From NCBI GenBank assembly GCA_025451075.1, contig JANWLA010000019.1:1-55215 (forward strand): 55,215 bases of DNA, in the 5' to 3' direction. Of this stretch, positions 1 through 55,215 are shown piece by piece (positions within the stretch are counted from its first letter, which is position 1; each line of letters opens with the position of its first letter). Both the position numbers and the translations under genes were made by a program. This stretch comes from Nitrosotalea sp. GTDB lineage: Archaea; Thermoproteota; Nitrososphaeria; Nitrososphaerales; Nitrosopumilaceae. The notes below the pieces were generated by a model that was not told the origin of the DNA, ran no database searches, and saw only the letters and a program-made list of their open reading frames with translations.

Positions 1-49
1 CAGAGGCAACCACATTTACGATGTCGACAATCGGTTTTGTTTGCGGCAT
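1..49 (-). CDS. tbp: TATA-box binding protein, N-terminal start only (partial)
   Basis: The first 16 codons read leftward off the window edge begin MPQTKPIVDIVNVVAS, which matches the N-terminus of archaeal TATA-binding protein, the factor that recognises promoter TATA boxes and recruits TFB and RNA polymerase. The ATG is at 47-49. A TATATA tract at 75-80 lies about 28 bp upstream, as expected for a leaderless archaeal mRNA. Only the start is visible, so the call rests on a short match and on the typical M-P-Q-T-K-P-I-V opening in this lineage. Confidence 0.72.
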   Translation of the reverse strand, partial: MPQTKPIVDIVNVVAS

Positions 50-249
50 TTAAATAGGTTATAAATCGGTACCATATATAACCAATTACATAACTACCGT
101 GACTGGAAAGGTAAAAGATCTTACAGTATGGTTTCAAAACTCGATCTAAAAATTGATCGTAACTTTATGCATCTAGATAATTTCCCAATTAGGTTCAAAG
201 TCATCAAGACAACATGTTTTGTACAAATTCAAACTACGATTATGATATA

Positions 250-483
250 ATGAATAACAAGTACATCATAATACCTGCCATGTTTTTTTTGATTTTTGGA
301 TTTGATAATGTTTTTGCATGGATGGAGTATCAACCAGTAATATTTGTAGGAGACATGTCACAAATTTATTCCAAGATGCCAATTTTTCACGGATACACCC
401 AAGAATTTCTCAACAGCCCACAGGCCAAGCAGATATGTCAAGATGCACAAAATGATGGCGTCAGGATAGACTATTGCCAATAA
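250..483 (+). CDS. small secreted protein of unknown function
   Basis: This is a 77-residue protein if started at the ATG at 250. The longer in-frame start at 214 would put 12 polar residues before the hydrophobic segment. Residues 1-23 form a signal peptide (hydrophobic PAMFFLIFGF core, ending NVFA). The mature part is short and aromatic-rich, with two cysteines near the C-terminus (ICQD and DYCQ) that could form a disulfide outside the cell. I do not recognise a family. It is a single gene, with a divergent tbp to its left. Confidence 0.6.
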   Translation: MNNKYIIIPAMFFLIFGFDNVFAWMEYQPVIFVGDMSQIYSKMPIFHGYTQEFLNSPQAKQICQDAQNDGVRIDYCQ

Positions 484-540
484 CAAAATACATTTCATGA
501 GTATAAAATAATCAGAACAAAAAGTAGATGTAAAAACATT

Positions 541-557
541 CCATGAAAATTTCATGG
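541..557. promoter_or_regulatory. palindrome next to TATA box upstream of the 591 gene
   Basis: CCATGAAA and TTTCATGG form perfect 8-bp inverted arms separated by one base. A TATATATTTT tract follows directly (557-567), about 25-30 bp before the ATG at 591. The position, just upstream of the TATA box, suits an operator or activator site. The binding factor is unknown. Confidence 0.4.
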
Positions 558-590
558 TATATATTTTGGTAAAAAATCTCTCAATATCAA

Positions 591-947
591 ATGCGTTCTG
601 ACAATCCTCATGGAAAATCAGGAGACGATGAACATCGAAGTTCTGAGATCTCTAAAATAAAAAATGAGATGGAGACTGCAGATAAAATATTTTACAAGGA
701 GCTTTCAAGCAAGTACTTTCTTTTAGATAAATTCAACATTGAACAGTTAAAAGGCATGTGTCAAAATCTGCTGGGCAAGGGTCCAGATGTGGAGTATTAT
801 GAAGACAAGACAACAAAGAAGAGAAAGGAGCTCCCACAGTACAAGGAGGATTACATCCATTTTATCATAGAGGAGTTTAGGTTTTCTGAAATCAAAAACT
901 ATGCACTAGAAAAACGTATAGTTACCAGCCACTTTTTTGAGAAATAA
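591..947 (+). CDS. conserved-looking hypothetical, SAP-like helical protein
   Basis: This is a 118-residue soluble, highly charged protein. The first 25 residues are polar and probably disordered. Residues 45-95 contain an L-x-K-x-NIEQLKGMC segment followed by a basic linker and a second helix (YIHFIIEEF), a helix-loop-helix layout reminiscent of SAP-type nucleic-acid-binding folds. That resemblance is weak and I do not assign a function. It is transcribed alone from a TATA box at 557-567 and ends 12 bp before the convergent propeller gene. Confidence 0.6.
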   Translation: MRSDNPHGKSGDDEHRSSEISKIKNEMETADKIFYKELSSKYFLLDKFNIEQLKGMCQNLLGKGPDVEYYEDKTTKKRKELPQYKEDYIHFIIEEFRFSEIKNYALEKRIVTSHFFEK

Positions 948-958
948 TAGGCACAAAA

Positions 959-2383
959 CTACTTGTTTTGGATATACAAATCAAGAAACTTTGTTGTAGT
1001 TACAAGCCCATCAGATGCACTGATTCCAACAGTGTAATTTCCAGGGACAACCCCATCACCATTGACAAATAGTTCAGTGCTACCATGAGAGGCATCTACC
1101 ACATTAGAAGAAAATTTCACTGTGAGGTTACCAAGCTCAGCCGTAGGAGTAGTTGTGCTTGAGGCATTCAGGTTTAGCGGACCAGAAAAATTACCCTTTA
1201 TTGCCAAGCCAACTACACCGGTCTTGCCATGGTATAGTGTGACCTGCGTGGCATTGAGGTTTATTTCAAATGGTATTGTGACATGCCCGTTTATCACTCC
1301 AACTTTGTCCGTATTCCATTCTGAGAACCAAAGAATTTTTTCATCACGAGGGTCTTGCGAGATATTGAGTGGATAAGTCAGATAGCCATCTTTTGGTAGT
1401 GATGGAATTGCGTACTCGACAAGTGTCTTGCTGGATAAATCAAAACATCCAATTTTATTTCCCTGGTGCTCGTTGAACCACAAAACTTTGGGATCTGCTG
1501 CGCCTCTAATCCAGAAAGGAAGTGTTGTTGTATGAAAATTGTTTTGAGACGTGGGATATCGAGTTATCTTTCCACTAGTAAGATCATAGCTAGTAAGAAA
1601 ACTCGTGCCGTGTTCAGTAAGCCACAGGGTACCATTATGGATTATCAAATCAGTTGGAGATGAAAATAGTGTAACGTTACCTTCAGGGATGCTTTTGATT
1701 ACAGAAATGTCTTTTACAGAATCATTTTCTTGATTGATTTTATACTGGAGAATATTTTGAGAGCCAACACCAGCTATCCATACAGAATCATTTTGTAGAA
1801 ATATTCCAGCAGGATTTGTGTGAGTGCCCACCCCAAAAGAAGATATCTTGTAACTAGCATTTTGTGATTTTTCTATTACACCAACAGTGTCTCCACGAAG
1901 AGTAGTAAACCAGATTTCGCCATTCTTGCTTGCCTTCATCTGAAATGCAGCCCCAGTCTCAGATCTGTACGAGTCAAAAATACCACTAGTCGGGTCAAAC
2001 CTCCAAATTGATTTGGTTCCAAGTGAAGAGAACCAAATCTTTCCATCGCTATCAGTTACAATGGCCCAAACCATCATGTTGGCACCTACATTTCCAAGGG
2101 GTGTCTCGTTCTTGATGGCATAATTTTTTACCTGCCCGCTTGTTGGGTCAACAGAGTATAGAGTAGCATTCTTTGAGGTCACCCAGACTAGTCCGGCATT
2201 ATCTACAATCAAGCCATTTGGAGCAGAACCGAGAGGCAAGGAGTATTCCCTTACGTATGGATTTTCTTTTCCAGGTACAGCATTTAGGGATAGGTCCATG
2301 TTTTTAAAATTCTGAAAGTAGACAAGTGCAACTAGAGCTACAGCAATTATCAAAACTGCAAGGATTTTTTTTGATGTCAACAT
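959..2383 (-). CDS. membrane-anchored streptogramin-lyase-like (Vgb) beta-propeller protein
   Basis: The protein has 474 residues. Residues 5-23 are a single N-terminal membrane segment. Residues about 40-370 contain six or more blades with the recurring pattern (I/L)WF(S/T)-x5-8-G-x(3-5)-DP-T-S-G, as in KIWFSS, EIWFTT, TLWLTE, VLWFNE and ILWFSE, characteristic of the Vgb/SMP-30 propeller superfamily. Residues 375-474 form an Ig-like beta sandwich. The active-site His of true virginiamycin B lyase cannot be confirmed by eye, so a sensor, binding or surface-scaffold role is as likely as enzymatic activity. The C-terminal region of the CopC-CopD fusion at 17788 carries the same propeller type. 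Confidence 0.82.
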   Translation of the reverse strand: MLTSKKILAVLIIAVALVALVYFQNFKNMDLSLNAVPGKENPYVREYSLPLGSAPNGLIVDNAGLVWVTSKNATLYSVDPTSGQVKNYAIKNETPLGNVGANMMVWAIVTDSDGKIWFSSLGTKSIWRFDPTSGIFDSYRSETGAAFQMKASKNGEIWFTTLRGDTVGVIEKSQNASYKISSFGVGTHTNPAGIFLQNDSVWIAGVGSQNILQYKINQENDSVKDISVIKSIPEGNVTLFSSPTDLIIHNGTLWLTEHGTSFLTSYDLTSGKITRYPTSQNNFHTTTLPFWIRGAADPKVLWFNEHQGNKIGCFDLSSKTLVEYAIPSLPKDGYLTYPLNISQDPRDEKILWFSEWNTDKVGVINGHVTIPFEINLNATQVTLYHGKTGVVGLAIKGNFSGPLNLNASSTTTPTAELGNLTVKFSSNVVDASHGSTELFVNGDGVVPGNYTVGISASDGLVTTTKFLDLYIQNK

Positions 2384-2525
2384 GCTTTAGGTTTTATTGG
2401 CAATGTCTGTATTATTTAGTCTCTCTAAGTCAGACACATTTGAAATCACTGGCATGACACATTTCCACGTGCGGGATTTGGCAAATAGAGGCAATGTAAT
2501 ATATCAAAACATTTCATGTTATTTG

Positions 2526-3050
2526 ATGAAAAAGCGGTTCTACCTCTTTTTACCAATCTACCTGAGCTTCTTCATAGGACTTGGAGTATACGAAATCATG
2601 CATCCTCCCTTTAGTACAGATTCTGCAAGGATTGGAGACTATGAAGTTAAAGTTGAAACCACTCCACCTGTTCCCGAGGTAGAAAAGGATACCATAGTGC
2701 ACCTCATAGTTTTGGACCAGAACGGAAATCCTGTTGACAATTTTAGAATGGGGCTTCAAATTTATTATAATGACAACATGATAAGCTCATTTCCTGCTGC
2801 AGACCACAATGCTGGAAAATGGGATTTAGATTATACCTTCAAAGAACCTGGAAATCACGTAATCAGAGTTGATCTAGTTGATTTCAAAAACGGCGGCATG
2901 TTATCGTACACATTCAATATGGGAGTTCTTAATTTCTACATGAATCTGTTTACGTATTTGGTAATAGCAGGACTTGCAGGTGCTGCAGGTATCCTAATTG
3001 CCATAATCTTGTTTCAAAAAAATATCTGGCCCAAAAAAAGTAAAACATAG
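2526..3050 (+). CDS. membrane protein with extracellular FixH/YtkA-like domain
   Basis: The protein has 174 residues from the ATG at 2526. The open frame extends to 2397, but that segment is polar and precedes a clear MKK-type membrane start. Residues 4-25 form the first membrane helix. Residues 30-140 form an outward-facing beta-rich domain (VEKDTIVHLIVLDQNGNPV, then EPGNHVIRVDLVD) like the FixH/YtkA domains often linked to copper or oxidase biogenesis. Residues 143-167 are a second helix with a basic tail. The oxidase-assembly link is family knowledge, not visible here. Confidence 0.65.
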   Translation: MKKRFYLFLPIYLSFFIGLGVYEIMHPPFSTDSARIGDYEVKVETTPPVPEVEKDTIVHLIVLDQNGNPVDNFRMGLQIYYNDNMISSFPAADHNAGKWDLDYTFKEPGNHVIRVDLVDFKNGGMLSYTFNMGVLNFYMNLFTYLVIAGLAGAAGILIAIILFQKNIWPKKSKT

Positions 3051-3051
3051 G

Positions 3052-3161
3052 GCGTGGTCCTTCAGTGCAGGGACACTTGGAGATTACCTCCATTGGAATC
3101 AACGCCATTGCGTGAATTCACGAAAGATCCTGCTGGACCACGCTTGGTCAATCCATTTTTT
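3052..3161 (+). ncRNA. candidate structured RNA with closing stem and T-run
   Basis: GCGTGGTCC (3052-3060) pairs perfectly with GGACCACGC (3135-3143). Just inside, CAG..CAGG pairs with CCTGCTG. Two further hairpins lie in the middle: TGGAG/CTCCA (3078-3082 with 3088-3092) and the palindrome CGTGAATTCACG (3111-3122). A run of six T follows at 3156-3161. An A-rich TATA-like tract near 3016-3024 would place initiation near 3048. The shape is a multi-branched RNA of about 100 nt. It does not match tRNA, 5S, SRP or RNase P RNA. It could instead be an elaborate terminator of the gene ending at 3050. Confidence 0.5.
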
Positions 3162-3280
3162 GTGATACTAGGATCACAATTATATTATAATTTCAAATTA
3201 TTTAAAATTTTATACTAAAAATATAGTAATGTTTCCATTACATAGAATATTTCTAAGAATATAGAATTTTCTTATAATTA

Positions 3281-3475
3281 TTATTCTAGCATATTCCAGA
3301 ACCTAGAGTATCGAAATAGCCCAACCCAGCCAGATATGAAGGAAATAATGGACAAGGCAAATAACAGATACATCTCTCTTTTGCGATGTGCAAGATCAAG
3401 ATTCAGAAAGATAAATGCCCCCAATCCTATCAGACCAAAAAAAAGTATCAATCTTCCAAGTCGCTTGAAATTCAA
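3281..3475 (-). CDS. small two-helix membrane protein
   Basis: The protein has 64 residues with two hydrophobic segments (about 8-26 and 35-53) joined by a basic loop (HRKRE), giving an N-in/C-in hairpin. An overlapping frame on the other strand has no membrane or domain signature. It lies downstream of msrA on the same strand with a 77-bp gap. Function is unknown. Confidence 0.5.
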   Translation of the reverse strand: MNFKRLGRLILFFGLIGLGAFIFLNLDLAHRKREMYLLFALSIISFISGWVGLFRYSRFWNMLE

Positions 3476-3552
3476 TTACGGACACATTCCATGGTCTAAT
3501 ATAAAACAGATCTGTATTTCACAGATTTCATAAAATTATGCCATACCTAAAA

Positions 3553-4005
3553 CTAGACAATTCCGCATTTTTCATAATATTGTTGGTGATACTCTTCAGC
3601 CTTGTAAAACTCTACTGCAGGTACAATCTCGGTTACAATTTTTCTGCCATACTTGCCGGATTTCTCAAGTCTTTCTTTTGACTGGCTTGCTTCTTTTTCT
3701 TGCTCAGGAGTATGGTAAAAGACAGCGGATCTATACTGAGTTCCAACATCAGGCCCCTGTCGGTTCAGCGTAGTAGGGTCATGGTTATTCCAAAATATAT
3801 CTAGAATTTCATTGTATGAAATTTTCAATGGATCATATTCTACTTGGATAACCTCTGCATGTCCAGTCATATCGGTGCAGACATCTTCATAGGTTGGGTT
3901 TTTTGTCTTTCCTCCCATGTAACCTACACTTGTTGAAGTTATTCCTTTTTTTCTAAAATCTCGTTCTATGCACCAGAAACATCCTGCGCCAAAAGTAGCT
4001 TTCAT
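3553..4005 (-). CDS. msrA: peptide-methionine (S)-S-oxide reductase MsrA
   Basis: MsrA reduces methionine-S-sulfoxide in oxidised proteins in the cytoplasm, using thioredoxin-type donors. The 150-residue protein opens with the diagnostic GCFWC motif, with catalytic Cys9. It keeps the [12 protein letters not shown] block (about 48-59), the FWNNHDPTT segment and the YRSAVF motif. A C-terminal Cys (KCGIV, about residue 147) can act as the resolving cysteine. The length is typical of short archaeal MsrA. It is probably transcribed alone. Confidence 0.96.
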
Positions 4006-4036
4006 GAATTATCTTTCACCACACCGGAATTAAATT

Positions 4037-5284
4037 CTATCTAGAGAACAAGTAAAGTGATTTTGCCACATCTTGATCAGACACTTTTCCATCTGCCCAT
4101 AGACAGAGTGTTGTCTTGTCTGGAGTCTGGCCAACAGAATCGCCCTGGACAGACATCATACCATTTGAAACAAGATATTTCATGCTAGAGGATAACTGGC
4201 TGTCAGTTATGTCTCCAGTGCACCAAAATCCCACAGTCTTTTTGGTCCATGTCGGAATATGACTTTGAGTTTGAAGTACATCAACTACAAATGTCTTGAC
4301 TACAGAATTTCCATCTTGATCTCTAGCTGCACATGTAACTGTCGTAGTTCCCATCATGAAAAAAGAGCCCGACGGAGGATCGCATTGCGGTGTCTGCAAA
4401 TTTGACAAAATTGTAGAGTTGATGTAATTGACATTTGCCCCAACTGAATTTGTGGCGTAAAAAGTTAGAGGCGTAGGTGGCATCAGGTGCTGTGAACTAG
4501 CAAGACCTGTAGAGTCAGAACTTGAAGAAGAACTAGGCGTACTGTAAGAACCCCCTCCCACCGTAACAAATACGCTTGAAGGCATGGACGGATCGGTGAA
4601 CCTGAATTCCAATGTAGAGCCCATTTCTACGGTAGATCCATCAATTGACTGGGGTATCTTGACATTTACCTCAAATGTGTCTGTGTTTGGCCCAGTCTCC
4701 CTTAGCGTATATGGATTAACTTGAAATGTACTGTCTGCAAGTGTGGTTTGTACTCCTCCCATATGGACTTCAATCATGTTAAGCGGAATATCGTCAGGTG
4801 TTTGCGAATCAAGATTATAGTTTGGTGCATATATGCTCAGTTTGAAATACTGACCGATTCGAACATTTGGTGCAGAACTTTCAACAGGACTTGATGGAGT
4901 ACCACTGAGAACTACAGATTGTGTTACATCAGTTGGATTGCCAGAATTATCAGCTCGCTGGTGATACGTCATCAGAACAACATCTCCATCTTGTAATGGT
5001 TTTCCATTAACAGAATCTGGCAATGTCAACTCAAGTTGGAAGACTCCAGTGTCTATTCCAGTTTCTACCATTTCTCCAGGTCCTGATACAGGAGTACCGT
5101 TTATTGTAAAATCAACTAGTCCAGATGTTGATATGTTCATCACTGCCCTATGATCAGTGGACAGATTAGAGTCTGTGACGTAAAAAGTTATAACAGTTCC
5201 AGGGGTTGCAGGCTCGGCATACGAAAGAGACATTGGCAATAAAAGAAAGATGAGAGAAAATCCAGTTGTCTTGAAAATATTCAT
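4037..5284 (-). CDS. secreted multidomain surface protein with HYR domain
   Basis: The protein has 415 residues. Signal peptide is 1-23 (ending SLSYA). Two related beta modules carry the motif ETG-x-(D/N)TG-x-F (about 68-78 and 190-198). A Ser-rich linker follows, then a HYR-type Ig module (PPSGSFFMMG...VTCAARDQDGN, about 295-340). A C-terminal segment, IPTWTKKTVGFWCTGDITDS, is a degenerate copy of the W-x(6)-WW-x-G-x-I repeat common at the ends of thaumarchaeal secreted proteins. No membrane anchor is seen. It overlaps the upstream MarR gene by 4 bp (ATGA), so the two are co-transcribed. A 412-residue protein at 50835 shares the ETGPNTG modules. Confidence 0.78.
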   Translation of the reverse strand: MNIFKTTGFSLIFLLLPMSLSYAEPATPGTVITFYVTDSNLSTDHRAVMNISTSGLVDFTINGTPVSGPGEMVETGIDTGVFQLELTLPDSVNGKPLQDGDVVLMTYHQRADNSGNPTDVTQSVVLSGTPSSPVESSAPNVRIGQYFKLSIYAPNYNLDSQTPDDIPLNMIEVHMGGVQTTLADSTFQVNPYTLRETGPNTDTFEVNVKIPQSIDGSTVEMGSTLEFRFTDPSMPSSVFVTVGGGSYSTPSSSSSSDSTGLASSQHLMPPTPLTFYATNSVGANVNYINSTILSNLQTPQCDPPSGSFFMMGTTTVTCAARDQDGNSVVKTFVVDVLQTQSHIPTWTKKTVGFWCTGDITDSQLSSSMKYLVSNGMMSVQGDSVGQTPDKTTLCLWADGKVSDQDVAKSLYLFSR

Positions 5285-5757
5285 GGTTTGTCTTTTCCAG
5301 ATGCAACCTTGATTTGACTTGATGCGTCATCAGAATTTTTAATCAGAGTTTTTAAAATATTTCTTGTGGAAGAAATTTCATCTTTTGATATACCATTGTA
5401 AATTATCTTTCGAAGTTGAAGAATTATCATGATTATAGAATCCACAGTTGATTCGGATTTTTTTGTAAGAAATATCCTATTGTTTCTCCTGTCTCTGGAA
5501 TCTGCCTTTCTTTCAACCAGGCCGCTTTGTTCCATTTTGTCTATCACTGGTACTAGAGTACTTCCATCAACATTAATTTTTTCGGCAATCTCCTTTTGGC
5601 TCAGACCGTCCATCATGTTGAGCACCAAGATAACTTTCCATTGGGCTGGAGTTAGCCCTAGCTGCCTTTTCATTTCTATCTCTGCCAGTCGCTCTTGCGA
5701 TTTTGCCGCAAGCGCAATTAACGCGCCTACACTCTCACTGAAATCCAATTTCCGCAT
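5281..5757 (-). CDS. MarR-family transcriptional regulator
   Basis: The protein has 158 residues from the ATG at 5757. A GTG 18 bp further upstream would place the start inside the operator, so the ATG is preferred. The winged helix-turn-helix is complete: LTPAQWKVILVLN, then the recognition helix region SQKEIAEKINVDGSTLVPVID, then the wing with DSRDRRNNRI, the hallmark basic loop of MarR proteins. N- and C-terminal helices provide dimerisation. Its promoter is covered by the palindromes at 5776-5814, which indicates autoregulation plus control of the divergent 5834 gene. The ligand is unknown. Confidence 0.92.
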   Translation of the reverse strand: MRKLDFSESVGALIALAAKSQERLAEIEMKRQLGLTPAQWKVILVLNMMDGLSQKEIAEKINVDGSTLVPVIDKMEQSGLVERKADSRDRRNNRIFLTKKSESTVDSIIMIILQLRKIIYNGISKDEISSTRNILKTLIKNSDDASSQIKVASGKDKP

Positions 5758-5775
5758 GAGATATGTAATATTCAC

Positions 5776-5814
5776 TGGTATACAAATGATTGGTATACCA
5801 ATAGTTATATACCA
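5776..5814. promoter_or_regulatory. three-part MarR operator in a divergent promoter
   Basis: A perfect 12-bp palindrome TTGGTATACCAA (5790-5801) is flanked by half-sites TGGTATA (5776-5782) and TATACCA (5808-5814). Dyad centres fall near 5780.5, 5795.5 and 5809.5, about 1.5 helical turns apart. The right half-site overlaps the TTATATA box (5805-5811) of the 5834 gene. The left half-site overlaps the probable TATA box of the MarR gene. One regulator could therefore shut both promoters. Confidence 0.78.
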
Positions 5815-5833
5815 ATATGTGAATTATCACACC

Positions 5834-6514
5834 ATGTCTGGGTTCGGAACAACAAGAATTTTGATGCTAGCCGTGATTACAGTCTCAAGTGTAACATATT
5901 TTGGCACATACAACCCAGCATTTGCCTTGACATCATCAAGCCAGTTTGGAAACCAGACCATAACAGGCAATGATCTGAAAAACAACCCCATGGTTGCAAA
6001 GATCCTAAGCGAAATCGAATACTCTAAAAAGCAAGTAGCAGAGTTACAAAAAAATCAAAAGGACCAAGAGGAGAACGCACAGCTTATTGCACAGCAGAGA
6101 TTGATTGCAAAACAGCTAGAGGACCAGGCATATCAGATACTTCAAACTCAGACGGCATATAACAGCACAGACAATGCATATGGCAGATTTCTTGATACCA
6201 TTCCATCCAATGATACAAAGAACGTATTTCATGACGAATTTGCATTTACAAAACAAAGAGTAGATGCAGGCCATGTTGCCATGCAAAAAGTACTTGCAAA
6301 TGGCGGTACCTGGGAGGATGCAATGCAGGAATTTTCAAAATATGCCGCAATAAGATACACCGAAATGATATCAGTCAATCAAGCACTCAATGACAAGTAC
6401 ATTCACCACTCAGATAGTGCAAACATGACTTCGATACCATTTGATCAATACGGCAAGGTTCCAGAGGATTACATCAAAATTCCAGAAACAGTGTCAAACC
6501 ATGCACGGACATAA
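5834..6514 (+). CDS. secreted coiled-coil protein, paralogue of the 45681 product
   Basis: The protein has 226 residues from the ATG at 5834. The open frame reaches far upstream, but only this start gives a signal peptide (about 1-31, ending NPAFA) and a TATA box 25 bp before it. Residues 55-110 are a Gln/Lys-rich coiled coil (VAELQKNQKDQEE...). Residues 120-200 hold a conserved block: AYGRFLD, then FHDEFAFTKQRVDAGHVAMQKVLANGG, here given only in part. The product encoded at 45681 has the same blocks in the same order. The gene overlaps the next one by 14 bp. Function is unknown; the layout fits a surface or pseudoperiplasmic stalk-like protein. Confidence 0.75.
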   Translation: MSGFGTTRILMLAVITVSSVTYFGTYNPAFALTSSSQFGNQTITGNDLKNNPMVAKILSEIEYSKKQVAELQKNQKDQEENAQLIAQQRLIAKQLEDQAYQILQTQTAYNSTDNAYGRFLDTIPSNDTKNVFHDEFAFTKQRVDAGHVAMQKVLANGGTWEDAMQEFSKYAAIRYTEMISVNQALNDKYIHHSDSANMTSIPFDQYGKVPEDYIKIPETVSNHART

Positions 6515-7037
6515 AAAATTTCATGGCATCATTTTCATCTCTCTAGTAGCAATCACATTCTTTTCACTTGTACCAGCATCTTATGCAGATAGGATAATCA
6601 CATTGCAAAAAGTTTCAAATGTAAATGAAGAATCCTTGCTCAATACAATATCTGATGTATCAGCATATCCCCAGATATTTCCTGATAATGTAAAATATGT
6701 CAAGGTGTTGGATAATAATACAAAACTAGTTGAGATGAATGCAGGAATAAATGGCATGTTTTTTGATACACAAGCAATATGCAAGACAGACGCAAATGGA
6801 AATTATGTAGTTGAGGTAGTTTCAGGGGACCTCAAGGGAACCACCATGACTACTAAACTAGAAAAAACATGGGGTTTCCAGGGTCAAAAATATGGAGGGA
6901 CCATTGCAGACATTGCATTAGATGTGAAAACATCAGGATTTCTCTCATGGATGCTTAATTTTGTTCCAGACAGTTCAGTCTCAGACGCTCTAGGATATGG
7001 ATTTGATAGATTCGTCCAACACATCCAATCACAATAA
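6501..7037 (+). CDS. secreted START/polyketide-cyclase-like (SRPBCC) protein
   Basis: The protein has 178 residues from the ATG at 6501, inside the end of the previous gene, so translation is probably coupled. Residues 1-31 are a signal peptide ending ASYA. The rest follows the SRPBCC/Coq10 pattern: a first strand, then LLNTISDVSAYPQIFPDNV (the V-x-x-YP-x-F-P signature), central strands with the TTMTTKLEK segment, and a long C-terminal helix. Such folds bind hydrophobic ligands. A secreted version next to a secreted coiled-coil protein suggests lipid or isoprenoid binding outside the membrane, which is inference. Confidence 0.75.
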   Translation: MHGHKKFHGIIFISLVAITFFSLVPASYADRIITLQKVSNVNEESLLNTISDVSAYPQIFPDNVKYVKVLDNNTKLVEMNAGINGMFFDTQAICKTDANGNYVVEVVSGDLKGTTMTTKLEKTWGFQGQKYGGTIADIALDVKTSGFLSWMLNFVPDSSVSDALGYGFDRFVQHIQSQ

Positions 7038-7063
7038 TTTCAAGATGTATCTATTTTATCACA

Positions 7064-7567
7064 TTATTTTTTGAGAAATTTTGGTTTTAGTGTTGTGTTG
7101 TTTTTTAAAAGTTCTAGTGCAATTGTTTTATTGTTCAATGCCAAGTCAAACTTTTTGTCAATTTTCAGAGCAGCATTAAAACATTTTATTGCATCTTTTA
7201 GCAAACCAATTTCTCCTAGTGAAAGTCCCTTGTATGCTATTGCCATAGCATATTTTGGCTGGATCTTCAATGCCTTATCATAACAGTCTATTGCATCATG
7301 ATATTTTCCAAGAGTATGCAGTGCCGCGCCCTTGTTTACAAGAGCATCAAGATGATTTTTTTCAATCTCTAATGCGATATCGTAGCATTTTATTGCCTTG
7401 GAATGTTTTCCAAGTGTCTGTAGTGTGACACCCTTGTTTATCAGGGCAGTGATGTTTTTGGGATCCTTGAACAAGACTAGATCATAATATTCCAGTGCAA
7501 GAGTGTATTTTCCTTCTTCACACAATTCGTATGCTTCATCCAAGAGTGATGAATTTTTCATCATCAT
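7064..7567 (-). CDS. TPR-repeat protein
   Basis: The protein has 167 residues and no signal peptide. Four tandem 34-residue tetratricopeptide repeats are visible by the recurring pattern ALINKG-x(3)-LGK-x(2)-AI-x-CYD-x-AL, starting about residues 10, 40, 74 and 108. TPR solenoids hold protein partners together; no enzyme domain is present. A related, longer TPR protein is encoded at 52988. Confidence 0.9.
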   Translation of the reverse strand: MMMKNSSLLDEAYELCEEGKYTLALEYYDLVLFKDPKNITALINKGVTLQTLGKHSKAIKCYDIALEIEKNHLDALVNKGAALHTLGKYHDAIDCYDKALKIQPKYAMAIAYKGLSLGEIGLLKDAIKCFNAALKIDKKFDLALNNKTIALELLKNNTTLKPKFLKK

Positions 7568-7740
7568 GAATTAAAATCTGTAGATAATATTCTTTTAGAA
7601 GGTATCATCATCAGATGTTTTATCCATAATCAAATAAGGTGTAAAATCACCAGATTATCCGATCAGGCATTTCAAGACATACAATCAAATAAAAACATGA
7701 TTCACAACAGTCTTTAACGGCAAGACCTTGCGAAAGTCTA

Positions 7741-8364
7741 TTGCATACGATAATCTTTGATTTTGACGGTACAATAGCAGATACCATGTCGGTAGTCATA
7801 AGGATTGCAAATAGATTTGCAGACCATTATGGATACAAGAAAATTCCGCTCAGTGATTTGCCAAAACTACGAGAAAAAAAGCCAAGTGCCGTATTGAGGC
7901 ATCTTGGAATTTCAATATTCAAGCTGCCAATTGTTGCAAGAAAGATAAGATTTGAGATGAATAAGGAAATCATCAACCTAAAGACCGCAGTAGACCTCAG
8001 AGATACACTTGTACACCTCAAAGAAAATGGATGTGTTCTAGGCATATTGACTACAAACTCTCGAGAAAACGTGGTAGAATTTTTAAAGAAAAATGATTTG
8101 GAACTGTTTGATTTTGTGTATTCTGGCAGAGCAGTCTTTGGAAAGAGCAGACTATTGAAAAAGATGATGAAGGAAAAAACAATTCCACATGAAGATCCAA
8201 TTTACGTAGGAGATGAAATAAGAGATGTTGAAGCAGCCAAGAAAGCAGGAATTAGAGTCATTGGAGTAGCATGGGGATATAACACCAAAAATGCTTTGTT
8301 AAAATTCCATCCTGATCACGTCATAGAAGAACCAGAAGAGCTCAAAGGCATAATCCTAAACTAG
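7741..8364 (+). CDS. HAD-superfamily phosphatase, phosphoglycolate-phosphatase-like
   Basis: The protein has 207 residues with a TTG start. Motif I is FDFDGTIAD (nucleophile Asp7, acid/base Asp9). A helical cap follows (about 15-85). Motif II is LTTNSREN (about 102-109), motif III is a Lys in the GKSRLLKK stretch, and motif IV is VGDEIRDVEAAKKAGI with the metal-binding acidic residues. This order is typical of Gph/PGP-type cytosolic phosphatases that hydrolyse small phosphomonoesters. The actual substrate cannot be read from sequence. Confidence 0.92.
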   Translation: MHTIIFDFDGTIADTMSVVIRIANRFADHYGYKKIPLSDLPKLREKKPSAVLRHLGISIFKLPIVARKIRFEMNKEIINLKTAVDLRDTLVHLKENGCVLGILTTNSRENVVEFLKKNDLELFDFVYSGRAVFGKSRLLKKMMKEKTIPHEDPIYVGDEIRDVEAAKKAGIRVIGVAWGYNTKNALLKFHPDHVIEEPEELKGIILN

Positions 8365-8443
8365 AATCATAAAAAATTAATCAGTATAGATTAGTTGTCA
8401 TATACTAGCTTATCAAAACACATATCAATGTGGACATTAGGTC

Positions 8444-9397
8444 ATGTGTATCTTGCCCAAGAATTTGAGATCGGTTATTCTACTGACGGTATTTCTGATA
8501 GCATCAGGTGTAGGTGTAGCATATGCTCAGGACAATTCCACCACTAACCAATTTTACGGTCCTGAAACAGATGCACTAAAGACGTTTGCAACTGAAATTG
8601 CAACTTCTGCACCAAAAATAATTGCAGCATCAGTCCTGCTGATAATAGGTCTAGTAGTAGGAAAAATTGTAGCTCGCGTAGTAGAAAAGACAGCAAAAAA
8701 AATTCTAAACAAGGCAAATTTACATAGTATTTCAGAATCCAAAGTTGTTGAAGATGCCATTGGAAAGATTGACTCGTCACACCTGATTGCCGCAACAGTC
8801 AAGTGGTTTGTCTACTTGTTTTTCATAGTTGCTGCAATAAACGAATTACAGCTTCAACAGCTTACAACCGCACTTACATCGCTCTGGCTCTGGATACCCA
8901 ATTTGCTTGCATTTGTCATGATTGTAATAATAGGTTCCATCATAGCAAACTATGTCATCAAGTGGGTAAACCACGAGATTGTCACGCACAATTATGGCGG
9001 AAGCAGGTATATTGCAATTGGAGTCAAGATAGTCATATACAGCATAGTTTTCGCAGTAGGCCTCACTCAAATCGGAGTGGGACAGACAATCATACCAACG
9101 CTTGTCTCAGCGTTCTCATGGAGCATAGCAGCTGCACTAGGCGCTGCAATAGCAATTGGTCTAGGATTTACACTAAAGGATCTTTTGCCAACAGCAATAG
9201 CAGGTACATCCGGACATCGCTCAATATACAAAATAGGCCAGGTAATCAGAGTTGGAGACATTACAGGCACTATAACTTCATCAGAGATGTTCCACATCAT
9301 AGTGACCAATGAAAAAAATGAAAGCGTTGTAATTCCTACCAAGGAACTTATGAACAAGTCAGTTGTCATACTGCATTCAGATTCAAAAAAGAATTAG
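8444..9397 (+). CDS. MscS-like small-conductance mechanosensitive channel
   Basis: The protein has 317 residues. A signal-like first segment (ending VAYAQ, about 28) precedes transmembrane segments at about 50-75, 113-135, 145-170, 188-210 and 220-250. The last of these is rich in Ala/Gly (SIAAALGAAIAIGLGFTLKDLL), resembling the pore-lining TM3 of MscS-type channels. A cytoplasmic beta domain with YKIGQVIRVGDITGTI and a VVIPTKELMN motif follows, as in the MscS beta domain. These channels open under membrane tension and release solutes on hypo-osmotic shock. Confidence 0.85.
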   Translation: MCILPKNLRSVILLTVFLIASGVGVAYAQDNSTTNQFYGPETDALKTFATEIATSAPKIIAASVLLIIGLVVGKIVARVVEKTAKKILNKANLHSISESKVVEDAIGKIDSSHLIAATVKWFVYLFFIVAAINELQLQQLTTALTSLWLWIPNLLAFVMIVIIGSIIANYVIKWVNHEIVTHNYGGSRYIAIGVKIVIYSIVFAVGLTQIGVGQTIIPTLVSAFSWSIAAALGAAIAIGLGFTLKDLLPTAIAGTSGHRSIYKIGQVIRVGDITGTITSSEMFHIIVTNEKNESVVIPTKELMNKSVVILHSDSKKN

Positions 9398-9444
9398 ATT
9401 TTCAAGCTAGTTTGAAATAACACATCAGAAAATATCATATAATT

Positions 9445-9648
9445 ATGAGCTCTGATGTAACAGAAGAAGAAAAGAAAACACTAACACCAGAATCAGGATT
9501 TGATTTGTGTGGAATTGATTATTTTGAGTCTCTTGGGAGAAGACTATACTTTATTGCACATTATGAAAAATACCAAGATGCATTAGCGGCAAAAAAAGAC
9601 AGAGACAGGCCAGATGAATATTTGATATTATACAAAGGCGCACAATGA
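9445..9648 (+). CDS. small hypothetical protein
   Basis: This is a 67-residue soluble acidic protein starting at ATG 9445, with no membrane segment. The second half (FESLGRRLYFIAHYEKYQDALAA) looks like a beta strand followed by a helix, and the end (DEYLILYKG) like a final strand. I do not recognise it. It follows the channel gene by 47 bp on the same strand and might be co-transcribed. Confidence 0.5.
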   Translation: MSSDVTEEEKKTLTPESGFDLCGIDYFESLGRRLYFIAHYEKYQDALAAKKDRDRPDEYLILYKGAQ

Positions 9649-9685
9649 CATGGTTTTTTCTTACAAACGCTAGTGTTTAGAATAA

Positions 9686-9949
9686 CTATTTTGATTTGGA
9701 ATCTTGTTTTTCATCAGACATGCTTTTGAAAATTCTCACTGCTTCTAGGTGTGAGCAATTTGCTTTCAATCCCTTGCCGTGATGAAATTTGTAAAAATTC
9801 TTGAAGCCCTCACAATCACAGCTATCCAATGTCACCATGTAGGATTTTGATGGATCGCTTGAGGATTTCACTTGAAACAAGTCATCATCAATCATGACTA
9901 CACCATTTTTTGCCAAGGCCTTGGCTTTTTTGATGGTATTAGCGCTCAT
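9686..9949 (-). CDS. SWIM zinc-finger protein
   Basis: The protein has 87 residues from the ATG at 9949; a TTG 21 bp upstream is a weaker alternative. It is essentially one SWIM domain: strands around VVMIDDDLFQVKSSS, then C-D-C-EG-F (CxC, about residues 47-49) and a downstream C-S-H-L (CxH), giving the CxCx(n)CxH zinc ligand set. SWIM domains mediate DNA or protein contacts, often with recombination or ubiquitin-like machinery. No partner gene is adjacent. Confidence 0.85.
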   Translation of the reverse strand: MSANTIKKAKALAKNGVVMIDDDLFQVKSSSDPSKSYMVTLDSCDCEGFKNFYKFHHGKGLKANCSHLEAVRIFKSMSDEKQDSKSK

Positions 9950-10009
9950 GGTTTCTAGAATATGACTCAATTAAATAATCCTTAAGTTTTTTTAACATAA
10001 TTGAGTAAC

Positions 10010-10231
10010 ATGCCTAAAGAGCCAGAGGACCCAGAATCAGAGATAATCAAACAAATGTTTGAGGAAATAATGAAGATGATCCGCGAAAAGCAAATCAAGC
10101 TAGAATCTATTGTCCAGATGTCTATGGACCAGGGAGCAGTGAAGCAGGAGACATTTGACCGCATATACAGACTCCTTACAGAGTATGGCAAAAGCAAGCA
10201 GTGGATACCCGACCAAAATCCCAAAAACTAG
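10010..10231 (+). CDS. small helical hypothetical protein
   Basis: The protein has 73 residues from the ATG at 10010; a TTG 9 bp upstream is also in frame. After an acidic start it is almost entirely helical and Met/Lys/Glu-rich (KQMFEEIMKMIREKQ, then a second helix ending RIYRLLTEYGKS), so probably a helical hairpin. It faces the SWIM gene with about 60 bp between the two starts, a shared divergent promoter. Function is unknown. Confidence 0.55.
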   Translation: MPKEPEDPESEIIKQMFEEIMKMIREKQIKLESIVQMSMDQGAVKQETFDRIYRLLTEYGKSKQWIPDQNPKN

Positions 10232-10298
10232 CCACTTGACTCGGATTTAGAAGCCCAAAACATAGAATTCAGAAACACTCCATTATTTCAGACCTTGA

Positions 10299-10420
10299 AT
10301 TAATTTTATCAAAATAAAAAAAATTGGAGAGGCATCTTTGGTAGGACCTCTCCAAGAAAGTGCTTCATGGCCAAAATGCTGACTAGGAGACACATATTAT
10401 GTGAATTACATATTGACCTG
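10299..10420 (+). ncRNA. 310-bp gene-free stretch holding a strong hairpin RNA candidate
   Basis: Between the genes ending at 10231 and 10542 there is no convincing coding sequence. The stretch contains a perfect 9-bp hairpin, TTGGAGAGG (10324-10332) with CCTCTCCAA (10347-10355) and a 14-nt loop. It lies about 20 bp downstream of an AT-rich TATA-like tract (TTAATTTTATC, 10300-10310), which could start a short RNA near 10322. No C/D box pair is clear. The hairpin could also serve as a bidirectional terminator, since the flanking genes converge. The strand is inferred from the TATA-like tract only. Confidence 0.35.
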
Positions 10421-10541
10421 ACTTTCGATATCATATTCTTACAACCGAATATAGAATTCTCTCAATAGTGAAGCTTAATCTTCATAACATTAGCTTATGA
10501 AATGACAATCAATTTTCTAAAAAACAGTTTTCAGGACGCAT

Positions 10542-10904
10542 CTATAATTTTACGTTCAGATTTTTGATCTTTTGGATTATTTCATCGTGATCAGACTCAG
10601 GTTCAGTTGAAAGTATCAACAGTCCATCATCAAGAAACAGAGTAATGAGTTTGACTCTTTCTTTTGATGTTATCATCCAGTTGGTTTTGCCTAGTGACTC
10701 ATTGAACATTTCATCCCAGGATGCCTTGACAGAGGCTTGGTAATGCACCATGTTACTTAGCTCTTCGTCAAGCAAGGGGGCGGCATTTACCTTTCGTGCA
10801 AATGTGACCAATTTTCTGTCTTTTATTCTTCCAACAAAACGAATTGTACTATCAAGATTTAGGATCTGGTTGTATGGATCTGCTTGTTTTATCCTCTGTG
10901 CCAT
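10542..10904 (-). CDS. Roadblock/LC7-like thaumarchaeal protein
   Basis: The protein has 120 residues. The pattern IRFVGRIKDRKLVTFAR, then a PLL loop, then strands KVNWMITS-like and LITLFLDDGLLILST, matches an alpha-beta fold with a central antiparallel sheet, as in Roadblock/profilin-like proteins. The 143-residue product at 53755 shares the layout (VRFVGVVDSKGKIMVYERR plus PLL). Such proteins often regulate small GTPases or act as sensors, but no GTPase gene is adjacent, so this stays a fold-level guess. Confidence 0.6.
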   Translation of the reverse strand: MAQRIKQADPYNQILNLDSTIRFVGRIKDRKLVTFARKVNAAPLLDEELSNMVHYQASVKASWDEMFNESLGKTNWMITSKERVKLITLFLDDGLLILSTEPESDHDEIIQKIKNLNVKL

Positions 10905-10940
10905 TTGTTGGGTATTAGGCCCTAAAGTAAATTTAACTCT

Positions 10941-11774
10941 ATGCCGAGATACAGACAGGATACAATGAACGAACCCGACATGATTATGTTAGATAACATA
11001 ATAGCAAAATACCAGATCGGCAAAGAGGCGACATCTCTGATTGTCCAGTCATGTACCAGAATAAATGCAATAGACGAAGCCAAGACTTTTAGCTATGAAC
11101 CACTGGAAGAATTTGAGAAAAGACTGTCGTACCTGAACAGTTTGAAGGAGAAGGCAACCAAGTCGTTTAGACCATTTGCGGACAGATACGAGACATCCCT
11201 GTGCGCGGCCATGGGGGTTCCCATGATGGAGTCAATAGCAAAATCAAGAAAGACTGGAAATTATGAGGTATTTCATGAATTATTCGGGCTGACAAATGCC
11301 AAGGCCAAGAAATTCGGTCTTGCTGCACTGTATTCATCGATTCATGGTCAGAAAAACAAGGTTCCAAGTGCATACAATATTGTATTTGACAGGGATTCTC
11401 CCTGGACGTATAGAAATGAAGCAGAACACATGGAAGAATATGCAAGATACCACTTTAACAGCTATATGATAAATCATGTAGAAAATACAGAATCAAATCC
11501 ATTTGAGCCAGTAATGGAGCTATACGAAAATGGTTCTGCAGATTTCATATTCATGCAGACAGAGCAAGACAAAATAACAACTGAGAGGCTTGCCACATTT
11601 CATACTGTCAACATACCAGACAAGGGAAATGTGATTGCAGTACACATGACAGGCGATGAAAAATTATTTCATTACAGGAAATGGGGAGAGCCATACTATA
11701 TCATCAACTCAGTCAAGGGACAAACAAAATTAAAAGTGATAGGAATTGCAGATCAGAGATTTCTTGCAGATTGA
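10941..11774 (+). CDS. hypothetical protein, 277 residues
   Basis: This is a soluble protein without signal peptide or membrane segments. The ATG at 10941 is used here; a second Met codon 24 bp downstream is possible. Residues 1-110 are helical. The C-terminal third (EPVMELYENGSADFIFMQTEQDKITTERL, quoted in part as ADFIFMQTEQ) is beta-rich and ends in a compact region with FHYRKWGEPYYI. I recognise no catalytic motif. It is divergent from the Roadblock-like gene (36 bp between starts), suggesting a shared regulatory region. Confidence 0.6.
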   Translation: MPRYRQDTMNEPDMIMLDNIIAKYQIGKEATSLIVQSCTRINAIDEAKTFSYEPLEEFEKRLSYLNSLKEKATKSFRPFADRYETSLCAAMGVPMMESIAKSRKTGNYEVFHELFGLTNAKAKKFGLAALYSSIHGQKNKVPSAYNIVFDRDSPWTYRNEAEHMEEYARYHFNSYMINHVENTESNPFEPVMELYENGSADFIFMQTEQDKITTERLATFHTVNIPDKGNVIAVHMTGDEKLFHYRKWGEPYYIINSVKGQTKLKVIGIADQRFLAD

Positions 11775-11777
11775 GTT

Positions 11778-11984
11778 TTAGCTCAGCCTGTCAAGATCTT
11801 TTTTCCAGATTCTAACACCATCAACGAAGGTCTGTTCTGGTTCTTCAAATACAGTATGCCATTTGCCATCATGTGGAAAGAGTTTATCCATTTCTTTTAT
11901 TTTATCATTTGTCGGAAACCTGTTGGTCAGTGCACCCCATTTCATGTTTGGAAACTTTGGCATTATTTCGTTGATGTCTTTCAT
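11778..11984 (-). CDS. small hypothetical protein
   Basis: This is a 68-residue soluble protein rich in aromatic and charged residues (FPNMKWGALTNRFPTND, then DGKWHTVFEEPEQTF). The composition is typical of a real small protein rather than a chance frame. It starts at ATG 11984 and converges on the preceding gene with a 3-bp gap. No family is recognised. Confidence 0.5.
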   Translation of the reverse strand: MKDINEIMPKFPNMKWGALTNRFPTNDKIKEMDKLFPHDGKWHTVFEEPEQTFVDGVRIWKKDLDRLS

Positions 11985-12091
11985 GATACCATATCATGCC
12001 AGAACAAGTAATAAAACACTATTCATTGGTTCAAAGTGACTAGTTTTTGCCATCCCTAGTCAATTAATTCTCAAGCATTGTATGAATACCA

Positions 12092-12667
12092 ATGACAACA
12101 ATAGTCGGAATCAAGACAAAAGACGGAGTAGTACTTGGGTCAGATAAAAGAGCAAGCAAGGGCTTTTTCATTGGATCAAAGATAGTACAAAAAATTGCAA
12201 AGATAGACGACACACTAGCTGTTGCAATTGCAGGACAACTCTCAGACGCAGAATACATCATCAAGGTAGCAAAGGCAGAAAGAAGACTCATGGAGCTAAG
12301 AAGGGGATTTCCTCTAACCATAAGAGAGTGCACTAGACTGATTGCAAACATTGCATATTCAGGCCTTAGAAACTATCAGCCCTATTACGTGGAACTGCTC
12401 GTTGCAGGCGTTGACAGAGAAGGCGGGCATGTTTTTGCAGCAGATATGAGTGGGGCAATAACAGAAGAAGACTTTGCATCATCTGGATCTGGCTCGCCTA
12501 TTGCATATGGAGTGCTTGAGAGCTTGTACAACAACAAGATAACAAACAATCAGGCAAGCGAAATTGCATCACGTGCGGTATCTGCTGCAATGGAAAGAGA
12601 CCCAGGCTCTGGAAATGGCATAAACATTCTTGCCATACCAAACTTGCAAAAGGAGGTTGTTGCATAA
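12092..12667 (+). CDS. psmB: proteasome beta subunit (catalytic)
   Basis: The protein has 191 residues. The beta subunit forms the inner rings of the 20S proteasome and hydrolyses peptides with its N-terminal threonine. Removal of Met1 exposes Thr1 (TTIVGIKTKDGVVLGSDKR). Asp17 and Lys33, counted from that Thr, are both present, as is the SGSGSPIAYGVLE block near the catalytic Ser. There is thus essentially no propeptide. The gene abuts an alpha-type paralogue with a zero-base gap and a strong AAAGGAGG site (about 12650), so the two are translated from one mRNA. Confidence 0.95.
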   Translation: MTTIVGIKTKDGVVLGSDKRASKGFFIGSKIVQKIAKIDDTLAVAIAGQLSDAEYIIKVAKAERRLMELRRGFPLTIRECTRLIANIAYSGLRNYQPYYVELLVAGVDREGGHVFAADMSGAITEEDFASSGSGSPIAYGVLESLYNNKITNNQASEIASRAVSAAMERDPGSGNGINILAIPNLQKEVVA

Positions 12668-13333
12668 ATGTCAGAGTCAGGCCAAAATAGTAGATTTCCA
12701 TTCTACGGCCCACAAGGAAGACTTGTTCTAGTAGACAGTGCTCTTGAGGCAGTAAACAGGGGTGCCACAACTATTGGAATCAAGACACCAAACTTTGCAA
12801 TGATTGCAAGCCAGATAAAACCAACACATCCATTGATGGAGCCATCTGAAAAGATATTTCCAATTGACTTTCACATAGGTGCAACCGGTGCAGGATACAT
12901 TGGAGATATTTTGCAGCTAATTGACACGCTACGCCTTGAATCACAAAAACATCGACTGACATATGAAACACCAATAGATGTGGACTCGTTAGCAAAACAC
13001 CTCAGCAGTTTTCTCCACAACTTTACATCATATGCGGTAAGACCCCAAGCTGCATCAATGATAATTGTAGGAGAAGACCAGACTGGAATCCAGTTGTATC
13101 AAGTGGATCCAAGTGGAACTTTCTTCAGAGGCTCGGGATTTGCAATAGGTCAGGCATCTGATGCTGCACTAGATGTAATCACAAGAGAGTATAACAAAGA
13201 CATGAAACTTGATCAAGCCATCGAGCTTGGAAGAAAGGCAATAGAGAAAGCTCTTGGTGAAAAACCCATAGTAGAAACCGGAATAGTTGAACCTGGAAAG
13301 GCATTTCGTAAAATACGCACAGACAATGTCTAA
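12668..13333 (+). CDS. divergent proteasome alpha-type subunit paralogue
   Basis: The protein has 221 residues. The sequence follows the alpha-subunit template: YGPQGRLVLVDSALEAVNRG matches the SPDGRLxQVEYAxEAVxRG helix of alpha subunits, followed by TTIGIK, then SEKIFPIDFHIGATGAGYIGD and DPSGTFF. It departs where alpha subunits are normally most conserved: the YTQxGGVRPFG block reads FTSYAVRPQAA, and the N-terminal gate residues are different. It lacks an N-terminal Thr and so is not catalytic. It may form alternative rings or caps; the canonical alpha gene must be elsewhere. Translation probably depends on the upstream psmB site. Confidence 0.82.
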   Translation: MSESGQNSRFPFYGPQGRLVLVDSALEAVNRGATTIGIKTPNFAMIASQIKPTHPLMEPSEKIFPIDFHIGATGAGYIGDILQLIDTLRLESQKHRLTYETPIDVDSLAKHLSSFLHNFTSYAVRPQAASMIIVGEDQTGIQLYQVDPSGTFFRGSGFAIGQASDAALDVITREYNKDMKLDQAIELGRKAIEKALGEKPIVETGIVEPGKAFRKIRTDNV

Positions 13334-13425
13334 CCCCCAGGACGACTTTTTTTTATTAACAATATTTTTGGATTGAAAAACTTGCAATGTACCAATGGTA
13401 TGACATATTTTTAGAACACAAGTGA

Positions 13426-13551
13426 CTAGATTTCTTCAGACTTTGTAGGTGATTCCGAGTCATCAAAATCCAATACCATGCTTTTGAGGGCTATCTTTAC
13501 GCCTTTTAGAATTCTCAGGCCATGTTGTTTTGAAATACCACTTGAGAACAT
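13426..13551 (-). CDS. very small basic/acidic two-part ORF
   Basis: This 41-residue frame is bounded by an ATG (13551) and TAG, with stops close upstream. The first half is basic and amphipathic (SKQHGLRILKGVKIALKSM), the second acidic (DFDDSESPTKSEE). The charge split and position between genes make it plausible as a small protein. No Shine-Dalgarno site is evident and conservation cannot be judged. Confidence 0.32.
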   Translation of the reverse strand: MFSSGISKQHGLRILKGVKIALKSMVLDFDDSESPTKSEEI

Positions 13552-13586
13552 GTAATCATTACGTCTTCATCACATAAAAGTCTGAT

Positions 13587-13871
13587 CTAGCTTTCCATGA
13601 TTTTAAAAAAATCAATTATTTCTTTTACATTTGCCAATTCTCCCAAATATGATTTTATTTGAGACACTAGTGCAGCATATTCTTCCTTGTATACATCTTT
13701 GAGTACAGTTTTCAGATATTCTGGATGTTCATAACAATCCGAAATTTTACAGCCATATAACGAACCAAGTTTTGCCATCACCAAGTGATAATTTGCGTTC
13801 CCCCTTCTCATCAAAACCAGTTCCACATAAGAAATCAAGGCCAACTTGTACGGTTCAGAGTGAGAATCCAC
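13587..13871 (-). CDS. small helical hypothetical protein
   Basis: The protein has 94 residues, all-helical by appearance, with alternating hydrophobic positions (LALISYVELVLMRRG, then YEHPEYLKTVLKDVYKEEY). Two cysteines occur in GCKISDCYEHP. It is soluble and has no known motif. It is the next gene on the minus strand after the wHTH gene starting at 14681 and could be co-transcribed (79-bp gap), though the region between is AT-rich enough for a promoter. Confidence 0.6.
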   Translation of the reverse strand: MDSHSEPYKLALISYVELVLMRRGNANYHLVMAKLGSLYGCKISDCYEHPEYLKTVLKDVYKEEYAALVSQIKSYLGELANVKEIIDFFKIMES

Positions 13872-13949
13872 TACAAATCATTAGCTCGTTATTTTATAAT
13901 ATTTTCTATCCTAAAATTTCAAAACAATGCTACCATAGGAGGTGATGCT

Positions 13950-14681
13950 CTAGTTATACAAGCCAAATGAACGATACCGGTTCTTTCCATCTGTCCTTTC
14001 CTGGCCCTCTTTGAGTAGCTTGGTTATCTGTTCCAGTATCCTATGAGCATTTATTGTGGCCTCGGACTTGTTTTTGGCTCCTTCTGCATCACTTTCTACA
14101 ACCGCATACCTTGAGACTAGTTTTAGATTTACGTGGTATTTTTCATTACTTGCCCACTGGAGTACATATCCGCCATCACCCTCAACTATGCCTATCCAAC
14201 GCAATGTACCAAACCATCTTCCCAGTAATTTGTTTACCACGTCTTCTACTTTGATTGTAGTCGGGATGTATAGCTGAATTATCTGCTCAAATTGCGTTTG
14301 TTGGTGTAAAACTATTTTTGATAGGTTTTCAAGATCAATCCTAGATTTTTTTACAAGTACAGAGTCCAAATTCTTTGTAAGTTTGTAACCGTAATCTGTC
14401 TTTTTTACCAATCCAGCATTTTCTAACCTATGCAACGATCTTGCCAAGCTTTGCTGGTGAATTCCTAATTTTCTCACAAGACCATTAAATGTATACTGGT
14501 TGTCACTGACATCACCATCCTGGTTTAGCAATGACAAGATTTTCTTGTCATTTGTTTGAAAGTCATCAAGTGATACGCTGGATGTATCATCAATTACAAT
14601 TTGTACCATTTTGTCATCCACCTTGACTTCTTTTTCGTTTACAGGTTTTTCCTCTTTTTCCTGTGGGTTTTTTGTATCCAT
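13950..14681 (-). CDS. winged-helix DNA-binding regulator
   Basis: The protein has 243 residues from the ATG at 14681; a TTG 15 bp upstream is the alternative. The first 45 residues are Lys/Glu-rich and disordered. Residues about 48-105 form a winged helix: KKILSLLNQ, FNGLVRKLGIHQQSLARSLH as the recognition element, then ENAGLVKKTDYGYKLTK as wing. The C-terminal half (KVEDVVNKLLGRWFGTLRWIG and VLQWASNEKYHVNLKL) is an alpha-beta sensing domain of unknown ligand. The architecture resembles thaumarchaeal one-component regulators. Confidence 0.8.
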   Translation of the reverse strand: MDTKNPQEKEEKPVNEKEVKVDDKMVQIVIDDTSSVSLDDFQTNDKKILSLLNQDGDVSDNQYTFNGLVRKLGIHQQSLARSLHRLENAGLVKKTDYGYKLTKNLDSVLVKKSRIDLENLSKIVLHQQTQFEQIIQLYIPTTIKVEDVVNKLLGRWFGTLRWIGIVEGDGGYVLQWASNEKYHVNLKLVSRYAVVESDAEGAKNKSEATINAHRILEQITKLLKEGQERTDGKNRYRSFGLYN

Positions 14682-14705
14682 TTTTCTTACTTCCAATTAG
14701 TCGCT

Positions 14706-15014
14706 TTACTTATTTAAAACTAGTTTAGATGTTATCACTTGATCTGGTTCTAGGATTGTACAATTGACAGACTTTATTAGATTGGACGCAGTTTCTAGTA
14801 TTTTTGAATGAGGTAGATTGAACCTATTTTTTCTTGATTTTGCATTCCTTGAATTTAATCTCAATTTATTATTACAGCACGGACAGCGTATTCCAATAGA
14901 TAACGAGTCGACAAATATTCCACATATAGAACAAGGCCTTTGTCCCACTGCAAATCTAAATCCTCCCAATGGTTTTTTTGCTGCAAATCTATAGCAAATT
15001 CCTTTGCACTTCAA
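14706..15014 (-). CDS. zinc-ribbon protein
   Basis: The protein has 102 residues with paired cysteines: CKGIC near the N-terminus, CSICG (about 28-32) and CPCC (about 44-47), consistent with one or two zinc sites. The region after (NKLRLNSRNAKSRKNR) is strongly basic. The C-terminal helix-strand unit (ILETASNLIKSVNCTIL) is unlike known ribbons. RNA or DNA binding is likely but not shown. It lies directly upstream of the wHTH gene on the same strand (24 bp), so the two probably form an operon. Confidence 0.65.
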   Translation of the reverse strand: MKCKGICYRFAAKKPLGGFRFAVGQRPCSICGIFVDSLSIGIRCPCCNNKLRLNSRNAKSRKNRFNLPHSKILETASNLIKSVNCTILEPDQVITSKLVLNK

Positions 15015-15090
15015 TTTCCAAATTCCACCTTGTTATCAATTACACACCATTCCAAATAAAATAGACTAGTATTGGCAAAACCTAGTCACA

Positions 15091-15122
15091 GGTATTTTTA
15101 TGCAAAACTAAAAATAAATACC
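15091..15122. promoter_or_regulatory. inverted repeat upstream of the nickel/cobalt permease gene
   Basis: GGTATTT (15091-15097) and AAATACC (15116-15122) are perfect 7-bp arms with an 18-bp spacer, centred about 48 bp before the ATG at 15155. The geometry (short GTAT-type arms with a long spacer) resembles, but does not match, the NikR nickel-repressor operator (GTATGA-N16-TCATAC). No NikR gene is in the window. Confidence 0.4.
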
Positions 15123-15154
15123 ATAACAGGCAGACAAAAGCGAGATTACTAGTC

Positions 15155-15946
15155 ATGGTAGCAGAGATTTGGCCGTTTATTGCAATATCTATTCCTGCAA
15201 TGATCTTTTTGGGCATGCGTCATGCGCTCGATGTTGACCACATAACTGCAATAGACAATCTAGTACGGTTGCATAATGCGATAAAAAAATCTCGATGGGT
15301 GGGCACGGGATTTAGCGCAGGACACATGATTTCAGTACTAGCAGAGATGATCTTCATAATTTACATAATTGGAAGCATAACAAGTGCAAGCAATCTTGCA
15401 TTCTGGGGAGGTGTGATAGGTGCAATAGCTTTGGGCCTCATAGGTGCAATCAATATCTATTCAATGAAAAAATGGGGCAAGAGTGGTTCTGCAATACTTG
15501 CAAGCAAAATTTTGAACAAGACAGGAGTCTTGGGCCCAGTCGGATCTGCACTGGTTACAGGACTAGTATTTGGTCTAGGGTTTGACACTGCAACTCAAAT
15601 TTCTGCCATTACTTTGTCTGTTGTAGCATCAGCAACTTCAGGTGTCCAGACTGCACTCATCTTGGCAGGCTTTTTTGCAATAGGAATGATTCCAATTGAT
15701 ACATTTGACAGTGTCATATTGCGTTCAACGTTTTCAAAGATACTTCACACACGCGGTTTTCGATACATGTCATATGCATTGAGTGCAAGTGCATTGGCAA
15801 TTGCCTCAATTTCATCGTATGAGATATTGACAAATTCAGAAATATTGCCAAAGTTAATAGGCCCTGTTTTGGCAATAACAATAATTTCATCATCTTTTGC
15901 ATATGCATTTGTAACTAGAAAAAATAAAATCCAAAAAACAAACTAG
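15155..15946 (+). CDS. nickel/cobalt permease (NiCoT/HoxN-NixA family)
   Basis: This integral membrane transporter has 263 residues. The family signature is intact: RHALDVDHITAIDN (residues about 21-34), the HX4DH motif in helix II that binds Ni2+/Co2+, and the second motif GLGFDTATQI. About seven hydrophobic segments are visible. It is shorter than bacterial members (about 330-350). Nickel supply would serve urease or Ni-enzymes; cobalt would serve B12. Which metal is carried cannot be decided from sequence. It has an inverted repeat in its promoter and stands at the head of a metal-related block. Confidence 0.9.
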   Translation: MVAEIWPFIAISIPAMIFLGMRHALDVDHITAIDNLVRLHNAIKKSRWVGTGFSAGHMISVLAEMIFIIYIIGSITSASNLAFWGGVIGAIALGLIGAINIYSMKKWGKSGSAILASKILNKTGVLGPVGSALVTGLVFGLGFDTATQISAITLSVVASATSGVQTALILAGFFAIGMIPIDTFDSVILRSTFSKILHTRGFRYMSYALSASALAIASISSYEILTNSEILPKLIGPVLAITIISSSFAYAFVTRKNKIQKTN

Positions 15947-15976
15947 TGTAAACATCAGAGAAAAACTTCTAGAACA

Positions 15977-16693
15977 TCAGTTTTGTTGTTTGTTACGTGT
16001 AATTGCAATTACTGCAATCACAATTCCTGCAATTCCTATACCAATTCCAGTCATGCTTATCATGTATAGTCTATCTGTGGTATCTTTTACTTGCTGGAAT
16101 GATTGAACCGAATTTGCTACACCTTTAGATGCAGCATCTGCGTTATTTTTTGCATCCTCAATATCACTTGTCAATTGATTCACTAAAGTGCCCAGTTGCC
16201 CCACATTTGCAGAACTATCTGGTGATGAACCTGTAGAAGTTGGAAAGTTCAAAGTATCAACACTTGCAACATCATCCAGAGGTATTTCGTCATCAATTGC
16301 CTGGCCTTCTACTGTACCTTGGAATACAAGACTATAGGTACCAACTTTTGTTGGAATCAATACTGCATGATATTGACCGTCAACAGTATCACTTGGAAGA
16401 AAGTCAAGAGGTTTTGTCACAGTACCGTACTTGACTGATATCTGCAAGTCCTTGATTGCATTAATCACAGGCTGTGCAGTATCACCACTTCCTTTCTTTA
16501 TTGTAACCTGAGCTGCATTAACCAACCCAGTATAGACAGGTTCATTATCCCATCCTACTTCAACGATATAATTTCCATAAACTTTGGTGATGTGTGCTTC
16601 TGCAGGTTTTACACCAAGTGGAGAGACAAATACAATTGCTGCAACAAGTGATAGAAATACTGCAGTAACAAGAAATTGTTTTGTTGTAGTCAT
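15977..16693 (-). CDS. secreted membrane-anchored protein with copper-cluster context
   Basis: The protein has 238 residues. Signal peptide is about 1-33, ending PAEAH, so the mature chain may start with His, as in CopC-like and YtkA-like proteins. Residues 35-150 are a beta domain (YGNYIVEVGWDNEPVYTG, and GTYSLVFQGTV). Residues 165-205 are a coiled coil, 210-232 a C-terminal membrane helix, with a basic cytoplasmic tail. It lies 10 bp downstream of the Met-rich gene on the same strand. Metal binding is inferred from its neighbours. Confidence 0.7.
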   Translation of the reverse strand: MTTTKQFLVTAVFLSLVAAIVFVSPLGVKPAEAHITKVYGNYIVEVGWDNEPVYTGLVNAAQVTIKKGSGDTAQPVINAIKDLQISVKYGTVTKPLDFLPSDTVDGQYHAVLIPTKVGTYSLVFQGTVEGQAIDDEIPLDDVASVDTLNFPTSTGSSPDSSANVGQLGTLVNQLTSDIEDAKNNADAASKGVANSVQSFQQVKDTTDRLYMISMTGIGIGIAGIVIAVIAITRNKQQN

Positions 16694-16703
16694 GTGATTA
16701 CGT

Positions 16704-17645
16704 CTAGAATCCTAGGTGTGATTTGAATCTAGTTGCTACCACAACACCTGCAATAGATATTATGCTCAAGAGTGCAGGTAATGGAAATTCTGGTACCGCA
16801 GACTGTCCATGTGCTTCAGTACCTTGAATGTTATAAGCCATAATTAATGTTGGATGAATGCCCACATGAGAATCTATCATTATAGTATTCACGTCTGCCT
16901 TGTTATTTAGATCTTGAACTAGTTTTGTAAAACCATCAGATATCTTGGAATTGCCCGATACACTTGGATATTGTAAAGCCACGTTGTTGAACATTTGTTG
17001 TGCAGCAGTTGCAAGTGCGACAGAATTTTCATATGCATTTGCGTTTACTATTACGCTTGGTGCCATATTTGACATGTTACCAGACATATTGCTACCGCCC
17101 ATATTCATTTGAGACATGTCATTCAAATCAACAGTAGAGTTCAAAGCAGTACCATATTTTTCCATAGCTTCTTGTAGAACAAATGTAACTGCTAACGCCT
17201 GAACCGTAGAATTACCTAGTTTATCCTTATCAACTCGAACTGGAACAGATTCATCAAGATAACCATCAAGTTTTGCAACATCGTTATTTACCATGCTTTG
17301 ATTTCCCGCACTTGCATCGTTCAAGGTGGCGTTAATTGTAGCCGGAATCTCTTGTTGCAACAAAGTATTTCGCTCTCCCATTTCTCTAGTGTCATTAGAA
17401 TTCCAATATTCCCCTAGTGCATCAGAATAATAGCCAACTACGCCTTTATCTCCAACATGTTTGGCAACATTGGCAACTTCTGTTTTTATTTCAGTAACTT
17501 TAGCCAACCATGAAGCACTTTCATCTCCACCAAAATTGTGAGCATATGCAGGATGAGTGTAGATCAAACCAGATGCAATAACTCCTACAAGTAATAATGC
17601 TGTAAATTTCTTATTCACGATAATAACACGATCGCCATATCTCAT
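16704..17645 (-). CDS. secreted Met-rich PEFG-CTERM protein, possible copper binding
   Basis: The protein has 313 residues from the ATG at 17645; a GTG at 17618 would start directly before the signal peptide. The signal ends HPAYA. The middle contains a Met-rich stretch, MSQMNMGGSNMSGNMSNM, of the kind that binds Cu(I). The C-terminus has VPEFPLP followed by a hydrophobic helix and a basic end, the PEF(G)-CTERM sorting layout used by archaeosortases. The helical region resembles haem- or metal-stress proteins, but no motif is decisive. It is divergent from the CopC-CopD fusion, sharing the operator at 17665-17682. Confidence 0.75.
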   Translation of the reverse strand: MRYGDRVIIVNKKFTALLLVGVIASGLIYTHPAYAHNFGGDESASWLAKVTEIKTEVANVAKHVGDKGVVGYYSDALGEYWNSNDTREMGERNTLLQQEIPATINATLNDASAGNQSMVNNDVAKLDGYLDESVPVRVDKDKLGNSTVQALAVTFVLQEAMEKYGTALNSTVDLNDMSQMNMGGSNMSGNMSNMAPSVIVNANAYENSVALATAAQQMFNNVALQYPSVSGNSKISDGFTKLVQDLNNKADVNTIMIDSHVGIHPTLIMAYNIQGTEAHGQSAVPEFPLPALLSIISIAGVVVATRFKSHLGF

Positions 17646-17664
17646 TTAAAAGTCTTATAGTACA

Positions 17665-17682
17665 ACAATCGAAGAAGATTGT
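17665..17682. promoter_or_regulatory. inverted repeat in the copper-block divergent promoter
   Basis: ACAATC (17665-17670) and GATTGT (17677-17682) form a 6-bp inverted repeat with a 6-bp spacer, 20 bp upstream of the minus-strand Met-rich gene and about 106 bp upstream of the plus-strand CopC-CopD gene. A shared copper-responsive operator is the simplest reading; no regulator gene is adjacent. Confidence 0.4.
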
Positions 17683-17787
17683 ATTTTAAAAATCATACTG
17701 GGAATTACAATATTTTGTTGTTCGACGTTTGTACCACAAATTGAGCAAGAGCAATATAGTAAATCATAGATTTGTAATACACATCAC

Positions 17788-20736
17788 ATGTTGAATACAG
17801 GTAATAAAAAAAAATTATTTGCAGTTATCATCATTGTAGCAATTTCATCAATCATAATAATTCCAGACATTCCCAAATCCTACGCACATGCATTTGTAAC
17901 AAAAAGTGATCCTGTAAATTCAGAATCACTTTCAATCCCACCAACCAAAGTAGATGTCTACTTTAGTGATCCCGTAGACATAAGATACAGTGAGGTTACG
18001 GTCTTGGATTCAGATGGCAAACAAATTCAAGAAAATGATCAGCACTACATTAATGGAGATCAGCAATCGTTAAGCGTATCACTTCCAGCAAATCTCCCAA
18101 ATGGCATTTACACAATATCAACTAAAGTACTTGACCAGACAGACGGTCATGTCACAGAAGATGCATTTGCGTTTGGTGTGGGGCAAGATGTTCCAAAAAG
18201 TATTACAAATAATTTAGCATCAAGCAATTATCAAGAGGTTTCAATACCAGAGGCAGTAGCTAGATTTCCATCGCTTTTAGGCCAAGTCATAGTAGCCGGC
18301 ATTGCGTCATCCGCTTTGTGGCTATGGGGTCCAATATCCAGAATATCAGGATTCAGAGATTCCATGACCGAGACTAGAATCAGGATAGATGGTGCCATGG
18401 CAAAGATGGCAGTGATAGGATCAATCATAGTTTTGGCGTCAGGTTTTGCAATGATAATCGTCCAGTCTTTCTCCATAAATGCCGGAATACTGGATGCAAT
18501 TTCTACAAAGTTTGGGAACATGTGGGTACTAAGAATGATCACAGCATCAGCATTGCTTGGCATGTCATTTGTAATATATCAAAAAACAAAAAAAACTCAT
18601 GCAATAGTTCCAAGATCATATATTGCAATTTTACTTGGTGTAAGTTTTTCAGTATTATTGACTACAAGTCTAATAAGTCATGGAGCAGCTACTGGCCAAA
18701 TAATTCCATTGCTACTTGATTTTTGCCACAATGTCTTTGCATCATTATGGATTGGTGGAATAATTTATCTTGCATTTGTTGTAATGCCAAAGCTAAAGCA
18801 GGTTACAGATTCTAATCTCAGTCTTTCTGCAATATCTATTATCATTCCAAGATTTTCAATACTAGTTGTAACAGTTCTTGGCGCAGTTGTTATTACTGGA
18901 CCATTTTTGTTGTATGTTTTAGAAAGCAATCTAGCATTAACTTTGGCATCATTTTATGGTAAAATACTGATAATCAAACTCTCACTTGCTGCTGCCATGA
19001 TAGCATTTGGTGGATATCACCAAGTGTCTGTCAGCAACAAGGCACATGTCATGTTTGCAAGAGGAGTCAAGAATACAGCAATAATACAGAATGCAACAAA
19101 TGCAAAACAAATTCTTTCCAGGTTTGACACCAGCATAAAAATAGAGGCATTTATCGGCATTGCATTGATTGCATCTGTTGCAGTCCTAGTTGATTCAGGC
19201 TTGCCATCAAGCGAATTTCAAAACCAATTACAGTTATTGCAGAACAAAGTGTTTGCAATGACCACAAATGACAATTCCAGCATACAAGGGTTGTCCCAAA
19301 CAGGATTTATTGAAAATGGAAGTAGAATAGTACTATCAATTGGCCCTTTTGCAACTGGAAGCAATGATTTTACCATATCGTTTTTGGATGCAAACAAAAA
19401 TCCAATAGACATGAAATCAGCCCAGCTCAAACTCACCCAAACCGATAGCGGAATTGGGCCTATTACGATTGACACAAACAAGACAGATACCGGCACATTT
19501 ACCACCAATACAGATTTTGGATTCCCAGGACATTGGACCGTGAGAGTGGAGGGAGTGCAAAATAAAGAAAATTCCCTAAATCTAGTATACTCTTATGACA
19601 TGTTTGTAAAACCAAAACTGAACAGTGTCCAAGTCGACATTAAGGAATACAAGACTCCAGGAAATAGTAGCACCCCCAGATATCCAGTTTATGACAAAAG
19701 CAGGGACAAGATATGGGTCGGAGACACCACTATCAACAGTGGCAAGATACTTGACTTTGATCTAGGTACAGACAAATTTACTGTACATAAAATTGATGGA
19801 TTAAACAGCATGATATATTCCGCGTTAGATTCACACAATACTTTATGGTATATTGACTATTCAAAAAAAATGCTTGGACATTACAACCCAGATGACAACT
19901 CAAACATAGAGTATCCAATTCCAGATCAAGGCATTCAGACAAGCATGGTAATAGACAGCAATGATACTGTTTGGATCACCTCTACAAACTTGAATACATT
20001 TGCAGCAAATGTATTGAAATTTAACATCAATACTACAAAGTTTGATTCCATAAAATTATCAGACAAATCAGATCCATTAGGAATTGCAGTTGATAACACG
20101 GTAGGTAAATTATGGGTAGTGGAAGGTATTGGAAAATTATCTAGTGTTGATATTTCGAACAATAAAGTAACAGAGTTTACTCCATCTGGAAATTACACCA
20201 TGAAAGGTCCCACTGCCATAATTTTAGACCCGACTACAGGAAAGTTATACATCTCAGAGCATGAAGGGCAAGCAGTTTCAGTCTTTGATCCACTACTGGA
20301 TACATTTAAAAAAATACAACTCGACCCTAATCCAAATAACCTTCCATATGGAATGGCCTTTGACGAGTACCATAACCTCTGGGTTGCACAGCACACCATT
20401 GATAAAATTTCAATAATAGATCCAAGAACTGGAGATATAACAGAAAAGAATATCCCTTCATCTAATACGTGGGTACAATGGTTAACGTCAGATTCACAAG
20501 GAAATATAATAATGGCAGAAGAAAGAGCAAACGCACTAGCTATTGCAACCATATCAGCAGGACAGCCACAAAGCAATCAAGCAGATATTTCACCAGTAAT
20601 TCCAAAGTTTGACTTTGATTATGCCCAAGTTGTAGCACCATCCATTGCAGGATTACTAATTGTTGTTGCCTTTTTCTATTGCAAGAGTACAATAGATCTC
20701 AGAAGGGCAACAAGTCAAGTAAGAAAAACATCTTGA
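17788..20736 (+). CDS. CopC-CopD copper protein fused to a beta-propeller
   Basis: The protein has 982 residues. The signal peptide ends SYA (33), leaving His34 as the mature N-terminus, the first ligand of the CopC Cu(II) site. D119 and H121 in QTDGHV complete the classic His/Asp/His set. Residues about 155-465 are a multi-helix CopD membrane domain that includes LLDFCHNVFASLWIGG. Residues 470-605 form a FixH/YtkA-like beta domain, as in Bacillus YcnJ. Residues 610-925 are a Vgb-like propeller (KIWVGD, TLWYID, TVWITS, KLWVVE, NLWVAQ). A last membrane helix is at about 935-958. CopC-CopD proteins import or handle copper; the fused propeller is the unusual part. Confidence 0.9.
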   Translation: MLNTGNKKKLFAVIIIVAISSIIIIPDIPKSYAHAFVTKSDPVNSESLSIPPTKVDVYFSDPVDIRYSEVTVLDSDGKQIQENDQHYINGDQQSLSVSLPANLPNGIYTISTKVLDQTDGHVTEDAFAFGVGQDVPKSITNNLASSNYQEVSIPEAVARFPSLLGQVIVAGIASSALWLWGPISRISGFRDSMTETRIRIDGAMAKMAVIGSIIVLASGFAMIIVQSFSINAGILDAISTKFGNMWVLRMITASALLGMSFVIYQKTKKTHAIVPRSYIAILLGVSFSVLLTTSLISHGAATGQIIPLLLDFCHNVFASLWIGGIIYLAFVVMPKLKQVTDSNLSLSAISIIIPRFSILVVTVLGAVVITGPFLLYVLESNLALTLASFYGKILIIKLSLAAAMIAFGGYHQVSVSNKAHVMFARGVKNTAIIQNATNAKQILSRFDTSIKIEAFIGIALIASVAVLVDSGLPSSEFQNQLQLLQNKVFAMTTNDNSSIQGLSQTGFIENGSRIVLSIGPFATGSNDFTISFLDANKNPIDMKSAQLKLTQTDSGIGPITIDTNKTDTGTFTTNTDFGFPGHWTVRVEGVQNKENSLNLVYSYDMFVKPKLNSVQVDIKEYKTPGNSSTPRYPVYDKSRDKIWVGDTTINSGKILDFDLGTDKFTVHKIDGLNSMIYSALDSHNTLWYIDYSKKMLGHYNPDDNSNIEYPIPDQGIQTSMVIDSNDTVWITSTNLNTFAANVLKFNINTTKFDSIKLSDKSDPLGIAVDNTVGKLWVVEGIGKLSSVDISNNKVTEFTPSGNYTMKGPTAIILDPTTGKLYISEHEGQAVSVFDPLLDTFKKIQLDPNPNNLPYGMAFDEYHNLWVAQHTIDKISIIDPRTGDITEKNIPSSNTWVQWLTSDSQGNIIMAEERANALAIATISAGQPQSNQADISPVIPKFDFDYAQVVAPSIAGLLIVVAFFYCKSTIDLRRATSQVRKTS

Positions 20737-20847
20737 TTGTAAAATTTCTCGTTTCACAGATAACAAAGTAGCACTCAAGTAAAAAGACTAAACTTGTTCG
20801 AGAGTTGTACCAGTTCGTTTAAATTTAATTTTTGACCAATATACCCC

Positions 20848-21240
20848 ATGTCTAGATATGACAACATCATAGAGAACAGGTCTAATTTACTGACTTTGAT
20901 CATGTTTGCGGTCATAGGAGTCTTGGCAATACCAGTAATTTTGCCCCATATCTTTCACAAGTTCCAGATTTTTCACATTCTTATCCATCTCAGCGGAATC
21001 AGCCTGGCAGTTTTCTTGAGCATAATATCTGCAATTGCCTACTCTAGAGTTAGGACCAAGAGATTATTTTTTACCATGTTAGCATTTTCGCTCTTTGTTA
21101 TAGCTGAAGCATTATCCTTGGTAGATGCAACGTGGCAGTATACATATTATTTAGGACCGTTCCCAGCAGAAGAGATTGCGCATTTCTTTGAGTTGTCAAC
21201 ACTTGGAATGTTTGCCCTCAGCGTATTTAGGAAAGATTAA
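20848..21240 (+). CDS. four-helix membrane protein paired with a wHTH regulator
   Basis: The protein has 130 residues with hydrophobic segments about 15-35, 40-62, 72-92 and 108-126, and a His-rich loop (PHIFHKFQIFHILIH). A TTTAAAT box at 20818-20824 precedes the ATG by about 25 bp (leaderless). The regulator gene at 21243 follows after 2 bp, so this is a two-gene operon. Membrane protein plus DNA-binding protein may be a sensing pair. No family is recognised. Confidence 0.65.
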   Translation: MSRYDNIIENRSNLLTLIMFAVIGVLAIPVILPHIFHKFQIFHILIHLSGISLAVFLSIISAIAYSRVRTKRLFFTMLAFSLFVIAEALSLVDATWQYTYYLGPFPAEEIAHFFELSTLGMFALSVFRKD

Positions 21241-21242
21241 TC

Positions 21243-21740
21243 ATGAATAGAGTTACAGAAATCATCAACATTATTGAAAAAAACCCCGGAATAAAGTTCA
21301 GAGAGATAATGCGGGAGACTGGACTGAAAAATGGAGTACTGAGCTACCACACAAGAAAGTTAGAGGAAAATGGAAGTGTAAAGATAGAGAGAAAATCAGG
21401 GGAAACTAGATTCTATCCACTTTTTGTCACCAAAGAAGAATCAATATTGATAACAAGTCTAAGACGAGACACACAAAGATACATCCTATTATCATTGCTA
21501 GAGGGCGAATCACTTTCATTTAACGAAATCGTTCAAAAAGTCAAAAAGGCACCTTCGACGGTTTCAACTTTTCTTGCAAAGCTAGTAGAGGATAACATAA
21601 TAGAAATCAAGATTGTAGAACAAAAGAAAATCTACTTTTTGAAAAACGTGGACATGGTACATGAAATTATTCAAAGATACAACCCAGTTCTGCTTGAAAG
21701 AACTGCGTACAATTTTGCAGATACATTCTCAAGCCTTTAG
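21243..21740 (+). CDS. double winged-helix transcription regulator
   Basis: The protein has 165 residues with two winged-helix units. The first (about 5-60) is VTEIINIIEKNPGIKFREIM with GLKNGVLSYHTRKLEENG as recognition segment. The second (about 75-130) is TQRYILLSLLEGESLSFNEI with KKAPSTVSTFLAKLVEDN. This matches archaeal two-wHTH regulators (COG3398-like) often encoded beside small membrane proteins. The ligand is unknown. Confidence 0.85.
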   Translation: MNRVTEIINIIEKNPGIKFREIMRETGLKNGVLSYHTRKLEENGSVKIERKSGETRFYPLFVTKEESILITSLRRDTQRYILLSLLEGESLSFNEIVQKVKKAPSTVSTFLAKLVEDNIIEIKIVEQKKIYFLKNVDMVHEIIQRYNPVLLERTAYNFADTFSSL

Positions 21741-21863
21741 CAATACTCAAGATATCTCTCGCAAGGCAAGTGTACACATGTAAAAAATATCCAACTGCAT
21801 GTATGCGATCAGGTGAAAACATGCCTACTATTTATTTAGAGTTACAAAACAAGACTCTATGAA

Positions 21864-23234
21864 TTGAAAAGGATTACAATTTTGCTTACAGTTTTGTGCA
21901 TGGCATTTCCAAGTTTTGTTTTTCTGTCAGCTTACGGCGATGGTCTTGCAAGTGAGATATTGCCACCGGCATTGATTGGAACGAAAAATGTTACCCTATC
22001 AATCAATTCTGCACCATTTTTGATTGACAACAACCATGTAGGTACTCAGATAAACTTTATTTTGCAAGACGCTTCCACACAGGAACCATTTCCAGATGCC
22101 ACTCTTGCAGTTTCTGCTTTTAAAAATGACCAAGCACTTTTTGGACATGTATTCATGAGCGACAGTGGTAATTTCCTGTTTGATGTATCACCAGATAATT
22201 CTACAGATAAAATTGCAATAAATGAGGAGGGCGGTCCATTCGCAGGTCTCTTAGGTCATGGTGGGAGTTATCAGATAAAAGGTCCAATCTTTGTATCAGG
22301 TGGACTGTACAAGTTCAAGATAGAGGTTCTTACACTGGGCTCTTATGACAACCAAATAAGCAAGTCATACAATGCAGCAATATCAATTCCAATTACCAAC
22401 CAATATCAGGTAAATGACAAAGACGATGGTAACCAGGCAGTTACCGTAATTGCATACTATGACCAAATTGGAAATTTCCAGTATGATTCAGACAAGAAAC
22501 AGATGAGTTTTTCAATGCCATTTAACTGGAGCCAAGACAACTTGAAACAAGTATCAGTTGTACACCAGGAACTCAAGATACCAAGATCATTTACAAGTTT
22601 CATAGTTACAAAATATGATGCATCTGTTAACGGAATAAAATTAGACGATAAAGCAGTAAGCATAGACGACTATTCTTCAGACCAGTATAGAATCGTACAC
22701 CTAATTTTATACAAACAGGAAGTAAACACCATTGCAGCACAACAACAAAATTCCAAGCCTGAGATGGACTTTACACTATCACCAAGCAATGAGACAGCAT
22801 TTCCAATTACACAATATACAAGAAATGCCCAGTACAAGGTAAGCCTTAGTTGGGATCCGCCAAAAATTCTAGCAGGCCAAACAACAAAATTTAGTTTCCA
22901 GATTCTTGATCCATATCTAGTAAACAAGACAGTAGACTCGATAGGCTATGACTTTTCTATCATTGCTGGAAAAAATGGTCTGATGTTTCACCAGAGCGGA
23001 ACAACCAATAGTGACGGTAGTCCAAATACAGTAAATGTCAACTTTCCAGACAACTATACAGGTCCAATCACAATTGGGTTTGAGAACCTAAATGGGAACA
23101 GTTTTTCAGACTCTGAAATTTCAGGCACCGTATCAAAGCCTCACATAGTACCCGAGTTTCCCGCAGGAGCACTGATTATTACTGGAACAATGTTCTCACT
23201 AATAATCACGCTTTCAAGATTTTCAAGAACATGA
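21864..23234 (+). CDS. secreted PEFG-CTERM surface protein
   Basis: The protein has 456 residues with a TTG start; an ATG at 21859 is out of frame and stops at once. The signal peptide is about 1-25. The body is beta-rich, with an early module mentioning HGGSYQI and GLYKFKIEVLTLG and a later CARDB/Ig-like module (YKVSLSWDPPKILAG). The C-terminus is VPEFPAG plus a hydrophobic helix plus SRFSRT, a PEF(G)-CTERM archaeosortase signal. The stop overlaps the start of the next gene (ATGA). It probably sits in the S-layer region; ligand unknown. Confidence 0.78.
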   Translation: MKRITILLTVLCMAFPSFVFLSAYGDGLASEILPPALIGTKNVTLSINSAPFLIDNNHVGTQINFILQDASTQEPFPDATLAVSAFKNDQALFGHVFMSDSGNFLFDVSPDNSTDKIAINEEGGPFAGLLGHGGSYQIKGPIFVSGGLYKFKIEVLTLGSYDNQISKSYNAAISIPITNQYQVNDKDDGNQAVTVIAYYDQIGNFQYDSDKKQMSFSMPFNWSQDNLKQVSVVHQELKIPRSFTSFIVTKYDASVNGIKLDDKAVSIDDYSSDQYRIVHLILYKQEVNTIAAQQQNSKPEMDFTLSPSNETAFPITQYTRNAQYKVSLSWDPPKILAGQTTKFSFQILDPYLVNKTVDSIGYDFSIIAGKNGLMFHQSGTTNSDGSPNTVNVNFPDNYTGPITIGFENLNGNSFSDSEISGTVSKPHIVPEFPAGALIITGTMFSLIITLSRFSRT

Positions 23235-23488
23235 AGATAAAACGCGGCATAGGAATTTTGTTGTCAGGTGCAGGCATGTTTCTCGTAGGACATTTCCTGT
23301 CACAGCTTGTTTTGAACCTGATTCCAACAATCAACCCAGCCAATTCAAGTGCAATTGCAGATGCAAACTATCACATGCTATCAATAAGCAACCAGCTTGT
23401 AATCATTAGCCAATTTGGGATTATAGTCATGGTAATAGGCGGAATCGTTTTCTTTGCAGATAAAAGAAAAATGAAAAATTCAGTATGA
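23231..23488 (+). CDS. small two-helix membrane protein
   Basis: The protein has 85 residues, 4 bp overlapping the PEFG-CTERM gene, so translation is coupled. Hydrophobic segments are at about 6-30 and 54-75, with an outward loop between and a basic tail. Context suggests a partner of the secreted protein. No family is recognised. Confidence 0.65.
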   Translation: MKIKRGIGILLSGAGMFLVGHFLSQLVLNLIPTINPANSSAIADANYHMLSISNQLVIISQFGIIVMVIGGIVFFADKRKMKNSV

Positions 23489-23557
23489 TATCCTGGAAAA
23501 ATAAAATCGTTCAATTATAACATAAAAGAAAAACTAACTTTTTCACACATGTGAAAT

Positions 23558-24508
23558 CTAACCCTTCATTCCATAACCCACAAGTACAGAATAGCATCCA
23601 AGACCACACTCTTCACATAGTGGTTTCATCGAAGAGTTTTCCGCACTACCAATACAGCACGGTTTTTTCTCCCTGCCCAGGTGGTCAACTGAAACAATTG
23701 CCCACGTAGGACAATCTATTGGTGTAGTCCCCTTTCCACCCCAGTTTTTCTTCATCAGTTCAAGTTGGCTGTCAGGGTTTATGATGTAATTATCATCAAA
23801 CTTTTTCCTCATTGCAATGATATCATCAACTACTTTGGTTCTCTCAGGACCAAACGGAAAAAATAGTGGATCATTTTTCATAAACGGAGTATGAAATTGA
23901 AACCCAATCTTATTTGTATAATCATGCCATTCTTCTGCCACATCTTGTACCGTATGATAATTTTGAGAGTTTATCGTCATTGTAATCCACATGTCTTTCC
24001 ATGCATTTTCTCCATTGTTATTTACATAGTCAAGAATATTTTTTCGAGTCTTGTCATAAGATCCAGGACCGCGAATCTTATCATGAATCTCTTTTGTCCC
24101 ATCTATTGAGATCCAGTAAAAGTAGAGATTTTTTATTTTTTTGAGCGGCAAGGTTCCGTTTGATACAATACAGATTCTTTTTGGAAACTGTTTTACAAAC
24201 AAATCTATAACATCGGGTCTAAGAGTAGGCTCGCCTCCAACAAGTGTAATGATAAATACGTGTTTTTTCTTGAATTTTTCATCAATTACTTTTTGCCATT
24301 GCTCTACTGTGAGTTCCTCATTTTCTTTTCTGTTTAGCCACCAATAGCAATGCGTACAGTGTAGATTGCACACATTGATTATATCAGCAGAGCCATACAG
24401 CGGACTCTTGCGATGAAATAATCTATAGCCTGCAAATTTGCCAAATATGTGAAAATAGCAAGGCATTTCTTGGATTAATTGCGCAACCCCTCTGCCCATC
24501 ACTTGCAT
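23558..24508 (-). CDS. radical SAM enzyme with C-terminal cysteine cluster
   Basis: The protein has 316 residues. The [4Fe-4S]-SAM motif CNLHCTHC has Cys47, Cys51 and Cys54 (CxxxCxxC). GGEPTLRPD (about 91) binds SAM, and SIDGTKEIHDKIRG is a typical barrel strand. The C-terminal part holds further cysteines (IDCPTW, KPCCIG, CEECGLGC) that could bind auxiliary Fe-S clusters in a SPASM/twitch-like arrangement. The substrate is unknown; peptide, cofactor and lipid modification all remain possible. It is a single gene, convergent with the membrane-protein gene ending at 23488. Confidence 0.88.
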   Translation of the reverse strand: MQVMGRGVAQLIQEMPCYFHIFGKFAGYRLFHRKSPLYGSADIINVCNLHCTHCYWWLNRKENEELTVEQWQKVIDEKFKKKHVFIITLVGGEPTLRPDVIDLFVKQFPKRICIVSNGTLPLKKIKNLYFYWISIDGTKEIHDKIRGPGSYDKTRKNILDYVNNNGENAWKDMWITMTINSQNYHTVQDVAEEWHDYTNKIGFQFHTPFMKNDPLFFPFGPERTKVVDDIIAMRKKFDDNYIINPDSQLELMKKNWGGKGTTPIDCPTWAIVSVDHLGREKKPCCIGSAENSSMKPLCEECGLGCYSVLVGYGMKG

Positions 24509-24606
24509 TATATCATAATATCGTCTTACTAGTTAAAATGCATTTTAGAATATCAACAATTTTTACAATGGCATATAGAAGGATACGTATTATTTCATCT
24601 GATGGC

Positions 24607-24837
24607 CTAATTGGCGCACATTAGCGTCGTAGTGCACCGTACCTTTGATATCAGACGTATCTTTTTTGAGATAGTTTCACGTATCTCATCAATGTTTAGA
24701 CACTCTAATTTCACTATGACATCATAGTTACCAAACACGCCTGACACTTCCTTTACAGAATCTATTGATTTCACACCCTCTACAATTGTCCCCTCCGCAC
24801 CCATTTCACATGTTATCATCACATATGCGGTTTCCAA
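24607..24837 (-). CDS. stand-alone Lrp/AsnC ligand-binding (RAM) domain protein
   Basis: The 76-residue protein is entirely one RAM/AsnC effector domain: TAYVMITCEMGAE as first strand, VKSIDSVKEVSGVFGNYDVI (the G-x-x-D-hydrophobic turn), and a helix IDEIRETISKKI followed by a final strand. There is no DNA-binding part. Such domains form octamers and bind amino acids, modulating full-length Lrp proteins. The length is typical for archaeal stand-alone members. Confidence 0.92.
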   Translation of the reverse strand: METAYVMITCEMGAEGTIVEGVKSIDSVKEVSGVFGNYDVIVKLECLNIDEIRETISKKIRLISKVRCTTTLMCAN

Positions 24838-25028
24838 CTACAATATATCGTGTTCATAATATATGAAATTTTTGTATTTGCCAAAAAATCTGACATGCAA
24901 TAATTCGATATCACAATCCAGTACAAAAATACGGTACATGGTTCCATGGATACATTACACAAAATACCACAGATCGGCAGTTACTGAACAGTATAGCATG
25001 CTCTTAAAAAAAATGAAAAAATGTAAAA

Positions 25029-25814
25029 CTACTGGTCCCCGATTAGGAAGGTTACATCTACAGTAGTTGTTACTTGTTGGTTTGACGTAAATACTGGAGT
25101 GGATTTGTCAACCATGGCAGACATTGCGCCATAGTACATTGGAACGGGTTGCGGGTTAAACTCTGACAAGTTTACCATTTTTACGCCAATTATCTTCTGG
25201 CCTAATGGATCAATTGCTTTTTCTGCCCGCGATTTTGCGTTCAAGACAGCGCTGTTGAGCAGATCATCTTGCATGCTTTGCTGCTTTGCAGGAGAGAGTG
25301 AAAACGAGATGTTATCTACTCGGTTTGCTCCAGCACCCACTGCAGAATCTACTATACTTCCAGCAAGGGATAGTTTGTCTGTCTTGACATACAAGGTGTT
25401 TGAAACCTTGTATCCTATCAACACTGACTGGTGCACACCATCAACTGGATAAGGTATAGAATCATTGTACACGGGATAAATCGAGAATTGAGCAGTGCTT
25501 ATCTCGTCCTTTGTTATCCCAATGCTTTGCACAGCTGTTACCACAGCATTCATCATTTGAGAGTCTGAGCTGATTGCATCTTGTGCAGTCTTTGCTTGAG
25601 TATCAACTCCAAACTGGACAGTAACCAAATCCGGTGCTACTGAAGAGGTTGCCGAACCTGTAACTGATACAGTTCTCTCTCGTGATGCAGGTATCACAGG
25701 CGCTTGTTGTCCATAAGCCCCTTGTTGAGAAATCTCCAGACTTGCAAACACTGCAGTTGAAACAATCAAGACTGCAGCAAGTGTTGCAAGTATGGTTTTT
25801 TTCTGGGTTGTCAT
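25029..25814 (-). CDS. secreted SIMPL-domain (DUF541) protein
   Basis: The protein has 261 residues. The signal peptide is about 1-33, ending AYGQ. The SIMPL pattern follows: RTVSVTGSATSSVAPDLVTV (opening strand), VVTAVQSIGITKDEISTAQFSIYP, a YKVSNTLYVKT strand, and the NISFSLSP segment with an ALNAKSRAEK-like helix. SIMPL proteins (for example Bacillus BP26-like) form rings outside the membrane, often linked to oxidative stress. The exact role is not known. Confidence 0.9.
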   Translation of the reverse strand: MTTQKKTILATLAAVLIVSTAVFASLEISQQGAYGQQAPVIPASRERTVSVTGSATSSVAPDLVTVQFGVDTQAKTAQDAISSDSQMMNAVVTAVQSIGITKDEISTAQFSIYPVYNDSIPYPVDGVHQSVLIGYKVSNTLYVKTDKLSLAGSIVDSAVGAGANRVDNISFSLSPAKQQSMQDDLLNSAVLNAKSRAEKAIDPLGQKIIGVKMVNLSEFNPQPVPMYYGAMSAMVDKSTPVFTSNQQVTTTVDVTFLIGDQ

Positions 25815-25948
25815 GAAATATCATAGTACAGTACAGTTAATAGGCTTTGATTAAATTTCAATTTAACTTAATATTTTTTAAAAATTTAGATTATAATCTG
25901 AAATATCATGTATTTTTTATCAAAATTCTGCCCACATCTAATTTTGTA

Positions 25949-26656
25949 CTATTTCTTTGTTTTCCTAAATTTTGAAAATACATGAATTCCAAAAAACACT
26001 GCAAAAAATGCAGCGGCTGCACCTGCCAGTGCAATGATAATAATCATCGGATCGGATGATACCATAGACGGTTCGGGAGCTGGAGCATTGACTGTTGCAG
26101 CAAATGGTGCAATGGATGCATTACTTCTCAAAGATTCAGATGTATGTGGAAGACTCTTGAGTACAGCACCTGAAGTAACTGTTACTTGATTTGGAACTTG
26201 GTTCTGCTCTAAAAAATAAATCGCAGGGCCCACTACAACAAATGCTGCAACGCTTGCAAGATAGTGACGCAGTTGCATAAAGATTGCCTCTTTTTTTGAT
26301 TTTGAAACATTATTTTCAGCAGGACTTGTAGGAGGAACGATAACAAATGCAGTTTTTACAGGACCATAGTATTTCATCTGTTTATTTTTTGAGCTTAGTT
26401 CAATTTTTTCTACTTTAATCAATCCCACACCAAGCAGGCGGTTGATATGCCAGTTGACAAGCGGTAATGAAATGTTCAATGATTTTGCCAGATCGTTTGT
26501 GCTTGATATCCCTTGAGATATTTTACCAAATATTGCCCGGCCAGTATCATTTGCAAGTTCTTCTCCAATTATCTTTATTCTCTCATCTTCTGTACTGATT
26601 ACCTCAATGTGCTCTTGAGCCTTGACAAGAAAATCAGAGTTATCATCATCTGACAT
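25949..26656 (-). CDS. membrane-anchored winged-helix regulator
   Basis: The protein has 235 residues from the ATG at 26656; an ATG 9 bp upstream lies in the operator palindrome. Residues 35-110 form an ArsR-type winged helix (ISSTNDLAKSLNISLPLVNWHINRLLGVGLIKVEK). Residues about 130-150 and 205-228 are two membrane segments with a Ser/Pro-rich outer loop. It thus looks like a one-component regulator held in the membrane that senses something outside. The 20-bp palindrome at its start points to autoregulation. Confidence 0.8.
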   Translation of the reverse strand: MSDDDNSDFLVKAQEHIEVISTEDERIKIIGEELANDTGRAIFGKISQGISSTNDLAKSLNISLPLVNWHINRLLGVGLIKVEKIELSSKNKQMKYYGPVKTAFVIVPPTSPAENNVSKSKKEAIFMQLRHYLASVAAFVVVGPAIYFLEQNQVPNQVTVTSGAVLKSLPHTSESLRSNASIAPFAATVNAPAPEPSMVSSDPMIIIIALAGAAAAFFAVFFGIHVFSKFRKTKK

Positions 26657-26663
26657 GCCTAGC

Positions 26664-26683
26664 ATATGGTCGATATACCATAT
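26664..26683. promoter_or_regulatory. palindrome at the start of the membrane-anchored regulator gene
   Basis: ATATGGT (26664-26670) and ACCATAT (26677-26683) are perfect 7-bp arms with a 6-bp spacer, 8 bp upstream of the preferred start codon. Binding here would block transcription initiation. Confidence 0.5.
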
Positions 26684-26798
26684 AATTGAACAGCATTTCT
26701 GGAATCATACCAATACGGCTTACAATCATTTCACACCCGCGTTAATTGATACTCATAGACAATGTAAAAATAGTATTTACCATACTTGACATATCATC

Positions 26799-27131
26799 AT
26801 GATGCCATTTTTCCTTGACATTTGGGGGTGTATTCCAGAGATTTCCAAGAATTGCACAGATATGACCAACGCGTCTTCTACATATCTTGGAGTTGTAATG
26901 GGCGTCATAATAGGAGGCATAGTTAGCTGGTGGATTTACAACAGACAGAAACGTACATCAGAGCAGCAGGATAAAATTCTAGGCAGAATAATAGACCTTG
27001 AAAAAAATCACAGTGACATTTTAAAAAAACTTGCAGACTTTGACGACAAGCATGAATCATCGTTTGACGCACTACAAGAACTTGACAGAAAGATTGATGT
27101 GCTGCTCAAAAAAGATCAGGGTTCTAAATAA
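26799..27131 (+). CDS. single-helix membrane protein with cytoplasmic coiled coil
   Basis: The protein has 110 residues. A TATA-like TAGTATTTACC about 25 bp before the ATG at 26799 supports this start; Met22 would be the alternative. One membrane helix (about 30-48: LGVVMGVIIGGIVSWWIY) is followed by a basic stretch and a long coiled coil (RIIDLEKNHSDILKKLADFD, continuing with heptads to the end). It is an anchor or scaffold by shape. Function is unknown. Confidence 0.6.
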   Translation: MMPFFLDIWGCIPEISKNCTDMTNASSTYLGVVMGVIIGGIVSWWIYNRQKRTSEQQDKILGRIIDLEKNHSDILKKLADFDDKHESSFDALQELDRKIDVLLKKDQGSK

Positions 27132-27135
27132 TACA

Positions 27136-27291
27136 TCATTTGTTTGAAAACGTCCACTTGTCTTCTTTGTTCATCTTCAATATCTGCTCAGGCGAAATGT
27201 CCTTGTGGTCAATGCCTATATGATTAGTATATTCCACAAGACTTGAAAATTTCTTGTTACATACAGGACAGTTCTTCTCAAATCCACCCAT
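27136..27291 (-). CDS. 51-residue C2H2-type zinc-finger protein
   Basis: This very small gene runs from ATG (27289-27291) to TGA (27136-27138) and encodes a single zinc finger: CPVCNKKFSSLVEYTNHIGIDH has the C-x2-C-x12-H-x4-H ligand spacing of C2H2 fingers. A basic tail follows. Small single-finger proteins of this type are common in Thaumarchaeota. The gene converges on 26799-27131 with 4 bp between the stops. Confidence 0.75.
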   Translation of the reverse strand: MGGFEKNCPVCNKKFSSLVEYTNHIGIDHKDISPEQILKMNKEDKWTFSNK

Positions 27292-27340
27292 GAAATGACT
27301 GGACGAATTTTATATTTTAAGATATTCTAGATTCCCAGTA

Positions 27341-28597
27341 TCAGAGTTTGCCGTATTCTTCTTCGTCAGAGTATGCCCTTTCTGCATGCTCTTCAATGTC
27401 AAGCCCCGCTTCTTCCACTTCGGGGCTCACCCGTATTGGGACCAAGACCTTGATTATCTTGAGAATCAACCATGTGCCTCCAAAGCCCATCAGTATTGCA
27501 ATTCCCACACCTGTTGCCTGTGCCCCAAGCTGTCCCGGATTGCCATACAGCCATCCGTTTATTCCAAGGTGGTTTACTGCAGAGTTTGCAAATACACCTA
27601 CAAGAAGTGAACCTATAATTCCTGAAACTCCGTGAACTGCACCAATATCAAGTGCATCATCTATCTTTAGTTTCTCTTTTAGTATTGGCACCATGAGTGA
27701 TGATGCAAATCCTACAATGATTCCAATCACTACGGCAAATTCTACTGCAACATATCCTGAAGCTGCAGTGATACCTGCAAGACCTGCAACTGCTCCGTTG
27801 ATTGCAGCAATCACGCTGGATTTTCTGGTACGTATCCAAAATATTACAACCCAGATAAGACATGATACAGCAGATGCCATTTGCGTGTTGACAATTGTCA
27901 GGCCAGAAAGAGAACCTGCAGAATATGCGCTTCCAGCGTTAAAGCCAAACCATCCAAGCCATAAAAGTGACGAGCCAAGAACTGCAAGCGGAATGTTATG
28001 GGGGACCATTATTCCAGGACCAAATCCAAGCCTTCTGCCAAGTACCAGGGCAGCTGCAATTCCTCCAACTCCTGTCGTGGTATGTATAATCATCCCTCCT
28101 GCAAAATCAACTACTCCAAGTTTGTGTAGCCACCCATCTCCCCAAATCCAGTGCACCAGAGGATAATAGATCAATGCACTCCATGCTACAATGAATAGTA
28201 TGTATGCGCTAAACTTCATCCGCTCTGCTACTGCGCCAGTAAGTATCAGCGGAGTAATTACTGCAAACATCATCTGGAACATTGCAAATGATACACCCGG
28301 TACTGTGGGTGCATAATGTAGTCCCTCATGTTGGGAGACACCCTTTAGGAAGCTCCAATCCATGTTTCCTGTTAGTCCCTCACCTGTATCAGGACCAAAA
28401 GTCAGGCTAAACCCAACTGTAAACCACATGACACTGAGCAATGCAAGGCCAAAGAAGATCTGCATAAAGACGGAGACTGCATTTTTCTGTCTTAGAAGGC
28501 CAGCTTCGAACATACCCAATGCGGGTATCATGAGCAGCACCAAGCTAGATGCTATCATAAGCCAGGCTGTGTCGCCTGTATTTATCGGAACGGGCAA
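27341..28597 (-). CDS. amt: ammonium transporter (Amt/MEP/Rh family)
   Basis: The protein has 418 residues, TTG start. This is an 11-helix trimeric channel that takes up ammonium. Family motifs are present: MFEAGLLRQKN (helix 1), DFAGGMIIHTTTGVGG with the first pore His and the substrate-recruiting Asp, and the second pore His in AVHGVSGIIGSL. The cytoplasmic C-terminus (RVSPEVEEAGLDIEEH) is the conserved tail that transmits gating. In ammonia oxidisers Amt supplies the energy substrate and nitrogen. No glnB/PII gene is adjacent. A palindrome at 28643-28659 precedes it. Confidence 0.97.
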   Translation of the reverse strand: MPVPINTGDTAWLMIASSLVLLMIPALGMFEAGLLRQKNAVSVFMQIFFGLALLSVMWFTVGFSLTFGPDTGEGLTGNMDWSFLKGVSQHEGLHYAPTVPGVSFAMFQMMFAVITPLILTGAVAERMKFSAYILFIVAWSALIYYPLVHWIWGDGWLHKLGVVDFAGGMIIHTTTGVGGIAAALVLGRRLGFGPGIMVPHNIPLAVLGSSLLWLGWFGFNAGSAYSAGSLSGLTIVNTQMASAVSCLIWVVIFWIRTRKSSVIAAINGAVAGLAGITAASGYVAVEFAVVIGIIVGFASSLMVPILKEKLKIDDALDIGAVHGVSGIIGSLLVGVFANSAVNHLGINGWLYGNPGQLGAQATGVGIAILMGFGGTWLILKIIKVLVPIRVSPEVEEAGLDIEEHAERAYSDEEEYGKL

Positions 28598-28642
28598 GAT
28601 GAAATTAGGTCATAATATTGTTCTATTAATCATTTTCCAAAA

Positions 28643-28659
28643 TATGCATTATATGCATA
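28643..28659. promoter_or_regulatory. palindrome upstream of amt
   Basis: TATGCAT (28643-28649) and ATGCATA (28653-28659) are 7-bp arms around a TAT spacer, 46-62 bp upstream of the amt start codon and just beyond its AT-rich core promoter. The position suits an activator site. The nitroreductase gene ends at 28660, so the element also abuts that gene's 3' end. Confidence 0.4.
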
Positions 28660-29268
28660 CTATAATGACTTGGCCTTGTTTCCAAACTTGCCATCCATTA
28701 CAATTTCTGACAAGGGTTTTCTTGTGTTTGGAGTTTCACGGGCTTGAAGTTCCGGAGACAGTTTATCCTTTGGGCCTCTTTTCCCAATTGCAATCATTGC
28801 CATCACTTCAAAATCATCGGGCACCCCAAGAGTTGTCCTTGCCTTGGCATAATCAAAACCTGCCATTGCATGTGTTACCAATCCCTGCGATACTGCCTGG
28901 ATTGCAAGGTTTTCCCATGAGGCTCCAGTATCAAACTGGTGCGTCAGTGACGGCTGTCCGTTGTTCTCAAAGTTCTTTCTTGATATGATAACCACCAGAG
29001 CAGATGCATCAGCACACCACTGCTTGTTAAAGTCAATTAACAGGTTGAAAAAATCATTCCAGTTTGGCGAGTCCCTTTTTGCATAGATAAATCTCCATGG
29101 TTGGCTGTTAGAAGATGATGGAGCCCACCTTGCAGATTCAAAAAGAGAGAACAGTTCCTTGTCACTTATCTCAGATGGTACAAATGATCTTGGAGACCAC
29201 CTGCTTACTATAACAGGGTTAATTTCAAATGTCATGCTTCGTGTCTTTTGCACTTCGGGGTCTATCAC
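28660..29268 (-). CDS. nitroreductase-family flavoprotein
   Basis: The protein has 202 residues from the GTG at 29268, which has a TATA-like box 25 bp upstream; an ATG at 29235 is a shorter option. The nitroreductase pattern is clear: RWSPRSF (FMN phosphate binding), ESARWAPSSSNSQPWRFIYA (the PSSxNxQPW signature), GASWENLAIQAVSQGLVTH, and a C-terminal GKRGPKDKLS block. These enzymes use FMN and NAD(P)H to reduce nitro groups, quinones or related compounds. The real substrate is unknown. Confidence 0.92.
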   Translation of the reverse strand: MIDPEVQKTRSMTFEINPVIVSRWSPRSFVPSEISDKELFSLFESARWAPSSSNSQPWRFIYAKRDSPNWNDFFNLLIDFNKQWCADASALVVIISRKNFENNGQPSLTHQFDTGASWENLAIQAVSQGLVTHAMAGFDYAKARTTLGVPDDFEVMAMIAIGKRGPKDKLSPELQARETPNTRKPLSEIVMDGKFGNKAKSL

Positions 29269-29345
29269 GAATAATTTTTACACTTTTAGTTATTTAATAC
29301 TAATGATTTTCTAAATCATATAGTTTGAAATTTTAAATTAAAAAA

Positions 29346-29984
29346 TTATCTTTTCATTGAATCAATGCGGGAGAAAATGGGCCCCATGTATTTGCTAGAG
29401 GCAACAACTGCAAATGCGATACCCGTACCAAGAAGAATTCCGGCAACCACATCTAGTGGATAATGAACACCGACATAGACTCGCGAATATGCAACAAGTA
29501 TGGCCTCAATTGCTAAAATGATTGAGGCAATTATCTGCTTGCCTTTATTAAATCTCAAAAGAAGAATTGCTGCACCGCCTGAAACAATTACTGCATGACC
29601 AGACGGAAAAGATGGATCCGTTTCACTTTTTACCAATAGGTTGTCACTGGATACAGGAACCGGTCGTGGTCTATCCACTTCGTCCTTAAGAATAGTTCCA
29701 AGAGGAATTAAAACCAAAAACGTTATTGTTAGCAAGACTGCAACCTTGCGGCCATCTTTTTTGCCAAAAACAAAAAGTAGTGCGGTGACTCCAATCCATA
29801 CCGCTTCTCGTCCATACTTTGACAGGCCAACCATTATTTTGCTAATGGTCTTTCCTCCAGGATTGTTTACTGCAGTAAACGAAGAATGATCCCATTCTGA
29901 GATACCCGTATTATTTTGAACAACAAGTAAAGCCAAAACTGCAAAACCTGCAAGCAATATTGCAGATGCGATAACATATTTCAT
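29346..29984 (-). CDS. PAP2-type membrane phosphatase
   Basis: The protein has 212 residues and about six membrane segments. All three acid-phosphatase motifs are present: KDEVDRPRP (K-x6-RP), SFPSGHAV (PSGH) and SRVYVGVHYPLDVV (SR-x5-H-x3-D). PAP2 enzymes remove phosphate from lipid phosphates such as isoprenyl diphosphates or phosphatidate at the membrane surface. In archaea a polyprenyl-phosphate role for glycosylation is plausible. It has its own promoter. Confidence 0.95.
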   Translation of the reverse strand: MKYVIASAILLAGFAVLALLVVQNNTGISEWDHSSFTAVNNPGGKTISKIMVGLSKYGREAVWIGVTALLFVFGKKDGRKVAVLLTITFLVLIPLGTILKDEVDRPRPVPVSSDNLLVKSETDPSFPSGHAVIVSGGAAILLLRFNKGKQIIASIILAIEAILVAYSRVYVGVHYPLDVVAGILLGTGIAFAVVASSKYMGPIFSRIDSMKR

Positions 29985-30030
29985 TTAATCAAATGAAAAA
30001 ACAGGTTCATTATAAAATAATCTGATGGCA

Positions 30031-30174
30031 TCACTGCAGACAGTCATTGTGCACTTGTTCTTCGCTTTCTTTTCTGCATGCCTTGCAGTAAAACTGGTAT
30101 GGCTTGCTGCATATGATACATTTCTTTAGCGTCTCAAGTTCATATCCACAGTGTCTACAAGTATCAGTGCGCAT
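30031..30174 (-). CDS. 47-residue double zinc-ribbon protein
   Basis: This small gene has ATG at 30172-30174 and TGA at 30031-30033. It encodes two CxxC ribbons: CRHCG and CIICS, then YCKAC and a late NDC. At least seven cysteines in 47 residues strongly suggest one or two zinc sites. It resembles the small zinc proteins encoded at 27136 and 45370 in size and style, not in sequence. Confidence 0.7.
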   Translation of the reverse strand: MRTDTCRHCGYELETLKKCIICSKPYQFYCKACRKESEEQVHNDCLQ

Positions 30175-30350
30175 TTCATATCAAATTGTTCTTTATCATA
30201 TTTATCAATTATACAAAAACTCCAATGGGTAAAATGCAGTAGGACAAGCTAATTACATTAGGATAGAAAAATATTCTCTAAGAAACTTAGCTTAACAATA
30301 ATAAAACAAGCTTATGATATGTTATCAGTCGGGCTGGGGTAAATAACAAC

Positions 30351-30488
30351 ATGGCAGACAAAAAACCCACAGTGTGGGCAGCAGAGGTACGAGCTCCTTT
30401 CAAAAAAGTAATAGCATATGATGTCTTGTTTTTGGGACTAGGTGCAATTATCGGAGCAGGAATTATTACAGCAGTCCTATTTCACTAG
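30351..30488 (+). CDS. 45-residue single-helix membrane protein
   Basis: The gene runs from ATG 30351 to TAG 30486-30488. A polar, basic N-terminus (ADKKPTVWAAEVRAPFKK) precedes one strongly hydrophobic helix (VLFLGLGAIIGAGIITAVLF) that ends at His. The size and shape resemble tiny accessory subunits of membrane complexes such as terminal oxidases, but no match can be shown. Upstream lies an AT-rich promoter region. Length alone would hide it from most gene finders. Confidence 0.6.
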   Translation: MADKKPTVWAAEVRAPFKKVIAYDVLFLGLGAIIGAGIITAVLFH

Positions 30489-30553
30489 GACTGTTCTTTT
30501 TTAACTTAGGAAAAAACATTTTTACAAAATTTGCAAACAGTATCAAGAAAAAT

Positions 30554-31942
30554 TTATTCTACACGATGATACTGTACCAACTGATCATAGTATCTTACAG
30601 ACTTGACATTGACAAATTCAAGCATGCCATATTTTGACAGTTCCCTGCCAAATCCACTTTGCTTGACACCGCCAAATGGAATTCTTGGATCAGATACTAG
30701 CACGTTGTTTACTGCAACCATGCCAGAATCAACCAGTCTTGATAGTTTTTCTGCCTTGTCAAGATTCTGAGTCCATATGCTTGCGCCCAGTCCATATTGT
30801 GAGGAGTTTGCAAGCCTGATTGCTTCATCTTCATCCTCAACTACTGTAACTGGTGCTACCGGACCAAAGACTTCGTCGTGAGCCACCATCATATCAGGTG
30901 TAATACCATCAAGAACAGTTGGTGCGTAAAAATAGCCCTTGTCGCGGAGTCGCTTGCCCCCGGTGAGGATTCTAGCACCTTTTGCTACAGCATCTTTTAC
31001 CATCTCTTCAATCCTATTGAGGCCATCAGTATTTACAAGCGGGCCAATGTCGGTTGTGTCAGACATTGGGTCTCCCACGTTTAGTTTTTCGACCTTTTGT
31101 ACAAATTTTTCAATGAATTCCTTTGCCAAGTTTTTTACCACAAAAAATCTCTTTGATGCAATACAGCTTTGTCCACAATTGATGAATCTTCCCTTGACCG
31201 CACCAGTTGATGCCTTTTCAACATCAGCATCAGAGCAGACAATGAATGGGTCACTTCCACCAAGCTCCAAGACACATTTTTTGATTTGCGATGTTGCACG
31301 CTGTGCAACTTTGGCACCAACTATATTGCTTCCAGTAAAGGTTACTGCATTAATATCAGAATCAATTAATTTTTCAGCCATGCTTGAATTGCTGACAAGT
31401 GTTTGAAATACACCTTCAGGAAATCCAGTGTTTAAGAATAATTTTTCCATTTCAATTCCACACTGCATTGTGGCACTTGCAGGTTTTAGCACGATGGTAT
31501 TTCCAGCCATAAGCGATGGGGCTGCAAACCTTAATGCCTGCCAGTATGGAAAGTTCCATGGCATTATACTTGCAATAACTCCAATTGGTTGGAATGCAAC
31601 AAAACTTTTTCTTGCATCAGTATTGATTATTTCAGGAGTTAGAAAAGTCTCACCATTGTCACCGTAAAATTCCATGGCCCATGCGCATTTTTCCACTTCA
31701 GCTAGTGATTCCTTGAGTGGCTTGCCCATCTCTTGTGTGGCAACTTTTGCCAGGGATTCCTTGTTCTTTCGAAGATTTTCAGCCAAGAGATGCAAAAACA
31801 TGGCGCGGTTCTTAGAGTCAGTCTTCCACTTTGAAAAAGCCTCCCGTGATTTTGCTATTTTATTTTTAAGATCAACTTCTGTGATGTTTTGATATTCAGC
31901 AATGACTTCTTCAGTTGCAGGATTGATTGTCTTAATTGACAT
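30554..31942 (-). CDS. NAD(P)-dependent aldehyde dehydrogenase, succinate-semialdehyde type
   Basis: The protein has 462 residues. ALDH catalytic residues are in place: Asn130 in MPWNFP, general base Glu226 in LELGGSD, nucleophile Cys260 in NCGQSCIASKRF, and the C-terminal FGGVKQSGFGRELS motif. The closest style is succinate-semialdehyde dehydrogenase (GabD-like). In this lineage such an enzyme could act on succinic semialdehyde, an intermediate of the hydroxypropionate/hydroxybutyrate carbon-fixation cycle. It is divergent from the PHA regulator gene at 31997 (54 bp), so expression may be linked to 3-hydroxybutyrate metabolism. Confidence 0.92.
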   Translation of the reverse strand: MSIKTINPATEEVIAEYQNITEVDLKNKIAKSREAFSKWKTDSKNRAMFLHLLAENLRKNKESLAKVATQEMGKPLKESLAEVEKCAWAMEFYGDNGETFLTPEIINTDARKSFVAFQPIGVIASIMPWNFPYWQALRFAAPSLMAGNTIVLKPASATMQCGIEMEKLFLNTGFPEGVFQTLVSNSSMAEKLIDSDINAVTFTGSNIVGAKVAQRATSQIKKCVLELGGSDPFIVCSDADVEKASTGAVKGRFINCGQSCIASKRFFVVKNLAKEFIEKFVQKVEKLNVGDPMSDTTDIGPLVNTDGLNRIEEMVKDAVAKGARILTGGKRLRDKGYFYAPTVLDGITPDMMVAHDEVFGPVAPVTVVEDEDEAIRLANSSQYGLGASIWTQNLDKAEKLSRLVDSGMVAVNNVLVSDPRIPFGGVKQSGFGRELSKYGMLEFVNVKSVRYYDQLVQYHRVE

Positions 31943-31980
31943 CAGATATGATACTCATCAATACGGTTATATACCTTTGG

Positions 31981-32007
31981 TTGGTTATCATTACCAATGA
32001 ATGGTAA
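31981..32007. promoter_or_regulatory. overlapping inverted repeats at the PHA operon start
   Basis: TTGGT (31981-31985) and ACCAA (31993-31997) form one inverted repeat. TTACCA (31991-31996) and TGGTAA (32002-32007) form a second one spanning the start codon at 31997. A TTATATACC box lies at about 31967-31975. Repeated GGT/ACC half-sites over the start of a gene for an AbrB-type protein suggest autoregulation of the phasin operon. Confidence 0.5.
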
Positions 32008-32416
32008 CTATGACCAACCTGACCCAACAGCCATCTTCAGAGAATGGATCCAGCGAAGCGGCAAGGCGCAAATGGACTTTATGAGAACATTTGGCGACGT
32101 GATGAACCGTACAAATCAAACAAACCCACTTGATACATTAAAGGAAATGGCAGACAAGACCACAAAGACACAGGCAGATTTCGTACAAAATTTTGCAGAG
32201 AGTGGATCAAAGGCCATGTACAACTGGTTTAATCTTGCACAAAACTTGCCACAATTTTCATCGTGGGGAGCATTCAAGACATCAGTTGGAAGCAATGGCA
32301 GAATATCCATACCAGAAGCAGAAAGAGAAGCAATCGGAATCAAGGAAAATGATCTGGTCCAAGTGATTGTAGTTCCAATCCATAAAAGTAATTCACGACA
32401 GGAGGTGAAAAAATGA
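31997..32416 (+). CDS. phasin-like protein fused to an AbrB/SpoVT DNA-binding domain
   Basis: The protein has 139 residues. Residues 1-90 are an amphipathic helical phasin-like region (IFREWIQRSGKAQMDFMRTF, then FVQNFAESGSKAMYNWFNLA). Residues about 95-130 are a swapped-hairpin AbrB domain: VGSNGRISIPEAEREAIGIK, with DLVQVIVVPI. In haloarchaea, PHA loci have an AbrB-type regulator (PhaR) next to the phasin PhaP; here the two functions are in one chain. It could bind granules and release DNA when PHA is made, like bacterial PhaR. It overlaps the next gene by 4 bp. Confidence 0.82.
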   Translation: MNGNYDQPDPTAIFREWIQRSGKAQMDFMRTFGDVMNRTNQTNPLDTLKEMADKTTKTQADFVQNFAESGSKAMYNWFNLAQNLPQFSSWGAFKTSVGSNGRISIPEAEREAIGIKENDLVQVIVVPIHKSNSRQEVKK

Positions 32417-32826
32417 GCAAGACAGAAGCAAAAGAGGCATATGCAGTATACAAACAGAATGTGAATCGATATTTTGAAGAAGCAGAGAAGAATGTCACAC
32501 AATACATCCAGGCAGTCTCAAACCTACAGCAAGAATTTGCAACAGCATACAAAAATGCAGTAGAGACAGCAATCGAGTTCCAGCAAGAATCAGCAACAAA
32601 GAGCGGCTTTAACGCAAACCTTCCACCAACTTACCTCAAGGCAATAAACGATGCAACTGAGGAGATAGTAAAGACTAGTTCTGTACAAAATAAAGCAGTA
32701 CTAGCAGCAATGGAAGCAGCAAGACAAAACATCAAGACATTCAATGACAACCTAAAGGCATTCACAACTATGGATGCAAACATACTGCAATCATGGTTCT
32801 CAGCATGGACTCCAAGCAAGAACTAG
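32413..32826 (+). CDS. phaP: phasin (PHA granule surface protein)
   Basis: The protein has 137 residues with GGAGGTG 6 bp before the ATG, translated in coupling with the preceding gene. It is all amphipathic helix: AYAVYKQNVNRYFEEAEKN, YIQAVSNLQQEFATAYK, and a C-terminal LQSWFSAW. Composition (Ala, Gln, Asn, few Cys) and position fit the phasin family, small proteins that coat PHA granules. It ends 4 bp into the convergent phaC gene. Confidence 0.8.
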   Translation: MSKTEAKEAYAVYKQNVNRYFEEAEKNVTQYIQAVSNLQQEFATAYKNAVETAIEFQQESATKSGFNANLPPTYLKAINDATEEIVKTSSVQNKAVLAAMEAARQNIKTFNDNLKAFTTMDANILQSWFSAWTPSKN

Positions 32827-33920
32827 ATTAAATCTTCATTTTTTATTTTTATTTTTTCAGACCTTTCAGCAAGCCACTGGGTAAATTCAGGAAGAACCTT
32901 TTTTTGTGAAAACGAGCTTGCTATCATGCCTACATGCCCGGTAGGATAGATCTTGAGCGTCTTGTCCTGGCTTGAGACAGCATAGTGGATTGGCATGCTG
33001 CACTCTGGTGATACCAAATGATCACCTACTGCCACCTGCGTAAGAAGAGGCATGGAGATGTTTTTGAGTGACACCTGTCGTCCTCCCACGTACATGTTGT
33101 TGTTTATCAAGAGATTCTCCTGGTAGACGTCTTTTATCCACTGTCGGTACAGTTCCCCAGGTATTGGAGGAGTGTCAGAGACCCATTTTTCCACGCGGAT
33201 GAAATTTTCTACATATTCTTTATCATGAATGTTTTTAAAGAAATTAAGATATTTTTCAAAGCCTTGCTCAAACGGTTTTAGAATTGAAAATACATAGTAC
33301 ATCAGCTCAGGCGGCATGTTACCAAGTGTATCTACCAACTTGTCCACATCCATGTGCTTTGCCAAGTTTGATACAACGGTACTATCCCTTCTACCATCAA
33401 TCACTGGCGCAGTGAGAATCAGGTTTTCTACTTTTCCAGGATGTAGTGCGGAATATACAGTAGAGAGTGTGCCACCGGTGCAATAGCCCTGCAAAGATAT
33501 TTTATTAGATGCTGATTCTTTTCTTACAAAATCCACACAGTTGTCCATGTAACCATTTACATAATCATCAAACCCCTCATGTCGGTTTATCTGAGTCGGC
33601 GTCCCCCAGTCAATTAGGTATACATCAATTCCCTGGTTTAGCAAATTTTTCACCCAGCTCTTTTTCTGATTGATATCCAAGATGTGAAATCTGTTTACCA
33701 AAGCATATGCAATCACAAGCGGTGTCTTGATCTGTTTTTGGACCAGCGGGTTAAAGTGCAATAGTCGAATCTTTCCCTCAGAATAAACAACTTCATGCGG
33801 AGTCACCTCAAGGTCTATCTCTTCGAGGGACTGGGCAAGGTTTGGTGCATCAAATATGTTCTTGTTTAGTTTAATGAATTCTGCCAACAGCCTTGGGTCC
33901 ACCTTTATCTCGTTTGCCAT
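32823..33920 (-). CDS. phaC: class III poly(3-hydroxyalkanoate) synthase, catalytic subunit
   Basis: The 365-residue alpha/beta-hydrolase fold has a cysteine nucleophile. The lipase-like box is GYCTGG with Cys147; the triad is completed by Asp300 (VAVGDHLVSP) and His329 (PTGHVGMI), positions almost identical to those of Allochromatium-type PhaC. YLIDWGTP (about 101) is also typical. The length (about 355-365) and the adjacent phaE define class III. It polymerises (R)-3-hydroxyacyl-CoA into storage polyester. It follows phaE by 3 bp. Confidence 0.97.
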   Translation of the reverse strand: MANEIKVDPRLLAEFIKLNKNIFDAPNLAQSLEEIDLEVTPHEVVYSEGKIRLLHFNPLVQKQIKTPLVIAYALVNRFHILDINQKKSWVKNLLNQGIDVYLIDWGTPTQINRHEGFDDYVNGYMDNCVDFVRKESASNKISLQGYCTGGTLSTVYSALHPGKVENLILTAPVIDGRRDSTVVSNLAKHMDVDKLVDTLGNMPPELMYYVFSILKPFEQGFEKYLNFFKNIHDKEYVENFIRVEKWVSDTPPIPGELYRQWIKDVYQENLLINNNMYVGGRQVSLKNISMPLLTQVAVGDHLVSPECSMPIHYAVSSQDKTLKIYPTGHVGMIASSFSQKKVLPEFTQWLAERSEKIKIKNEDLI

Positions 33921-33923
33921 CTG

Positions 33924-34490
33924 TCAGGTTCCTTCCTTGTTTGCTATTTTTTCAAGTTTGGCAACTCTTTTTCGCAAAGAGTGTAGTTCTTTGTACACTT
34001 CGTCCATGTCTTTTTTTGTAGGCATGTTTGCGCTTTCAAGCAGTGTTGATGCCATGTTGTTCCAGTGCTTTGCAATTTCCAATTCACTTGTCACAAGCCT
34101 GCCAAAGTTTTCTGCAAAGTCAGACGAGTCAAATAATCGTGTAAAGTAATTTTCAAAGATATCAATCCATATGCGCTTTGATGCCTCTACATGCTCTGTA
34201 TCATTTGGAATCTCAGGCACCTTTCTTGTATACTCTTTTTGGGCCTCATTCCACGTATCTGCAAGTTGTTTGTAGTAAGCCGAGAGCCTTGTGTTAAATT
34301 CTGTCATGTCCTCGTTCATTTCGATTGTTTCGGTGCTTAGATTTTTGGCGTTTATTGCAAACTTTCGAAACGGCCCCGTGGCAGCAAGCGATTGCTGTCT
34401 GTTTGACATCAAATATAGCAAGTCAGTCCAGAAAAGAGAGTTGTGTTTGTAGTTTGCCAATGATTTTTTCATGTCTTGAGGGATTGCCAT
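33924..34490 (-). CDS. phaE: class III PHA synthase subunit PhaE
   Basis: The protein has 188 residues, rather short for PhaE (bacterial forms about 350, archaeal ones about 180-200). It is mostly helical. The core WIDIFENYFTRLFDSSDFAEN (quoted in part: FENYFTRLFDSS) is followed by a C-terminal coiled coil MDEVYKELHSLRKRVAKLEK, a standard PhaE feature. PhaE is required for PhaC activity. It is the first gene of the phaEC operon, with a TATA-like CTATACATATAG at 34514-34525, about 24 bp upstream. Confidence 0.88.
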   Translation of the reverse strand: MAIPQDMKKSLANYKHNSLFWTDLLYLMSNRQQSLAATGPFRKFAINAKNLSTETIEMNEDMTEFNTRLSAYYKQLADTWNEAQKEYTRKVPEIPNDTEHVEASKRIWIDIFENYFTRLFDSSDFAENFGRLVTSELEIAKHWNNMASTLLESANMPTKKDMDEVYKELHSLRKRVAKLEKIANKEGT

Positions 34491-34592
34491 GGGAAGTAGA
34501 ATAAATTAGGTTTCTATACATATAGAGATTACTCGTTATCATTTTTCATTGTAACAAATTGTTAAAAGGATGTATGATATACCAAGTAACTA

Positions 34593-35033
34593 GTGTCAAT
34601 CTCCAAACCCCAAGAAAAAATTGTAGATGCCAAACATCACCTATCAGTATGTGACGTGATGAGAGACAATACAAATGAGGTCATAATGAAAATTGAGGGT
34701 CTTTTGCCATCATACATTGAGAGTTTTGCAGACATGCAGGCAGAAGGCTTGCGCATTACGCGAGACTTTTTTGGGACATGCTACATTGCAGAAAAAGAAC
34801 TTCTCGAAAAGATGGGTGTTGACCAAAAAGCAATTGAATCATTTGACAAGTACTCCAAGGTAATAACAAAGACTACAGTCTCGGAAATAGACATGATAAA
34901 CAACTTTCAGAGGACATGGGTGGAAAACATCATGTCGTCAATGAAATCATATGATGATTATGTTAAAGTCATGATATCATCGTATGCCAAGATGCTAGAG
35001 TATACTTCGGCTCTGATTCCAAAGAGAACTTGA
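34593..35033 (+). CDS. phasin-like helical protein
   Basis: The protein has 146 residues, GTG start. It is all-helical with amphipathic heptads (YIESFADMQAEGLRITRDFF, and NNFQRTWVENIMSSMKSYDD). It sits divergent from phaEC, 102 bp away, and before a hydrolase gene. Sequence is not clearly phasin, but length, helicity and context suggest a granule-associated protein. It could also be a second PhaE-like partner. Confidence 0.6.
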   Translation: MSISKPQEKIVDAKHHLSVCDVMRDNTNEVIMKIEGLLPSYIESFADMQAEGLRITRDFFGTCYIAEKELLEKMGVDQKAIESFDKYSKVITKTTVSEIDMINNFQRTWVENIMSSMKSYDDYVKVMISSYAKMLEYTSALIPKRT

Positions 35034-35132
35034 GATTTTGCCGATCTTTTTTGGTGAATAAGGCTTTACTGATATTGTCATAACTAGTATCGCTAAAAAC
35101 TTATTTTGTTTGCAAAACCCACAGATTCACGG

Positions 35133-35921
35133 ATGAAAGAGAAATTTGTTACAATAAACAGGAATAATATCAGATATTTAGAAGACGGTCAATCTGATCG
35201 CAATCTCATCCTTCTTCACGGACTAGGTGGATATGCTGAAAGATGGAGTAACCTGATGCCACACCTGAACAAGAAATATCACATCTTTGCGCCAGATCTT
35301 ATCGGGTATGGCCAGAGTGACAAGCCTTCAGTTGATTACACTCCAGAGTTTTTTATAAAATTCGTTTTTGATTTTATGGAAACACTTGGGATCAAAAAGA
35401 CATTCGTGATAGGCACATCGCTTGGCGGACAGATAACTGCAGAATGTGCTGCAACCCAGAGTTCGGCAATTGAAAAGATAATCTTGATCTCGCCTGCTGG
35501 AATAATGAGAAAGTCCACACCCACACTTGATGCATATACCATGGCAGCACTATACCCCAATTATGATTCTGTAAAAAATGCATACCAGATGATGATAGGT
35601 CCAGACAAGCAAGTCTCCGAGATATCAATTGAGAGATTTGTCACCAACATGTCACGGCCAAATGCAAAGATGGTGTTTTTATCAACTCTTCTTGGGCTAA
35701 AGAATGCACCGGACATTTTTGATAAACTTGAAAAAATAAGTACCCCTACACTCGTGATTTGGGGCAAGGAGGACAAGCTGATACCTTTCGAGTACGCACA
35801 GCAGTTTGTCTCATCAATCAAAAACTGTGAGTTTATCCCAATGGAAGGATGCGGGCATTCCCCATATGTAGAAGACCCAATAAAACTCTCAGATATAATA
35901 ATAAAGTTTTTTGCAAAATGA
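35133..35921 (+). CDS. alpha/beta-hydrolase, possible PHA-related esterase
   Basis: The protein has 262 residues from the ATG at 35133 (GG directly upstream); a TTG at 35106 is the longer alternative. Catalytic triad: Ser96 in GTSLGG, Asp214 in WGKEDKLIP, His242 in GCGHSPYVEDP. The oxyanion HGLGG is at 29-33. This is the common serine-esterase type. Location next to phaEC and a phasin suggests hydrolysis of hydroxyalkanoate esters or oligomers, but such enzymes are broad and the substrate is inferred from context alone. Confidence 0.85.
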   Translation: MKEKFVTINRNNIRYLEDGQSDRNLILLHGLGGYAERWSNLMPHLNKKYHIFAPDLIGYGQSDKPSVDYTPEFFIKFVFDFMETLGIKKTFVIGTSLGGQITAECAATQSSAIEKIILISPAGIMRKSTPTLDAYTMAALYPNYDSVKNAYQMMIGPDKQVSEISIERFVTNMSRPNAKMVFLSTLLGLKNAPDIFDKLEKISTPTLVIWGKEDKLIPFEYAQQFVSSIKNCEFIPMEGCGHSPYVEDPIKLSDIIIKFFAK

Positions 35922-35962
35922 TTTTGTCATAGTTTAAAATTACAAGATTTTGTACTAGCACC

Positions 35963-36388
35963 ATGAAAGGCACCACAAATGAAGGAAGAACAACAATATC
36001 TGCAAATCACAGACTGTTACTTGTTTGCCTGTTTGCCTTGTTCATCATTGGTACAACATACTATTATCTAGACGACAGAAAGGAGATATATCAAGTCCAG
36101 TGGATTACAGCATCCATTTTGTGGTACATTACAATCGGTTTTAGCATAATCAAAGTCTGGACCAAGACAAGAATTGGATATCTTGTAGCTGGAATATTAT
36201 CATGGACGACATTTGTATTCTTGATGCTTGACAACGGGTATGTCGTATTTCACACTACACTAATTGCAGCCAGGCCAGACTATACCATGACAGTACGAAA
36301 TTTTATCGAGGCAGGTGTTGCATCACTTGGGATACTATCATCCCATAATGCATTCAACAAAACCAGACACAAGGCAAAACCTAATTGA
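35963..36388 (+). CDS. four-helix membrane protein
   Basis: The protein has 141 residues. A polar start (MKGTTNEGRTTISANH) is followed by four hydrophobic segments at about 16-35, 46-66, 73-92 and 112-130, with a basic tail (NKTRHKAKPN). No family is recognised. It lies between the hydrolase and patatin genes on the same strand with gaps of 41 and 78 bp. Confidence 0.55.
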   Translation: MKGTTNEGRTTISANHRLLLVCLFALFIIGTTYYYLDDRKEIYQVQWITASILWYITIGFSIIKVWTKTRIGYLVAGILSWTTFVFLMLDNGYVVFHTTLIAARPDYTMTVRNFIEAGVASLGILSSHNAFNKTRHKAKPN

Positions 36389-36466
36389 GACTGGACATGC
36401 TTCAAAATTTTGGGAATCATAGAAAACATCTAATCTAACAACATTACACAAATCACTAGACTACAA

Positions 36467-37546
36467 ATGCGCGCAGAAGATAATGAAAAATCAGACGAGA
36501 ATGTGCTCATCCTACAAGGGGGAGGCTCTCTTGGAGCCTATGAGTGTGGGGTGTACAAGGCCATTGACAAACTAAAGATAAAGATAGACGTTGTTGCGGG
36601 CACCTCAATTGGTGGAATCAATTCAGCAATAATTGCCGCAAGCAAGAACAACAACCCAGCAAAAGATTTAGAAGAATTTTGGCTCTCACTGTCGCATACT
36701 TCAACATCGCCTTTTCTTACCGAGCGCATGAGGATGATCTCTTCGTCAATTTATTCTGCAATGTGGGGAAACTCTAATGCATTTTCACCCCTTTGGTTTA
36801 GACCATCTTTTGAGTTTTTTTACAACTCTCCTTATCTTTATGACATTTCGCCGATGAAGACAACGCTTGAAAAATTTGTAGATTACACAAAGCTCAAGGA
36901 TCCTGCAAGACCAAGGCTCATAGTAACTGCCACTGACATCCAAAACGGAAAACCGTCCATATTTGACAGCAAGTATGACAACTTTACATCAGACCACGTC
37001 CTTGCAAGTGCTGGATACCCATTCTATGGAATTGCATGGACCAAGGTCAGCAACAGATACCTATGGGACGGGACCTTGCTGAGCAACACTCCATTAAGGG
37101 AGGTAATTGATGCATCACCCATACGGGATAAGCGAGTCATAATTGCAAACCTGTTTCCCAACAGCCAAGAAGAACTTCCAAAAAACATGATGGAGTCATG
37201 GCATAGGGCAAGAGATATCATACATACAGACAAGACTGACCAAGCAGTACGAATGTCAAAAATAATTTCAAGGTATCTTGTCATGATAAACAAAATGCAT
37301 GACCTTTTGAAATCTGCTCCACTTGATGATGTCAGTAAGAAAGAACTTGCAGCAATTGAACCAGAGTTTAACAAGCTTGCATGCCAGAGAGGCGCCATAA
37401 TAAAAGAGATAGTAAGAATTGAGAGAAAAGAGGATGCACATTATCTTTTCGAGGATGCAGACTTTTCAATTGATACCATAAAGAAATTGATAAAGTCTGG
37501 CGAACGTGATGCAATGAGGTCCTTGGAAGACTTTGGAAAAAAATAG
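36467..37546 (+). CDS. patatin-like phospholipase, candidate PHA depolymerase
   Basis: The protein has 359 residues. Patatin hallmarks: LQGGGSLGAYECGV (oxyanion GGGxxG, about 18-23), GTSIGG with nucleophile Ser47, and the DG dyad Asp201-Gly202 in LWDGTLLSN. The C-terminal 120 residues are helical. In Haloferax mediterranei a patatin-like protein (PhaZh1) degrades native PHA granules. Its position five genes from phaC makes the same role attractive here, otherwise it is a phospholipase. The domain is complete; no signal peptide, so it acts inside the cell. Confidence 0.87.
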   Translation: MRAEDNEKSDENVLILQGGGSLGAYECGVYKAIDKLKIKIDVVAGTSIGGINSAIIAASKNNNPAKDLEEFWLSLSHTSTSPFLTERMRMISSSIYSAMWGNSNAFSPLWFRPSFEFFYNSPYLYDISPMKTTLEKFVDYTKLKDPARPRLIVTATDIQNGKPSIFDSKYDNFTSDHVLASAGYPFYGIAWTKVSNRYLWDGTLLSNTPLREVIDASPIRDKRVIIANLFPNSQEELPKNMMESWHRARDIIHTDKTDQAVRMSKIISRYLVMINKMHDLLKSAPLDDVSKKELAAIEPEFNKLACQRGAIIKEIVRIERKEDAHYLFEDADFSIDTIKKLIKSGERDAMRSLEDFGKK

Positions 37547-37570
37547 TAAAAAAGAGAAGATTTGGGTCAA

Positions 37571-38513
37571 TCAGTGTTTGTGGTTAACAATTTTCTGTAG
37601 TTGGTGAATTAAATCAGCTGCTGCCTTGATGTTATTCCAAACATCATTTGATTGAGTTCCTTGATACTTGTTTGAGCCGACTTGGCCTAATGCAGTGCTT
37701 GCATTGTTAATATCCGTCTGTGTCTGGCTTACCAATGCGTGATATGAAGATGTGCTGTTTTTTGTAGCAAGAATATTTAGCTTTGCCTGGTCTACCGGGT
37801 TGCAGTTGCTGCTGCAAAGTGAAAGTTGTCAGGAGTCTTGCATCCATTGTATAAACAGAAACTATCTAGTGTTGCCTTGATCTGTGTGCTGTTTTGTGCA
37901 TTTTGTATTGCAAGTTCAAATGCCTGGACTTGAGCAGTTGCGTTGGTTGTCACTTTGTTTATTTCAGTGATGTCTTCACCACGCTTTGTCATTTTGCCAG
38001 TCATGTTCTGAGCACGAGTCAGTATCTGGTTGTACATCTCTGACTTGAGATTGCCCTTTTGCTGTTTTGCTACAAAGAGACAACTATTTTCTGTAGACCC
38101 AAGTGGGCTTGCGTCAGATTTTAATGTCGTGTTGATTGTTTTGCTGTGCACTGTTTTTAATATATTATGAGCACCAAGATTTGCGGTTCTAGAATCGCTG
38201 TTGTATACCTTGACATCAGTCTTGAACTGCACCACATTGCTGGCATTTACATCAGACTGTAAAGTGGCAAAGCCAGTACTTGTCTTTGCTATATCAGTAC
38301 TCAATGTAGCAGTAGTTGTAGAATTGTTTATCGCAGTTACAACATCACCAAGATATCCATAAGATATGCATTAGAGCATGTCATAGATGCAAGTTGCACC
38401 TGTAACTGTTTTTCTGCATATTGTGATTTGTTATCCGAGTCTGCAAATGCTGCAGATGGTAATGCAATCAGGACACATGCAATCAATGCCGTGTATTGGA
38501 GTCTAGTTTGCAT
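37571..38513 (-). pseudogene. secreted helical protein broken by two frameshifts
   Basis: Three frames must be joined to read one protein. Frame 1 starts at ATG 38513 with a signal peptide (QYTALIACVLIALPSAAFA), then meets a stop after 58 codons. Frame 2 continues near 38370 (YGYLGDVVTAINNSTT) through 170 residues to a stop at 37792. Frame 3 continues near 37805 (NPVDQAKLNILATKNS) to TGA 37571. Both jumps equal a single-base deletion; adding two bases back restores 945 bp, 314 residues. The product would be a secreted helical, Asn/Thr-rich protein with a few Cys. Real decay or two sequence errors are both possible. Confidence 0.8.
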
Positions 38514-38637
38514 GAGAAATATCTAATTGTATGTTTATAATGTACTGCGTATCATTGTGACTTAACAAAGTTACCCAAACCTTGTACGATATACAGCATA
38601 ATCTAAAAGATATAAGGTCAGGAAAACATGTTATGGC

Positions 38638-38760
38638 ATGGACGATAATAAAAATAAAGACCGCGAAGAATTTCCAGACGAGTCTTCTGAAAACAATGAC
38701 GAATCGGTAGAATTTTTGGATGATGAATTTGAAGAAGATGTTGATTCCAAAAAATCATAG
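38638..38760 (+). CDS. 40-residue highly acidic protein
   Basis: The gene runs from ATG 38638 to TAG 38758-38760. More than 40% of the residues are Asp or Glu (for example DDEFEEDVDS). An overlapping ATG at 38633 opens another frame without clear coding character. It may be a small acidic binding partner. The frame is short, so confidence is limited. Confidence 0.45.
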   Translation: MDDNKNKDREEFPDESSENNDESVEFLDDEFEEDVDSKKS

Positions 38761-38811
38761 TTTTTAGAAAAACTGACAATCACTTAAAAGCAGGACAGGG
38801 GTAATGGAATC

Positions 38812-39063
38812 ATGAATGATGGTCAGTATAATTCCCAGATTGAAAAAATTGCAGCAATAATACTAGAAGATAAAATATCTCTTGATGAGCAAGACGATGG
38901 CAGATTAAAAAAATATCGCGAAGTGGCAAAAAAACAATTCCACCTACAAGACGAGCCTGCTGCTCAACTTGTAAATGAGGCATTTTTGTACCTCAAGCTA
39001 AAAGGTGCAGATTCTGCTGATCCTCTCCAACATGGAGACCAGTTTGGTGCAGGATTTAGTTAA
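38812..39063 (+). CDS. small hypothetical soluble protein
   Basis: The protein has 83 residues, helical N-terminal two-thirds (IEKIAAIILEDKISLDEQDD, KKYREVAKKQFHL, LVNEAFLYLKLKG) and a flexible His/Gly end. It is probably cytosolic. No family is recognised. It follows the acidic ORF by 51 bp on the same strand. Confidence 0.5.
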   Translation: MNDGQYNSQIEKIAAIILEDKISLDEQDDGRLKKYREVAKKQFHLQDEPAAQLVNEAFLYLKLKGADSADPLQHGDQFGAGFS

Positions 39064-39078
39064 AGTAGAAAATATACT

Positions 39079-39576
39079 TTAGGCAAACTTGAGTCTAGTT
39101 TTTGCAGATATTGCAATTATGGAAATTACTGCAATCACAAGTACAATTGATGAGAGTACACCAAATTCTGGAACCACTTGTGTGCCTATCACCTCCACCT
39201 GTGAGGTATCCATAGGAATTGCTACAGTTATGGTTCGGTCAGTAGGTGTTTTGCTTTCTGCAAAGTCAGTATCTGCACCATCAACTAGCACAAAGAACTG
39301 GTCATCGCTTGCACCATTTTTTGCATCGATAAGAGACCTTGGCAATGTAACGGTAAGGTTTCCGTCAGAGGATGAATTTAGAGAAATTATAAGAGAAGTG
39401 TCTTGCGGGCTGATTGTCATGTCACTAATTATTGCACCAGAAATGTCATAATTTACAGGAAATGATTGGCCACTCTGAACATCTTTTATGACATACTGTG
39501 ATGTTTGTGCAAAAGCCGGTGCCACGCCCATTGAAAAAGCAATTGATAACATCACCACATATGAAGACCAATGCAT
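39079..39576 (-). CDS. short secreted PEFG-CTERM protein
   Basis: The protein has 165 residues from the ATG at 39576; an ATG at 39624 would add 16 polar residues before the signal. The signal peptide ends APAFA. A beta-sandwich of about 110 residues follows (DLTVTLPRSLIDAK-like segment: GNLTVTLPRSLIDAKNG). The C-terminus has VVPEFGVLSS plus a hydrophobic helix plus KTRLKFA, the classical PEFG-CTERM form. It would be processed and attached by an archaeosortase, not present here. Confidence 0.8.
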   Translation of the reverse strand: MHWSSYVVMLSIAFSMGVAPAFAQTSQYVIKDVQSGQSFPVNYDISGAIISDMTISPQDTSLIISLNSSSDGNLTVTLPRSLIDAKNGASDDQFFVLVDGADTDFAESKTPTDRTITVAIPMDTSQVEVIGTQVVPEFGVLSSIVLVIAVISIIAISAKTRLKFA

Positions 39577-39668
39577 GTTCTCTTTTTTACACTGTATTAT
39601 TTGACCTTTGCTAGCAATTTGCATTATTTAGAAAATTGAAAATAGAGGCATTTTGACAAGATATCAAG

Positions 39669-40604
39669 TTGTTTTTGATAAAACGCCAAACACTTTACTT
39701 TTTAATCCCAATTATATTATTTGCCACATTCTCTGGCAGTTCAGCAATGGGTGACACCCAAGGCAGTCAGTCACAAGTTAGCATTACGATAAAATATGCA
39801 AATGACACGTTAACTGGATACACTGTTCTTGCAGGCAGTCACCAAACGTATACTGTATCCCAAAAATATTCATGGCCAAAAGACTCACTCTCAAGATACA
39901 ACCTGCAGGCATATTCTGTTGACAATGGTCCAACAGTTCCAATTACCAGAGCAGCAGATGGAAATTTCACACTAGATGTTACAGCAGACTCTAACCACGT
40001 GATTTTATTTTTTGCAAGGCCTCAATTTCAGATTATAATACACGGTACAGACAATGCAACATTTTTTCCAGAATCTCCCACTGGGGATAACTGGTTTGAT
40101 GCAGGAACAGATGTCCAGTTTATTGTTCCATATGTATTACCAACAGACAATCAAACAAGACAACAACTTGACGGATGGTCAGCTGACAACTCTGACATCA
40201 ATGATACACCAAGACTAGAGTCTGGCTTGTTCAAATCTTCTGTGATACACATGTCAGTGACACAGACAGTTTATCTGGATTACAAGACCCAGTTTTACAT
40301 TCAGGTTATCTCCAGTTTTGGTAGAGCACTTGGTACAGGATGGTACAACTCGGGAGATATCGTAAACGTTTCAGTTATTCCAGGAAATGACATAATTGCA
40401 AACCATGTATTTGCAGGGTGGCAGGGCTCTGTAATAGGAAGCCAAAACCAAGTATCTGTGGAAACATTGGCAGATTCGCCAAAGGTTCTAGTTGCAATCT
40501 GGTCTGTAGACTACACCAACATTTCCATTGTTACCATAATCATAATTGCAATTTTGGTTTTGCTTGCAATTTACCAAAAAAGGAAAAAACCTTCCAAGAT
40601 GTGA
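39669..40604 (+). CDS. secreted membrane-anchored protein with InlB-like repeat
   Basis: The protein has 311 residues with a TTG start (39669 or the second TTG 6 bp on). The signal peptide ends about residue 28. Two or three beta modules follow. The last one (GTGWYNSGDIVNVSVIPG then HVFAGWQGSV) matches the bacterial/Listeria InlB-type repeat pattern W-x-x-G-x-x-V-x-(V/L)-x-A...F-x-GW. One C-terminal membrane helix (about 283-303) with a basic tail (KRKKPSKM) anchors it. It acts outside the cell; partner unknown. Confidence 0.72.
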   Translation: MFLIKRQTLYFLIPIILFATFSGSSAMGDTQGSQSQVSITIKYANDTLTGYTVLAGSHQTYTVSQKYSWPKDSLSRYNLQAYSVDNGPTVPITRAADGNFTLDVTADSNHVILFFARPQFQIIIHGTDNATFFPESPTGDNWFDAGTDVQFIVPYVLPTDNQTRQQLDGWSADNSDINDTPRLESGLFKSSVIHMSVTQTVYLDYKTQFYIQVISSFGRALGTGWYNSGDIVNVSVIPGNDIIANHVFAGWQGSVIGSQNQVSVETLADSPKVLVAIWSVDYTNISIVTIIIIAILVLLAIYQKRKKPSKM

Positions 40605-40650
40605 TGGACTCAAGAGCGAGAACTTAAAACTATCAGTTTTGATTACCAAC

Positions 40651-41979
40651 ATGTTGCTACAGAACCAGGACCCAGTAGCTTTAAGTGAAGAAATCCAAAA
40701 AATCATGGTGGCTAATGGTTTTAAAAGAGAGTGTTACTCCAAGATTCTAGATTATACTGTAAACCTGTTCGAGTCAAAGGGACTTGGGATTGATTATTAT
40801 GGCTATCACAACATCATCCATGAGCTTGAGGTGACCTATGTCACGCTGCTTGCTGCCCAAGGACAAATCACTCAGAGCATCCTCAAGCCAGAAGATTTTC
40901 CCTATCTCTTTGTTGCAGCACTATTCCATGATTACGATCCTCAAAAAAAGGTGGACAAGCCACATGAAGAGGATGCCGTAAAATTTGTCATGACAGATGA
41001 AAAGCTTGACACATTTCTAAAAGATGCAAGCATTGACAAAAATTTGATTGCAGCGCTCATACACAGAACCACATATCCTTGGAGCGGCGAGATAAAAGAT
41101 GTCACAGAGAAAAAAATTGAAGACTGTCTTAATTTATCAGGTATTGCAAAAGATGATCAGGAGAAAAGAGAGCATTTCAAGAAAGTTGGTTGGTTTCTCT
41201 CAGTTACAGACAGGATTGCAGGATACACGCTTGGAGACTTTGCAAAAGCACTGGAGATGGCACAGAAAAATGCCCACGCACTTGCATGGCATCCATATTA
41301 CATCGTCAGAAGGTCTGTTGCATATTTTGAAGATTTGCTCAACAATGATGCAGAAATGTATCGAAACGTATTGCAATCCCTGCCAAAAGACATGAGAAAA
41401 CATTTTACCGATAATGTTTTGTCTTTTATGAAACTGCGTGAGCAAGAGATCCAGATTGAAGGATCACTTGTCTATGACAATACAAAGTTTTTTGCAGTAA
41501 TAGAGTCAATGTCAAACAGGCAAGAACCAGAGTTTATAGAAACATTGACGGAAATCCACAAGCAACTGCCAAAGCCTTTACAGTTCAAAAAAGACCAGTT
41601 CATAGAATCAGTTACAGCAAAAGATACCATACTAAATACGCTAAGGCTTGGAAGCGACAATGGCCCAATAATTGGTTTTACAAAAGGCGGACCACTGGAG
41701 ACATACAAGCTCCGCCATGAAATCAGCGATGTAAACCATGGACTCAAAAATACCGCATTCATGGAACCACTTGCAATAAGGATGGGATACTGGGGTCAGA
41801 GCGGAGGAAGGGAGATGAGATTGTTGTTTAACATGCAGGCCCAGTCAAAGGGATACAAGTTTCTCACAAGTTTTGCATTGCGCGATGTGATTTCAAGCAG
41901 AATTAAAAGAAATGAGCAGATTGAGTTTGTCAGGCAGTTTGACCCAGAGCGCTGGGACTATTATCGTGTAACTCTATAA
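40651..41979 (+). CDS. HD-domain phosphohydrolase fused to an acetyltransferase-like domain
   Basis: The protein has 442 residues from the ATG at 40651; the frame extends upstream but overlaps the preceding gene. Residues 30-230 form an HD domain: His53 (YGYHN), the dyad His93-Asp94 in AALFHDYDP, and later SVTDRIAGY as the last acidic ligand. HD domains hydrolyse phosphate esters, including cyclic nucleotides. Residues about 300-440 look like a GNAT-type region (LRHEISDVNHGLKNTAF, then REMRLLFNMQAQSKGYKFL), with the second half resembling the GNAT fold only roughly. No signal or membrane part. Confidence 0.72.
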   Translation: MLLQNQDPVALSEEIQKIMVANGFKRECYSKILDYTVNLFESKGLGIDYYGYHNIIHELEVTYVTLLAAQGQITQSILKPEDFPYLFVAALFHDYDPQKKVDKPHEEDAVKFVMTDEKLDTFLKDASIDKNLIAALIHRTTYPWSGEIKDVTEKKIEDCLNLSGIAKDDQEKREHFKKVGWFLSVTDRIAGYTLGDFAKALEMAQKNAHALAWHPYYIVRRSVAYFEDLLNNDAEMYRNVLQSLPKDMRKHFTDNVLSFMKLREQEIQIEGSLVYDNTKFFAVIESMSNRQEPEFIETLTEIHKQLPKPLQFKKDQFIESVTAKDTILNTLRLGSDNGPIIGFTKGGPLETYKLRHEISDVNHGLKNTAFMEPLAIRMGYWGQSGGREMRLLFNMQAQSKGYKFLTSFALRDVISSRIKRNEQIEFVRQFDPERWDYYRVTL

Positions 41980-42145
41980 TAGAAAAATCTAGATTTTAAA
42001 GAAACGTTTCATAACAGGCACGAAATGAAATCCTTATGAAACATTTTCAAATTTTGAATAATTTTTTGTACAATCTTAGAATTCAGAATGGGTTTTTATA
42101 AATAAGAATCCTTTTTTAGGTAATCAACGATATAACAATTATTCT

Positions 42146-42394
42146 ATGGAAACCAAAACAGTATCACATCATGACATTAAGAAAATCATAAAGGAAGTTA
42201 AAAGCTACAAGCAAACCACTGATAAAGAGATAAGACTTTTGCATGTACAAATTGTAAAATTACATAAAATGATAGAGAAAAGTGTGATACCCGAAGACAA
42301 TCCTGACGCATATGAGATTAAGGCAATAAAGAATTTTGAATCCAAGAAGAAAAAAGGCGGTATGAAGTTTGTATCCTTGGATTCGTCAAGATAA
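42146..42394 (+). CDS. RelB-like antitoxin candidate
   Basis: The protein has 82 residues. A basic, helical N-terminus (SHHDIKKIIKEVKSYKQ) and a long amphipathic helix (LLHVQIVKLHKMIEKS) precede a flexible basic C-terminus (FESKKKKGGMKF). It lies 6 bp before a RelE-like toxin gene on the same strand. Size and order are as expected for an antitoxin. The DNA-binding motif is not clear, so the name comes from the pairing. Confidence 0.65.
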   Translation: METKTVSHHDIKKIIKEVKSYKQTTDKEIRLLHVQIVKLHKMIEKSVIPEDNPDAYEIKAIKNFESKKKKGGMKFVSLDSSR

Positions 42395-42400
42395 CTAGAC

Positions 42401-42667
42401 GTGCCAATCAAGGTTTTAGTCAAAAAAGAAATTTCTGATAAAATTGATGGATTTCATATGGATCTGAAAAATAGGATCAGAGAAGCGCTGAAGGAGCTTG
42501 AGACTACATGGCCCATGGTTAGACTTGACATGAAGAAACTAAAGGGATATGATAACCATTACAGGATTCGCGTTGGAGATTACAGGATTATTTTTTTCCA
42601 GGAATTAGGTACTGTAAAGGTTTACGATGTATCACATAGACGTGATGTGTATAAAGGAAAGGACTAG
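42401..42667 (+). CDS. RelE/ParE-family toxin
   Basis: The protein has 88 residues, GTG start. Typical RelE layout: two helices (VKKEISDKIDGFHMDLKNRI), then RLDMKKLKGYDNHYRIRVGDYR, IIFF, and a C-terminal strand with VYDVSHRRDVYK. These residues form the mRNA-cleaving surface of ribosome-dependent RelE toxins, including the basic Arg and a Tyr near the end. Activity would halt translation when the antitoxin is lost. Confidence 0.88.
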   Translation: MPIKVLVKKEISDKIDGFHMDLKNRIREALKELETTWPMVRLDMKKLKGYDNHYRIRVGDYRIIFFQELGTVKVYDVSHRRDVYKGKD

Positions 42668-42673
42668 CCGTTT

Positions 42674-43213
42674 CTAGATTTTAGCAATCTTTCTTGATTT
42701 GATAAATTTTGCAAGGTGGATGGCACCAATAAATGGCCATGATGCTACCAACACCAAAAATCCAAGCCAGACAACTGTACCATAGTTAAGATAGTTTGCA
42801 GCCAGGTTTAGCGGAAATGCATACTGGATCATTGTATCGGGTACATAATCAGACAAGACTGACTGGATGTATGGATGCAATGCATTCCATCCTACAAATA
42901 TGGTAACAAAGAGCAAGACTGCTTTTCTTCCAACATATTTTTCAAACTCGTTTTTTTGCATGTTTTTTACTTTATCTTCTAGTTGCCTCACTTCGCCATG
43001 CAGTTTTTCCATTGCAATCTCTGCATTTTTCTGGTAAGACTCGGGATCTTTTGGACCAAGATAGAGAGGTATCATTATTTGTAGATATTTTTGATCAGAA
43101 TCTGGAAGAGGTTTTCCTTTTTGCAAAATGTCTAAAAGATATTCCAGTCTTCCTTGGTCGCCTTTTCCAAGTATGATAATCTGCTGGATTGCACCGATTA
43201 GATCTTCTGACAA
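42674..43213 (-). CDS. membrane protein with N-terminal soluble and coiled-coil part
   Basis: The protein has 179 residues. Residues 1-70 are soluble (IQQIIILGKGDQGRLEYLLD, with PLYLGPKDPE). Residues 70-98 are a coiled coil (EVRQLEDKVKNMQKNEFE), 105-122 and 142-163 membrane helices. It is convergent with the toxin gene (6 bp). The family resembles widespread archaeal coiled-coil membrane proteins of unknown function. Confidence 0.6.
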   Translation of the reverse strand: MSEDLIGAIQQIIILGKGDQGRLEYLLDILQKGKPLPDSDQKYLQIMIPLYLGPKDPESYQKNAEIAMEKLHGEVRQLEDKVKNMQKNEFEKYVGRKAVLLFVTIFVGWNALHPYIQSVLSDYVPDTMIQYAFPLNLAANYLNYGTVVWLGFLVLVASWPFIGAIHLAKFIKSRKIAKI

Positions 43214-43264
43214 CAGTTGATAAAAAATTTACCCAGATAAAAGCGATTAGCACCAAAATTTAGT

Positions 43265-44422
43265 CTAGATTTGGGCCATTCCCACAATTGCTCTTGGAAA
43301 AACATCTTTGTGTTGCTCTTCTGTCTTGAGATATTCCTCGTATCCTCCAATTGGTTGCAGTGATTTTGCATCCATGATATGATACTTTGAAATCTTTGCG
43401 CGACAAAACAGGTCTTCTAGATCATCTTTTGAGAACCATTTAGAGTAGACACCTTTTGATGTTCGAAGTATTGCGTTTTCCACATCTTGCTTTGAGCCAA
43501 CTATATCTCCTACTGTTCTTTTTACCTCCCTGCCGTAGAATTTTTTTAATCCAAAATCCTTGAAGAGTTTCTTGTTAAAGACAGATACTATAATGGTTCC
43601 ATGTGGAGATGCAAGACGTTTCATTGACTTTAGCATCTGTACCTGAAGTTCTGTATTTTCCTGGTTTCCAAGTGTCTGGAACGTACACACCACTACCTTG
43701 TGGGTGTCATCGAGCATTTTTTTATTTAGGTTAAAGTTTTGTGCAACTCCGGTGACTGGAAATATCCTCTTGTCAAGAAATGACCCAAGGCCATATTTTT
43801 TGAGCAACCTAGCAGAATGAGATATCATCTCTTCAGAGTAGTCTATTCCAATTACATATCTCAGGTTTTTTTCATATGTTTCATCGTACTGGTACAGCCT
43901 TGCCGTTTCAGGATTTTTTTTAAGATCCTTGCATGAATTTATGCCAATCTTTGAGCCAAGAAGAAGAAGGTACCTCCCAGGCCCCGAGCCTGCATCAACA
44001 AAAGTCACCTGCTTTTTTTTCAAAATGGAACCAAGATAATTTGTGATAAATATTTCTTCGAATCTTTCATAGGACCTTGCAGACCAGGCGGCTTCGGTTG
44101 GGTGGACTACATTTCTAAAGTACTGCCTTGCCATGTACTTGCTTGCAATTATTCCTTTTATCAAGTCATGATCGTTTTTTGATAGCCCGCCAACGTAGAA
44201 TTTGTCTTTTATTTTTCTTGCAAGAATTCCTTTTGCACAGATTTCATTTCTCATGCTTGGGGCAAGTAAGTTCAGATAATCATTTTTGAAGACATACCCA
44301 GACTTGCAATTTGTGCAAAATACATTTTCTTTTTTTTGGTTTACCTTACCAAACTGTAACTCGCAGTCACACACAGAACAGTTTGCAATGATATCTTTAC
44401 CGGTAAATGTGGACAAGATCAC
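43265..44422 (-). CDS. SAM-dependent methyltransferase with N-terminal zinc ribbon
   Basis: The protein has 385 residues, GTG start. An N-terminal ribbon carries CSVC-D-C and CTNC (about 15-40), like the Trm112-type zinc ribbon. The Rossmann methyltransferase core follows: VDAGSGPGRYLLL (motif I, about 140-152), VIGIDYSEEMI (motif II) and FPVTGVAQNFNL, then VVVCTFQTLGN. The substrate is unknown. The start overlaps the end of the regulator gene by 4 bp (GTGA), so both are one operon under the palindromes at 45237-45332. Confidence 0.87.
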   Translation of the reverse strand: MILSTFTGKDIIANCSVCDCELQFGKVNQKKENVFCTNCKSGYVFKNDYLNLLAPSMRNEICAKGILARKIKDKFYVGGLSKNDHDLIKGIIASKYMARQYFRNVVHPTEAAWSARSYERFEEIFITNYLGSILKKKQVTFVDAGSGPGRYLLLLGSKIGINSCKDLKKNPETARLYQYDETYEKNLRYVIGIDYSEEMISHSARLLKKYGLGSFLDKRIFPVTGVAQNFNLNKKMLDDTHKVVVCTFQTLGNQENTELQVQMLKSMKRLASPHGTIIVSVFNKKLFKDFGLKKFYGREVKRTVGDIVGSKQDVENAILRTSKGVYSKWFSKDDLEDLFCRAKISKYHIMDAKSLQPIGGYEEYLKTEEQHKDVFPRAIVGMAQI

Positions 44423-45198
44423 TTGTCGGACTTGGCATCATATGCATCTTCATCGCTTTTCTTTTTGGCAACCTTTTGCTTTGACGAGCCCTCATCTTTT
44501 ATGTAGGTGTCATAGGTGCGATACACTTGTCGTATTGTTTTCAAGTATGATTCAAAGTCAGGAAGTTTTATTGGCTCATAAAAGTAATTCATGTGAACCT
44601 TTGTCAAGTTGTTCTTTGAAATCCCCACACCCTCAAGCACATGGATTGGCTTGCTGTCAACAGAATGCACCCAGCCAAGTGACCTGATTTTTTCTACCAT
44701 CTCTTCAAAGTGCCCAAGTTCATTTGTTACAATTCTTAAAATAAAGTCATAGTTCTGGCCCTCTCCTTGAACCACATCAATTGTTGTAACTATACCATAC
44801 TCCCGGCTTATCTCCACTAGATTATTGTACATCTCAGAGTATGGGATGACCCGTCTCTCAAAGAGCGGGTTCTGGGTCTTGATAAAAGTATACCATTGGT
44901 TATCAAACAGTTTGCTTGGATCAACTAGGATCCATTTTATCTTGTCATCTCGCTTGCTGTCAGCAGTGTTGTTATGCTCTAAGATGACGCCTTTTTTTAC
45001 CAGGTCTTCTATTCTGCTTTTTACATTTTCTCGCGATAGCATATAGCCATGATTCTCAAGTTCCTTGTTTGCAGTATCAGGCGTAGCACCGCCTTGTAAA
45101 ATTTGTAATATTAGCACATCAAGTGGGCTGATGTTGTTCTTTGTAAGATTCTTCATAGGGATTGCGCCCTCTTGGTTATCTGTTCCTCTGCCTACCAT
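44419..45198 (-). CDS. winged-helix transcriptional regulator (Lrp/AsnC-like architecture)
   Basis: The protein has 259 residues, operon partner of the methyltransferase gene. An N-terminal wHTH (SPLDVLILQILQGGATPDTA, RENVKSRIEDLVKKGVI) is followed by alpha-beta segments like a RAM-type domain (GIVTTIDVVQGEGQNYDFIL and FEEMVEKIRSLGWVHSVDSK) that could bind a ligand. A basic, acidic-rich disordered tail ends the chain (QKVAKKKSDEDAYD). It is the likely reader of the two palindromes just upstream. Confidence 0.82.
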   Translation of the reverse strand: MVGRGTDNQEGAIPMKNLTKNNISPLDVLILQILQGGATPDTANKELENHGYMLSRENVKSRIEDLVKKGVILEHNNTADSKRDDKIKWILVDPSKLFDNQWYTFIKTQNPLFERRVIPYSEMYNNLVEISREYGIVTTIDVVQGEGQNYDFILRIVTNELGHFEEMVEKIRSLGWVHSVDSKPIHVLEGVGISKNNLTKVHMNYFYEPIKLPDFESYLKTIRQVYRTYDTYIKDEGSSKQKVAKKKSDEDAYDAKSDK

Positions 45199-45236
45199 GA
45201 TGACAAGGTCTCATACTATAATTAAAAACATTTACT

Positions 45237-45332
45237 ACATTTTTGTCGCAAAAATGTTAAAACGCCAATATTTCAGGCATGGTCATCTGGAACCATTCAG
45301 GAAAGTTGCCCACATTTTTGCGGCAAAATGTG
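45237..45332. promoter_or_regulatory. pair of similar palindromic operators between divergent genes
   Basis: Site 1 (45237-45257) is ACATTTTTG-tcg-CAAAAATGT, a perfect 9-bp inverted repeat. Site 2 (45311-45332) is CACATTTT-tgcggc-AAAATGTG with 8-bp arms. Both share the core ACATTTTTG..GCAAAA(A)TGT, 74-75 bp apart, in the 171-bp gap between the wHTH gene (minus) and the zinc-finger gene (plus). A TTTATAAT box (45342-45349) lies just right of site 2, about 25 bp before ATG 45370. Two-site looping by the wHTH regulator is plausible. Confidence 0.7.
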
Positions 45333-45369
45333 TTCTAAGTGATTTATAATTTCTCTGACAAGTGATACC

Positions 45370-45597
45370 ATGACAGCAATACCAGCAGTCGAAAAAACAG
45401 AGACAGCAAAATGCAGCACGTGTGCTTGCGACTGTGCAAAACTGTGCACCCAGTGTGGAAGAAACTTTTGCACCAAGCACTTGATGGGACACGCTGAAAA
45501 ATGCAGTGGCTACAAGTCAATCGTACAAAAAATACTTCGAGATGACATGACCGAAATTGTAAGACAAGTCGTGGAGGCAGTGCTAAAAACGATATGA
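45370..45597 (+). CDS. AN1-like zinc-finger protein
   Basis: The protein has 75 residues. The cysteine/histidine array CSTCACDC, CTQCGRNFC and CTKHLMGHAEKC resembles an AN1/B-box-style double zinc site. A C-terminal amphipathic helix follows (MTEIVRQVVEAVLKTI). In eukaryotes AN1 proteins contact ubiquitin and the proteasome; in archaea the role is unknown. The TATA box at 45342-45349 makes it leaderless. A hammerhead ribozyme begins 12 bp after its stop codon. Confidence 0.8.
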   Translation: MTAIPAVEKTETAKCSTCACDCAKLCTQCGRNFCTKHLMGHAEKCSGYKSIVQKILRDDMTEIVRQVVEAVLKTI

Positions 45598-45608
45598 CTA
45601 CTGGCAAA

Positions 45609-45654
45609 TCCCCTGAAGAGTCCGTGAGACCCGGACGAAACAACATTGTCGGGA
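45609..45654 (+). ncRNA. type I hammerhead self-cleaving ribozyme
   Basis: All core bases are present in order. Stem I is TCCC (45609-45612) with GGGA (45651-45654). The CTGAAGA box (C3-A9) is at 45613-45619. Stem II is GTCCG (45620-45624) with CGGAC (45632-45636), 5 bp, loop TGAGACC. GAAA (G12-A15.1) is at 45637-45640. Stem III pairs A45640-T45649, C45641-G45648 and one or two A-T pairs, with a very small loop. The cleavage triplet is GTC (45648-45650), so cutting is expected between 45650 and 45651, 30 nt before the AUG at 45681. The weak stem III resembles short-stem eukaryotic type I forms. Confidence 0.9.
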
Positions 45655-45680
45655 GAAAACTAGGAGGTGAAACATAGAGA

Positions 45681-46307
45681 ATGAATGGAACCAAAATACA
45701 GTTAGCTCTTGCAATTAGTGCAGGATCACTGCTACTAAGTGCAAGCTATTTGGGATTTGCATGGGCTGACACTGGCCAAGATTCTTTAGGTAACATAAAC
45801 ATCAAGGCAAGCGATGCAATAAAGAACGATCCTGCTGCAATGAAGATATTATACAATATTGAACTCTTCAAGCAACAATACGCAGCACAGCAGGCAAAGC
45901 AAGACTTGCAGGACCAGCAGCAAAAATTGATTGACCAGCAACGCCAACTTGCAAACCAATACTTGCAGGCAGACCTTGCAAAATCAAGCAGCCAAGACGC
46001 AAGCAGCCCAGCAAATGCATATGCAGGCTTTGTAAGCAAAGTCGATAGCTCAGCACAAGGAGTATTCTTGGATGAGTTTGCATACATGCAGCAAAAAGCC
46101 GCACAGGGAAAACTTGCAATGGACAAAGTGTTGCAAAATGGAGGCTCACGCGATGAAGCACTCAATGCATACTATAGTGGAGCTGCAACCCAGAAAACAG
46201 AATTGGTAAGTGTCAACAAGGACATTAACATAAAGTATCACCTTGCAGACACAAACACCCAAGATCTGTTCAACAAGGACGGGAACTTGAAAAAGTACTC
46301 GTCATAG
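45681..46307 (+). CDS. secreted coiled-coil protein behind a hammerhead ribozyme
   Basis: The protein has 208 residues. The signal peptide is about 1-30, ending GFAWA. Residues 55-115 are a Gln-rich coiled coil (QDQQQKLIDQQRQLANQYL). The conserved block ANAYAGFVSKVDSS, then FLDEFAYMQQKAAQGKLAMD and KVLQNGGSRDEAL, matches the product of the 5834 gene. AGGAGGTGA at 45662-45670 is a perfect ribosome binding site, 10 bp before the ATG and downstream of the predicted ribozyme cut, so the cleaved 3' fragment still carries everything needed for translation. Function of the protein is unknown. Confidence 0.8.
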   Translation: MNGTKIQLALAISAGSLLLSASYLGFAWADTGQDSLGNINIKASDAIKNDPAAMKILYNIELFKQQYAAQQAKQDLQDQQQKLIDQQRQLANQYLQADLAKSSSQDASSPANAYAGFVSKVDSSAQGVFLDEFAYMQQKAAQGKLAMDKVLQNGGSRDEALNAYYSGAATQKTELVSVNKDINIKYHLADTNTQDLFNKDGNLKKYSS

Positions 46308-46340
46308 CCCAACTTTTTATTAATTTATTTTTATTTTTGC

Positions 46341-48026
46341 CTATCCGTGGGCCATGTCATCGAGTTTTATTTTTCTTAATATTTTCTTGCCGCTCTTGAC
46401 AATAATCATTGGATTTTGGTTTTCATATTCTTTGGGAATTGTCACAGATGAGACGCTTCCCTCATAGATGTGTCGCGGCTTGTCCAAGTTTGTGTCAATC
46501 CAGACACATGCATCTTTTTCACATATTACAATACAGTCCTCAATTGTCTCCCCGCTGTTTCTCACTCGGATTTGTGATACCGCAACAGAAGAAACATGCT
46601 CTAGTGTAAAGTGGTATTCTTTTGCTATCTTTCTTGCCACCTTGGTTTTGACAAACCATGTGATTATACCCACCACACTTGATGCTACAACCGAAGTTAT
46701 CACGCCATTTACCAGAGTGCTGTCAACAGGCTGTGGCTTGCTAGGTGGTGGTGTTTGCTGGCTTGAATTTACAACAGGTGTGGTAACAGGAGGTGGCGTA
46801 GGCTGGGATTCCGGTACAGCATGAAGACCCTGATATCTTACAAGACTTGACAGCGCATTGTTTATTGTAGAAGATGTCTGGGTTACATTGGATAGAATCG
46901 TTCTTGGGTCTTTTATTATGACTAGCTGTTGGTAATCACTCTGTGTAAGTATTACACCAGATAGCAAGCTCCCGTCTGGGGCTACAAGATCAAACTGGAC
47001 ATTGTTTGCAGCTTGAGGTGGAGTAGAGGTTGTGATAGTGCTAGGAGGTGTAACAGTAGAAGATGGTGTTGTGGTATTTTGCACAGGCGGTGGGATGTAC
47101 ACTAGAGTTGTTGCAGATGCCTCGTTTGATGGGTTGCTACTAGTACCCGGATACACTGCAAGGACTCGATACGTGTATGTGGTGCCAGGTGACAATCCAT
47201 CCAAAGAATATTTGGTGGTGCCATTTCCAGTATTTTCATCAATTATCTGGTAATCCCCTGGGGCATTTTTTATCTCAACTTTGTAGCCCACCAGGTTTTG
47301 GCCATACTGCTGTATTGGTGGAAGCCATGAGAGATTAATCTGGGTAAGTGATGCAGGTTGTGCAATAAGTGTGCCAGGAACTGAATCGTCACTTAGGTGA
47401 CTATTTTGGTATGACAACAAATGATCAAGGCTGTTGTTTATTGGAAAACTAGTTGGTACTGCGTCAAGCATTATACTTCTAGAATCTTTTTTGTACTGCA
47501 ACCCAAGATAGTCACTTTGACTCATTATCACACCAGATAGAACCGTTCCATCAGAGGGAACAAAATCAAACTGCACATTTGTGGTAGCAGAGGATACAGG
47601 GGGACTTGGGGACTGGACTGCTGTTGCAGAAGTTATGGCAGCTGCAACATTTGAAGGATCAGTTGAGGTATCATCAGAATAAACTGCTGAAACGCGATAT
47701 GTGAACGCCATTCCGGTTTTTAGGCCAGTCATAGAATATGCCGTAAGTGTGCTGCCAGTATTGTATACTACAGTGTCAAATACGCCATAGCTTATCTGCT
47801 GCTCAATTTTATATCCGACAATTGTTTTGCCATAGTTTTGTGTTGGTGCAGACCAAAACAAGTTTATCTGAGTTGGTGAAACTGCAGTGGCACTCAGTCC
47901 AGTTGGTGTAAATGTATCCACATGTGGTGCTGCCCCTTGGGCAAAGTTAGCTCCAATGGCTACAATCAAAACAAATGAAATGATAAGTACGAGTAATTTT
48001 TGATATATCATCGTCATGGCTCTCAT
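46341..48026 (-). CDS. secreted FN3-repeat protein with C-terminal anchor
   Basis: The protein has 561 residues. The signal peptide (about 1-33, maybe from Met6) ends FAQG. The chain has two copies of a unit. Each is an FN3 domain (INLFWSAPTQNYGKTIVGYK and INLSWLPPIQQYGQNLVGYK) followed by a smaller module starting NVQFDF(V)P and ending in LLSYQ or LVRYQ. A Pro/Thr-rich linker precedes a membrane helix (about 455-475) and a C-terminal beta domain that faces the cytoplasm by topology (IEDCIVICEKDACVWID). Fibronectin-like surface proteins often mediate adhesion. Confidence 0.8.
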   Translation of the reverse strand: MRAMTMIYQKLLVLIISFVLIVAIGANFAQGAAPHVDTFTPTGLSATAVSPTQINLFWSAPTQNYGKTIVGYKIEQQISYGVFDTVVYNTGSTLTAYSMTGLKTGMAFTYRVSAVYSDDTSTDPSNVAAAITSATAVQSPSPPVSSATTNVQFDFVPSDGTVLSGVIMSQSDYLGLQYKKDSRSIMLDAVPTSFPINNSLDHLLSYQNSHLSDDSVPGTLIAQPASLTQINLSWLPPIQQYGQNLVGYKVEIKNAPGDYQIIDENTGNGTTKYSLDGLSPGTTYTYRVLAVYPGTSSNPSNEASATTLVYIPPPVQNTTTPSSTVTPPSTITTSTPPQAANNVQFDLVAPDGSLLSGVILTQSDYQQLVIIKDPRTILSNVTQTSSTINNALSSLVRYQGLHAVPESQPTPPPVTTPVVNSSQQTPPPSKPQPVDSTLVNGVITSVVASSVVGIITWFVKTKVARKIAKEYHFTLEHVSSVAVSQIRVRNSGETIEDCIVICEKDACVWIDTNLDKPRHIYEGSVSSVTIPKEYENQNPMIIVKSGKKILRKIKLDDMAHG

Positions 48027-48162
48027 CTGGCTTTAAATAAATTAATCATATTTATTCTTAAGAAATATTGAAAATATTGCCTAAAATGGCTTTAGTATGA
48101 TTTGTTTTGATTCGGTCAATTATACTAGAGTCCAGAAGAAAATTTCAGTGTAGAAAAAAATT

Positions 48163-49428
48163 CTACTTGATTGTAATTACAGCGACCGGTGGTGATGATG
48201 GGTTTATCACTGTAATATGCACTATTGCTGCATCTTTTCCAAAGGTGTTGCTGACAGTGTTTGAGAACACTAGATCCTTTGATTGTCCAAGTGATACATC
48301 AGGTGCAGTAAAGATTGGCTTGGCAGTGTTTGGATAGAGCAATTGCACTGGGTCACCTGAGATTTGTACCCAAGAGAATTTCAAGTACCCACCTGTACTC
48401 TTTGTACCGTCAAGTTGGACTTGTGATGTAGCATTGACTGTTGTATCTGGACCTGCGTCTGCAGTTGGTGCACCGCCTGGTTCAGGATATGCAGCATAAA
48501 CATATTGTTCACAGTTTCCTATGATTGTGCTATCTTGGCTAACTAGTAATTGGAATGCAAACACACTGCCACCAGAACCTGTTGGAAGCGTTACTGTTGG
48601 TGAAACATCAGTTGAAGATGAGATTGGAATTGGTGCACCAGAGACTTGAGTCCATGCGTATGTCAATGGTGCATTGGATGGGTTGTCAACAGCTTCTACC
48701 AGAGTTGCGCTTCCACCTTCGTGTGACCTAATTATTGGAGCACAACTCAGAGTTGCAAGTTTGTATTGAGATGCACTTAGTATGTGGACTAGTACAGAAT
48801 CAGAACCTACTCCGCCATAAGGATCCTTTGCAGTGATTGTAAAGTGTAAAGTTGCATTAGCATCAGCGCCTGCTGATGGAGCAGTAAACATTGTAGTAAG
48901 GTCAGTTGGATTGGATAGTGTTACTGCTGAACCGCCATCTTGTGTCCATGCATAAGTCATTGCATCACCGTCTGGGTCAGTAGCGGTTGCCATCAAAGTC
49001 ATTGGACTTCCTTCCATGACAGTCAGTTCGTGGTCAGTTGTTACTACCGGAGGATGATTTTGGTGGATGACATGAAGTGTGAATGCTGTAATGCTTGTAA
49101 GTCCTTGAGGATTAGTTACAATTAATGAAAACTTGAGATCTTTTACTTCGCCTGGTGCAACTGCTGGAGTTGTAAAGGAAATATCAACATCAGAAGTTGA
49201 TGACAAAGTCACCGGTTCGCCAGACATTTGTTGCCATTGGTATGAAACTGCTTGGAAGTGTGGATCAGTTGAATCTTCACCAGACAAAGTAATTGCAGTC
49301 TGTTCGTTTACTGTAGCCTCGCTAGTTCTGGTTGTTGACATGCCGGTCATGGCATATGCGGATGCTGAAGATACTGCAACTGCGAATATTGAAATTGCTA
49401 AAACTGCGAAAAGTACTTTTGAATTCAA
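48163..49428 (-). CDS. secreted PKD-type repeat surface protein
   Basis: The protein has 421 residues if started at the TTG at 49428, which gives a compact signal peptide (NSKVLFAVLAIS...SSASAYA); a longer frame to 49512 adds 28 basic residues. At least four PKD-like Ig modules follow: YQWQQMSGEPVTLSS, YAWTQDGGSAVTLSN, YAWTQVSGAPIPISS and FSWVQISGDPVQLLY mark the same strand in each. No membrane helix is visible, so it may associate non-covalently with the S-layer. A TTTTTAATATT box about 28 bp upstream of the TTG fits leaderless initiation. Confidence 0.8.
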   Translation of the reverse strand: MNSKVLFAVLAISIFAVAVSSASAYAMTGMSTTRTSEATVNEQTAITLSGEDSTDPHFQAVSYQWQQMSGEPVTLSSTSDVDISFTTPAVAPGEVKDLKFSLIVTNPQGLTSITAFTLHVIHQNHPPVVTTDHELTVMEGSPMTLMATATDPDGDAMTYAWTQDGGSAVTLSNPTDLTTMFTAPSAGADANATLHFTITAKDPYGGVGSDSVLVHILSASQYKLATLSCAPIIRSHEGGSATLVEAVDNPSNAPLTYAWTQVSGAPIPISSSTDVSPTVTLPTGSGGSVFAFQLLVSQDSTIIGNCEQYVYAAYPEPGGAPTADAGPDTTVNATSQVQLDGTKSTGGYLKFSWVQISGDPVQLLYPNTAKPIFTAPDVSLGQSKDLVFSNTVSNTFGKDAAIVHITVINPSSPPVAVITIK

Positions 49429-49699
49429 CTTGTGTGTTCTAAATTTCCGAATATTAAAAACCTTTCTCTTAAATGGTTTGTTAGCTAGGATCGCTAAGAA
49501 AGTTGGCAACAAATTTTATTTTAAAATCGATTTTTGAGCTCAAAATGATCCATTTTTGGTGCAAAAACAAGCAAAGTAATTTTTTAGATCTTTGTAAATC
49601 AGACCATAACGGCACCAAAAAGAGCATTATTTTTTCAAATCAGATTTTTTCATCATTCCAAGTAGGAGAAGATTTTGAAAATAAATGGTAGGTATGTGA

Positions 49700-50050
49700 T
49701 TACTTGCTCCACATCTTTTGCCAAGTTTCGGCAAATTTGTTCATCATGTCGCCGTATGTTTTTACTTGGTCCATTCCAGACTGATTGAATACCTTCTGCC
49801 AATTATCGCCAAATTGTTTGAATGTGTCAACTCCAGCTTTGTTCATTGATTTTTGCCAATTCTCAGTAAATTGACTCATTGTTTTATCACTGGAATCTTT
49901 GAGTGCCTTTGCCATGACATCATTGTACTTTGCCTGGACATCTTTGGTTGCAGCCTGAAGTGATTCAAAAGCCTGCATCCATGACTTGAGGGACTTATTG
50001 TATTCAAGCCACAGTTTGTCCCAATCTTTTGGAGGACTCTCTTTTGCCAT
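49700..50050 (-). CDS. orphan phasin-like protein with repeated WQK helices
   Basis: The protein has 116 residues from the ATG at 50050; GTG/ATG codons 16-21 bp upstream are also in frame. It is almost wholly amphipathic helix. The pattern F-x-(E/D)-(N/T)-WQK occurs three times (TENWQKSMNK, GDNWQKVFNQ, AETWQKMWSK), about 20-30 residues apart. Similarity in length and helix pattern to the PHA-locus phasins suggests granule binding, but the sequence is not near-identical and it lies 15 kb away. Confidence 0.65.
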   Translation of the reverse strand: MAKESPPKDWDKLWLEYNKSLKSWMQAFESLQAATKDVQAKYNDVMAKALKDSSDKTMSQFTENWQKSMNKAGVDTFKQFGDNWQKVFNQSGMDQVKTYGDMMNKFAETWQKMWSK

Positions 50051-50138
50051 GAAATAGTATATCGGCATCACTTGATAAGACTATTGATGATTTACCGCGC
50101 TTGAAATCATAAACAGTCAAGCCGGGAGACAAGACGTG

Positions 50139-50765
50139 TTATTTCTTTTGCTTTATTTCTTTTTTAAAATCGTATATTCCAATGCCGACTCCAACAATCA
50201 ATGTAACCATGCCAACTGCCACAATGACCACAGATATCATTACCATATTGCATTTGATTCCATATGTCGCACTACAGTTATTACTCAAAAACGGATCTTG
50301 GCCCATCACTGCAGTAACTCGTACAGGTTGATCTCCAGTATCAACTATTTTGATAACATATGGACCACCTTGATTATTTCTTAATAATATATGATATAGA
50401 AAACCATCCTTACTTTCTTTCTCAAAAGTCATGCCGTTTGGATCAATACCCTCCAGTTTGACAGAGCTTGATGGAGGTGTAGAATGAACGATTATAATAT
50501 TATGTTCTTGGAGTTTATCAGAACCAATTGTATCATTGATAAATTGATTTGGAAGAATTTGCCTGTCTGTAAATATCTGTGATACAGTTCCAAGAAGTGG
50601 CTCTACTGATTGGTATACAGTATCAAAGAGATTAGCTCCAATCACAACCAGAATCAAACCAATGACTGCAATAGCCGGCCCACGAATCAGAGACAGTTTT
50701 ACCAAGTGTTCAAAATTTTCAATGCGCCTAATAAGAAACTTGCAGTAGTGGATACATGGTAGCAT
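50139..50765 (-). CDS. bitopic membrane protein with external beta domain
   Basis: The protein has 208 residues. Membrane helices are at about 28-48 and 174-196; between them an outward domain (residues 60-170) contains a short beta region (VKLEGIDPNGMTFEKESKDG, YVIKIVDTGDQPVRV). Both ends are basic and cytoplasmic. Two Cys in NNCSATYGIKC could pair. No family is recognised. It is transcribed divergently from the gene at 50835, 69 bp away. Confidence 0.6.
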   Translation of the reverse strand: MLPCIHYCKFLIRRIENFEHLVKLSLIRGPAIAVIGLILVVIGANLFDTVYQSVEPLLGTVSQIFTDRQILPNQFINDTIGSDKLQEHNIIIVHSTPPSSSVKLEGIDPNGMTFEKESKDGFLYHILLRNNQGGPYVIKIVDTGDQPVRVTAVMGQDPFLSNNCSATYGIKCNMVMISVVIVAVGMVTLIVGVGIGIYDFKKEIKQKK

Positions 50766-50834
50766 CTGCAGACACTACAAAATGCATTCATGAATACATC
50801 TCAATGTTTATGATATCCCGTTTATAGTACAAGA

Positions 50835-52073
50835 TTGAATTTGAAGAAAATTATCATTATTTCAATAATTGCAATATGTCTTGCCATGCCTCATAATGTA
50901 TTTTCAGTGACACCCGGTCAGACAATATCACTAGCCGCAAGCAATTCTTCATCACCAATCCAGTTCAGCAAAAAAACATTCAGCTGGACTGACCGCGTTT
51001 ACATAACAATCTATGCACCAGATTTTAACTCAGACCCAAACATGATTGATGAGATTGGAGTTACTACAGATGATAAAATTACAGTCTCTACAAGCGGTCA
51101 CAGCATACCGTATCGTTTGGTTGAGACAGGTCCAAACACAGGAATCTTTAGTGGATACGTCACACTTACTGGCGATCCTGCACTAAAGGGTACAACGGGA
51201 GTGGACGGACAGGGAACAAACCCCACAGGAATCCAGTCAACGTGCAACCCAACATGTGGTCCAACAAATGGATTTCTCCCAAGTGAGGGAACGGATGGAA
51301 TTACAGTCTCATTTGAGTACAATCGTGATCAAGTTGTCACAAATTCTGCCCCAATCAGTTGGAATGTAGGAAGTGTAGAATGGCTGCAGTCTAGCTACCC
51401 CCTTAGCAGTCAAGCAACAGTACAGATAACTGATCCAGACATGAATCTTAATCCAGATGCAATCGACAAGTTTGATACAAATGTTTGGTCAGACTCGGAT
51501 TCAGGCGGCATCAAACTTACAATGACTGAAACAGGTCCAAACACAGGAATCTTCCAGGGAACAGTATACCTCACTACAGATTTGAGATCATCTGGAAACA
51601 GGTTGCATGTAACATCAGGAGATACTGTTACTGCAGAGTATACAGATACTACACTGCCATTGCCACACTCACCGTCTGACCAGCTGCGCATTACTGCAAC
51701 AACAGTTGCAGGCACTATCATCCCTCCACTGGAACAAGTAGCTTCAAGCAATGGAAAAATTGTAGACTCGACAGGAAAAATATTGGATAAAGTTAACGTC
51801 AACCAACAGATACAAATTGTTTCAGATGTCACAAACCAAGAAGCCAAAGATCAACCATTTGCATATCTTGTTCAAGTGCAAGACAACAACGGGATTACAG
51901 TGTCGCTGTCCTGGATAACAGGGTCGATGGTTTCAAAACAAACATTGAACCTAGGCCAGTCATGGCTGCCAACTACTGCTGGAACTTATACTGCCCAAAT
52001 ATTTGTGTGGCAGAGCATAAACAATCCAAATGCACTATCTCCGCCATTGACTCTACAGATTCAGGTAAGATGA
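50835..52073 (+). CDS. secreted ETGPNTG-module surface protein
   Basis: The protein has 412 residues with a TTG start preceded by a TTTATAGT box (about 20 bp). The signal peptide is about 1-24 (ending NVFS). Two modules carry the invariant LVETGPNTGIFSG and TETGPNTGIFQG motifs (about 92-104 and 232-243), as in the 4037 product. A C-terminal beta domain (FAYLVQVQDNNGI, and WITGSMVSKQTLNLG) resembles sandwich domains. No anchor or PEFG tail. Role unknown; paralogy with the HYR protein is clear. Confidence 0.75.
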   Translation: MNLKKIIIISIIAICLAMPHNVFSVTPGQTISLAASNSSSPIQFSKKTFSWTDRVYITIYAPDFNSDPNMIDEIGVTTDDKITVSTSGHSIPYRLVETGPNTGIFSGYVTLTGDPALKGTTGVDGQGTNPTGIQSTCNPTCGPTNGFLPSEGTDGITVSFEYNRDQVVTNSAPISWNVGSVEWLQSSYPLSSQATVQITDPDMNLNPDAIDKFDTNVWSDSDSGGIKLTMTETGPNTGIFQGTVYLTTDLRSSGNRLHVTSGDTVTAEYTDTTLPLPHSPSDQLRITATTVAGTIIPPLEQVASSNGKIVDSTGKILDKVNVNQQIQIVSDVTNQEAKDQPFAYLVQVQDNNGITVSLSWITGSMVSKQTLNLGQSWLPTTAGTYTAQIFVWQSINNPNALSPPLTLQIQVR

Positions 52074-52146
52074 CAGGCCGTAAAATTATCACACTTTATC
52101 GCTTAACTGAACACCATTAAATAATTCCCAAGTGCTTCAGAGTGTG

Positions 52147-52629
52147 ATGTACCACGAGGTATTCAGAATTGTTTACTCTGATAAAAAATATCTCGTCCTA
52201 TCCATTGCCATATTTTCAGGACTGCTTTTTTCACTTGCCCTAGTGTCAGAATTTATTTTTCTCTCGCCAGTCTTTGTGTTTTATGTTCCGCCATATGCAA
52301 TTGTTGACTTTGTGTTGATTGTAGCAGTCTCGTCTTTGTCAGCAATTGTAACAAGTCTTAGCATATACCGCATACGCATCAAGGGCAATGGTTTGAAAAG
52401 ATCAGGAGTTGGTTTTCTTGGCTCCATCATTGGTGCAGGTGCAGGCGCGTGCGGTTGCAGTTCACTTGGATTTTCTGCAATATCCATTTTTGGAACTGTT
52501 GGGGGAACAGCTACTGCATTTCTTACAAATTATGAGACTCCCTTGAGGCTTGTAGCAATTGCAATTTTATGCTACACATATTATGCATCGGCAAAAGACA
52601 TCACTGCCAAGTGCAAAATCATCAAGTAA
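52147..52629 (+). CDS. membrane protein with CGCSS motif
   Basis: The protein has 160 residues from the ATG at 52147; an in-frame codon at 52132 is the longer choice. About five hydrophobic segments. Between the third and fourth is GAGAGACGCSSLGFSAIS, with Cys-x-Cys that could bind metal, followed by FGTVGGTATAFLTN. The C-terminus has a further Cys (CYTYYASAKD) and a basic tail. Not recognised with certainty; similar proteins occur in archaea with copper or sulfur metabolism, which is recollection only. Confidence 0.55.
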   Translation: MYHEVFRIVYSDKKYLVLSIAIFSGLLFSLALVSEFIFLSPVFVFYVPPYAIVDFVLIVAVSSLSAIVTSLSIYRIRIKGNGLKRSGVGFLGSIIGAGAGACGCSSLGFSAISIFGTVGGTATAFLTNYETPLRLVAIAILCYTYYASAKDITAKCKIIK

Positions 52630-52673
52630 ACTGAAAAATCTAATGCATTATATCATAAAGAGAATTTTTAGAT

Positions 52674-52955
52674 TCATGGGCTAGAACAGGTAAAATTTCC
52701 ATACTGTCCATGCAAACCTACGGCTCTTGCAACCCCTACACCAGAAGAGTCATTTTGAATTGTTAGAGAGCAGTTGGGGGCAGTAGGGTGCTTGTTGACC
52801 TGGAATTTATTTGCAAGAGCGAGTGCTGCAACAACAGACGAGTTTTCCGGATGAGCCTTGTCAAAGAAGGTATGACCTATAATTTCCGGAACTGCAACCA
52901 GCAATACAAGTATTATCGCAAATATGTTGATTGTTTTTTTACGGCTTGGATTCAA
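52674..52955 (-). CDS. small secreted or membrane-anchored protein
   Basis: The protein has 93 residues. A basic N-terminus (NPSRKKTIN) and one hydrophobic segment (about 10-27) act as signal or anchor. The rest is polar with HPENSSVVAALALANKF and two cysteines (PNCSLT, FTCSSP) that could form a disulfide. No family is recognised. Confidence 0.5.
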   Translation of the reverse strand: MNPSRKKTINIFAIILVLLVAVPEIIGHTFFDKAHPENSSVVAALALANKFQVNKHPTAPNCSLTIQNDSSGVGVARAVGLHGQYGNFTCSSP

Positions 52956-52987
52956 GATATCGTATTATTTCACAGAGATCATTATAA

Positions 52988-53698
52988 TTGTCAAGGTTAT
53001 TGCCAATTTTAGCAATTCAGTATGTGCAAGTTCTCATGTACGGTTTGAACCTTTATCAGTTGGAACTGCGTAATGGTATACCGTTGAGCAGATCTAGTGC
53101 TAGCCCAAAAAATGATACCATATCATCGTTGCACAGAAAAGCACTCAGATATCAAAAGGACGGAAGTCAGGAAGAAGCAATAGCACAGTTAGACATGGCA
53201 CTTGAGATCAAACCAAATGATGCCGAACTATTGTATGATAAAGCAATATCTCTGCAAATGTTATTACGATTTGACGATGCCATAGAATACTATAACAAGT
53301 CACTAAAGATAGATCCAAATAATTTTGGAGCACTTGTCAACAAAGGACTATGCCTTTCAAACCCCAACACCAATAGACATGAAGAGGCGCTCTTTTGTTT
53401 TGACCAAGCCCTAAGTCTATCACCAGGCGATCCAGGAGCCTTGTCACTTAGAGGATATTCACTAGACAGCATTGGAAGATATCGTGAAGCAATAGAGTGC
53501 TTTGATAAAATTCTAGAGACCCAGCCAAGGGAGGTAAACATACTGATAAACAAGGGACTTGCACTTTCGCACCTTGGCAAGCATGATGAGGCCATTGCAT
53601 ATTTTGATACAGTACTAGATTACGAGCCAGATAATTTTTTTGCAATGCAGTTAAAACAGGAATCTGCAAAAAACATGAAAAGAGACTTTATGCAATAA
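52988..53698 (+). CDS. TPR-repeat protein
   Basis: The protein has 236 residues from a TTG at 52988; an ATG at 53036 would shorten it by 16. At least five TPR units are seen from about residue 45: SLHRKALRYQKDGSQEEAIA, LLYDKAISLQMLLRFDDAIE, ALVNKGLCLSNPN, LSLRGYSLDSIGRYREAIE, and ILINKGLALSHLGKHDEAIA. No catalytic domain. It scaffolds protein partners. Related to the 7064 gene product but not collinear over its full length. Confidence 0.88.
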   Translation: MSRLLPILAIQYVQVLMYGLNLYQLELRNGIPLSRSSASPKNDTISSLHRKALRYQKDGSQEEAIAQLDMALEIKPNDAELLYDKAISLQMLLRFDDAIEYYNKSLKIDPNNFGALVNKGLCLSNPNTNRHEEALFCFDQALSLSPGDPGALSLRGYSLDSIGRYREAIECFDKILETQPREVNILINKGLALSHLGKHDEAIAYFDTVLDYEPDNFFAMQLKQESAKNMKRDFMQ

Positions 53699-53754
53699 CG
53701 GTTCAATCTTGTCACATCATGTGACTGATTAAAACATGTCACAAAAACTAGATT

Positions 53755-54186
53755 GTGTCCATACATCAGACATGGTTAAATAGCAAAAAATCAGAGTGTG
53801 CACTGTTGAACAAAAAAGATGCCCAAGAAATAGTAAAAAAAATACGGGCAATCAGCCAGTATGTCAGATTTGTAGGCGTAGTAGACAGCAAGGGAAAGAT
53901 AATGGTATATGAAAGAAGGCCAGGACACGAACCATTACTTAACATAAAAAATACGTCAGACCAATTCTCACACCTTGCAATCAAGAACCGCATGTCATCG
54001 CAGTTTAACAAACAGCTCGGAGACGTACAATTCATGTGGGAAGAAAGAGAGAAGGTTCAGACCATTTCGTTTGCAGTTGGTAAAAATACTGTCTGGGCAT
54101 CAATCGATAAAAAGGTCATCCGCTCTGAGGTACTCAGGATAGTAGACAATTGTCTACCAATCGTAAAGCAATTCTCAGAAAAGTAA
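53755..54186 (+). CDS. Roadblock/LC7-like thaumarchaeal protein
   Basis: The protein has 143 residues, GTG start. It shares layout with the 10542 product: an alpha helix (DAQEIVKKIRAISQ), then VRFVGVVDSKGKIMVYERR, a PLL loop, a helix (QFSHLAIKNRMSSQFN), and strands TISFAVGKN and TVWASIDKK. This matches a roadblock-like alpha-beta fold. It may act as a small scaffold or sensor. It follows the TPR gene by 56 bp on the same strand. Confidence 0.6.
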   Translation: MSIHQTWLNSKKSECALLNKKDAQEIVKKIRAISQYVRFVGVVDSKGKIMVYERRPGHEPLLNIKNTSDQFSHLAIKNRMSSQFNKQLGDVQFMWEEREKVQTISFAVGKNTVWASIDKKVIRSEVLRIVDNCLPIVKQFSEK

Positions 54187-54236
54187 TTCTCAGAGAGAAT
54201 CTGGAACAATAAATAACAGTGGAATCAAGAAAAATC

Positions 54237-54959
54237 ATGAATAGAATCACACCAATAACTGTGACATTTGTTGCACTCATCTTCTTTTCCACAGGTTTTG
54301 CATATGCTACAAATCATACCACTTCGATATTTTCAGGTGCACAGAGATTTGCAGACTCGAACACTTACAAAAATGCCAACTATAGTTTTTCCATCCAGCC
54401 CCCTCTTAACTGGGGAGTTTTAACCAACTTGCCACCAAACGTATCAAACAATGCAGTAGTGATATTTTCAAACAATGACAAAAGTCAGCTTGCCACATTT
54501 GGAATCTATCACAGATACATAACACCAAATGTCATTGAGGCCATAAGCAACCATACAGACAATGATGTTCTTGCCACAATAGCTCAAGAGATGACTGCAG
54601 GTAACAACAATGATTCCCAGACCATAGTGTACAATGGACTAGTGGACAGATTCAATGACGGTGTACGCGTTTCAGTCAGTTCTGCCACAAGATATACTGC
54701 TGACAACTCTACAACATTGAGTGAAAATATAATTTATTTTCTCAATAATGGAAACCAGTATACATTGGATCTGACAAGTAATTCTACCACCATTGACAAA
54801 AATTCACAATTGTTTGAAGACTCGGCAAATACATTTCTATCAAGCCAGACAAACCCAGTGCCAGAATTTTCGGTAGCACTTGCAGTATTGATAATTGGCA
54901 TGTTTTCGATCATCTTTATTTTTAGAGCAAAAGGCTTGGCAAGAATAGATCATAAATAA
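54237..54959 (+). CDS. secreted PEFG-CTERM protein with PsbP-like domain
   Basis: The protein has 240 residues from the ATG at 54237; a GTG at 54219 is also in frame. Signal peptide about 1-24 (ending GFAYA). The body has the PsbP/MOG1-like motif NYSFSIQPPLNW, several strands, and YNGLVDRFNDGVRV. The C-terminus is VPEFSVALAV plus a hydrophobic helix and a basic tail (GLARIDHK). It is probably processed by an archaeosortase. Role unknown. Confidence 0.8.
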   Translation: MNRITPITVTFVALIFFSTGFAYATNHTTSIFSGAQRFADSNTYKNANYSFSIQPPLNWGVLTNLPPNVSNNAVVIFSNNDKSQLATFGIYHRYITPNVIEAISNHTDNDVLATIAQEMTAGNNNDSQTIVYNGLVDRFNDGVRVSVSSATRYTADNSTTLSENIIYFLNNGNQYTLDLTSNSTTIDKNSQLFEDSANTFLSSQTNPVPEFSVALAVLIIGMFSIIFIFRAKGLARIDHK

Positions 54960-55099
54960 GGTTGAAAAGAAGACTTCTCACATAGTGAGACAATTGCCAC
55001 AGTACACACACTGCAGTACACGCCAGATAGACAAACATGCGACAAAGGTCTAAAAATCCTGAGTGAACAGTTATTATGTAGCATTTATCAACGAAGATC

Positions 55100-55215
55100 A
55101 TGTCAACAGAAGACAGACAAATGTTTCCTGCCACATGCGCAGACTGTAAAAAAGAAACACAGGTTCCCTTCAAACCAGCAGAAGGCAGACCAGTATATTG
55201 CAAAGAATGTTTACC
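55100..55215 (+). CDS. CxxC zinc-ribbon protein, truncated by window end
   Basis: The visible 38 residues from the ATG at 55100 contain a conserved ribbon: CADCKKETQVPFKPAEGRP then VYCKECLP. Two CxxC pairs around VPFKP match a widespread small archaeal/bacterial zinc protein family. The gene continues beyond the window, so length and other domains cannot be known. Confidence 0.75.
   Translation, partial: MSTEDRQMFPATCADCKKETQVPFKPAEGRPVYCKECL

Follow-up and report, generated by a model that had tools for sequence, protein, structure and literature searches.

A type I hammerhead ribozyme predicted between two genes of Ca. Nitrosotalea and retained in 24 genomes

Between a gene for a small zinc-finger-like protein and a gene for a putative secreted protein of Nitrosotalea sp. 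lies a short stretch of RNA with the look of a self-cutting ribozyme, which raises the question of whether it is a genuine hammerhead ribozyme (HHR) and what it would do between two cellular genes. The locus is part of a 55,215-nt stretch of DNA, hereafter the window. Hammerheads share the core CUGANGA...GAA(A) with U16.1 and H17, and in the numbering of this class the NUH rule gives the position of the cut. The initial annotation had described a complete type I hammerhead at this place; direct reading confirmed its core and its three stems, and the Rfam family RF00163 (Hammerhead_1) matched at 45607-45656, the reading and the alignment agreeing on a type I topology with loops on stems II and III and an open stem I (Table 1). 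Motif and comparative evidence together identify this predicted self-cutting RNA as a type I hammerhead.

Table 1. Positions of the ribozyme parts and of the surrounding features in the window.
Feature	Position	Strand	Details and basis
Type I hammerhead ribozyme (predicted), stem I open	45609..45654	+	Direct reading, RF00163, model R1, 24 genomes
Stem I, 4 bp	TCCC 45609-45612 / GGGA 45651-45654	+	Direct reading
Core CUGANGA	45613..45619	+	Here CUGAAGA (DNA CTGAAGA); direct reading
Stem II, 5 bp	45620..45636	+	GTCCG 45620-45624 / CGGAC 45632-45636; loop UGAGACC, 7 nt
GAA of the HHR core	45637-45639	+	Direct reading
Stem III, 3 bp	45640..45649	+	ACA 45640-45642 / TGT 45647-45649; 4-nt loop
Predicted cleavage site	45650..45651	+	After H17 = C45650; hammerhead rule
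Upstream ORF, zinc-finger-like	45370..45597	+	75 aa; Cx2C..Cx2Cx4Cx2Hx3H; stop 11 nt before HHR
Downstream ORF, secreted-protein gene	45681..46307	+	208 aa; N-terminus resembles a signal peptide by eye; helical by prediction
TATA box (GATTTATAATTT)	45341..45352	+	29 nt ahead of the zinc-finger ATG
Predicted 30-nt 5' leader of the downstream message	45651..45680	+	Shine-Dalgarno (SD) AGGAGGTGA at 45662-45670, 11 nt past the cut
Divergent regulator-like ORF	44419..45198	-	Winged-helix and Lrp/AsnC matches weak, none reaching the Pfam cut-off
Two TTTTGNNGCAAAA palindromes	45241..45328	.	45241-45253 and 45316-45328, divergent promoter region

RF00163 scored the site with 27.6 bits (E 3.9e-5 on 181 bases, at an E-value threshold), and genome-wide, over 1.66 Mb, it was the sole match at E <=0.001 (E 8.6e-5). 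The initial annotation had named the Rfam score as a check: the 27.6 bits lie under the gathering score of 34 bits, so that the HHR is not claimed here as an Rfam-called member, and at the gathering threshold Rfam gave no match within the whole window. An orthologue in genome G190 scored 24.7 bits. RF00008 gave no match and neither did its controls, which makes that search uninformative. A rule for core and stems, with minimum stem lengths that had been set so that the HHR site passes, found a single match in the window, at this site; 300 first-order Markov copies gave none. By energy folding alone the hammerhead is not singled out: the z value of the window HHR was -0.72, with 44 of 200 shuffles folding equally well, and the bare hammerhead structure reached -9.1 kcal/mol versus -11.6 kcal/mol for the MFE. 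Among the 24 orthologous copies that we compared, the MFE structure always differed from the hammerhead, by 0.2 to 5 kcal/mol, and in seven (L010, L011, L014, L019-L022) it retained stems II and III, only stem I being shifted. A chance resemblance could be argued from the shortness of the motif and from a score under the Rfam cut-off, but the genome-wide E-value, the Markov copies and the occurrence in 24 orthologous loci led us to reject it, and its probability is practically nil. The initial estimate that chance was very unlikely is strengthened by the comparative data, that is, the 24 orthologous copies and the constraint on them, which make chance untenable.

After searching 250 genomes of the family with the secreted protein, matches of 52-100% identity were obtained in 24, and the HHR was located just upstream of the gene in all 24 of these close orthologues. 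Because the orthologues were found by protein search, presence of the HHR had not been a criterion for their selection. They come from 20 of the 37 genomes of Ca. Nitrosotalea, the genus of the window, and from 4 of the 5 genomes of a second genus, and none of the six more distant homologues that were fetched (L027-L032, 37-45% identity) carried an HHR. In many-genome mode RF00163 reported only one of the 250 family genomes and missed the window's own copy; because of this insensitivity a covariance model, R1, was built from 11 of the 24 copies, leaving out that of the window. R1 recovered exactly the same 24, once per genome, with 63.6-77.7 bits (63.6 bits for the window), the next best match scoring 25.6 bits among the 28 genomes listed at E 0.1. 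Because members were used to build the model, independent evidence comes from the 13 unused copies, window included, and from the lack of a second strong copy in any genome. The raw DNA of four weak matches (L057, L058, L061 and L062, 23.1-25.6 bits) was inspected and these were left out as probable chance matches; L059 (22.1 bits), L060 (20.7 bits) and a second match in G005 (22.0 bits) also remained outside the 24. L060 (1501-1538), on a contig of 3.3 kb from genome G204, has a core like that of a hammerhead and stems unlike the archaeal ones; by eye it recalls eukaryotic repeat hammerheads, and the contig is possibly contaminating DNA. An exact pattern scan of GTDB genomes found the HHR on 21 named contigs, the carriers including Ca. 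Nitrosotalea devanaterra (LN890280.1), Ca. Nitrosotalea sp. and thaumarchaeal MAGs.

The 24 orthologous copies comprise 20 distinct sequences, and the required core letters were invariant in all of them. Within CUGANGA only N7 varied (A, U or C), with at least 5 changes on the secreted-protein tree. The cut that had been predicted, 45650^45651, holds by the hammerhead rule, and all 24 copies had C or A, and none had G, at position H17, which changed at least 3 times. Stem II showed two independent compensatory double changes, from C-G to U-A, and closed on a loop of the form UGARAYN, while the sequence of the stem III stretch had changed at least 16 times and kept 3-6 contiguous base pairs. 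The weakness of stem III had initially been taken to favour cleavage as a dimer, an idea that the comparison does not support: the orthologues hold 3-6 contiguous pairs in the same stem, so the window's stem III is the short end of this range. In the alignment used for pair counts, which had been fitted to the structure of the model, 98.6% of the 280 pair cells were standard pairs, and double changes were present in stems II and III (3 pairs, 6 cells). In 500 shuffles the covariation score was never reached and the count of double-changed pairs only twice, and every slid version gave lower values of both; further pair types (3 observed) fell below the shuffled mean of 3.7. The 4 bp of stem I have no covariation support, neither for nor against, because their sequence never varies.

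In natural hammerheads, loop II and the stem I region are usually joined by a tertiary contact. Visual comparison of the 24 copies revealed neither a conserved outer helix on stem I nor a conserved pairing between loops; an outer helix CUGG/CUAG considered in the window was dropped, since the other copies, also by eye, do not keep the pairing. The flanks of stem I were mostly A-rich and, with loop II being UGARAYN, no pairing or bulge between loop II and stem I could be named. With a stem I of 4 bp and no such outer helix or pairing found, the speed of cleavage at cellular Mg2+ is uncertain. The element could also be a conserved RNA or DNA structure, for instance a protein-binding hairpin or an attenuator, that looks like a hammerhead and does not cleave; this would fit the energies, which do not favour the hammerhead, the score under the Rfam cut-off and the predicted nature of the cleavage. 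We regard it as very improbable, however, given that the core varied only where catalysis tolerates it (N7, and H17 never G) and that the stem changes were compensatory; a binding hairpin would be without reason to obey hammerhead rules.

We then considered the genes on both sides. The arrangement initially described, a zinc-finger-like gene followed by a secreted-protein ORF, was upheld. The name zinc finger stands as regards the Cys/His pattern (Cx2C...Cx2Cx4Cx2Hx3H), which was invariant in 21 aligned copies, but not as a Pfam assignment, since the ORF matched no Pfam family at E 0.1; its profile gave 22 matches to PDB sequences at E <=1, short and mostly to Cys/His fingers, and these led to no family assignment. 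In the 22 readable loci (all but L006 and L011) its stop codon lay 6-23 nt before the HHR. The secreted protein matched no Pfam family at E 0.1, had one NCBIfam match far below cut-off and no PDB fold at E 0.001, and its AlphaFold model had a mean pLDDT of 66.7. A paralogue, 38% identical, is encoded at 5852-6418 of the window, away from the one strong hammerhead of the genome. The only TATA box found was the one ahead of the zinc-finger gene, where 19 of 23 loci had TTTATAATTT, followed by the first ATG at a distance of 23-30 nt (misses: L091, L098 (stretch too short), L093 (disturbed assembly), L103); a crude scan of the stretch between -120 and +75 of the HHR, mostly coding region, detected none of six TATA-like hexamers in 23 of 23 loci. 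A near-leaderless start is expected for the zinc-finger ORF, and the two genes are probably co-transcribed. T-rich DNA followed the secreted ORF in most of the 23 loci.

Direct reading also verified the 30-nt leader, with AGGAGGTGA ahead of the ATG at 45681, that the initial annotation had placed behind the cut. This SD was exact in 19 of the 24 leaders, 9-11 nt past the cut, and GGTGA was found in all 24. In relatives the 16S 3' end carries ATCACCTCCT, complementary to this SD; the 16S 3' end GGATCACCTCCTTA was found in 4 of the 6 relatives searched, and the window's own incomplete genome gave no exact match. Among 56 crude window ORFs of at least 100 aa, just three, the secreted gene included, had an SD of at least 6 nt. 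On the other side of the locus, palindromes similar to TTTTGNNGCAAAA were seen in most relatives read, between the regulator-like gene and the TATA box, and it is possible that they are operators of this co-occurring regulator. Considering the 21 named stretches, the HHR and the secreted gene were together in 21 and the zinc-finger gene was present in 19, with the divergent regulator upstream in 14 (several stretches end before it) and a convergent gene for an FN3 protein downstream in 18 (on the other side in L074, none shown in L067 and L075).

Motif, conservation, covariation, the syntenic, operon-like layout and the positions of TATA box and SD were all computed directly, and from them we favour, with a probability of about 0.7, a functional, host-domesticated type I hammerhead that would split the transcript of a two-gene operon in Ca. 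Nitrosotalea and the second genus. A single transcript would start at the TATA box ahead of the zinc-finger gene and run on through the HHR, and the RNA would cut itself at the predicted site. Hammerhead cleavage leaves a 2',3'-cyclic phosphate and a 5'-OH. The 5' product would accordingly be the message of the zinc-finger gene, with the folded ribozyme and a 2',3'-cyclic phosphate at its 3' end, and the 3' product a separate message for the secreted protein, with a 5'-OH and a 30-nt leader exposing the full-length SD. The benefit may lie in a separate stability or translation of the second message.

An active hammerhead might instead act as a regulator, modulated cleavage setting the level of the secreted protein, with co-transcriptional refolding, translation of the zinc-finger ORF or a protein such as the zinc-finger product as modulators. 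Since the zinc-finger stop lies so close to stem I (6-23 nt in the 22 loci), terminating ribosomes would reach the ribozyme; in the MFE structures of the window and some other copies, moreover, a CCUGA/UCGGG pairing competes with the core, and the presence of palindromes and of a divergent regulator-like gene points to regulation at this locus. The pairing follows from the core letters, however, so its conservation is no separate evidence, and no aptamer-like extra domain was seen, loops II and III being small. We judge this role unlikely.

Comparing 43 genomes (those of the window's genus, of the second genus and G022), the gene pair and the HHR were found to go together. Of the 24 HHR+ genomes, 23 have the zinc-finger gene; in the other, G198, the contig begins 43 nt upstream of the HHR. 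The 19 HHR- genomes yielded no zinc-finger gene, and their secreted homologues reached at best <=45% identity among the matches listed. The regulator-like gene was found in both HHR+ genomes searched for it and in 0 of 19 HHR- genomes. Several HHR- genomes are called 99% complete and one (G180) is a single contig. On an RpoB tree, which covers 28 of the 30 genomes asked, HHR+ and HHR- genomes were interleaved, requiring at least 7 changes, 4 of them forced by starred branches; as few changes for the HHR group were reached by 87 of 500 shuffles. By eye, the groupings of the secreted-protein tree resembled those of the RpoB tree. This patchiness and the presence and absence counts indicate that the cassette comes and goes, whether by loss or by transfer. 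Wherever the gene pair was found the HHR was intact, which suggests that the cell uses it to obtain a separate message for the second gene. In G187 (L093/L108/L023), an assembly with ambiguous bases, the zinc-finger ORF is partly duplicated and the secreted frame is in pieces, and the HHR is intact; the stops inside the secreted matches of G182, G184 and G192 lie in the last two codons of the match.

To place these copies in a wider setting, R1 was run over more distant genomes and the exact pattern over viral contigs. A set of 398 genomes of the phylum added one HHR (G555, 44.5 bits), and 400 genomes of the class yielded another 8, which scored 42.5-58.6 bits and belong to further families of the order. 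Location between genes was seen again in these other archaeal families. Three of the nine additional archaeal HHRs are in proviral head/tail operons. A stop codon precedes the HHR by 0-29 nt in six (L187, L188, L189, L192, L193 and L195) and by about 210 nt in L191 and L194; in L190 the HHR and the last few bases of the upstream ORF overlap, and the next frame is open through the HHR. Downstream, the nearest start codon is within ~25 nt in L187, L188, L189 and L192 and at ~65 nt in L193, whereas none was close behind the HHR in L191, L194 and L195. L187 and L189 have a common operon in two families (37-72% protein identity), in which the HHR stands before a DsbD-like membrane protein. The HHR of L190 comes after an NrfD gene and another ORF, that of L188 and its homologue L192 (72% DNA identity) is before a tail-tube gene, and that of L193 before scaffold and capsid genes; AGGAGGTGA is also present behind the HHR of L188.

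Some of these distant elements deviate from the canonical core. L189 (4001-4057, + strand) has the U4C core variant CCGAAGA in the same operon that bears a canonical copy in L187. L191 and L194 (each 4001-4055, - strand) are hammerhead-like elements ~500 nt upstream of a molybdopterin oxidoreductase gene (the gene being read in L191), with cores UUGAUGA and UUGAUAA, that is, C3 changed to U and then G8 to A. C3 and G8 form a pair within the hammerhead core, which these changes would keep as U-A, a natural core covariation. In IMG/VR, the exact pattern with the same loop II class was found in 41 stretches, some with several matches, and the four scored with R1 (L084, L148, L153 and L177) all matched as hammerheads.

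This distribution bears on a further alternative, in which a viral or mobile element left the ribozyme behind as a relic or passenger that still cleaves, is carried along with the cassette and is of no use to the host. The shared loop II class in IMG/VR contigs and archaeal proviral operons, together with the patchy cassette, would be in keeping with it, but the HHR remained intact in all 24 copies even where the secreted proteins had drifted to 52-56% identity to that of the window, and the five neighbouring proteins scanned with Pfam included nothing viral and no integrase; we hold a mere passenger to be quite improbable. The wider archaeal, proviral and IMG/VR occurrences nonetheless led us to a tentative history, in which viral hammerheads may have been taken over by host operons. 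The broader proposal that, across Nitrososphaeria, hammerheads from viral operons were taken over as an operon-splitting device in cellular mRNA maturation is somewhat less probable than even odds would imply.

The RNA itself belongs to a known class, and both leader making and operon cutting by hammerheads have already been described or proposed. Compared with the type I hammerheads of RF00163, the Nitrosotalea HHR shares core, stem order, open stem I and NUH cleavage site, and it differs in its low score (27.6 bits against the cut-off of 34), in a 4-bp stem I without a detectable outer helix and in its fixed location in one archaeal gene pair in 24 genomes. An earlier study, judging from its title, reportedly dealt with archaeal hammerheads found computationally. 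Among open-licence titles and abstract beginnings, we found none naming a Nitrosotalea HHR or a hammerhead fixed genus-wide between cellular archaeal genes. According to one report (PMC3088659), at least three archaeal hammerheads had already been described, and the HHphage hammerhead of haloviruses HF1/HF2 lies 13 nt upstream of a start codon, with a transcript 5' end mapped within three nt of the cleavage site, for which a leader-making role was suggested. The archaeal setting and leader-making placement of HHphage resemble those of the Nitrosotalea HHR. As presented there, however, HHphage belongs to a haloarchaeal virus, is a core variant with insertions and precedes the first ORF of a polycistronic transcript, whereas the Nitrosotalea HHR has a canonical core, stands between two cellular genes and is followed by an SD (PMC3088659). 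The same report describes clustered hammerheads of bacterial prophages, proposed to cut long transcripts into operon- or gene-length mRNAs; these are likewise placed between genes, with gene identities that change, in contrast to the one fixed orthologous host locus of the Nitrosotalea HHR (PMC3088659).

The locus thus presents a hammerhead at a fixed place between two cellular genes, with its required core positions unchanged in 24 genomes and an unusually complete SD behind it, which makes it a candidate example of archaeal mRNA leaders made by a ribozyme. Since named carriers include Ca. Nitrosotalea devanaterra, the question is directly testable by end-mapping. If the proposed takeover of viral hammerheads across Nitrososphaeria were true, a self-cut between stop codon and SD would make a near-leaderless polycistronic transcript yield an independent leadered mRNA, the second message encoding a secreted or respiratory protein, and hammerheads would have a role in cellular mRNA maturation that is conserved at the genus level and above.
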